Source: Akkermansia muciniphila
GTDB lineage: Bacteria > Verrucomicrobiota > Verrucomicrobiia > Limisphaerales > UBA11320
DNA: 35,953 nt
Assembly (NCBI GenBank): GCA_945861575.1
Contig: CAMAVD010000020.1
Coordinates: forward strand, 1 to 35,953
Reading direction: 5' to 3'
Shown: positions 1-35,953 of the stretch, one piece after another
Layout of the letters: each line of letters opens with the position of its first letter
How positions within the stretch are numbered: position 1 is the first letter of the stretch
Program-made: the position numbers and the translations under genes
Notes under the pieces: generated by a model
The model's database searches: none
The model's input: the letters and a program-made list of their open reading frames with translations, nothing else
What the model was told of the DNA's origin: nothing

Positions 1-2332
1 CCCTCCCTAATCGCTGCCCATCAGAAAGCGAAGCCACATCCGGCCGCTTCAAGACCGACCTCGCAGTCTGCGCTACAAACTCATTGTTCATAAGATAGAG
101 CGATTGGGGGGAAACGGTCGTGGCGGAACGCTGAGAACACGACGAGGAAGGACTCGGAAAATCGAAGGTGGTATAGAGGCTGGGAAGATCCATCCGATCC
201 ACAAAGAGATAGAGGCTGCGCCGGGGTGCGGTCAGACCGACAGGTCGCCCCCCAAGCGTTGCATCCAACTGTCCTGACGCCGCGAGCACGGAGTCACGGA
301 GAGTTTCAAAATCATGCCGCCGACGGGGCATCTTCCATAGCAGGCGGTTTTCTGGATCCACGCGCACGCCTTCCTCCCGGTCCAGGCTGGATTGCTGATA
401 GGTGGCCGATTCCATCATCAACCTGTGCAACCATTTCAAAGACCATCCATGCTGTACAAACTCCCAGGTCAAATATTCCAGCAGATCAGGATGTGACGGC
501 GGCTCGCTTCGCATTCCGAAATCTCCCGGGGTGGTGACCAGACCTGCCCCAAAGTGATGCATCCACACTCGGTTCACAAAAACTCGGGCTGTCACCGGGG
601 TGCGCCGACTGGTCAGCGCACGCGCCAACTCGAGACGACCGCTGCCCTGCTTGAAAGGCGTGCCCGTCGGATCCAACATCAGGGGCAGACGGCGAGGCAC
701 CTCCGCGCCTGGTCGATTAGGATTGCCCCTCTGAAAAACACGGGCAGTGAACGCCACCGGAGAGTCCTGAAGGACCATGGCGCGAGGCGGCGCGTCGTCT
801 GATCGCATCAGCCACTGTTCCAAGTCGGTCACCAACTGCTGATACACGCCTTGGCTGGCGCGGTCGGGGAGGAGCGAAAGGAAACCCCAGTCCATCGTAG
901 CCGGCACGTCCGGCGGAGCGTCGGGTCCGTAGAGCACCGCTCGCAACGCCTCCCTTTCAGCATCGGGCAATGCCTGCGGAGCAGGAAGACCCCGCTTTCT
1001 TGCGTCCTCGACACCCAACTCCCACTGCTCTCCAATACCGCGCAGAAGGGTTTGATAGCGATCCGCCACTTCCTGCATGGATTTGGGGGGCTGTCCCTGG
1101 AAAAGTTTTGCCACCAGGGAAGGCACCGAGTTGGATCCAGCGGGTTTGGAGGGAGGCGCGGCGGCCTCCTGAGCGAAGTTGGTTTCGCTCAGTGCGGCAT
1201 ACGCATGCCAGGGTGCCCACATCCCGCCCCCCTGCTCCCGCGCTCGCTCGAGAGCGAGACGCCACCGCAGCAGGACCGTGGGATTGATGTCCTCTTTGTC
1301 GGCGAGAACCATGAAGTTTTCTGTCGGAGGCTGATTGCGTGCGGCATAGGCGGCCATGAGATACTCTGCGATGCGCCGCCTCCCACCCCGCACGATCTCC
1401 CCATGCTTCTCAACGATGAAAACCTTCAGCTTCTCCTCACGCGCCACTAGGCCCAACTCGAACTCCTCATACGATTCTGCGAGTCGAGGGGTCGAGAAGA
1501 GAGGAGGCACCATTGGCTCATAGCTACTTCTGAGCACCCCATACAGCGCGTAATAATCTGTCTGTAGGATCGGATCAAATTTGTGATCGTGGCAGCGGGC
1601 GCAGGCCACGGTCATGCCCAGAATGCCTCGCGACAAGACATCGATCCGATCATCCACGATATCATGTGTATTGTTAACGAGATGATCCCCGACGGTAAGA
1701 AAACCCATGGCGGCAAGGGGCCTGCGGTCCGCACCCAGATCCAGCTGATCCGCAGCCAACTGCTCAACAATGAAGCGGTCGATCGGCAGATCCTCGTTGA
1801 AGGCCCGCACCACGTAATCGCGATAGGCATAGGCCCATGGATAGGTTTTCTCCTCAAAAAAGACGTAGCCCTTGTTGTCGGCATACCGCGCGACATCCAG
1901 CCAATGGCGTCCCCAACGTTCGCCATAGTGTGGAGACCGGAGTAAACGATCCAAAAGTCGGGGATAGGCTTTCGGATCGGGATCGGCAACAAACTGCTCA
2001 ACCTCCTCGGGGGTGGGAGGAAGCCCCAGGAGATCGAAGGATGCTCGACGAATCAATTGGCGTCGCTCTACCGCTGGAGAGGGGGAAAGATCCTTTCGCT
2101 TCAGCTGCTGAAGAACAAAGGCGTCGACTTCGTTCCCGGCTAGACGCCGGGGACGCGTCTCAGGAATCACCACGGACCTGAGGGGTTGCAGAGCCCAATG
2201 CGATCGCGCGGACTCGACAGCAGGTGCTGCCACGGAGTGCCAAGGCGTCAAGCAAACCAAGGCCGCTGCTGCGATCCAGCACAGCTCGCGGGGTCGGACG
2301 CCTAGGTCTGGCACTCTCTTGGTGACACTCAC
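1..2332 (-). CDS. DUF1549/DUF1553 (PSCyt2/PSD1) exported protein, 3' end cut by window
   Basis: About 777 codons are present; the stop lies beyond position 1. The start chosen is GTG 2332-2330, whose G-T-G-A overlaps the TGA of the upstream 59-codon frame; GTG 2314 is an alternative. The N-terminus has a basic stretch and then a hydrophobic core (WIAAAALVCLTPWHSVAA), a Sec signal. DUF1549 follows with RRASFDLLGLPPTPEEV, HYGERWGRHWLDVARYADN, NNTHDIVDDRIDV and the CARCHDHKFDPI motif (about 1568-1603). The second half carries DUF1553: ELARALTSRRTPVTARVFVN, RVWMHHFGAGLV and ENRLLWKMPRRR. Family members often begin with a cytochrome c domain (CxxCH); here mature protein goes straight to 'HWALQPLR', so that module is missing. 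The CxRCHDH motif may bind metal or haem (inference). Function is unestablished; it is the last visible gene of the DUF1501/PPC operon. Confidence 0.9.
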   Translation of the reverse strand, partial: MSVTKRVPDLGVRPRELCWIAAAALVCLTPWHSVAAPAVESARSHWALQPLRSVVIPETRPRRLAGNEVDAFVLQQLKRKDLSPSPAVERRQLIRRASFDLLGLPPTPEEVEQFVADPDPKAYPRLLDRLLRSPHYGERWGRHWLDVARYADNKGYVFFEEKTYPWAYAYRDYVVRAFNEDLPIDRFIVEQLAADQLDLGADRRPLAAMGFLTVGDHLVNNTHDIVDDRIDVLSRGILGMTVACARCHDHKFDPILQTDYYALYGVLRSSYEPMVPPLFSTPRLAESYEEFELGLVAREEKLKVFIVEKHGEIVRGGRRRIAEYLMAAYAARNQPPTENFMVLADKEDINPTVLLRWRLALERAREQGGGMWAPWHAYAALSETNFAQEAAAPPSKPAGSNSVPSLVAKLFQGQPPKSMQEVADRYQTLLRGIGEQWELGVEDARKRGLPAPQALPDAEREALRAVLYGPDAPPDVPATMDWGFLSLLPDRASQGVYQQLVTDLEQWLMRSDDAPPRAMVLQDSPVAFTARVFQRGNPNRPGAEVPRRLPLMLDPTGTPFKQGSGRLELARALTSRRTPVTARVFVNRVWMHHFGAGLVTTPGDFGMRSEPPSHPDLLEYLTWEFVQHGWSLKWLHRLMMESATYQQSSLDREEGVRVDPENRLLWKMPRRRHDFETLRDSVLAASGQLDATLGGRPVGLTAPRRSLYLFVDRMDLPSLYTTFDFPSPSSSCSQRSATTVSPQSLYLMNNEFVAQTARSVLKRPDVASLSDGQRLGR

Positions 2333-2508
2333 GGATGCAGTATCCAAGCCGATTTCAAAGCCCACAGCTTGATGTCGTGAATCGTTGGCCCGTCCTCCTC
2401 GGCGAGTGCCAGCGGCAAATGCTCCGCAGCTGAGCAAACGCTGAAGACGCACCCACCCAGCACCGAACAAACCACCCACGTGTAAGAGGGTAAAAAGAAG
2501 CGACTCAT
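2329..2508 (-). CDS. Small exported peptide, 59 aa, coupled to the DUF1549/DUF1553 gene
   Basis: An ATG-initiated frame of 60 codons lies between the PPC gene (30 bases upstream) and the DUF1549/DUF1553 gene, and ends in a GTGA overlap with the latter. The product starts MSRFFLPSYTWVVCSVLGG and continues with CVFSVCSAAEH, a convincing signal-peptide profile; LGGC at residues 16-19 could even serve as a lipobox. The mature part is acidic then aromatic (EEDGPTIHDIKLWALKSAW). No Shine-Dalgarno sequence is obvious. I recognise no family. The frame of the downstream gene is also open across this stretch but offers no ATG, so an alternative is that this is only leader sequence; the start/stop overlap and signal peptide favour a real gene. 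Confidence 0.45.
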   Translation of the reverse strand: MSRFFLPSYTWVVCSVLGGCVFSVCSAAEHLPLALAEEDGPTIHDIKLWALKSAWILHP

Positions 2509-2538
2509 AAGAAATGCGAGAGAAAGGAATTGGGATGG

Positions 2539-4242
2539 CTATTTTTTTACGCCGCCTGACGGTGGGTTGGTTGCGGTCAGATTCAACCAGAGCTGCGAAG
2601 TGGATTCGATCAACAAGCGGCCAAAGCCATTGGGCACACCGTTGTCGGTCCCTGCGGTTACCATCGAGAAAATCGCCTGGCTCAGAAACCGCCCCTCAGC
2701 GTCGGCAAGCCGAATACGCACCGGGCCGCTGAAGGGTTTCACATCGGGTTTGGTCGACCATGAGAGTGTCGCCTCGCTTTGTTTCCCTTCCACGTCCACC
2801 GCAGGAGCGATCAACCCATCGGGGGGGGCTTCAAGGGACACTTTCAACTTGGCGACATGTCCATACTGTCGCTTGATCGAAACCTTCACCGCATTCGTTT
2901 CTCCGCCCTTCACCACGAAAGAGGTCGCGGCCACCGAGGCGGATGCCTTGGGAAGGGGTTTTTCGATACTGAGCCGGTAGAGTGCGGATTCGCTCCCTTG
3001 ATGGAGGAGGTTGCCAACCACTGCAAGAAACTCACCCGTGTCGGGAGCGACCCACTCGAGCGCGGGGTCAGCGCCGTTGGAATCGTCATTGCGCACCAAT
3101 TCGTTCCCCGCAGCGTTCTCCACTTTCAACCAGGCATCCAAGGCAAAACCAAGAGAAGCCGATTTCACTTCGATCCAGAAGCGATCGCCCTTCTCCGCTC
3201 GAAAGCGAAAACGGTCCTCATCTCCCGGCCGATCGATGCGTGCGGTGATCGCGCCCGGCACGGGTAGAGAGAGAGGGGCGTTCGTTCCAGTCTTTGATTC
3301 GCTCTCCAGCAGTTCGGTCCCAATCCCAAGCAGTGCCCTAAAGGGCGAAGGGACCCCCGCCACTCGATAGAGTGACATGCCTCGCCCATCCGCCACACCG
3401 ATGGGAGCCCCCAGAGTGCTGAGCATAGGGCTGATGGGAAGATTCCATCCGACCAGCGTGTGTGGCTCAGCCTGCCCCAGCACGATACCCAGCGGCAAGG
3501 TATGGCTCACGACCGGGCCTCCGGAGAGATGCAGGCGGTAGACAGAAGAGTTTCCCCCAGAAAAACGAATATCTGAGCCGGCGGGATAGGCAAATCCAAA
3601 CACCTGCACCACATATCGGCCGGCGGTTTTGGCGGTCCAGGTCACTCTGGGATCGAAGGTCACGCCATCATCATGATTGAGCGCCACCTGGGAATTCCCG
3701 GGGTCCAGAACGCGAAGAACCGCGTCGACGGGCGAAGCAAGCACATAGGCCTCCAGACTCGCCACCAATGTCTGGCCGTCCTTGAGTTCAAAGGCGAAGG
3801 AATCGACATCCCCCGACTTGTCGAGCCTTCCGTTCACCAGCGCGGGGAGAGCCGGGATGATCTGGGGCTTTCTAAATTCATCATTCGGCTCGATCTCGGC
3901 GGTCTGAGCCTCGGTCGCAGCGATAAAGAATCGCGTGGCGCTCGCTCCCTCAGCGTTGTGAATCCGCACCAAGTGAGGGCCAGGACTTGCCGAGGGGGAA
4001 AGCTCGACGGAGAAAAAGCCGCTGTTCGTTTGAGGGCGGAAGGTCAAACCGGGAGAGTCCACCCAAACCTGGGGTGGCCACACGCCTGGACTGCCGATCA
4101 TCTGCACCATCTGGGTGGATCCAATAAGCGCCCCGACCGGGTAAAAATGCTCCAGGGTGGGAACCTGCGCGCGGACAGATTTAGGGCTCCCGATCGGGAG
4201 CAGAACCGCGGAGAGCCAAAACCAGCCGCTCACCCGGATCAA
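2539..4242 (-). CDS. Exported protein with two pre-peptidase C-terminal (PPC) domains
   Basis: Product of about 567 residues. The frame is open further upstream inside the DUF1501 gene, but the signal peptide (LIRVSGWFWLSAVLLPIGSP then SVRAQ) begins exactly at the DUF1501 stop, so the start is TTG 4242-4240 (TTGA overlap with that stop) or GTG 4233. An N-terminal Ig-like part is followed by a first PPC domain (AEIEPNDE, GRLDKSGDVDSFAFELKDGQ, ...AGRYVVQVFG) and a second one (ITARIDRPGDEDRFRFRAEK, VAPDTGEFLAVVGNL), and by a beta-rich C-terminal region. PPC domains are beta-jelly-roll accessory modules of secreted proteins. Together with its neighbours it likely forms a cell-surface or periplasmic set; role unknown. 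Stop is TAG at 2541-2539. Confidence 0.85.
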   Translation of the reverse strand: MIRVSGWFWLSAVLLPIGSPKSVRAQVPTLEHFYPVGALIGSTQMVQMIGSPGVWPPQVWVDSPGLTFRPQTNSGFFSVELSPSASPGPHLVRIHNAEGASATRFFIAATEAQTAEIEPNDEFRKPQIIPALPALVNGRLDKSGDVDSFAFELKDGQTLVASLEAYVLASPVDAVLRVLDPGNSQVALNHDDGVTFDPRVTWTAKTAGRYVVQVFGFAYPAGSDIRFSGGNSSVYRLHLSGGPVVSHTLPLGIVLGQAEPHTLVGWNLPISPMLSTLGAPIGVADGRGMSLYRVAGVPSPFRALLGIGTELLESESKTGTNAPLSLPVPGAITARIDRPGDEDRFRFRAEKGDRFWIEVKSASLGFALDAWLKVENAAGNELVRNDDSNGADPALEWVAPDTGEFLAVVGNLLHQGSESALYRLSIEKPLPKASASVAATSFVVKGGETNAVKVSIKRQYGHVAKLKVSLEAPPDGLIAPAVDVEGKQSEATLSWSTKPDVKPFSGPVRIRLADAEGRFLSQAIFSMVTAGTDNGVPNGFGRLLIESTSQLWLNLTATNPPSGGVKK

Positions 4243-5573
4243 CTGAAGAGCTCCTTCATGACCCTTCCATTGCTCACCAACTGCACAGGCCGTCCCGTGT
4301 TGGTGTGCAGAATGCGGGTCGGATCGATGCCCATTTTCGTGTAGAGGGTGGTCGCGAAGTCCTCGGGTCGGTAGACGCTTTCGGAAGCGTGATAGCCTTT
4401 TGCATCCGTCGCGCCAACGATATGACCCCGGGGAACCCCAGCCCCAGCCATGAGCACGGACATCGCGTGCGGCCAATGATCCCTTCCTCCATCCTTGTTC
4501 ACCTTGGGCGTACGACCGAACTCTCCGAGAAGGATGACCAGCGTGTTCGCGAGAAGCCCGCGTTCGTCCAGATCGCGGATCAAAGCGGCAACACCCTGGT
4601 CCATGCGCCTGCCCTGGTCGCCCTTGAAGGCCGTGAAGATCTTGGTGTGATGGTCCCATCCGCCATTGTAAACGGTCACCCAAGAGACTCCGACCTCGAC
4701 CAAACGGCGGGCCATCAGCAGCCTCTGGCCAAAATCGCTTCGCCCATAGGCGTCCCGGACCTTCTCCTGTTCACGGTGAATATCGAACGCAGCCTGAGCC
4801 TTGGGAGAAAGGAGTAGATCGACCCCCTGCTGATAGTACTGGTCCAAGGTAACGGCCGGGTCCTCGGCCAGTCTGTCGGTGTGACGTTCCAATCGGTCGA
4901 GGGCGACGCGGAGCTCGCGACGGGAGCTGGCCCGACCCTGGCTAATGTCGGGCGGCAGCACAACGTCTCGAACCTGAAAGGCTTTGTCGTTTGGGCTCCC
5001 ATTGATGACGAACGGAGCGTGCTGACCTCCCAGGAAATTAGGACCTCCACTTCGAGAGACCTGGGGAAGGGACATATAGGACGGCATCCCATCGCGAATT
5101 CCGCGGTCATAGGAAACCACCGAACCGAACGAGGGATGAAACGTGACGAATGCTCCGCACGCCACCGGAACAGGGGTAGGCGCACCGGTCATCATGTAGT
5201 GGTTCCCCCCCCCGTGATTGGGATCCTTATGGCAGATCGAGCGCACCACCGTGAACCGGTCGGCCAACTTCGCTAGATCGGGTACCCCCTCGCTAAAATG
5301 AATACCAGGAACGGCGGTAGGGATGGACTTAAACTCCCCCCGTATCTCCGAGGGAGCTTCCGGCTTGGGGTCGAAGGTCTCGTAGTGCGAGGGGCCCCCA
5401 TCCAGCCAGATCATGATGCAATTGACAGCCTTATTGGCGGACGGGGTCTGCAGGGCGGCCTGCGCCTTGAGCTGTAGAAGATCCGCGAAACCAAGGCTGA
5501 GCGCGCCACCCACGCCCAGTTGGATAAAATCCCGCCGAGGCATGCCGGCGCAGTTGAATAGGGGGCCGCTCAT
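4239..5573 (-). CDS. DUF1501 family protein, Tat-exported
   Basis: Product of 444 residues. The N-terminus has a twin-arginine motif (PRRDFIQLG, R13-R14) and a hydrophobic core (GVGGALSLGFADLL), so folded export is expected. DUF1501 hallmarks are present: MIWLDGGPSHYETFDPKP, CHKDPNHGGGNHYMMTG, GWDHHTKIF and LLGEFGRTPKVNKDGGRDHW. The family belongs to the alkaline phosphatase/sulfatase-like superfamily, and the conserved Asp/His residues suggest a metal-dependent site, but substrates are unknown. It is the first gene of an operon with the PPC and DUF1549/DUF1553 genes; its TGA overlaps the TTG start of the PPC gene. A possible -10 hexamer TGTAAT lies only 10 bases before the ATG (5589-5584). 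Confidence 0.92.
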   Translation of the reverse strand: MSGPLFNCAGMPRRDFIQLGVGGALSLGFADLLQLKAQAALQTPSANKAVNCIMIWLDGGPSHYETFDPKPEAPSEIRGEFKSIPTAVPGIHFSEGVPDLAKLADRFTVVRSICHKDPNHGGGNHYMMTGAPTPVPVACGAFVTFHPSFGSVVSYDRGIRDGMPSYMSLPQVSRSGGPNFLGGQHAPFVINGSPNDKAFQVRDVVLPPDISQGRASSRRELRVALDRLERHTDRLAEDPAVTLDQYYQQGVDLLLSPKAQAAFDIHREQEKVRDAYGRSDFGQRLLMARRLVEVGVSWVTVYNGGWDHHTKIFTAFKGDQGRRMDQGVAALIRDLDERGLLANTLVILLGEFGRTPKVNKDGGRDHWPHAMSVLMAGAGVPRGHIVGATDAKGYHASESVYRPEDFATTLYTKMGIDPTRILHTNTGRPVQLVSNGRVMKELFS

Positions 5574-5652
5574 GACGGAAAAGATTACACCTGTGATGCG
5601 AGGGAAGGGAAGAGCAGATCGCGGGAATATTGAGGCTTGGGTAATCGGGTGT

Positions 5653-5688
5653 CAAAAAGAGGAAGGCCAGCCCCTCGGCTGGCCTTCC
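5653..5688 (-). terminator. Rho-independent terminator after the NPSFE-repeat gene
   Basis: A perfect 12-base-pair stem (5661-5672 with 5677-5688) and a four-base loop are followed on the minus strand by TCTTTTTGAC. It lies 35 bases downstream of the stop of the 847-residue gene and upstream of the DUF1501 operon, separating the two units. Confidence 0.9.
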
Positions 5689-5722
5689 CACGACTCTGCG
5701 TGTGAGCCGTTGCTGACTTGAA

Positions 5723-8266
5723 TCAACGAACCAATCGATAGAACAGCGCTGCTCCGCCGGGAGACTGGATCACCACGTTCAGGTTCCCCACCACCTCGGG
5801 ATCTCCCGCAGTCGTCCAGGGACCGTCAAGGCTGGGAGCTGACTCAAGGACCATTCCTTCGCTGCTATCCACCACCCAACTGATACTCACCGTGCCATCC
5901 TCCAGCATCCTCACCGTTTGCTGGATGACCGGCAGTTCCACATCACCGGGCAGGATGCGCACATTGTCCACGAGAAGAGTGTGGTCGCCTGTTGGGGTGG
6001 CGTTTTTGATGTTGAGGTCAGCCGAAACGTCCGGCGCGGTGAAGACCACCCGAACAATATGGTAAGGGTTGCTACCGCCGACGGGCCTCATTTCAGCGAC
6101 GGCAAGAGGGTCTGCCAGCCCTGTCAGGCTGACCTGATACGCCGTGGCCTCAGGCCCACCGCCACCGCGAGCATTCAGCCAGACATAGAGCGTATAGGTT
6201 TCGTCCGGAGTCAAGCCGTCAACGGTCTGTGTGACACCGCTACCGTTTCCTTGCAAAAAGAGCGCGCGGTCTTGGTCAGGGCTCCTGCCGTTGTCGGTAA
6301 AGGGTCCGACACCGTTGATATTGACTCCATAGCCACCCGTGGCGCGCCAACCCATGAGTTTGGAAGGCTGAATGTAGCCCACCCCATCCGCAATCCCTTC
6401 GGCCTCGAAGCTCGGATTGAACAGAACTACCTCCCCTGGATTGCGCTGAACCAAGCTGACAGCGTCGATCAACACAGTGGCATCACCCACAGCCGTCGTT
6501 GCAAACTCCAGCGAGCCTGCCTCAGTCGTCGGAACGATCGAGACATGGTAGAGCGGATAGGCCCCTGCCCCTCCCTGCCCTGCCGCAGTGATGCCTGTAA
6601 TCTTTGCGATCTCGGTCCCATCCCAGTTCACCGCCAAGTCCACGGTCCCACCACAGCAGTTGCGCGCGTTGTAGGCGAACTGTAGCCAATAAGTCTTTCC
6701 GATCTGCAGGCCGGTAATCTGCTGCCGAAGCTTGCCACTGCCCTGAATGAACGCCACCTGAAGACGATCAGGAATGGCCCCATTGTCATGGAAAGGGCCG
6801 TCGGCCTTGTTCAATCCATGCCCACCCTCAGCTTCCCATTCAAGGATGTCGCCGTAGCCAGGAGACGCACCAGCCGCAGTGGCTTCGAAGCTGGGATTCC
6901 GCACGAGCGACGTCACCACGCTGATCGTCACATCGTTTTGCACGCATTGCTTGGCATCATCGAGAACCTCCACGCGAACCACGCCCCGCCCTAGCCCGGT
7001 GACCGCGAACGGCAGAGAAGCCGCCCCTCCTTTGGGGAAGGTGAGAGATAACCTGCCATCCTCCGCAGCGCCAACCAGACGGGCAACGGCAGGGTTCCCG
7101 ACGCGGATAACGATCGTTGCGGGGCCGTTCTCCAACAGACGCGGATCCACCGACACTGTGAAGTTCGCCACTTGCCCAGGAGACATCTCGGAGGCAGTCG
7201 GGCTAAAACGGATACAGTCTAGGGGAACAATCACGGCTCCCTGGATACGCACATCATCCAAGAGCAGCGTATCGCCGCCATCGATGGTTTGTTCGAAAGT
7301 GATTTCAGCTGAAGGCGACGTGGGAGTGAACTTCACTACCTGGCGTGCATAATCGCCTCCACCGGCCGCGGGAACGTCCAGATCGAGGAGGGCTATTCCG
7401 TCCACGCTGACGCGCAAATGCGGTGCGGTGCCGCCGGTCGCATTGACCGCGAAGCTGAGCTCATACTCGGTGCTAGCGGAGAGGTTCGGGATCACCTGGC
7501 GCAAAGCACCAACCCCCTGGATGAAGGCCACATTGTCCTGATCGGGGTTAACCCCGTTATCCGCGTAGACTCCAACTCCAAACTGATCAACGCCGTAAGT
7601 CCCCTCACCCGTCCAGCCCGCAATCTTGTCAGGACTGATTACAGCTCCTGCGATTTCATCCGTCGCCGCCACGATACCGCTGGCCTCGAAGCTGGGGTTG
7701 ATGATCACGACATCATTCGTGCCACGTTTTACGATCGTGACACCATCCAGAAGAGCCGTGGCATCGCCTCCAGCAAGGGTCGTGAACTTGAGGGTTCCGC
7801 CATCGGTCTCCGGAGTGAACAGCACGTTTCTGGAAAGATAAGGCTTCTCTCCCGTGACGGGCCTCACGTTTACGATCTGATCCAGGGTCACATCATTGAA
7901 CTTGGTGATGAGGTCCACCGTCCCGCCGCAGCATCCACGCGCGTCGTAGTTAAACTGGATCCAATACGTCTCGCCGGGAGTGAGCCCGGAGATGGCCTGA
8001 GCAATTGAGGCATTTCCCTGAAGGAAAGCCACACGGGCCCGATCCGCGATAGGCGTGCCACCATTGTGAAATGGGCCACCTTTCTCGTTTACTCCGCTCC
8101 CCCCCGACCAGTCTTGAATGGTTCCATAGTGGGGGAAGGTGGGGTTGTAGTTCTTCTCGAAGCTGGGGTTGTTGATGAAGCTAGCCGCAGACAAGGTCTG
8201 GAAGAACCCCATCAGTGCGACGCTGGATAAAGAAAGAAGAGGTACGCGCATAGAGAATAGGTGCAT
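5723..8266 (-). CDS. Large secreted protein with four NPSFE carbohydrate-binding-like modules
   Basis: Product of 847 residues from ATG 8266 (or 842 from ATG 8251, which sits closer to the signal core VPLLSLSSVALMGFFQTLSA). Four modules each begin with NPSFE, at residues 33, 190, 457 and 617, and end with LLDGV, LLDDVR, LIDAV or LVDNVR, a galactose-binding-like beta-sandwich layout as in CBM4/9-type domains. Modules 1 and 3 share a CCGGTVDL motif (112-119 and 537-544), modules 2 and 4 share a GVGVYADNG/GVGPFTDNG-like segment, so the arrangement is A-B-linker-A-B. Residues about 350-452 form an Ig-like linker (VDPRLLENGPATIVIRVGN). The last 70 residues (SWVVDSSEGMVLES...GPWTT...ALFYRLVR) match a C-terminal beta domain frequent in verrucomicrobial secreted proteins. 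No catalytic motif is visible. Likely an adhesin or surface glycan-binding protein (inference). Confidence 0.85.
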   Translation of the reverse strand: MHLFSMRVPLLSLSSVALMGFFQTLSAASFINNPSFEKNYNPTFPHYGTIQDWSGGSGVNEKGGPFHNGGTPIADRARVAFLQGNASIAQAISGLTPGETYWIQFNYDARGCCGGTVDLITKFNDVTLDQIVNVRPVTGEKPYLSRNVLFTPETDGGTLKFTTLAGGDATALLDGVTIVKRGTNDVVIINPSFEASGIVAATDEIAGAVISPDKIAGWTGEGTYGVDQFGVGVYADNGVNPDQDNVAFIQGVGALRQVIPNLSASTEYELSFAVNATGGTAPHLRVSVDGIALLDLDVPAAGGGDYARQVVKFTPTSPSAEITFEQTIDGGDTLLLDDVRIQGAVIVPLDCIRFSPTASEMSPGQVANFTVSVDPRLLENGPATIVIRVGNPAVARLVGAAEDGRLSLTFPKGGAASLPFAVTGLGRGVVRVEVLDDAKQCVQNDVTISVVTSLVRNPSFEATAAGASPGYGDILEWEAEGGHGLNKADGPFHDNGAIPDRLQVAFIQGSGKLRQQITGLQIGKTYWLQFAYNARNCCGGTVDLAVNWDGTEIAKITGITAAGQGGAGAYPLYHVSIVPTTEAGSLEFATTAVGDATVLIDAVSLVQRNPGEVVLFNPSFEAEGIADGVGYIQPSKLMGWRATGGYGVNINGVGPFTDNGRSPDQDRALFLQGNGSGVTQTVDGLTPDETYTLYVWLNARGGGGPEATAYQVSLTGLADPLAVAEMRPVGGSNPYHIVRVVFTAPDVSADLNIKNATPTGDHTLLVDNVRILPGDVELPVIQQTVRMLEDGTVSISWVVDSSEGMVLESAPSLDGPWTTAGDPEVVGNLNVVIQSPGGAALFYRLVR

Positions 8267-8416
8267 GACTTGGTTTTCTGAACAGGGTATGAAGATTGAC
8301 TAGCAGAGATATGAGTCGGAGATCAAGGAGAAATTTCTAAGCAACTATTCTGACTCTAAGGGGAGGAATACACAACCGACGGGCAGCGCGCGGAACGACT
8401 TTCTAAGCCGGACGGT

Positions 8417-9850
8417 TTAGGCCACCAGATCGGAAATCACGTGGCCGGCCACATCGGTGAGTCGAAAATCCCGACCTGCATAACGGAAGGTCAAGCGCTC
8501 GTGGTCCAAACCTAGCAGATGCAGGATCGTTGCATGTAGGTCGTGGACCGGCACAGGATTGTGGACCGCCTGAAATCCAAACTCATCCGTGGCGCCGTAC
8601 ACCGAGCCACCCTTCACTCCTCCGCCAGCCATCCACATTGAGAAGCCGTAGTGGTTATGATCTCGGCCATTGAGTGAAGGCAGCTCAGCGACCGGCGTGC
8701 GTCCAAACTCTCCACCCCAGAGAACCAAAGTGGAATCCAACATGCCCCGCTGCTTCAAGTCCGCCAGAAACGCCGCAATCGGCTGATCCCATGTCCCCGC
8801 TAAACGCCGATGCTCTGACTCCAGATCTGCATGATTGTCCCAAGGCTGTCCAGCCCCGGACCAGACCTGGATAAAGCGAACACCCCGCTCCAACAGTCGA
8901 CGTGTGATCAGAAGCTGCCGCCCATGAGTCCCATCGCCATACGCCTCACGGATCGACGCCGGCTCTCGGGAGATATCGAAGGCCTCCGCACTCTCGCTCT
9001 GCATGCGGTAGGCGAGTTCAAAGGTCTGAATGCGCGCCTCCAGTGCGCTGTCCTGACCCCGTGCCGCTGCATGCCGACGGTTGATCTCGGTCACCAGGTC
9101 CATCTGCTCCCGCTGCTCGCTGAGGCTCATCCTGGAATTTCGAATATTGGCGATCAGCTTTTCGATGTCCTGGTGCTGCGTGTCTATATAGGTGCCCTGG
9201 AAGGCGCCGGGGAGAAAAGCGTTTCGCCAGTTCTGCGTGGACACGATGGGATATCCCCCCGGGCAGAGCACGAGGAATCCAGGGAGGTTCTGGTTGATGC
9301 TGCCCAGACCGTAAGTGACCCAGGAGCCCATGCTGGGGCGAGGCAGACGCGAGTCCCCGCAATTCATGAGCATCAAGGAGGGTTCGTGATTGGGAACCTC
9401 CGCTTTCATGGAGCGGATCACTGCCATGTCGTCGACATGCTGGGCCGTCCGCGCGAACAAGTCGCTCACCTCAATGCCCGATTGACCGTAACGCTTAAAG
9501 GCAAAGGGGGAACGCATGGCCGCTCCGGTTTTACGTTCGGTGCGGAGATTCGAAGGTACGGGTTTGCCGTGATAGCGGTCCAGCATCGGCTTAGGATCGA
9601 AGGTGTCCACCTGCGAAGGCCCACCGTTCATGAAAAGATGCACCACCTGCCGGGCACGGCCGGGAGCGTGGGTGGGGCGCTCCGACAGCGGAAGCCCTGC
9701 AGAGGGAATATCCGCTGGAAGCTCGCCACCTTGCGATGGATCGCCCGCCAACAAGCCGGTCAAACCAAGCAAACCGAACCCCGCGCCACAACGACGCAGT
9801 GCCTCACGACGGGTGTAGGCAGTCAACGGCGGACGAGGTGTGGAGGACAT
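8417..9850 (-). CDS. DUF1501 family protein, Tat-exported (second copy)
   Basis: Product of 477 residues from ATG 9850; the frame is open upstream to an ATG at 10000, but the twin-arginine signal (YTRREALRRCGAGFGLLGL, R14-R15) fits the shorter start. DUF1501 motifs: LFMNGGPSQVDTFDPKP, VPNHEPSLMLMNCGDSRLPR, PWDNHADL, LVLWGGEFGRTP and GRDHNHYGFSMWMAGGG. It differs clearly from the copy at 4239-5573: it is the 'SMGSWVTYGLGSINQNLPGF' branch that usually pairs with a DUF1549/DUF1553 gene immediately upstream. Here no such partner is adjacent, so it appears as a solitary gene. No good Shine-Dalgarno sequence precedes the start. Confidence 0.9.
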   Translation of the reverse strand: MSSTPRPPLTAYTRREALRRCGAGFGLLGLTGLLAGDPSQGGELPADIPSAGLPLSERPTHAPGRARQVVHLFMNGGPSQVDTFDPKPMLDRYHGKPVPSNLRTERKTGAAMRSPFAFKRYGQSGIEVSDLFARTAQHVDDMAVIRSMKAEVPNHEPSLMLMNCGDSRLPRPSMGSWVTYGLGSINQNLPGFLVLCPGGYPIVSTQNWRNAFLPGAFQGTYIDTQHQDIEKLIANIRNSRMSLSEQREQMDLVTEINRRHAAARGQDSALEARIQTFELAYRMQSESAEAFDISREPASIREAYGDGTHGRQLLITRRLLERGVRFIQVWSGAGQPWDNHADLESEHRRLAGTWDQPIAAFLADLKQRGMLDSTLVLWGGEFGRTPVAELPSLNGRDHNHYGFSMWMAGGGVKGGSVYGATDEFGFQAVHNPVPVHDLHATILHLLGLDHERLTFRYAGRDFRLTDVAGHVISDLVA

Positions 9851-10643
<793 letters not shown>

Positions 10644-10731
10644 CTCCTGTCGCCGGAGGTGAATCGTCGGCGTCATACACCTACTCCTATTGAGGAGGCG
10701 CATTCGACCCCTGTTTGGTCTGAAATCAGCG

Positions 10732-10759
10732 TTGACGCATCGACAGCCCCATATAGGAT
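10732..10759 (+). promoter_or_regulatory. Candidate sigma-70 promoter of gap
   Basis: TTGACG (10732-10737) and TAGGAT (10754-10759) are separated by 16 bases, giving a leader of about 40 bases before the gap ATG. It lies in the only gap between glnB and gap. Hexamers are imperfect. Confidence 0.4.
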
Positions 10760-10801
10760 TCGCCTCTTTAAGCGCAGGGTCCCTAAATTATTTTGACATA
10801 A

Positions 10802-11854
<1,053 letters not shown>

Positions 11855-11876
11855 GTCCCTCCGATCAAACCGCTCT

Positions 11877-11919
11877 AACGGCTGCCCACGGCTCAAACCG
11901 AGGGCAGCCGTTTCTGCTT
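11877..11919 (+). terminator. Rho-independent terminator after gap
   Basis: An 11-base-pair perfect stem (11877-11887 with 11902-11912) and a 14-base loop are followed by TCTGCTT, starting 22 bases after the gap stop. The T-tract is weak. Confidence 0.7.
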
Positions 11920-11981
11920 GGATCCCTAATGGCAACAGCCTCCGCTGTGATACGCAGAAACGAACTGAGCTGCCTTCTCGA

Positions 11982-12009
11982 TTGTCAACCCGGACCCGGC
12001 GGCTAAGAT
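11982..12009 (+). promoter_or_regulatory. Candidate promoter of ribE, adjacent to the start codon
   Basis: TTGTCA (11982-11987), 16 bases, then TAAGAT (12004-12009). The -10 ends six bases before the ATG, so transcription would begin at or next to the start codon. The region has no ribosome binding site. Confidence 0.4.
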
Positions 12010-12015
12010 GCACGC

Positions 12016-12678
12016 ATGTTCACGGGGATTGTCGAAGAGAGCGGTGAGGTCGTGAAAATCGGCCACACAGCAGTAGGAATTCGCCTGGAGATTCTGACCC
12101 GAAAGGTCGGGGGCGGACTAAAGATCGGGGACAGCCTCGCGGTCAATGGCTGCTGCCTGACCGTCGTCAGCCGACATAAAAACCAAAAGGGAACGATCCT
12201 GGCCTTCGATCTCCTCCAAGAGACCTGGAGTCGAACCAGCTTCGAGGCCTTGAAAGCTGGAAACAAAATCAATCTGGAGCGAGCGCTTTCTGCCCAAGGT
12301 CGGCTCGGTGGTCATTTTGTGACGGGTCATGTGGACGGCGTAGGTATCATCAAGGATATCAGAACCAGCGGCGCCGACCGCCTTGTGCGCATCTCGGCCC
12401 CTGTTGCGGTCCTTCCCTACCTGATCTACAAAGGGTCGATCTCCTTGGACGGAATCAGCCTAACCGTGGCTAATGTGACGCAACGATCCTTCAGCGTCTG
12501 GATCATTCCGCATACCTGGTCCGTGACAAATCTTGCCCAGAGAATCGTGGGCGATCGAGTCAATCTGGAGGGGGATTTACTTGGAAAGTATGTCGCCCGC
12601 TTCCTTGAAAGCCGCTCCCAGCTTGAAAAAACGGTAATAGCTGCTCGAAGAAGCAAGCCGGTGCGTCCTCGAACCTGA
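12016..12678 (+). CDS. ribE: Riboflavin synthase, alpha chain
   Basis: Product of 220 residues. It dismutates two 6,7-dimethyl-8-ribityllumazine molecules to riboflavin and the pyrimidinedione in the last step of riboflavin synthesis. The two-fold lumazine-binding repeat is visible: MFTGIVEESGEV, SLAVNGCCLTV and GHFVTGHVDG in the first half; YKGSISLDGISLTVANV and NLEGDLLGKYVARFL in the second. The start is fixed by the universal MFTGIVE N-terminus. The C-terminus has a basic tail (ARRSKPVRPRT). No other rib genes are adjacent and no FMN riboswitch is visible in the short upstream region; psd follows after 54 bases. Confidence 0.96.
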   Translation: MFTGIVEESGEVVKIGHTAVGIRLEILTRKVGGGLKIGDSLAVNGCCLTVVSRHKNQKGTILAFDLLQETWSRTSFEALKAGNKINLERALSAQGRLGGHFVTGHVDGVGIIKDIRTSGADRLVRISAPVAVLPYLIYKGSISLDGISLTVANVTQRSFSVWIIPHTWSVTNLAQRIVGDRVNLEGDLLGKYVARFLESRSQLEKTVIAARRSKPVRPRT

Positions 12679-12732
12679 GGAACCCATCCTCCCAACTACG
12701 ATTGTGTTGCCCCAAAGCACACTGCCCCCCGC

Positions 12733-13632
12733 TTGACAAACGAACCCGTCCAGTTTTTCAACCGCTACAGCGAGCGAATCGAAACCGAAACTATTTACGG
12801 AGAGTCTTGGCTTCGTTGGTGTTACGGAAACCCTTTAGGAACACTGGCTCTGAATGCCTTGGTCAAGCGAGCCGTATTTTCTCGTTGGTATGGATGGCGG
12901 ATGGACGGAGCGAGAAGCCGGGGGATGATTCAGCCCTTCATCGAGCGCTACGAAATCCGGACCGAGGAGTTCGAGGACTCCGTGGATAGCTTTAAGACCT
13001 TCAATGAGTTCTTCTACCGGAGGCTAAAGCGCGAGGCACGCCCGTCGCATCCTGCGCCCGGCGCCATACACTTCCCAGCGGACGGACGTCATCTGGGCTT
13101 TCAGAACCTTTCAATGAACCAGGGCTTTTACGTCAAAGGACAGAGCCTCAACCTCGCGGAACTTCTACAAGATGCCAGGGTCGCCTCGGAATACGAGGAG
13201 GGAACACTTGTGATTTCCCGTCTCTGCCCAGTGGACTATCATCGATTTCATTTTCCAGTGAGTGGGAAAGCCTCCAACCCACGCCTCATTGAGGGCCCCC
13301 TCTTCTCGGTAAACCCAATCGCCCTCAGAAAAAAGCTGCGCATTCTTTCCCTGAACCGCCGATGGATCACCACAATTGACGTTCCAGGACGCGGCCGCGT
13401 GCTGATGATTGAAGTCGGAGCGACCAATGTGGGAAGCGCCATCAGCACCTTTTCGCCCGCGATGCCCGTGCAGGCTGGTGACGAGAAGGGGTACTTTCGC
13501 TTTGGCGGGTCCATGACACTTTGCCTTTTCCCCAAGGGTGCCGTAGTTCTAGACAGGGATCTGTCCCGGGAAAGCGCCACTGCTAGGGAGCTGTACGCGA
13601 AGGTGGGCGACCGCATGGGGCGTTGGACATAA
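12733..13632 (+). CDS. psd: Phosphatidylserine decarboxylase
   Basis: Product of about 299 residues. It makes phosphatidylethanolamine from phosphatidylserine at the membrane, using a pyruvoyl group formed by self-cleavage. TTG 12733 is the only start that keeps the conserved N-terminus (FFNRYSERIETE, WLRWCYGNPLG). The self-processing triad appears as Asp117 (FPADGRH), His170/His173 (DYHRFHFPVSG) and Ser260 (FGGSMTLCLF). The cleavage site is GGSM, not the usual LGST/GGST, though Gly-Ser is kept. It belongs to the longer 'FNRY...W' branch found outside proteobacteria. The gene follows ribE without an obvious promoter and converges on rplS at a terminator. Confidence 0.93.
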   Translation: MTNEPVQFFNRYSERIETETIYGESWLRWCYGNPLGTLALNALVKRAVFSRWYGWRMDGARSRGMIQPFIERYEIRTEEFEDSVDSFKTFNEFFYRRLKREARPSHPAPGAIHFPADGRHLGFQNLSMNQGFYVKGQSLNLAELLQDARVASEYEEGTLVISRLCPVDYHRFHFPVSGKASNPRLIEGPLFSVNPIALRKKLRILSLNRRWITTIDVPGRGRVLMIEVGATNVGSAISTFSPAMPVQAGDEKGYFRFGGSMTLCLFPKGAVVLDRDLSRESATARELYAKVGDRMGRWT

Positions 13633-13636
13633 TAAC

Positions 13637-13666
13637 AAAAACTCCGCCCCGGGTTTTGGGGCGGAG
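13637..13666 (-). terminator. Rho-independent terminator of the rpsP-rplS operon
   Basis: A 9-base-pair perfect stem (13642-13650 with 13658-13666) and a 7-base loop are followed on the minus strand by TTTTTGTTATT. It lies between the convergent psd and rplS genes; in the plus direction there is no T-tract. Confidence 0.88.
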
Positions 13667-13723
13667 AGTAGGCCAAATTGTATCTGGATAGCGGGTCCTC
13701 GCGGCTTGGCACCAAGGCTCCGA

Positions 13724-14101
13724 CTACTTCTTGGCGGCAGGCGCGTTCACAGCGCCCTTCTCACGAACCAAGGTGGCACCCTTGCCAAGGCGGTTCCGGA
13801 GATAGGTCAACTTGGCGCGGCGTACTTGGCCGTGACGCTCCACTTCGATCTTGTCGATGCGGGGAGAGTGAGTGGGGAAAACACGTTCCACACCTTCGCC
13901 ATAGCTGATGCGGCGAACAGTGAACGTAGAGTTCAGCCCATGACCGCGGCGGCCCATGACCACACCGGTGAAGATCTGAATACGTTCTTTGTCGCCTTCA
14001 ACGACCTTTGTGTGCACGCGCACGGTATCCCCCACGTTGAAGGATTTGGGATCCTGGCGGATCTGTTCGGCTTCAATTTTGTCCAATAGCGCTTGATTCA
14101 T
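13724..14101 (-). CDS. rplS: 50S ribosomal protein L19
   Basis: Product of 125 residues. L19 sits at the subunit interface of the large ribosomal subunit. Hallmarks are [55 protein letters not shown] and [11 protein letters not shown], with a short Ala/Lys tail. It is the last gene of rpsP-khpA-trmD-rplS, 27 bases after trmD, and is followed by a strong terminator. A GC palindrome (14115-14128) lies just before it. Confidence 0.97.
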
Positions 14102-14128
14102 AATTCACGTGGGGAACGGGGCCCCGTT

Positions 14129-14809
14129 TTATTTCTTGTTTATCTCTAACAAATCTGGCCGCTTCGCAGCAGTTCGGAGCAGAGCCTGCTCTCGCCGCCA
14201 TTTTACAATCTCCGCATGGTGCCCGGACAGCAGCACCTCCGGAACTTTCATTCCGCGAAACTCAGCCGGGCGCGTATAGTGCGGATATTCCAGCAACCCA
14301 TGGCTGAAGGATTCATCCTGGGAACTCGCATCGTCCCCGAGCGCCCCCGGCAATAACCGGGTCACGGCATCAATCACCATCATGGCCGGAAGACCACCAT
14401 TGGTCAGGACGAAATCACCTATACTGATCTCTTCATGCACCAACGACTCCCGCACTCGCTCATCCACACCCTCATAACTGCCACAGATCATCAGCAAATG
14501 CGCATGGCCCGCCAACTCTCTTGCCAAGGCTTGGTCGAACTTTCGCCCTGCGGGCGACATCATTAACACCCGAGTAGTGTCCCCACGTAGGGCTTCGACT
14601 GCTTCAAACAGCGGCTCGGGCTTAAGAACCATCCCCGGCCCACCACCAAAAGGACGGTCGTCCACCGTCTTGTGGCGATCGTGCGTGTAATCACGCAAAT
14701 TGATCAACCGCAAATCCAAAAGGCCCGAGGTTCTCGCTCTCTGAACGATGCTCACGTCCAACGGACCCGTGAACATCTCTGGAAAAAGCGTTAAAACATC
14801 GATGCGCAT
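14129..14809 (-). CDS. trmD: tRNA (guanine37-N1)-methyltransferase
   Basis: Product of 226 residues. TrmD methylates G37 next to the anticodon of several tRNAs with S-adenosylmethionine, which prevents frameshifting. The knot-fold motifs are present: [25 protein letters not shown] and [20 protein letters not shown] (the AdoMet-binding knot), then [23 protein letters not shown] 14809 matches the family start [13 protein letters not shown], with GGGAG five to nine bases before it; the frame is open five codons further up to TTG 14824. In most bacteria rimM precedes trmD in this operon; here khpA is directly upstream (25 bases). Confidence 0.97.
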
Positions 14810-14834
14810 GAGGCTCCCACCCAAGATCGGGGCC

Positions 14835-15080
14835 TTAGCGCCGTGGCTTGTCTTCTACAATTTCCATCGAGCAGCGGATCCCTTTCTTCGCACTGCCCGT
14901 CAATATAAGCGAACGAAGGGCGTTAATGGTCTTCCCTGCCCGTCCAACCACACGCCCTACGTCGGAGGGCTCAAGGCGCAACTCGTAAAGAGTCACCCCA
15001 TGACGATCCACGGGCGTCACGCTCACCTGATCAGGGAAACACACCAGGGCCTTGACCACGTACTCAATGAAGCTCTGCAT
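14835..15080 (-). CDS. khpA: KH-domain RNA-binding protein KhpA
   Basis: Product of 81 residues, the usual size. The single KH domain carries the GxxG loop in [17 protein letters not shown]. In Gram-positive bacteria KhpA binds RNA together with KhpB/Jag and affects cell elongation; in other phyla it is poorly studied. Its place between rpsP and trmD is the standard one. The frame starts [14 protein letters not shown] and ends 25 bases before trmD. Confidence 0.92.
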
Positions 15081-15098
15081 GGCTTCGTGGAACAGGGG

Positions 15099-15353
15099 TC
15101 AGGCCGCTACGATCTTCGAAGCGCGGCGGATAAAGCTGGCCACGGTGTCAGACGCCTTGGCGCCCTTGCTGATCCAGTGCTTGGCGCGCTCCAGATCCAA
15201 CGAGTAATTACCTTCACCCGCCTTCTTCGGATCGTAAGTGCCAATCTCTTCGATGCACTTGCCGTCACGAGGACTGCGATTGTCGGCCACTACGATGCGA
15301 AATACCGGATCATTCCGGGAACCGATGCGCTTCAAGCGAATTCTAACTGCCAT
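15099..15353 (-). CDS. rpsP: 30S ribosomal protein S16
   Basis: Product of 84 residues, starting MAVRIRLKRIGSRNDPVFR, with IVVADNRSPRDGKCIEEIGT and ERAKHWISKGAKASDTV. S16 is needed for assembly of the small subunit body. ATG 15353 matches the family N-terminus. An exceptionally good Shine-Dalgarno sequence (GAGGAGG, 15380-15374) is 20 bases upstream, too far for this ATG; it is ideally spaced for an out-of-frame ATG at 15367, and an in-frame GTG at 15371 is only two bases from it. First gene of the operon. Confidence 0.96.
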   Translation of the reverse strand: MAVRIRLKRIGSRNDPVFRIVVADNRSPRDGKCIEEIGTYDPKKAGEGNYSLDLERAKHWISKGAKASDTVASFIRRASKIVAA

Positions 15354-15431
15354 AGATTTCTGATCATTCACGGCCTCCTCAGCGACACCGCGCAAAGGCA
15401 ACCGATCAATTGCATTAACAAAAGAGATTGG

Positions 15432-15460
15432 AAATTACGCGGCTACACAGCACATGGCAA
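15432..15460 (-). promoter_or_regulatory. Candidate promoter of the rpsP operon
   Basis: On the minus strand TTGCCA (15460-15455), 17 bases, then TAATTT (15437-15432). The -35 is good and the -10 weak. It lies in the divergent rpsP/rpoN gap about 80 bases before rpsP. Confidence 0.35.
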
Positions 15461-15504
15461 GTTCTGTTTTGGAGCAAATTTGAGGCCCATTTTCTGAAAA
15501 GCCC

Positions 15505-15532
15505 TTGAGTTGTCTCTAATCGCGCCGATAAT
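15505..15532 (+). promoter_or_regulatory. Candidate sigma-70 promoter of rpoN
   Basis: TTGAGT (15505-15510), 16 bases, then GATAAT (15527-15532). The -10 ends nine bases before the rpoN ATG, so the message would have almost no leader. Confidence 0.5.
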
Positions 15533-15541
15533 CAAATATAT

Positions 15542-17047
15542 ATGGCGTTAGGCTTACAGCAGACCCAACGACTCGGCCTCTCTCAAGTACTGGCTCCGCA
15601 ACTCCAGCAATCCCTGGCCTTACTCCAGGCCCCCACCCTGGAGCTGAAAGCCTTGGTGGAGCGAGAGTTGCAGCAAAACTGTGTCCTGGAAGAGGTTACC
15701 AACCTATCCACCGAGGTGGAAATCACGGACAAGACATCCTCACGTGAGGATGACACTTCCGCAGCAGCGGACCCTGCTGAACCCCCGAAGGACATGATTT
15801 ACGACCCCGCCCAGGAGAAGCCTGGCGGCGGGCCTGACGACCATTTGGAAGCGGACTGGCAGAAGCTCCAGCAGATCGATAGCGAGTGGCGTGAACGCGG
15901 CCTCCAATCCAACGGAGCAAGCCGACCTTCTGAGGAGGAGGAAGAACGACGTCAGTTCATCATGGACTCGCTCGTATCAAAGTCTTCCCTTCACGACAAT
16001 CTACTGGAACAGGTTCGAACCTCCGACATGACGCCGGAGCAAATCGAGATCGCGGAGCTGATCGTCGGCAACATCGATGACCATGGCTACGTCAAGAGCA
16101 GCATCGAGGAGCTGGCTCTCAACCACCAAAAACCAATCGAGATGGTCGGTGAGGTGCTCAAGATGATCCAAACCTTCCAGCCTCCAGGTGTTGGCGCCCG
16201 CGATCTTCGCGAATGCCTGCTGCTCCAACTGGAAAGATCGGAGCGTCAGGAAAGCCTCGAATACAAGATCATCGATAAGTTCATGGAAGCTCTCGGACGT
16301 CGTCGTCTGCCCGAGATGGCCAAGGGCCTTGATGTGACGGTTGATGAAATCCAGGATGCGATGGAAAGCATCGCCAAACTGGACCCAAAACCCGGGCGAG
16401 CCTTCTCCCCCGACATCAATCAGTATGTGGTCCCCGAGGTCTTCGTAACGAAGTTGGGCGACGAATACCAGGTTACGACCAACAATGACCCCGTCCCGCA
16501 GCTGCGCATCAGCAACTACTACAAAGACCTGATGACGCAGGCGGAAAGCTCCAGCGACGTACGAGACTACATCCGGGAAAAGATCCGTGCGGGAAAATTT
16601 CTAATCCGCAGCCTTCACCAAAGGCAGCAAACCATCACCAATATTGCCAGGGAGATCGTCGCCCGCCAGCGCGACTTCATGGAACACGGAGTGGGAGCCT
16701 TGAGACCCATGACGATGGTTCAGGTGGCCGATGTAGTTCATGTGCACGAGACCACTGTCAGTCGCGCTGTCTCTGGGAAGTACATGCAAACCCCCCAGGG
16801 AATCTTCGAGATGAAGTATTTTTTCACCTCTGGGATCTCCACCTCGGACGGAGGGATTATGTCCAACACCAGTGTGAAGGACATTATCTCCGACATCTTC
16901 TCAGCGGAGAATCGGGCTAAACCCCTCTCCGACCAAGAGGTGGTGAAAATCCTCGCCGAGCGCCAGATCATGATCGCACGCCGAACGGTTGCCAAGTATC
17001 GCGACGAACTCAACATCCTTCCCTCCAATCTTCGCAAGGTCTATTAG
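15542..17047 (+). CDS. rpoN: RNA polymerase sigma-54 factor
   Basis: Product of 501 residues. Sigma-54 directs RNA polymerase to -24/-12 promoters and needs an AAA+ activator. Region I is glutamine- and leucine-rich (LQQTQRLGLSQVLAPQLQQS, then LALLQAPTLELK); region II is acidic (about residues 60-135); the core-binding part (DHGYVKSSIEELA, FQPPGVGARDLRECL) and helix-turn-helix (ADVVHVHETTVSRAVSGKYM) follow. The RpoN box is ARRTVAKYR near residues 479-487, and the end LNILPSNLRKVY is typical. No bEBP activator gene is in the window. It is divergent from rpsP, and the next gene downstream is a hybrid kinase. Confidence 0.97.
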   Translation: MALGLQQTQRLGLSQVLAPQLQQSLALLQAPTLELKALVERELQQNCVLEEVTNLSTEVEITDKTSSREDDTSAAADPAEPPKDMIYDPAQEKPGGGPDDHLEADWQKLQQIDSEWRERGLQSNGASRPSEEEEERRQFIMDSLVSKSSLHDNLLEQVRTSDMTPEQIEIAELIVGNIDDHGYVKSSIEELALNHQKPIEMVGEVLKMIQTFQPPGVGARDLRECLLLQLERSERQESLEYKIIDKFMEALGRRRLPEMAKGLDVTVDEIQDAMESIAKLDPKPGRAFSPDINQYVVPEVFVTKLGDEYQVTTNNDPVPQLRISNYYKDLMTQAESSSDVRDYIREKIRAGKFLIRSLHQRQQTITNIAREIVARQRDFMEHGVGALRPMTMVQVADVVHVHETTVSRAVSGKYMQTPQGIFEMKYFFTSGISTSDGGIMSNTSVKDIISDIFSAENRAKPLSDQEVVKILAERQIMIARRTVAKYRDELNILPSNLRKVY

Positions 17048-17227
17048 CCCTGCCCCTAGTTTCTAAGTGACATTGGGAGGCGGCTGCGCTTGCATACGGA
17101 GCGTCGTTGTCAGAGTCGTACCCCGGGGTGTGGGATCTAAATTAGAATGCGGCCTGCAGTTTTCGTTCACACGGCTCACCCTCATCCGGATTTTGGTTGC
17201 AGTGTACAAAAACACAAACGGCCACCC

Positions 17228-19516
17228 ATGCACGACAAAGCTCCGCGAGGCAACCCTGAGACCCCACTGCTATCCGACCTTCTTCTGGTAGCGAGTAACG
17301 TAGAGGAGGCCGACCGTTGGCTGGCTATCTTACACGATTCCGGGTGGCAAGGCCGGGGGGATATTCTGACACATCCTGCCGAAATGCACGCGCGGTGCCA
17401 GTCCGGGCTCTATCGTGCGGTCCTCCTCGACCCCTCCCATCCCGAGCTCAACCCAAGTCTGACAGCAGAGCTTCTACGGCGGTTAGGTGGGCACCCGCCG
17501 GTGGTACTCATCATGGATGCTCCCGGCGAGCCAGAGGCCCTTGAAGGCCTGGCGAACGGAGCCTTCGACTATGTTTTCCGATCCTGCCTGAGCCGCCTCC
17601 CCCTCGCGACGCTCCGTGCGATCGAGGCGGCCGAGCTACGGGTAGACTTGGAGGGCAGCGACCTGCAACTGCAAGAGACGGAGCAGCGCTTTCAATGGCT
17701 TGCCGACTTCATCCTTGAGGCTGCGGTGATGGAAGGAACGGATGGCATCCTCTTCGCCAACCAAGCAATGGCAGATCTGCTCAAAACGCCAAACTCGCTA
17801 GACCTGCTCGGCCGAAGCGTCACTTCCTTCGTCACCTCATCGCAACGCGGCGCTCTTCACGATGTGTTGAGCAAGGCCAGACTAGACCATCAGGCTGTGC
17901 GGGTGGACGTCCTGCTGCATCGACAGGACGGCACGCAAATCGAGGCGACCTTATCGGCCATTGACCTTGGTTATCACGGCCAACCGGCGCATCTATTCGT
18001 CTTTCACGACCACAGAGAGGAACGACGGGTGGAGGCAGCCATGAACCACCTTGCCAACTTTGCCCGCGAGAACCCCAATCCGATCCTGATGTTTGCCAGG
18101 GATGGCCGACTGACCTATCACAACGGGGCCGCCATGGAGATGGCGGTCTCCTTTGGGCGTGAGCACCCGGCCGCCTGCGTACCACCGCAGGCAGCAAGCA
18201 TTGTGGAAAACTGCCTGGTGTCAGGCAAGCGACGATCCTCCGTCGTCTGGGAACAGAATGGCCGCACATTCTCCTGGTCGTTCTTCCCTCATGGGGAGAG
18301 CGGCGTGGTGCACGCGTTTGTGGTGGAAGTCACCGAGCAGCAGCGCCTGGAAGAACAGCTCCGCCACTCTCAACGGCTGGAGGGGGTAGGACGCCTCGCC
18401 GGGGGAGTGGCACACGAATACTCAAACTTGCTGACGGTGATCGGAGGTCAGGTTGACCTGCTTAGCCATTCGGAGGACTTAAGCCCCAAAGGGCGGGAGG
18501 CACTGCAGCAAATGCTCCACGCTGTCAAACGGGCCGAGCAGCTCACGCGTCAGCTTCAGACTTTCAGCCGACGCAACCATGTCCATCGAGCCCCTCTCCA
18601 AATCAATCTGGTGCTGGCGGAGATTGGCCGTCTGCTCGCATCCACTCTTCCCGATCATGTGCGACTTACCCTGGAGCCTGGGGAGGACACAGCAGAAATA
18701 CTGGCAGATCGCTCCCTCATCGAACAAGTTCTTCTGAACCTAGCGCTGAACGCTCGCGATGCCATGCCGGAAGGGGGCGAGCTGACCTTGTCAACCAAAG
18801 CCGTCGAATTTGAGGGATCCAGGGCTGAGATGCATCCAGAATCACGCTCCGGCCGCTTTGTCCGACTGAGTGTCAGCGACACGGGCTGCGGAATCGACCC
18901 CCGCCTATTGCCCTACGTATTCGAACCTTTTTTCACCACAAAGAATCCGGAGTCGGTCAGCGGCCTCGGGTTGAGCACCTCGCATGGAATCGTCAAACAG
19001 CACAACGGGTGGATTGAGTTACGGAGCCAGCGAGGGGTCGGCACAACGGTGAGCGTGTTCCTGCCCGTAGGACCGTCGTGGTGCGTGGATTCTGGGAAGC
19101 CTTTAGGATCCCCCTCCGCAGCCCTACCCTCGGAGCATACGGTCCTGCTCGTTGAGGACGAGCCCGCAGTGCGCTACACACTCAAAAGCCTCCTAGAGCA
19201 GGAGGGCTACACCGTTCTCGAAGCCTCAGGCGCTCTGGAGGCCCTAGCTCTCTGGCAAGAGAAGCAGCAGATCGTATCGGTACTGCTGACAGATCTCGTC
19301 ATGCCCAATGGGATCAGCGGTCAGGAGCTTGCCAAGCATCTGATGGCCGCCAAACCCCAACTCCGCATCATCTATACCAGCGGTTACAATCTGGAGAGCG
19401 TGAGTCAGGGCCTTTCGCTTGAAGCGGGAGTGAATTTTCTTCAAAAACCCTTCCAAGCTCACGACGTGACTCGCGCGCTGGAGCGGCAAGCTTCTGAAAT
19501 TTCCTGCGCTCAATGA
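17228..19516 (+). CDS. Hybrid sensor histidine kinase: receiver-PAS-PAS-HK-receiver
   Basis: Product of 762 residues from ATG 17228 (an ATG at 17147 would add 27 residues lacking any domain). The N-terminal 130 residues look like a receiver: LLLVASNVEEADRWLAIL at the start, Asp68 in AVLLDPSHPE, and GAFDYVFRSCLSRLP where the usual Lys of GA.DY..K is Arg. Two PAS-like regions follow (GTDGILFANQAMADLL; NPILMFARDGRLTYHNG). The kinase core has His396 in AGGVAHEYSNLL, an N box NLALNARDAMPEGG, DTGCGID, FEPFFTTK and GLGLSTSHGIV. A C-terminal receiver has VLLVEDEPAVRYTL, Asp689 in LLTDLVMPN and Lys in FLQKPF. There are no membrane segments, so it is cytoplasmic. No partner regulator is adjacent. Confidence 0.92.
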   Translation: MHDKAPRGNPETPLLSDLLLVASNVEEADRWLAILHDSGWQGRGDILTHPAEMHARCQSGLYRAVLLDPSHPELNPSLTAELLRRLGGHPPVVLIMDAPGEPEALEGLANGAFDYVFRSCLSRLPLATLRAIEAAELRVDLEGSDLQLQETEQRFQWLADFILEAAVMEGTDGILFANQAMADLLKTPNSLDLLGRSVTSFVTSSQRGALHDVLSKARLDHQAVRVDVLLHRQDGTQIEATLSAIDLGYHGQPAHLFVFHDHREERRVEAAMNHLANFARENPNPILMFARDGRLTYHNGAAMEMAVSFGREHPAACVPPQAASIVENCLVSGKRRSSVVWEQNGRTFSWSFFPHGESGVVHAFVVEVTEQQRLEEQLRHSQRLEGVGRLAGGVAHEYSNLLTVIGGQVDLLSHSEDLSPKGREALQQMLHAVKRAEQLTRQLQTFSRRNHVHRAPLQINLVLAEIGRLLASTLPDHVRLTLEPGEDTAEILADRSLIEQVLLNLALNARDAMPEGGELTLSTKAVEFEGSRAEMHPESRSGRFVRLSVSDTGCGIDPRLLPYVFEPFFTTKNPESVSGLGLSTSHGIVKQHNGWIELRSQRGVGTTVSVFLPVGPSWCVDSGKPLGSPSAALPSEHTVLLVEDEPAVRYTLKSLLEQEGYTVLEASGALEALALWQEKQQIVSVLLTDLVMPNGISGQELAKHLMAAKPQLRIIYTSGYNLESVSQGLSLEAGVNFLQKPFQAHDVTRALERQASEISCAQ

Positions 19517-20550
19517 GCCGACTTTCGAGAAACGAGCACGCTCCGATCGGCAGCCGTCGCATAAAACGCAGGGACGTCGAATCCCTGGTCGGTAAGGAGT
19601 TGGGACATCTCCCCAACCGAGTAGCACTTCCCCTCAGTAATGCTCATGAGCAGCGCGGAATACTGGGCAGCAGGCAGGGGGCCATTTTTCTCCGCGTTTA
19701 GGTGGACATCATGGATGAGCAGCAGACCTCCGGGTAAAAGCGCCTGCCAGGAGCGTCGAAGCAATTCCTGCACCTGAGGCACATCCCAATCATGGAGAAC
19801 ATTCGAAATGAGATGCACATCTGCACCCTCTGGCCAGGCGTCCTGGAACATGTCTCCCGACACGACGCCGACCCGAGAAGACAGGCCTCTCTCCTCAATC
19901 CGCTGACGAGCAATGCGATCCACTGGAGGCTTCTCGAGGACCACCGCATGCAGCGATTCATTCGCAGCGGCGAGACAGCATGCGTAGATGCCGGATCCCC
20001 CGGCCACATCCAGCACCCGGCGCTGCCCGGAGAGCGGCACCACCTTCGCCAGCGCCTGTCCTAGATACACGCCGCGACAGTCCATCGCGGCAGTGAACTG
20101 TCGAGCAAACCCGTCCTCCTCCATAGCTTGCGCCCAGGCCTTCTGATCCCCCAGACTGGCCCAGTTGGCTGGTTTACCTGTGCGCAGGACTTTGACATAG
20201 TCCAGTGTGACAGGCCGGTCTTTCATCGAGGCATAATAGGGACCCAGGAACCAGGGCGAGTCCTTCACGAAATGCTCCCGTGCCAGCGGTGTGAGATGGA
20301 AGCCCCCCTCGCGCTCCTCCACCAACGCCATCGCCTTAAGCAGGGTCATCATTACATCCGTGGGTCTCGAGTGAGTTTCCAATCGCTGGCAAAGCGTCGG
20401 CAAATCCATCGGGGTTTGATTGAGGATGGAGAAAAGATCCAACCACACCAGGGAAGCCGCCAATAGATCAGTGGAATAAAGCGCGTCACGCCAGCGGTAC
20501 AGCTGAAGGGGATCGGTTGATGGGACGGCCGTCAGGTCGAGGGGATGCAT
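19510..20550 (-). CDS. SAM-dependent O-methyltransferase (Methyltransf_2 family)
   Basis: Product of about 346 residues from ATG 20550; the frame is open to 20676, and ATG 20634 is an alternative start. The N-terminal part is a winged-helix dimerisation domain (YRWRDALYSTDLLAASLVWL...GGFHLTPLAREHFV), the C-terminal part a Rossmann methyltransferase with the AdoMet loop VLDVAGGSGIYACCLA, acidic VVLEKP, SNVLHDWDVPQVQELL and PGGLLLIHDVHLN. Relatives include acetylserotonin, caffeate and hydroxyneurosporene O-methyltransferases; the substrate cannot be read. His in LHDWD corresponds to the catalytic base position in plant enzymes. No pathway genes lie beside it. Its stop overlaps that of the convergent kinase gene by seven bases. 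Confidence 0.85.
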   Translation of the reverse strand: MHPLDLTAVPSTDPLQLYRWRDALYSTDLLAASLVWLDLFSILNQTPMDLPTLCQRLETHSRPTDVMMTLLKAMALVEEREGGFHLTPLAREHFVKDSPWFLGPYYASMKDRPVTLDYVKVLRTGKPANWASLGDQKAWAQAMEEDGFARQFTAAMDCRGVYLGQALAKVVPLSGQRRVLDVAGGSGIYACCLAAANESLHAVVLEKPPVDRIARQRIEERGLSSRVGVVSGDMFQDAWPEGADVHLISNVLHDWDVPQVQELLRRSWQALLPGGLLLIHDVHLNAEKNGPLPAAQYSALLMSITEGKCYSVGEMSQLLTDQGFDVPAFYATAADRSVLVSRKSAH

Positions 20551-20751
20551 TCGCAGGCAAGACTGAACCAGGTCGCCCACGGGATCAACACTTGGGTACG
20601 GAGCCGGGAGCGATAGGCAGTGACGGTCACGCATGGAGCGGTTTGACCCTCCGGACGCAATGGTCGCCCTCCTCACGCCGTGCCCTACAATGCCGTCCCT
20701 GTAGCAACGACGTGATCAATAGTCCACGCAGTCGCCAAAACAGTATACCTT

Positions 20752-21618
20752 TCAGGGCCGCTGTCCGGGCGACCACGTGCTAGGCTCGAGCATTTTTATC
20801 CCGGGCTTCACAAACTCGATGCGTCGCGACTTGTAAAGCGCGCCAAGCGCCTGTTTAAAGGCTTTCTTGCTCACGTTGAAAGTGCGACGGATCGCCTCAG
20901 GCGAGCTACTATCGTCAAACTCCAGACGTCCACCATTCAGCTTCAGCGCGCTCAAAATCTCCTCACGCACATCCGTCACTCTCTTGTATCCCGATGCGTC
21001 GAGGTTCAGATCGATTTTTCCGTCCGGCCGAATCGCACGGACATGCCCCTTCAGCTTCTGACCGATATCCAATGACGTCGAGCGGCCGCTGTGAAAGAGC
21101 AGGCCAAGATGTGCGTTTTCCACCAGCGCCGTGTATCCCATGGGCGTCTGAGAAACGATCATCATATCGACCTCCTCCCCTGGCCTGTAGGGCGGACGCA
21201 CTCGCGCGAGATGTCGACTCAACCGCGTCGTGGCCACGATTCGATCCGTCTTCGGGTCAAGCAGGACGTGAACCACAACCTGTTGCCCCACCTTCAGAGG
21301 CCCATTCTGCTCTCGGAAAGGCAGCAGCAGATCCTTGCTCAGACCCCAGTCTAAAAAGGCGCCGACGTTCGGATTCACACCGATGACCTTCAGGCTGGCA
21401 AAATCCCCCACGCAGGCGAAGGGACGTTCGGTGGTTGCCACCAACCGGTCTTCGGAGTCGCGGTAGACAAACACATCGAGCGATTCGCCAGCGACGAAGC
21501 TGTGAGCCACATAGCGGCGAGGCAGCAGAATCTCTCCCTTCTCGCCGCCATCCAAGTAGAGCCCCGGTGGAGCCTGTCGCACCGAGCGCAGGCGATTAAC
21601 CTTTCCAATAATCGACAT
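20752..21618 (-). CDS. S1-domain RNA-binding protein, CvfB/YitL-like
   Basis: Product of 288 residues. ATG 21618 gives the family-like start MSIIGKVNRLRSVRQAPPGL; the frame is open 52 codons further. Tandem OB/S1 folds are visible: GEKGEILLPRRYV, GDFASLKVIGVNPNVGAFLD with WGLSKDLLLPFREQ, TPMGYTALVENAHLGLLFHS and KLKGHVRAIRPDGKIDLNL. The C-terminal winged helix (EEILSALKLNGGRL, SPEAIRRTFNVSKKAFKQAL, GALYKSRRIEF) is the part typical of CvfB. In Staphylococcus CvfB binds RNA and affects virulence gene expression; in this phylum its role is unknown. It follows the truncated DNRLRE gene by about 140 bases on the same strand. Confidence 0.88.
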   Translation of the reverse strand: MSIIGKVNRLRSVRQAPPGLYLDGGEKGEILLPRRYVAHSFVAGESLDVFVYRDSEDRLVATTERPFACVGDFASLKVIGVNPNVGAFLDWGLSKDLLLPFREQNGPLKVGQQVVVHVLLDPKTDRIVATTRLSRHLARVRPPYRPGEEVDMMIVSQTPMGYTALVENAHLGLLFHSGRSTSLDIGQKLKGHVRAIRPDGKIDLNLDASGYKRVTDVREEILSALKLNGGRLEFDDSSSPEAIRRTFNVSKKAFKQALGALYKSRRIEFVKPGIKMLEPSTWSPGQRP

Positions 21619-21761
21619 CGCCAGGAGCCTAGCATCGCAAAGCCAGGCCAAGCAATGGTGTTGACGAGGGCGACCCCATGCGATAACACAGCGAAACAAC
21701 CCCTGGTTCAAAAATGATATCGAGCTGAAGGAGGGAGGCCGCATTTCGGGAACCAGCACTC

Positions 21762-22160
21762 CTACTCTCTCCATCGCAAACGCGCAGGAGTCCGACTCCG
21801 GCGCGTATCGCTTGGATCAGTCCAATCGACCAGAAGGCGATGAAGTTCGAAGTGACTGGCGGGCGCGGACGGGTTGCCCTTATTGACCCACATCTCCAAG
21901 TCAGCGGAAACGATCACAGCGCTCCGGGGGATCGCAGCCGCTAGGTCGAAGCGCAGAAGCACACGCGTGGCTCCCTGGAACGAAGTGCCGCCCGAGGCAA
22001 TGTTTGTAGATGCGCCCAAATTGTTGTTGGGAAACCCGGCCATAATCCCGGCGTCGGCTATGGGTCTCAGGGACAAAGTGGCTGCAGCACCATCCGGCAA
22101 CACAGCTAGCAGGAATGTGAGGATGCAAGCGAGAGCGGCAGAGGAGGTGAGCAAGTTCAT
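21762..22160 (-). pseudogene. Truncated DNRLRE-domain secreted protein, coupled to zur
   Basis: A frame of 132 residues whose ATG overlaps the zur stop (ATGA at 22160-22157). It begins with a signal peptide (SAALACILTFLLAVLPDGAA) and then the first half of a DNRLRE/CBM96-like beta domain: LRPIADAGIMAGFPNNNLGA, TRVLLRFDLAAAIP and FELHRLLVDW. The family normally continues with a glycine-rich loop, a conserved TW segment and 60 or more further residues; here the frame turns into SDTRRSRTPARLRWRE and stops. I looked in the two other frames for about 150 bases downstream and found no continuation. Either a decayed remnant or a genuinely short form kept by the operon. Confidence 0.6.
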
Positions 22161-22636
22161 GGTTTGGGCACAGAAGATTTTTGACAGGCGGGACAAATCC
22201 CGAAGAACTCCAGACGATGGGTCACGGAGCGAAAGCCGCTGGCCTTTTCAATCCGGCGCTCCACCTCCAGCAGCAGGCAGTCATCCAACTGCATCACCGC
22301 ATGACAGGCTTCACAGACCAGGTGATGGTGGTGCTCCCTCCCCTCGTCGGTAACAAGTTCGAACCGTGAGCCACCCTTACCAAACTCAACCCGCCGGACC
22401 ATGCCCATCTTCTGGAGCGTTTTCATGGATCGGTACACCGTCACCAAATCGCAGTCTCCCTCAGCGAGCAAGGCATGAAGCTCCTTGATCAAGAGGGGAT
22501 GCGGATGATGTCGCATCGCCTCTAGAATGGCCTGCCGTGGCCCCGTGATTTTTAGGGACTCCTTCCGAAGCTTTGCCGTAAGGGTCGGAAGCTCGACATG
22601 GCTTCCATGGCAACAACCCGTGGAGCGCGGCTTCAT
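22157..22636 (-). CDS. zur: Fur-family metalloregulator, probably Zur
   Basis: Product of 159 residues. ATG 22636 overlaps the znuB stop (ATGA); the frame is open upstream but only as shadow of znuB. The winged helix is LTAKLRKESLKITGPRQAIL...CDLVTVYRSMKTLQKMGMV. The metal/dimerisation domain has REHHHHLVCEACHAV (His102-105, Cys108, Cys111), and GICPACQ (Cys148, Cys151), so both structural CxxC pairs are present. Fur and Zur are hard to tell apart by sequence; location inside the znuACB operon makes Zur the best call. It would repress zinc uptake when zinc is plentiful and probably acts on the inverted repeats before znuA. Confidence 0.85.
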   Translation of the reverse strand: MKPRSTGCCHGSHVELPTLTAKLRKESLKITGPRQAILEAMRHHPHPLLIKELHALLAEGDCDLVTVYRSMKTLQKMGMVRRVEFGKGGSRFELVTDEGREHHHHLVCEACHAVMQLDDCLLLEVERRIEKASGFRSVTHRLEFFGICPACQKSSVPKP

Positions 22637-23478
22637 GAAGCCCTCCCTTCTCTTCCGGAAGCGTGCCCAGCGCGGCTCCTCAATCGGGCGACAACGAGGG
22701 TAACAGCGAAGACTCCGATGGCGGTCAAAACGATCGTAGGGCCCGCAGGGATATCGTACCGATCCGTCAGGGATACGCCACCGACACCACTGATCAAACC
22801 GACCGCTAGAGCGAAAAGTATCTGCTGCCGGAGACTGCAGGCGACATTGCGAGCCGCCGCCGCAGGAATGATGATCAGAGCCGTCACCAACATCACGCCT
22901 AGCAGGCGGATACTCACCGAAACGGCGACGGTCAGAACGCCAACGAAGAAATAGTTTAACCACTGGACGTTCACCCCGGCGACATGCGCCAGATCCTCCT
23001 GAGCGGAAAGGAGGGTAAGGGAGTTCAGCTTCCAGAAAACACACAGCCCGATTCCTACTGAGAGCACAGCGGCCGCGATCAATTCCTCATCACTGACGGC
23101 CTGGATATCGCCAAAGAGGTAGGCGTCAAACTGAGCTCGGAAGCCCTTGAGCTGAGAGCGAATCAGCAGACCGAAAGCCACAGAGCCCGAAAGAAGCAGC
23201 GCCATGATCGTGTCCGTAAGAAGAGCCGTTGTTTCCTTCAGCCAAAGAATCGCCACAGCGACTCCTAGGCTGAAAAGAATCATCGGAATGGTCGGCTCAC
23301 TGAAGCCAAGCCAGAATCCCAGTGCCACTCCAGCCAGCGCCGAATGGGCAACCGTATCGCTAAAGAACGACATGCGCCGGGCCGTGACGAAAACGCCCAG
23401 AAGCGAGCAAAGGGGAGCGAGACACAGCGCTGCCGCCATGGCTCGCACCAGATAGATGTTGTCACTAAACCATTCCAT
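22633..23478 (-). CDS. znuB: Zinc ABC transporter permease ZnuB
   Basis: Product of 281 residues with about eight hydrophobic segments. ABC-3 family motifs: GVFVTARRMSFFSDTVAHSA, ALGFWLGFSEPTIP, FGDIQAVSDEEL and RLLGVMLVTALIIIPAAAAR. It forms the membrane channel for zinc delivered by ZnuA and powered by ZnuC. The start ATG 23478 lies 14 bases inside the end of znuC, and the stop overlaps zur, so translation is coupled throughout. A manganese or iron substrate is possible for this family, but the context points to zinc. Confidence 0.92.
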   Translation of the reverse strand: MEWFSDNIYLVRAMAAALCLAPLCSLLGVFVTARRMSFFSDTVAHSALAGVALGFWLGFSEPTIPMILFSLGVAVAILWLKETTALLTDTIMALLLSGSVAFGLLIRSQLKGFRAQFDAYLFGDIQAVSDEELIAAAVLSVGIGLCVFWKLNSLTLLSAQEDLAHVAGVNVQWLNYFFVGVLTVAVSVSIRLLGVMLVTALIIIPAAAARNVACSLRQQILFALAVGLISGVGGVSLTDRYDIPAGPTIVLTAIGVFAVTLVVARLRSRAGHASGREGRAS

Positions 23479-24280
23479 GTGAGTGCCCGGGGACAGAAGG
23501 GTCGTGATGGTGATGGTGGTAGGGCGAAACGTGGATGCCGTAGGCCTGCTTTAGAGACTCGGCATTCATGACATGTTCCGGGGTTCCTTCACAGCAAACC
23601 ACTCCATTCAGGGCATAGACCCAGGAGGCATGCCTGAAAACCATCGAGAGATCATGGGAGACCAAGACCACGGTCAGTTTTCTCTCCCTATGGATCTGGG
23701 CGATCAACTCGTAAAAGCTCTTCTCACCCGGTGTGTCGACTCCGGCAGTAGGCTCGTCCAGCAGCAGCAGTTCCGGATCTCCCAACAGACTGAAAGCGAT
23801 TAAAACGCGCTGAAGCTGGCCCCCGCTGAGGCCGGAAAGCGGCCGATCCAAAATCCCACGCACCCCGATGTCCGGAAGATGTCCAACCAGCTCGCTGTCC
23901 ACGGAGGTCCGACTTTTCCAGAACCAGTTGCGGGTCTGACGGAGCCGAAGCGCCAGGAATTCGCGAACCGTGATCATGAAGCTTCGTTCCAAGGAAAGCT
24001 TCTGGGGAACATAGCCCACCCGGGGTAGGACTTGATCAAGCCGTCCGTTGCCAAGGAGGCGACTGGTGCCGCGGTCGGGTTGTTGAAGTCCCAACATACA
24101 GCGAAGCAGCGTCGTCTTGCCCGAACCATTCGGCCCAATCAACGCTACCAATTGCCCTACTGGAATCTTCAGACTCACTCCTCTCAGCACCGGGACCTGA
24201 CCAAAGGAGAGCCAGAGATCATTCACTTCCACCGCCAGAGGAAGGCCCGAGGGCTGATGCTTGCAGAGCGGACAATCCAT
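23465..24280 (-). CDS. znuC: Zinc ABC transporter ATP-binding protein ZnuC
   Basis: Product of 271 residues. ATPase motifs: Walker A GPNGSGKT (49-56), Q-loop YVPQK, signature LSGGQLQRV, Walker B LLLLDEPTAGVD and the switch His in VLVSHD. Two features hint at metal binding: an N-terminal extension MDCPLCKH with a CxxC pair, and a His-rich C-terminus (YHHHHHD, then HSHG). It starts five bases after znuA. It energises ZnuB at the inner face of the membrane. Confidence 0.93.
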   Translation of the reverse strand: MDCPLCKHQPSGLPLAVEVNDLWLSFGQVPVLRGVSLKIPVGQLVALIGPNGSGKTTLLRCMLGLQQPDRGTSRLLGNGRLDQVLPRVGYVPQKLSLERSFMITVREFLALRLRQTRNWFWKSRTSVDSELVGHLPDIGVRGILDRPLSGLSGGQLQRVLIAFSLLGDPELLLLDEPTAGVDTPGEKSFYELIAQIHRERKLTVVLVSHDLSMVFRHASWVYALNGVVCCEGTPEHVMNAESLKQAYGIHVSPYHHHHHDPSVPGHSHGMV

Positions 24281-24285
24281 TGAGG

Positions 24286-25260
24286 CTATTTCAGATGGGT
24301 GGTCAGCACTTCCAGATTGGCCCGCATCGCGTCCTCATAGGCCTGAGGCCGCAGTCCTTTGGAATCCGCTGTCTCTAAGGTATCCAGAAATGCGAGCGGC
24401 ACCCCCGTATCCGCCGAGAGTTGCTGAGCGATCTTTTTCGGAAACTGTGGTTCTGCAAAAATCACCCGCACGGAGCTTTTCTGGATCAGACGTCGCAAGG
24501 CCCCCTGGTACTTGATGCTTGGCGCCACCTCAGGGGTCGTTTCGATGACCCCGACTGCATTCAATTGGTAACGCTTAGCCAAATAGACGAAGGCATCGTG
24601 ATAGGTGATGAACGGAACCTGGGCTGAGGAGGCGAGGCGAGTGCGGTAGTCCCTATCTATCGCCATCAAACGTTCGATAAAGACCGCTCCATTACTCCCA
24701 TAGCCGTGCGCGTTAGCAGGATCAGCCGCCTGGAAGGCCCGCACGACGTTGGTGACCATACGGATGGCAAGCTGGGGATCGAGCCAAACATGAGGATTGG
24801 CGTCCCCGGCATGGGAGTGCGCGTGACCACCCGCATCGTCGAGGTGCAACGCCGGGACCTCTCGGATCAGAGCCTCACCGAAGCCCTCAGAGGCTTCAAC
24901 CACTTTGAGAGCCTTGGGTCCCTTCCGTGACTTTACCATTCGAAAAACCCAATCCTCCAGCTTCAGACCATTCACCAGCAGTAGGTCAGCCTTGCGGATC
25001 TTTTCGAAATCACTCCGAACAGGCTGATAGTCGTGAGGCCCCACATTGCCCGGCAGGAGATTCTGCACCGTCGCCAGACCTCCCGCGACATTGACCGCGA
25101 AACAGTAGAGCGGCATGAAACTGGTCAGGACCGTCAGCCGAGGCTCAGGTCCGTCTGCGGCTCCAAGCCGCACTCCGACCACCCAACACGCAACCAGGAA
25201 CGAGCGAAGTCCCCTAGCCCAGCCACAACTACTTCCCGCGCTTTTCCTCATAATGCTCAT
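24286..25260 (-). CDS. znuA: Zinc ABC transporter substrate-binding protein ZnuA
   Basis: Product of 324 residues from ATG 25260, chosen because AAGGTGAT lies just before it; ATG 25251 and an upstream open frame are alternatives. A signal peptide (GLRSFLVACWVVGVRLGAA) leads to the cluster A-I binding-protein fold. Likely metal ligands are His76 (GPHDYQP), His157 (NPHVWLDP), His221 (TYHDAF) and Asp293 (FLDTLE). A short His-rich loop (GGHAHSHAGD, 145-152) between the first and second ligand is the feature that marks zinc-type members. First gene of znuACB-zur; it is preceded by a promoter carrying inverted repeats. Confidence 0.93.
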   Translation of the reverse strand: MSIMRKSAGSSCGWARGLRSFLVACWVVGVRLGAADGPEPRLTVLTSFMPLYCFAVNVAGGLATVQNLLPGNVGPHDYQPVRSDFEKIRKADLLLVNGLKLEDWVFRMVKSRKGPKALKVVEASEGFGEALIREVPALHLDDAGGHAHSHAGDANPHVWLDPQLAIRMVTNVVRAFQAADPANAHGYGSNGAVFIERLMAIDRDYRTRLASSAQVPFITYHDAFVYLAKRYQLNAVGVIETTPEVAPSIKYQGALRRLIQKSSVRVIFAEPQFPKKIAQQLSADTGVPLAFLDTLETADSKGLRPQAYEDAMRANLEVLTTHLK

Positions 25261-25303
25261 CGAGATCACCTTTCCGTGGGCCGCCTGCGCCACAGGCATG
25301 GTC

Positions 25304-25352
25304 ACTATCCACCGAATTGAAGCTTTTGCAAATGGTTTGCAGTGGGTGGATA
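25304..25352 (-). promoter_or_regulatory. znuA promoter with nested inverted repeats, candidate Zur operator
   Basis: A perfect TGCAAA-TGG-TTTGCA palindrome occupies 25327-25341. On the minus strand TTGCAA (25331-25326), 16 bases, then GATAGT (25309-25304) make a plausible promoter, with the -35 inside the palindrome. An outer perfect 8-base repeat, TATCCACC (25306-25313) and GGTGGATA (25345-25352), brackets it. The 15-base palindrome has the size and symmetry of Fur-family boxes, though its sequence is not one of the consensus boxes I know. Binding there would block the -35 element. Confidence 0.6.
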
Positions 25353-25353
25353 C

Positions 25354-25378
25354 AAAAAACCCGCAAGTAACTTGCGGG
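25354..25378 (-). terminator. Rho-independent terminator after rpsR
   Basis: An 8-base-pair perfect stem (25360-25367 with 25371-25378) and a three-base loop are followed by six T on the minus strand, 27 bases after the rpsR stop. It separates the dksA-rpmG-rpsR unit from znuA. Confidence 0.92.
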
Positions 25379-25405
25379 CCCGGTAGAACCGGCGGGGACG
25401 CGCGA

Positions 25406-25669
25406 TTAGCGCATCAAGAGCATCTGGCGCGCGCGCTTGATAGCGCGGTTCAGAGCACGTTGGTAGTGGGCAGGAAGCCCGGTGTATTTGCGGGGCAGGA
25501 TACGACCCTGGTCCGTCACGAACTGGCGGAGCAATGTGGTATTCTTGAAGTCCAGGGCGTCGACGGTGAAGTCGATTTTGGGCTTCGGACGCGGCGTGCG
25601 CTTTTCCATGGGGCCACGACCACCGCGGCCAGCGCGGTCCTTTTTCTCTGTATGAGTCTTGCGAGGCAT
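25406..25669 (-). CDS. rpsR: 30S ribosomal protein S18, cysteine-free form
   Basis: Product of 87 residues. S18 motifs: FKNTTLLRQFVTDQGRILPR, KYTGLPAHYQRALNRAIKRA and RQMLLM at the end; the N-terminal 30 residues are a basic, low-complexity tail. There is no cysteine, so this is a C-minus type without the zinc ribbon of C-plus S18 proteins. In actinobacteria C-minus S18 copies are Zur-regulated substitutes; in many other bacteria the C-minus form is the only one. It begins six bases after rpmG and ends just before a terminator. Confidence 0.95.
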   Translation of the reverse strand: MPRKTHTEKKDRAGRGGRGPMEKRTPRPKPKIDFTVDALDFKNTTLLRQFVTDQGRILPRKYTGLPAHYQRALNRAIKRARQMLLMR

Positions 25670-25675
25670 AGGGGC

Positions 25676-25843
25676 TTACTTGATTTCGCGGTGGACAGTA
25701 TGCCGCCGCAAAAACGGATTATACTTCTTGATCTCGATCTTCTCGGTCTGAAGCTTCTTGTTCCGCGTGGTTGTGTAGCGGGACGGAGGTTTTCCCTCCT
25801 TGCGAGCTTCAGTACATTCAATGGTCACTATTTCTCGGGGCAT
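25676..25843 (-). CDS. rpmG: 50S ribosomal protein L33, zinc-ribbon-less form
   Basis: Product of 55 residues, [17 protein letters not shown] followed by [20 protein letters not shown] and [15 protein letters not shown]. The fold-defining residues of L33 are kept, but of the four zinc ligands of C-plus L33 only Cys10 remains: the expected CxxC at 10-13 is CTEA, and the second CxxC at 42-45 is NPFL. It starts three bases after the DksA-like gene stop and ends six bases before rpsR, so the three are one transcription unit. Confidence 0.95.
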
Positions 25844-25846
25844 AAA

Positions 25847-26446
25847 TCACTCTTTCTCTTTCGCCGGCTTCTCTTCCACTTCATCATCGTCGTCGATTTC
25901 AATCGGCGCCGCACTTTCGTCAACCGTCCTCAGACTCCCGAGCTTTCGAGCGCGCAGGACTCCCTCTTTCTCGAGTTGCGCCTGGGCTTCCACCGTGAAC
26001 CTCGTCCAAGGGATCGCCTCAAGGCGAGCCTTGGGAATCGACTTGGAAGTCAACTCACAGGTCCCGTATGTCCCCTTCTCAATCCGCTTCAACGCCTCTT
26101 CAATCTCGTAGACAGCGTCTTGGTCGGAGGACAAAAGACTCAGGGCAAAGTCCCTGTCGAAATTGTCCGTACCCGAATCGGCCATGTGCAGACTGTAATT
26201 GTCCATCTCTGCAGCCGATTCCTTCGCTAAGCCGCTCATCTGATGCGTAAGGCGGTCGCGCAAATCCATCAGATTCTCCTGATATTTCACCCACTCGGGC
26301 TTAATTTTCTTCGGAGGCTCAGAATGGATACCTTTGGCAGCTCTGCCAATAGCGCCGAGAATGGCGGCCGAGGTGGCAACTCCGGCCTTACCCTTCTGCG
26401 CGGCGGGGGCATCCCCCTTCTTCTCGGTCTTTTTCTTATTTGTCAC
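25847..26446 (-). CDS. DksA/TraR-family protein with degenerate zinc finger
   Basis: Product of 199 residues from GTG 26446 (MTNKKKTEKKG). An N-terminal Lys-rich tail leads to a coiled coil (about 50-120; GTDNFDRDFALSLLSSDQD near its tip) and the TraR/DksA finger region (EEALKRIEKGTYGTCELTSK, then PKARLEAIPWTRFTVEAQ). Of the four finger cysteines only Cys130 is left; the others are Thr133, Thr151 and Ala154. The C-terminus is acidic (EIDDDDEVEE). DksA proteins act in the RNA polymerase secondary channel with ppGpp. C-minus forms such as Pseudomonas DksA2 work without zinc. First gene of the unit with rpmG and rpsR. The 238 bases upstream, to glnD, hold no gene and no clear promoter; a GCAGGG-TG-CCCTGC repeat lies near 26614-26628. 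Confidence 0.88.
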   Translation of the reverse strand: MTNKKKTEKKGDAPAAQKGKAGVATSAAILGAIGRAAKGIHSEPPKKIKPEWVKYQENLMDLRDRLTHQMSGLAKESAAEMDNYSLHMADSGTDNFDRDFALSLLSSDQDAVYEIEEALKRIEKGTYGTCELTSKSIPKARLEAIPWTRFTVEAQAQLEKEGVLRARKLGSLRTVDESAAPIEIDDDDEVEEKPAKEKE

Positions 26447-26684
26447 AGCTAAGTCTTCGTTAAAATTTGCCAGACCCCCACCGTTGACTGAGGCTCACTT
26501 CCGTTATCAAAGCCCCACGGAGGGTGCGGGAATGTACCAAACGAGCGGCAATAATCTACAAAAATGTGATACCAATTTTGAGAGCCTAGTCCACTCAACG
26601 CATCGAAGACGTCTCTGCAGGGTGCCCTGCGTTAGAGAATATACAAGCTTTTGAGGATAAAATTAGGACTTTTCAAGTCGCCTC

Positions 26685-29459
26685 TCACGCCAAAAGGTCC
26701 CCAAGCGACCGCCGGAGCCTCTCCTCAATAAATTGCTGCCTATGAAGAGACACCAACTTCTCCCCGTCGCTGTCGGAGACGTAAAAGCTGTCCAATGCCG
26801 CTCCATGCTCTGTCACAATCTTGGCTAAGTGGATGTCCAACCGCAACTCGGCAAAGACCTCGGCAATCTCATAGAGCAACCCCAATCGATCCTCCGTCTC
26901 GACGTCAATAACGGTACTGTCCTCCGAGGTCAGATTGTCGAATCGTATCGTGGTCGGCAAGGACTGCCCCTCCAACCAGGCGCGGTCGGGCTTCTTGGTG
27001 GAGCTTGGACGCAGGATCGCCTGTCTGAAATCGACCTTTTCGCCCATCAGCGCTCGTGACAGCAATTCCTCAAACCGCTGCCGCTCTTCCTTGGTTACAA
27101 CGCTCCCACTGCGGCCGCTCGTGACGTCATAGGAATCAAGCGCAAGACCGTCGGCCCGACTAAAGATCTGGGCGCTCAAAATGTTAATTCCTGCGGCGGC
27201 GAAGGACCCTGAGATTCGGCTGAAGAGGCCGGGCCGGTCCCAGGTGCACAACCGACAGCGGGTCAACCCCCTATCGGGCTCGTTGTGCCAGTCCAATACC
27301 GGCTCCAATGCATCGGTCTGACCCTCGATCTGCTTGTGCATGAACCGATGACTCAGCGCAACATCTGTCGCGATCTGACGAGCCTGATGGATTCGAAAAT
27401 AGCGCTTGGGCAGGTTTTCGAAATGGGCCTGAAGCTCATCCTGAGTGATCGTGCGGGGCAGCATCTCCCTCACCTCTTCCCGCAACAACTCCCTCTCGCG
27501 AGCTTCCGCCATCAGGAACTCGGTCTTCCCCGAAACGACAGCGAAGGCCTTGTTGTGGAGTGTCCAGAGCAGGGAATCCTTGAACCCATTCCACAGTCGA
27601 TCACTGGTAGCGAGCGAATCCACGTAGGTGTGGAGCGTGAGAAGGGACAGATGCTCAGCAGATTGAACCACCCCGGCGAAATGCCTCACCACCACCGGGT
27701 CCTCCAGGTCTCGACGCTGTGAGACGACCGCCATCGTGAGATGCTGCTCGATCAAAAGCCGGAGGGTGTGGGTAAGTGAGCCATCCAGCTCCAGGCGACG
27801 GGCCACGCGATCCGCCAACCGGCTCCCAGAATCGGAATGATCTCCCGTATGATCCGCTTTTCCGGCGTCATGCAGCAGCAGGGCGAGATAGAGAATGAAA
27901 GGGCGCTCCAGCGCATGGAACAGCTCGGAATAGGGCTGTTCCATTGGAATCGAGGGCTTCCAAAGCGCGTCCAGCTTTTCCAAGCAAACGAGCGTATGCT
28001 CATCCGTCGTGTACTGGTGGAAAAACTCGTGCTGAACCAGATTGGTCAGCCGCCCGAACTCGGGAATGTACTTTCCGAGGACCCCCGCTTCGTGCATCGA
28101 TCGCACGATGGGAGCCACGCTGCCCCGATGGTTCAGAATTTCGAGGAAGCTCTCTCGGACATGCTCATCCCGCAGGAAAGCCCGATCGATCAGCCTGAGA
28201 TTGTTTCGGATCAACTGGGACAGCTCAGGACTGATCTTCAGTCCTCGCTGCTGGGCATGCAGAAAAGCCCGCATGAGCCGACGAGGTGAATCGTTAAAGA
28301 TCCGCTTGGAACCCGCATGGATACTAACCTCTCCAAAACGAAACCCGTCCACCACCTCTTCCTTCTTCTTTTTCAGGGGAAGCAGACTCCTGAGCGAGAT
28401 GAGGCGTCGAGGTTTTGGCAACAACGCGAGCCGCTCCTCCACATTCCGCGTAATCAAATAAAGATTGCGTGAGTGAGTGTAGTATTCGTGCATGAACAAC
28501 TCGATCCGGCGACTTGGGGATCGGTCGGAAAAGCCGAGATGTGTCGCAACGGCTGGCTGCACGGACCGGGTTAAAACATCCCCGGCGCGATTCACATGAT
28601 AGTGCAAATCGTTGCGCACTCTTAAGAGAAAATCATATCCCGTCTCTAGCTGCCGCCGCTCCAGATCGGTAATCAGCTCTTTTTGCTCCAATTCCACCAG
28701 AGAACCGGTGCCATACTTGAAAAAGGCCATCCAGCGCAGGTTCTGAAAGTCGCGCAGACCCCCACAGCCGTTCTTAATGTTGGGCTCCTGCATGGTCGCT
28801 GAATTCCCAAAGCGCTGGCGACGGCTGTTCTGATCCTCGATGCGAGAGGCAATGTAGGCGTCCTCGTGCCCGGACACACAACGTGCAAGCACCGTCCGTT
28901 GAAATTTCCGGAAGAGCTCCTCGTCACCGATCAGCAAGCGGGACTCGATCAGGGAGGTCTTGGACTGCATGTTCTGATTGGCCACTTCCACGCAATCCTG
29001 CACGTCCCGGACGGAGTAGCCCACTTTCAGCCCGAAGTTGAAAAGGGGTAGGAGCACCCCATCGACGAATTTCGACAGATGTGGAAGAGCCTTGACCCCG
29101 GCAACCACCTGGCCCGAGTGCAAAACCATGACATCGATGTCGCTGTGAGGGTTCAGCTCAGCACGTCCATAACCGCCGATGGCGACCAAGGCCAAGGGAG
29201 GAAACTCCCGCTGAGCCTGGGCGGACAAGGTAGCCTTGGTGGCGATCCAAAGGTACCGAAGCACCTGATCCAGAAGACAGGCCCGCGCCTCGCAGACCTC
29301 CAAGCCTCCCCCCCCTCCTCGGTGCCAGATCCGGAGACGGGCACTCTCCACCTTGAGAAAGTTTTTGAACCGCTGCTCCTCGGTGGTCACCGAAGTGCCG
29401 GGCGGGAGGGACAGCTTCTCAGCCGCCCTCGCCTGGATCTTCTCCTGCAAGCTGAGCAT
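26685..29459 (-). CDS. glnD: Bifunctional PII uridylyltransferase/uridylyl-removing enzyme
   Basis: Product of 924 residues, full length for the family. Order: nucleotidyltransferase domain (GGYGRAELNPHSDIDV, 95-110), GlnD central region (NIKNGCGGLRDFQNL, 227-241), HD hydrolase domain (LLLHDAGKADHTGDHS, His530-Asp531) and two C-terminal ACT domains (CTWDRPGLFSRISGSFAAAG; TEDRLGLLYEIAEVFAELRL). It adds UMP to Tyr51 of PII when glutamine is low and removes it when glutamine is high. All catalytic motifs are intact. The GlnB substrate is encoded at 10305-10643. It lies 30 bases after thiH on the same strand and may be co-transcribed. Confidence 0.96.
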   Translation of the reverse strand: MLSLQEKIQARAAEKLSLPPGTSVTTEEQRFKNFLKVESARLRIWHRGGGGGLEVCEARACLLDQVLRYLWIATKATLSAQAQREFPPLALVAIGGYGRAELNPHSDIDVMVLHSGQVVAGVKALPHLSKFVDGVLLPLFNFGLKVGYSVRDVQDCVEVANQNMQSKTSLIESRLLIGDEELFRKFQRTVLARCVSGHEDAYIASRIEDQNSRRQRFGNSATMQEPNIKNGCGGLRDFQNLRWMAFFKYGTGSLVELEQKELITDLERRQLETGYDFLLRVRNDLHYHVNRAGDVLTRSVQPAVATHLGFSDRSPSRRIELFMHEYYTHSRNLYLITRNVEERLALLPKPRRLISLRSLLPLKKKKEEVVDGFRFGEVSIHAGSKRIFNDSPRRLMRAFLHAQQRGLKISPELSQLIRNNLRLIDRAFLRDEHVRESFLEILNHRGSVAPIVRSMHEAGVLGKYIPEFGRLTNLVQHEFFHQYTTDEHTLVCLEKLDALWKPSIPMEQPYSELFHALERPFILYLALLLHDAGKADHTGDHSDSGSRLADRVARRLELDGSLTHTLRLLIEQHLTMAVVSQRRDLEDPVVVRHFAGVVQSAEHLSLLTLHTYVDSLATSDRLWNGFKDSLLWTLHNKAFAVVSGKTEFLMAEARERELLREEVREMLPRTITQDELQAHFENLPKRYFRIHQARQIATDVALSHRFMHKQIEGQTDALEPVLDWHNEPDRGLTRCRLCTWDRPGLFSRISGSFAAAGINILSAQIFSRADGLALDSYDVTSGRSGSVVTKEERQRFEELLSRALMGEKVDFRQAILRPSSTKKPDRAWLEGQSLPTTIRFDNLTSEDSTVIDVETEDRLGLLYEIAEVFAELRLDIHLAKIVTEHGAALDSFYVSDSDGEKLVSLHRQQFIEERLRRSLGDLLA

Positions 29460-29489
29460 CCAGTCACCCTAGCAACCCCAGCCGCAGTG

Positions 29490-30713
29490 TCACATTTTTT
29501 CCGCGACCGCTCCAGAAAGCCCCCATTCCCAGTCCTTCCAAACGGGTTCATAGCCCATGCCGCGCAGGCGGCTAGCCATCTGGGCTGGCGACCGGTGATC
29601 CGCGATGTCGAACTGGCCGGTAGCCGCGGTCCCCATCCCTTCCGCAGGAACCCATTCACGAGCTCCTTCGGCCAAGGGGAGAACACGGCCGCCTCGGGTA
29701 TAATGAATCCGTTCCTTACCCGCCCCAGTATAGCCACCTGGCTCGGTATGGCTTCCGGCGCTGATCAGGGTGATCCCCAGAGGTATCAGGCCATCTCTCA
29801 GAGCTTCAGGCTCCCGGGTGGAGAGCACCAGGCCCACATCAGGCAGGAGCAAACGCAGGGCACAGATGGCCTGTACCAGCTCCCGATCGGACAGGACCGA
29901 CAACGGCTCGAACGCCCCAGCGCAGGGCCTGAGGCGCGGCAGCGCAACGGTCACCTGGGCCTTCCAGCAATGTCGTAAAAGGTATTGGGCATGCGCCGCA
30001 ACCGCCAGCACGTCAGCTCGCCAGTCGCTCAGGCCGAACAGGGCTCCAATGCCGAGGCGTCGGAATCCCGCGTCATAGGCACGCTCCGGGGTCTCCAGAC
30101 GCCAGTCAAAGTCCCGCTTCGGCCCTGCCGTGTGCATTTGTCCATAGAGGCTGCGATTGTAGGTCTCCTGATACACCACCAACCCCTCCGCACCCGCCTC
30201 CACCATAGGCACGTAGTCCGCACGCTCCATCGGCCCCACCTCCAAGGAAACCCCTGGAACGAGAGCCCGCAGTGTCCGAATGGACTCCGCTAGGTAGCCA
30301 TTAGACACAAACTTCGGATGCTCCCCAGCCACCAGCAAGACATTCCTGAAGCCCTGGGCGACCAACTCTAAACCCTCACGACGCACCTCTTCCTGGCTGA
30401 GGGTGACCCGGAGAATCGCATTGTCCCTCGAAAAGCCGCAATATTGACAGTTATTGATGCACTCGTTGGATAAATACATCGGTGCGAAGAGCCTGATCAC
30501 TCGCCCGAAACGCTGCCGCGTAAGGGTCTGGGACCTTCGTCCAAGCTCCTCCAGCAAGGTCGCGCTCCCGGGGGATATCAGGGCTGCAAAGTCGTCCATG
30601 GTCAGAGGCTCTGACTTCGACAACGCGCGGCGGGCGTGCTCGGAAGAGCCCCCCCGAGCGGTCTCAAGCCAGCGGTCAAACGGTAACCGGTTGAATTCGG
30701 TGACAAAACTCAC
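29490..30713 (-). CDS. thiH: 2-iminoacetate synthase ThiH (radical SAM)
   Basis: Product of about 407 residues from GTG 30713 (VSFVTEFNRLPFDRW); the frame extends 12 codons further without better support. ThiH cleaves tyrosine to 2-iminoacetate and p-cresol to feed thiazole formation for thiamine. The radical-SAM cluster is NECINNCQYCGFSRDN with Cys85, Cys89 and Cys92. Further family motifs are GEHPKFVSNGYL, YQETYNRSLYGQMH, GIGALFGLSDWR and the C-terminal MGYEPVWKDWE. Related BATS-type enzymes (HydG) are less likely given this end. No thiG, thiS or thiF is beside it, so the rest of the pathway must be elsewhere. Confidence 0.9.
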   Translation of the reverse strand: MSFVTEFNRLPFDRWLETARGGSSEHARRALSKSEPLTMDDFAALISPGSATLLEELGRRSQTLTRQRFGRVIRLFAPMYLSNECINNCQYCGFSRDNAILRVTLSQEEVRREGLELVAQGFRNVLLVAGEHPKFVSNGYLAESIRTLRALVPGVSLEVGPMERADYVPMVEAGAEGLVVYQETYNRSLYGQMHTAGPKRDFDWRLETPERAYDAGFRRLGIGALFGLSDWRADVLAVAAHAQYLLRHCWKAQVTVALPRLRPCAGAFEPLSVLSDRELVQAICALRLLLPDVGLVLSTREPEALRDGLIPLGITLISAGSHTEPGGYTGAGKERIHYTRGGRVLPLAEGAREWVPAEGMGTAATGQFDIADHRSPAQMASRLRGMGYEPVWKDWEWGLSGAVAEKM

Positions 30714-30834
30714 GAGGACAGGATAGCAGGCAACCCAATCCCCACCCAAGACTTTTGAAAGGGGTCCTTACCCAGCCCCCCCCACTCGAACAGACTGGAA
30801 ATTTGTTTTACCACCCGCTAGTAATAACGCCTCG

Positions 30835-31824
30835 ATGAATACTGGTATCACCGCCATCAATGAGGAAGTCCAGCGCGCTGGGGCCTTCGTGCGCCCGCTG
30901 TATGCCGAACTCGGCAAGGTCGTCATTGGACAAACCTACCTGATCGAACGATTGATCATCGGCATGCTCACCAATGGACACGTGCTGCTGGAGGGTGTCC
31001 CCGGACTCGCCAAGACGCTCTCCGTAAAATCGCTCGCAGCCTGCCTGAGCGTCCGCTTCTCTCGCATACAGTTCACCCCCGACATGTTGCCTGCGGACGT
31101 GGTCGGAACGCAGATCTACGATGCTCGCTCCAGCGGCTTCACCACGCGCAAGGGCCCCATCTTTGCCAACTTGGTTTTGGCCGATGAAATCAATCGGGCT
31201 CCGGCCAAAGTGCAGAGCGCTTTGCTCGAAGCCATGCAGGAAAAGCAGGTCACGCTGGGCGATGCCACCTATAAGTTGGAGGAACCGTTTCTGGTGATGG
31301 CCACCCAAAACCCCATCGAACAGGAGGGAACCTACCCGCTACCGGAAGCTCAGGTAGACCGCTTCATGTTAAAGCTGAAGATTGGCTACCCCTCCCGGCA
31401 GGAGGAACGCCAGATCCTCGACCTGATGGCGCGAACAACGCAACTCCCCGCCACCGGCCCAGTAGTGGACGCCCAGTCCGTGCTCGCGGCACGTCGGGTG
31501 ATCAACGACATCTATATCGATGACAAAGTGAAGGACTATATCGTGGACTTGGTCTGTGCGACCCGCGATCCAGAATCCTACAAGATCCAGCTCAGGGAGT
31601 TTATCCAATTGGGAGCTTCCCCCCGCGCAACCATCGCTCTTACCCTCGCCGCGAAGGCCTACGCCTTCCTGAAAGGGCGTGGATACGTCACCCCGCAGGA
31701 TGTCAAAAGCGTCGGCATGGACGTCCTGCGGCACCGCGTGGCCATCACTTATGAGGCGGAGGCCGAGGACAAGACCAGCGAGTCCATCGTCCAGCAGATC
31801 TTCGACGAACTCCCCGTGCCCTGA
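30835..31824 (+). CDS. MoxR-family AAA+ ATPase
   Basis: Product of 329 residues. Walker A is GVPGLAKT (54-61), Walker B LVLADEINRAP (113-123), sensor 1 lies in MATQNPIEQEGTYPLPEAQV, and the C-terminal lid has GASPRATIALTLAAKAYAFL. MoxR ATPases act as chaperones that insert metals or mature partner proteins, usually with VWA-domain proteins. It is the first gene of a plus-strand operon followed by DUF58, a membrane-anchored protein and a VWA protein, the classic partner set. Start ATG 30835. Confidence 0.94.
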   Translation: MNTGITAINEEVQRAGAFVRPLYAELGKVVIGQTYLIERLIIGMLTNGHVLLEGVPGLAKTLSVKSLAACLSVRFSRIQFTPDMLPADVVGTQIYDARSSGFTTRKGPIFANLVLADEINRAPAKVQSALLEAMQEKQVTLGDATYKLEEPFLVMATQNPIEQEGTYPLPEAQVDRFMLKLKIGYPSRQEERQILDLMARTTQLPATGPVVDAQSVLAARRVINDIYIDDKVKDYIVDLVCATRDPESYKIQLREFIQLGASPRATIALTLAAKAYAFLKGRGYVTPQDVKSVGMDVLRHRVAITYEAEAEDKTSESIVQQIFDELPVP

Positions 31825-31868
31825 CCCCACCGGATCCAAACCGCAGCTGCAAAGCATTTCCCAGGCGC

Positions 31869-32819
31869 ATGATCCCCAAAGCTATTCTGAAGAAGCTCCG
31901 CCAGATAGAGCTGCGCACCAACCGTCTCGTGACCGAGACTCTGGGCGGGCAATATCACAGCGTCTTCAAGGGACAGGGGATGAATTTCGAGGAAGTGCGG
32001 GAGTATCAACCGGGTGACGATGTCCGCTTTATCGATTGGAATGTAACGGCAAGGATGAACCATCCGTTCATCAAGAAGTACGTCGAGGAGCGGGAACTGA
32101 CACTGATCCTCGTGGTCGACTTGAGCGCCTCCGGCCTGTTTGGGTCCGCCGACCAATCGAAGCGCGAGCTTGCAGCCGAGATTGCCGCCGTCCTGGCCTT
32201 CTCCGCGATTCGAAACAATGACAAGGTCGGACTGATCCTCTACACCGATGAGGTGGAACGTTACTTCGCCCCGCGCAAAGGCCGTCGTCATGTCCTCAGA
32301 GTGATCCGGGACATTTTATTCCACACACCCAAGGGGACAGGAACCCGGCTCAACCATGCGCTTCAGTTCCTAAATCGAGTCACCCCGCACCGGGCGATCG
32401 TGGCGGTGATTTCCGACTTCCTGGGGGAAAGCCTCCCACCCGATGCAGGCCGAGCGACAAGTGTCCCCCCTTCTGTCGGCCTCACCCTGGGAGCGGACGT
32501 CATCAGCTCGCTTCGTCAAACGCATCGTCGGCACGATGTCGTTGCGGTTCAGGTTAGCGACCGCTACGAACTCGGCCTGCCCACCCTAGGCCTCCTCACC
32601 TTCGAGGATGCGGAGACCGGGGAGATCAGGGAGGTCCCCACCGGGGACGCCCGCTTTCGAAAACGATTCCAACAAAACAGGGAAGAGGGGCAGCGGGGCT
32701 TCCAGAAACTGCTGCGCTCAGCACGCATCGACTCTCTCCACCTGCACACTCACGAGCCTTACGGTTCCGCACTGGCGAAGTTTTTCGAGACCCGCCAGAG
32801 AAGGATCATGCATGGATGA
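31869..32819 (+). CDS. DUF58 domain protein
   Basis: Product of 316 residues. DUF58 motifs: GGQYHSVFKGQGMNFEEVRE, YQPGDDVRFIDWNVTARM, FIKKYVEERELTLILVVDLS and ASG. The last run is a MIDAS-like DxSxS, so the domain is VWA-related. Cytoplasmic or membrane-associated partner of MoxR. It lies 44 bases after moxR; no membrane segment is visible. Its end overlaps a 13-codon frame that ends at the start of the next gene and is probably meaningless. Confidence 0.92.
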   Translation: MIPKAILKKLRQIELRTNRLVTETLGGQYHSVFKGQGMNFEEVREYQPGDDVRFIDWNVTARMNHPFIKKYVEERELTLILVVDLSASGLFGSADQSKRELAAEIAAVLAFSAIRNNDKVGLILYTDEVERYFAPRKGRRHVLRVIRDILFHTPKGTGTRLNHALQFLNRVTPHRAIVAVISDFLGESLPPDAGRATSVPPSVGLTLGADVISSLRQTHRRHDVVAVQVSDRYELGLPTLGLLTFEDAETGEIREVPTGDARFRKRFQQNREEGQRGFQKLLRSARIDSLHLHTHEPYGSALAKFFETRQRRIMHG

Positions 32820-32849
32820 TCTCACACCTCATTCCGGGGGAGGTCGCGC

Positions 32850-33446
32850 GTGACTAAATCCAATGCAACCGTCCAGATCATTGCGGGGCCCGGAGCCGGG
32901 GCCACCAACGAACTGCGCCCGCTCAAGCCCCTGGCGGATATCCCGATCGGGCCCTGGCCCTGGATCGCAGGGATCATCGCGGTCGCTGCCATGGTCCTTC
33001 TCTGGTGGTGGCTGAGGCGCAATGCCGGACGCTCTTTGCCGGCAAATCCTGAACCAATCATTCCGCCCCATGTCCGAGCTCGCCAAAGGCTGGAGCAAGC
33101 GCTCGGATTACTCAGCGATCCCCGACTCTTCTGCATCGCGGTGTCGGACGCCACTCGACTCTATCTCGAGGAGCGTTTTGATTTGCACGCTCCTGAACGG
33201 ACCACGGAGGAGTTCCTCTACGAACTGCAACGGACGCACCACCTCACCGCGGGTCAAAAAGAGACCCTCGCCCAGTTTCTGGAGCGGTGCGATCTCGTGA
33301 AGTTCGCACGCTTTGAACCCGCAGAGATTGAGCTTCGAGGCCTGCACCGCATCGCCGAACGGCTGGTGGACGAAACGGAACCGGCCGTCGTGGAGCAGTC
33401 CCCGAGCCCCAACGCGCCCCCCAAAAAAGAAGGTTCGAAGCCATGA
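32850..33446 (+). CDS. Membrane-anchored protein of the MoxR/VWA operon (DUF4381-like)
   Basis: Product of 198 residues. GTG 32850 is preceded by GGGGGAGG at a six-base spacing, which settles the start. A single membrane span (WIAGIIAVAAMVLLWWWL, about 38-55) is followed by a cytoplasmic helical domain (ARQRLEQALGLLSDPRLFCI, YLEERFDLHAPERTTEEFL, FLERCDLVKFARFEPAEIE). This matches the position and layout of the small protein between DUF58 and VWA genes in Bat-type operons. It ends in an ATGA overlap with the VWA gene. Confidence 0.8.
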   Translation: MTKSNATVQIIAGPGAGATNELRPLKPLADIPIGPWPWIAGIIAVAAMVLLWWWLRRNAGRSLPANPEPIIPPHVRARQRLEQALGLLSDPRLFCIAVSDATRLYLEERFDLHAPERTTEEFLYELQRTHHLTAGQKETLAQFLERCDLVKFARFEPAEIELRGLHRIAERLVDETEPAVVEQSPSPNAPPKKEGSKP

Positions 33447-34441
33447 CCTTCGCACAGCCAGCATTCCTTCTCCTACTGGCACTACTGCCCCTGATCGCTT
33501 GGCTCAGACGGAGGCGTGGCAAGCCTGCCGCTTTTCTCTATTCCTCCGTCGAGCTTGTCCGTGCGTCACAAGGGACGGCAGGAAGCCTCTCTCGCTGGGT
33601 GTTAGCAGGGCTGCGCTGGGCCTGCCTCGTGCTTCTGATTGTCGCGCTAGCACGACCGCAGGAAGTTCACACGGAGTCTTCGGTAAAGGCGAGCGGCATC
33701 GACATCGCCGTCGCCCTGGATCTCTCCCGAAGCATGGCCTCGGAAGACTTTCGCCACAACCGCCAGCCCGTGAATCGCCTGTTCATGGCCAAGCGGGTGC
33801 TCAAAGACTTCGTACAGAAACGCCCGGGAGATCGCATCGGGTTGGTGGCATTCGCCGGACGCGCCTATGTGGCCTCGCCGTTAACACTCGACCACGACTT
33901 CCTCGTCCAGAACATCGATCGGTTGGAGATGCAGGCCATCCAGGAAGACGGCACCGCCATCGGCTCCGGACTGAGCACTGCCATCAATCGCCTGCGAGAT
34001 CTCAAATCCAAAAGTAAGATCGTCATCCTGATGACGGACGGCCAAAACAACGCTGGCACCGTGCAACCCCTCACCGCCGCCGAGGCGGCGAAAGCACTGA
34101 AGATCAAGGTCTACACCATCGGCGTCGGCATCCGAGGGACAGCGCCGTATCCCCAGATGGATCCCTTCGGGAACAAGCGCTATGTGCAGGTGCCGGTGGA
34201 CATCGACGAGGACACTCTGGGCGGAATCGCGAAGATGACGGGGGGCCAATACTACCGGGCCGATAGCAGCGAAACGCTCGAAAAGATTTACTCTGAGATC
34301 GATCGACTGGAAAAAACCGAGGTCGAGCTCAAAAAGTATGTCAACGCTGAGGAACGCTTCCATTGGGTTGCGATCCCGGCGCTGCTCTGCCTCCTGCTGG
34401 AAATCCTGCTGTCGCATACTCTCTGGCGACGCCTCCCCTAA
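33443..34441 (+). CDS. Membrane-anchored VWA-domain protein (BatA-like)
   Basis: Product of 332 residues. An N-terminal hydrophobic helix (AFLLLLALLPLIAWL), a second one at about 53-70 (VLAGLRWACLVLLIVALA), a VWA domain and a C-terminal helix (about 310-330) match BatA. The MIDAS metal site is Asp93-x-Ser95-x-Ser97 in ALDLSRSMAS, with a later Asp in LMTDGQNNAG. VWA domains of this type sit outside the membrane and work with MoxR, but the client is unknown. In many genomes a second VWA gene and TPR gene follow; here a transporter follows. Confidence 0.93.
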   Translation: MTFAQPAFLLLLALLPLIAWLRRRRGKPAAFLYSSVELVRASQGTAGSLSRWVLAGLRWACLVLLIVALARPQEVHTESSVKASGIDIAVALDLSRSMASEDFRHNRQPVNRLFMAKRVLKDFVQKRPGDRIGLVAFAGRAYVASPLTLDHDFLVQNIDRLEMQAIQEDGTAIGSGLSTAINRLRDLKSKSKIVILMTDGQNNAGTVQPLTAAEAAKALKIKVYTIGVGIRGTAPYPQMDPFGNKRYVQVPVDIDEDTLGGIAKMTGGQYYRADSSETLEKIYSEIDRLEKTEVELKKYVNAEERFHWVAIPALLCLLLEILLSHTLWRRLP

Positions 34442-34451
34442 ACCCGTCGCG

Positions 34452-35450
34452 ATGCCCCCCACACACAAGCCCGGTCAAAGCCTCCTGGAACTGGCGGTGA
34501 ATCTGTTCCCCGTCTGGGTGGCTTCCGGCGGACTCCTCGCCCTCTGGAAACCGTCTTTGTTTACCTGGTTCGGAAGCCAGGCAATCGTCTGGGGGTTGGC
34601 AATCGTCATGCTGGGAATGGGCCTCACTCTGACGCTCAGAGACTTCCGCGACGTATTGCGCATGCCGAAGGCCATCGCCGTGGGCTTCCTCGCTCAATAC
34701 CTGATCATGCCCTTCATGGGTTGGATAGTCGCGCGCTGGTTCCAACTCTCTCCTCCCTTTGCAGCGGGCGTGATCTTGGTCGGCTGCTGCCCGGGTGGAA
34801 CGGCTTCAAATGTGGTGACCTATCTCGCGCGGGGGAACGTGGCGCTCTCCGTCCTCATGACCATGTGCTCAACCTTCGCCGCCGTGGTGTTCACTCCCCT
34901 TCTGACGGGTTGGCTGGCCGGCCAGTTTGTGCCTGTCGATGCCCTGGGGCTCTTTTTCAGCACCCTGCAAGTCGTGCTGATCCCGCTGATCCTCGGAGTA
35001 GCCTTCCACCACAGCGCACCTCAGGCAGCCGAAAGAGTTCTGCCGTTTGCCCCCGTGGTCGCGGTGTTCACCGTCATGCTGATCTGCTCCAGCATCATCG
35101 GCCAAAATGCCGCATCGATCCGCGAGTCGGGCGGACGACTGCTCCTGGCCGTCACGACGCTGCACGCGGGAGGGTTCGCGCTGGGGTATCTCTTCGCCCG
35201 CCTCTTCGGTTACCAACGCCAGATCTGCCGGACTATCTCCATCGAGGTGGGGATGCAAAATTCAGGTCTGGGAGTGGTTCTCGCGCGAAAGCATTTCATT
35301 GATCCAGCCAGCGGCACCAGTCTGGCGGCTGTGCCCTGCGCTATATCCAGTGTGGTACACTCCGTCCTGGGAAGCATCCTTGCTGGGCTGTGGCGCCTCC
35401 AAGGAGACAAAAAAACGCCCACACCAACTCAACCAACCTTGCACCCATGA
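34452..35450 (+). CDS. Bile acid:sodium symporter (BASS) family transporter
   Basis: Product of 332 residues from ATG 34452, ten bases after the VWA stop. About ten hydrophobic segments. BASS motifs: LAIVMLGMGLTLTLRDF, VGCCPGGTASNVVTYLARGN with ALSVLM (first crossover, sodium/substrate site), and SIEVGMQNSGLGVVLARKHF (second crossover). Bacterial members move organic anions such as 2-oxoacids or pantoate with sodium; the substrate cannot be read. Its stop overlaps the next start (ATGA), so it is coupled to a 2-hydroxyacid dehydrogenase, which suggests a hydroxy- or oxoacid substrate (inference). Confidence 0.92.
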   Translation: MPPTHKPGQSLLELAVNLFPVWVASGGLLALWKPSLFTWFGSQAIVWGLAIVMLGMGLTLTLRDFRDVLRMPKAIAVGFLAQYLIMPFMGWIVARWFQLSPPFAAGVILVGCCPGGTASNVVTYLARGNVALSVLMTMCSTFAAVVFTPLLTGWLAGQFVPVDALGLFFSTLQVVLIPLILGVAFHHSAPQAAERVLPFAPVVAVFTVMLICSSIIGQNAASIRESGGRLLLAVTTLHAGGFALGYLFARLFGYQRQICRTISIEVGMQNSGLGVVLARKHFIDPASGTSLAAVPCAISSVVHSVLGSILAGLWRLQGDKKTPTPTQPTLHP

Positions 35451-35953
35451 GCATCCTTCCAAAACCTTCTGTGGCCGTTATTGATTGGGCCCTGCAGCCA
35501 GCCGGAGACCCACAGCTTACCGTAGAACGTTCGGTCATCGGAGATGCGGCGGAGGTGAGCTACTACCTCTGCAATGGAGTCGAGGACTTTACCCCAGCCC
35601 TCCTGGAATCAGACGCCCTGATCATCTGGCACAACATCCCCATCCACTCCGAGGCGATCGCCAAACTAAAAAAATGCAGGGCGCTCATTCGCAATGGTGT
35701 GGGTTTCGACACCGTGGACCTGCTGGCCGCAAGGGCGCGAGGTATCGCCGTTTGCAATGTCCCCGACTACGGAACGGAGGAGGTGGCCGATCACGCCATC
35801 GCGCTCGCGTTGGCACTCTGTCGGCAGCTCTTCCCCCTCGATCAGGAGGCCAAGCGCCTCGGCTGGAAGATCCGAGTAGAGCCCCGGCTGCGTCGGCTGC
35901 GGGAGCTCACGTTTGGAGTCCTCGGACTCGGGCGCATCGGCACCGCCGCCGCG
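35447..35953 (+). CDS. D-2-hydroxyacid dehydrogenase / CtBP-like protein, 3' end cut by window
   Basis: The first 169 codons are present, starting ATG 35447 in an ATGA overlap with the BASS gene. The N-terminal substrate-binding domain ends in RNGVGFDTVDLLAARARGIA and CNVPDYGTEEVADHAIALAL, and the NAD-binding domain begins GVLGLGRIGTAAA (GxGxxG) at the right edge. The GVGFD and 'VPDYGTEEVADH' pattern is closer to the CtBP branch than to SerA, whose motif reads GRAGVG.DNID. Would reduce 2-oxoacids with NAD(P)H; the exact substrate is unknown. Confidence 0.9.
   Translation, partial: MSILPKPSVAVIDWALQPAGDPQLTVERSVIGDAAEVSYYLCNGVEDFTPALLESDALIIWHNIPIHSEAIAKLKKCRALIRNGVGFDTVDLLAARARGIAVCNVPDYGTEEVADHAIALALALCRQLFPLDQEAKRLGWKIRVEPRLRRLRELTFGVLGLGRIGTAAA

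Follow-up and report, generated by a model that had tools for sequence, protein, structure and literature searches.

Do zinc-free versions of DksA and of the ribosomal proteins L33 and S18, encoded beside a zinc importer, form a zinc-sparing locus, or are two separate units simply neighbours? The question is raised by the window, a stretch of 35,953 nucleotides from a genome of the order Limisphaerales (85.6% complete), in which dksA-like, rpmG and rpsR genes are followed on the minus strand by a hairpin and then by znuA, znuC, znuB and zur/fur (Table 1). A preliminary description of this DNA proposed that the first three genes encode Zur-controlled substitutes used under zinc starvation, with the caveat that they may be sole, constitutive copies. 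The gene order it gave, with one terminator between the units, was confirmed by Pfam families, coordinates and one strong terminator-like hairpin; the Pfam scores of all seven genes exceed the respective cut-offs. Only 3 nt separate dksA from rpmG and 6 nt rpmG from rpsR, and znuC overlaps znuB, which in turn overlaps zur. The genes within the described interval (21762..26446) are as reported, but its start falls inside an unrelated DNRLRE fragment (21762-22196).

Table 1. Features of the locus, with window coordinates, strand and supporting evidence.
Feature	Coordinates	Strand	Evidence
dksA/yteA-like, 199 aa, finger ligands gone (CELT...TVEA)	25847..26446	-	PF01258, 29.5 bits; residues; order-wide alignment
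rpmG, ribosomal protein L33, C-minus, one copy found	25676..25843	-	PF00471, 63 bits
rpsR, ribosomal protein S18, C-minus, one copy found	25406..25669	-	PF01084, 75 bits
Strong terminator-like hairpin and T run, ending the dksA-rpmG-rpsR unit	25357..25381	-	
Predicted Zur operator TGCAAATGGTTTGCA	25327..25341	.	Sole perfect site of the genome; footprint across the order
znuA, zinc-binding periplasmic protein of ABC importer	24286..25305	-	PF01297, 235.8 bits; YcdH/AdcA best solved relatives
znuC, importer ATPase	23465..24280	-	PF00005, 95.4 bits; ZnuC model best, yet below cut-off
znuB, importer permease	22633..23478	-	PF00950, 206.6 bits
Fur-family regulator, read as Zur	22157..22636	-	PF01475, 89.4 bits; single match in the genome

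The residues likewise proved to be as described: the DksA finger keeps one of its four cysteines, L33 keeps a single cysteine (CTEA...NPFL) and the S18 of the window has none, so that the trio lacks zinc ligands as expected of a zinc-sparing locus. Such a locus should also be accompanied by C-plus copies. The search for C-plus paralogues of dksA, rpmG and rpsR that the preliminary description had called for was run on the 85.6% complete genome and found none; L33 and S18 are each present in one copy there, and the DksA finger gave one match. The pattern extends to the order, in which 101 of 116 genomes have an L33 match, exactly one in each. Twelve order genomes were checked for copies of DksA: it was zinc-free in every one and single in 11; the twelfth (G009), considered as a possible case of a hidden four-cysteine DksA, carries two, of which the additional one (CELT...FDAQ) is zinc-free as well. 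Among 100 order loci, more than one ligand cysteine occurred in none of 99 DksA proteins (two incomplete there) and in none of 100 L33 proteins, and S18 had no cysteine in 94 and one in six. One named assembly contains two such dksA loci (L324, L373) and is possibly a mixed bin. Outside the order, second DksA-type proteins occur in G234 and G301, the former, from another order of the class, having a four-cysteine DksA/TraR-like protein besides the zinc-free one, and the phylum yielded two double matches for S18 (G295 and G402).

The dksA-like protein passes the DksA/TraR finger model PF01258 and falls below the cut-offs of the NCBIfam DksA equivalog models (TIGR02420, 43.3 of 115.5; NF033459, 47.2 of 105) and of the yteA model TIGR02890 (76.9 of 134.4). 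With a single finger match in the genome, there is no DksA2-type arrangement of a second DksA beside a zinc-finger DksA. For the Verrucomicrobiae, Table 2 of PMC3087516 lists only C-minus forms of all eight zinc ribosomal proteins. Because the zinc-free versions are the sole copies found, DksA, L33 and S18 are likely to be everyday proteins rather than zinc-starvation substitutes. The caveat of the preliminary description is a better reading than its zinc-sparing proposal.

ZnuA best matches the zinc proteins YcdH and AdcA, not manganese proteins, and its metal-ligand histidines are kept (PHD, PHVWL and ITYHDAF align with the histidines of YcdH/AdcA). The regulator is the sole Fur-family gene found in the genome. 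It scores as a general Fur-family protein, at least as similar to Fur as to Zur, so the name zur rests on context; family membership stands, and there is no diagnostic match behind the more specific name. Across the order, 44 of 45 slots behind rpsR with zur carry znu or ZIP importer genes. Importer and regulator genes very probably make up one unit under Zur control.

Such a unit should have an operator. Between the rpsR terminator and znuA lies a 15-bp palindrome (TGCAAA-N3-TTTGCA), the only perfect site in the genome. Of the order slots, 42 of the 45 that include zur have a box matching in 11 or 12 of the 12 arm positions, against none of the 47 that lack zur (Fisher p 5e-23); three znuA slots cut by contig ends (each with 12 of 12) and five short slots were left out of this count. 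When kinship was taken into account, six independent pairs on supported branches gave a median sign-test p of 0.03 (range 0.03-0.06). The box accompanies znuACB and the unrelated ZIP importer alike. In a second set of 80 new loci, 54 of them analysable, it occurred in 16 of 18 loci with znu and zur and in 13 of 14 with ZIP and zur, and at this threshold it was seen neither with ZIP lacking zur (0/2), nor in loci lacking zinc genes (0/7), nor with zur lacking an importer (0/4). Importer-zur units on other contigs have a perfect box in G012 and G014 and one of 10 of 12 in G001; G024, with zur alone on another contig, has no good box.

Perfect boxes were also sought genome-wide in 45 genomes (42 of the 44 relatives whose slot contains zur, and three in which a contig end cuts the znuA slot; G011 and G035 were left out). 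Thirty-three had at least one perfect site and 12 had none; by our own count there were 46 sites, against six for the reversed pattern. Nineteen of these, again by our count, are located elsewhere than at rpsR and fall into 17 retrieved regions. Seven regions have a zinc-type or small His-rich gene at the box; none was seen at the box in the other ten, most of whose genes were judged by eye only. In relatives the box also precedes COG0523 GTPases and a second znuA. The COG0523 gene of the genome under study (contig C181) has a best site of at most 9 of 12 in its 3.3 kb locus. Because DAP-seq in Clostridium thermocellum, in a test that did not cover the zinc response, found this palindrome ahead of a zinc ABC operon (PMC8457756), the palindrome here is likely to be the operator through which Zur controls the import genes, and not dksA-rpmG-rpsR.

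The regulator could alternatively be an iron or manganese sensor of Fur or Mur type, with importers carrying that metal. Its closest solved relatives are indeed named Fur, and a co-crystal of Magnetospirillum Fur with manganese contains the same palindrome within an engineered operator (PMC4506495). Nevertheless, the affinity of ZnuA to zinc proteins, the zinc-related genes behind the box in relatives and the Clostridium data (PMC8457756) make such a sensor very doubtful.

No comparable site marks the ribosomal unit. Within at most 300 bp before dksA, no match of at least 11 of 12 was found in 97 genomes (99 examined, two cut), which is shuffle-like, and the second set gave a shuffle-like 0 of 54; as a 12-base match, this test could be escaped by a weaker Zur site. 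A promoter scan upstream of dksA found nothing on the dksA strand. In 36 of 45 loci a hairpin similar to that of the window stands before the box, compared with one of 450 shuffles. These observations bear directly on the proposal that the C-minus proteins are Zur-controlled backups made in zinc starvation only. That proposal draws on the zinc-free residues, on adjacency to importer and regulator, on such substitutes being known in other bacteria (PMC6103462) and on one such arrangement in G153, from a different class of the phylum, which has a C-plus L33 and also a C-minus L33 that comes immediately after a COG0523 gene and a divergent Fur-family gene. We consider it extremely unlikely, given that no second copies were found in the 85.6% complete genome and no operator upstream of dksA, that a terminator-like hairpin separates the units, and that zur is missing from 47 of the 92 order slots with the trio.

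Comparison of gene order among relatives confirms the grouping itself, which is found repeatedly in the order. In 99 of 100 order loci dksA immediately precedes rpmG-rpsR, and a contig end cuts the remaining one; among slots with more than 1 kb of sequence, 35 of 95 contain no zinc gene. Tree-based reconstruction indicates that importer types switched repeatedly beside zur in this slot, although the tree was a quick one (342 columns, 41 of 102 inner branches open) and the change counts are rough. This recurrent slot, with its repeated switching of importer type, is what is mainly new here.

The slot might have a functional basis. Read-through from a growth-linked dksA-rpmG-rpsR promoter could set a basal importer level that tracks ribosome synthesis, with Zur adding repression; the units share a strand across a short gap, and the slot has either persisted or been occupied anew by importers of unrelated types. 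The frequent hairpin, the slots devoid of zinc genes and the importer-zur units located away from the trio speak against this linkage, which seems quite improbable. A broader version, which we hold to be unlikely, would make the slot behind rpsR a conserved docking slot of Limisphaerales, in which the unrelated importers znuACB and ZIP repeatedly took each other's place next to the same zur and operator, basal import following ribosome synthesis and Zur trimming it while the ribosome and DksA are zinc-independent.

History could also explain the neighbourhood. A former Zur-controlled backup cassette might have displaced the zinc-binding copies, turned constitutive and kept its zinc-gene neighbours. 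Consistent with this, 29 of the 30 best-scoring L33 proteins of other classes are C-plus, encoded far from dksA or on another contig, and the rpmG-rpsR pairing with an importer nearby resembles actinobacterial zinc-sparing clusters. On the other hand, nine of 20 genomes from other orders of the class have the C-minus genes together, and three more have them partly so, with no zinc gene found nearby; profiles likewise found no zinc genes at 12 loci from such orders in which dksA adjoins rpmG, rpsR or both. Furthermore, DksA fingers retain one to three cysteines in these other orders of the class and one here, which looks like gradual decay rather than a wholesale swap. A displaced cassette is therefore very unlikely indeed.

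Most probably, then, the locus comprises two separate neighbouring units: a dksA-rpmG-rpsR unit whose zinc-free products are the sole copies found and are likely always made, and a znuA-znuC-znuB-zur unit predicted to be Zur-repressed at its own operator. The Fur-family protein would sense zinc and, when zinc suffices, bind the 15-bp palindrome, thereby repressing the importer together with zur itself; dksA, rpmG and rpsR would be constitutive. The zinc ligands were presumably lost in place, before the zinc unit arrived beside the trio, because other orders of the class keep the zinc-free genes together without zinc genes nearby. Overall, the earlier interpretation is partly supported. C-minus ribosomal proteins beside zur should not be taken for zinc-sparing backups until C-plus copies and an operator have been checked. 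The predicted Zur operator is testable in a large order represented here chiefly by metagenomes, and an incomplete set of its candidate targets can be named (COG0523 GTPases, a second znuA, a TonB receptor and small His-rich proteins). Why zinc import was repeatedly placed behind rpsR is a question that these findings raise.

Actinobacteria have zinc-sparing rpmB-rpmG-rpsN-rpsR clusters, with C-minus rpmG and rpsR near a zinc importer. Their C-plus copies lie elsewhere and their C-minus genes are described as Zur-controlled (PMC3087516). Unlike these clusters, the genome studied here gave neither C-plus copies nor a Zur site at the C-minus genes. The best solved relative of the window's DksA is structure 6ptg, 'DnaK Suppressor' (96.3 bits), whose finger (CDVS...TVKS) likewise lacks a full set of zinc ligands; we take it to be the DksA of Chlamydia trachomatis. 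The finger pattern of DksA2 is CxxT and TxxA, as in the window's protein. Pseudomonas aeruginosa DksA2 resembles that protein in having no zinc finger, but is described as a second, zinc-starvation copy beside DksA1 (PMC9213440), whereas DksA here is the only copy found, with no operator seen.

The window fits the Verrucomicrobiae listing in Table 2 of PMC3087516, with sole C-minus L33 and S18; that table does not include DksA, which in the window is also finger-less and tightly clustered with L33 and S18. The importer unit, for its part, resembles described Zur-ZnuABC units, such as Fur_1691 with clo1313_1690-1688 of C. thermocellum, in joining a Fur-family gene to a zinc ABC importer (PMC6103462, PMC8457756), and shares with the C. 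thermocellum unit the 15-bp palindrome TGCAAATNATTTGCA upstream of the importer (PMC8457756). It differs from such units in sitting behind dksA-rpmG-rpsR, and in that many relatives have ZIP in place of znuACB with the same regulator and operator.

The locus is two neighbouring units. The trio of dksA-like, rpmG (L33) and rpsR (S18) genes is very likely an everyday unit encoding zinc-free (C-minus) proteins, and the import unit, znuA-znuC-znuB-zur, is very likely Zur-controlled via a predicted operator. The preliminary description was right about the genes and their residues. The trio lies in series on the minus strand, its genes 3 and 6 nt apart, and is followed on that strand by a terminator-like hairpin and then by znuA, znuC, znuB and the Fur-family gene, with overlaps among the last three. 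The interval originally assigned to the locus starts within an unrelated DNRLRE fragment that overlaps the end of zur and is possibly a truncated gene.

Coordinates of features in the window and in loci of the compared set (L numbers)
Feature	Location	Strand	Remark
DNRLRE-domain fragment	21762-22196	minus	about the first half of the model matched
zur (Fur-family gene)	22157-22636	minus	named from context
Perfect 8-bp inverted repeat flanking the palindrome, first arm	25306-25313		TATCCACC
Operator palindrome (box)	25327-25341		TGCAAA-N3-TTTGCA
Inverted repeat, second arm	25345-25352		GGTGGATA
Terminator-like hairpin with T run	25381-25357	minus	3' of rpsR
Fur-family gene, divergent COG0523 GTPase, C-minus L33 directly behind	L429:7824-9706		genome G153
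Choice-of-anchor M/TIGR03769-repeat surface proteins at palindrome	L301:2224-3930, L302:3227-4960		a TonB receptor gene runs divergently from one; COG0523 genes adjoin the other
Small His-rich, membrane- or export-like proteins at perfect palindrome	L303:4028-4519, L304:3622-4026, L305:4149-4520, L308:3584-3901		one hits DUF2946 below threshold; no Pfam/NCBIfam family fits the other three

The locus had been proposed to be zinc-sparing. Its genes, residues and adjacency stand; a Zur-controlled backup trio is not supported, because one copy of each gene was found in the 85.6% complete genome and no operator in the 300 bp before dksA. A search for second copies of dksA, rpmG and rpsR, the test suggested with the proposal, found none in the 85.6% complete genome (5.2 Mb in 377 contigs, the window being one), where L33, S18 and the DksA/TraR finger each occur once, all within the window. 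Across the order (Limisphaerales), L33 was matched in 101 of 116 genomes, always singly (in one genome as a fragment, at the end of a contig), and the DksA finger was single in 11 of 12, the second copy in G009 also being zinc-free. L33 was present in all of 80 genomes (12 of the order, 68 of other orders or classes) and single in 79, and S18 was matched in 334 of 337 genomes across the phylum, single in 332 and double in G295 and G402. Two observations complicate this picture. A four-cysteine second DksA/TraR-like protein was found outside the order in a few genomes (G234, G301). Two dksA-rpmG-rpsR-znu-zur loci, L324 and L373, lie on two contigs of one assembly, and represent a real duplication or, possibly, a mixed bin. 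In G153, from another class of the phylum, the arrangement in L429 looks like genuine zinc-sparing; this genome also encodes an L33 with its zinc-ligand cysteines (C-plus) elsewhere (L224).

Of the four ligand cysteines of DksA, none of 99 order sequences (from 100 loci; two incomplete at the finger) keeps more than one, the ligand places reading C-T-T-A in 83. L33 had one cysteine in all 100 order loci; S18 lacked cysteine altogether in 94 and had a single one in 6. In 20 genomes from other orders of the class, every L33 is C-minus and the DksA finger retains one to three cysteines. Among the 30 best-scoring L33 proteins of other classes, 29 carried CxxC and a further cysteine, the exception being the C-minus L33 of G309, and DksA fingers there span four cysteines to partial or lost sets. 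Stages of finger decay with four, three, two and one cysteine are seen across the phylum in other-class loci L166-L195. Both genes were listed for 47 genomes of other classes, and in these L33 was >10 kb from dksA or on a different contig. Loss of zinc ligands by single-copy genes fits these residue and location data better than duplication does. The trio was together in nine of the 20 same-class genomes, dksA lay beside one partner in three, and the genes were dispersed in eight. ZIP, Zur, ZnuA and ZnuB profiles detected no zinc genes near the 12 clustered loci (distant forms could escape), so the zinc-free state very likely preceded the zinc neighbours. Its ribosomal part was already known, since only Verrucomicrobiae are listed as C-minus for all eight zinc ribosomal proteins by Chen et al. 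(2009, PMC3087516).

In almost every slot (gap behind rpsR) that bears zur, the predicted operator is found 43-68 bp past the stop codon of rpsR; in one the distance is 233 bp. A box matching at least 11 of 12 arm bases occurred within the first 330 bp in 42/45 slots with zur compared with 0/47 without (Fisher p 5e-23), the latter being 35 without zinc genes and 12 with ZIP (the G066 contig ends soon after ZIP); three znuA slots truncated at a contig end (each 12/12) and five short slots were left out. On supported branches, six independent pairs agreed with the association (sign test median p 0.03, range 0.03-0.06). The consensus from the 42 slots is TTGCAAATGATTTGCAA, and a terminator-like hairpin preceded the box in 36/45 loci compared with 1/450 shuffles. 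The ZIP slots without zur (L038, L039, L040, L049, L076, L077, L099, L106, L112, L118, L119, L121), with such a box in 0/12, suggest constitutive or differently controlled zinc import. For a second set, 80 named loci were kept from a DksA-alignment search (mostly titled Verrucomicrobia, Verrucomicrobiales, Limisphaerales or Pedosphaera, some other taxa or just 'bacterium'), of which 56 were unmatched to earlier loci and, minus two without rpsR, 54 were analysable. At the same threshold, the box was present with znu plus zur in 16/18, ZIP plus zur in 13/14 and znu with no zur seen in 4/5; with zur alone in 0/4, ZIP alone in 0/2 and no zinc genes in 0/7; and in 2/4 slots too short to class. In the 300 bp upstream of dksA, no match of at least 11/12 was found in 97 order genomes (99 inspected, two cut) or upstream of dksA in the 54 second-set loci, the same as in shuffles.

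Occupancy of the slot varies. Among 100 order slots including the window's, 28 held znu, 31 ZIP (26 close, 5 distant) and one zur alone; 35 were free of same-strand zinc genes over 4.5 kb (three of these with only 1.5-2.4 kb of sequence), and five had <1 kb left. In 99 of 100 loci rpmG-rpsR is directly preceded by dksA, the remaining one being cut by a contig end. A rough tree gave 13 changes of importer type and 22 of zinc-gene presence, with at least four forced changes on well-supported branches for each of the two importer labels. The slots of L083, L103, L112, L118 and L040 hold the distant ZIP subfamily, which may thus be a third type of importer to have entered by exchange. G001, of the same genus as the window, shows no zinc gene over the 2 kb that follow rpsR; its znu-zur unit is on another contig.

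Of 47 order genomes without a slot zur, 45 were searched for one elsewhere (G064 and G066 left out): 5 had a close match (at least 190 bits), 25 only a weaker Fur-family match (at most 89 bits), and 15 none at E 1e-10. In such moved units the importer is preceded by a perfect box in G014 (znu) and G012 (distant ZIP) and by a 10/12 box in G001; G024, with zur alone, has none, and the G043 unit is cut. In 45 genomes (42 with slot zur, three with a cut znuA slot), perfect boxes numbered 46 sites in 33 genomes, compared with 6 for the reversed pattern; the window's genome has one. Nineteen of the 46 sites lie away from rpsR, within 17 regions. In seven of these regions the genes next to the box encode COG0523 GTPases, small His-rich proteins, a further ZnuA together with its ATPase, or a TonB receptor along with a choice-of-anchor M surface protein. 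The His-rich proteins of L303, L304, L305 and L308 are possibly a Zur-controlled small protein family.

The regulator is closer in sequence to proteins named Fur than to Zur. The best solved relatives of ZnuA are YcdH and AdcA, whose His ligands are matched, and the alternative slot importer is a ZIP transporter; judged from sequence, the importers thus point to zinc as the probable metal. The palindrome alone cannot name the metal, because the same core was co-crystallised, within an engineered operator, with Magnetospirillum Fur and Mn (PMC4506495). According to PMC8457756, DAP-seq of Clostridium thermocellum Fur_1691 placed a pseudo-palindrome, TGCAAATcATTTGCA, before the zinc ABC operon clo1313_1690-1688, its authors describing the zinc response as untested; a site before zepA in verrucomicrobial Luteolibacter has been likened to the Clostridia zinc site (PMC10957091). 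The main text of a Zur review (PMC6103462) lacks 'Verrucomicrob', and the rpsR slot was not found described in a literature search that misses most subscription journals. What is new is the recurrent, still unexplained slot in which importers are exchanged; the operator and the C-minus state belong to kinds already known.
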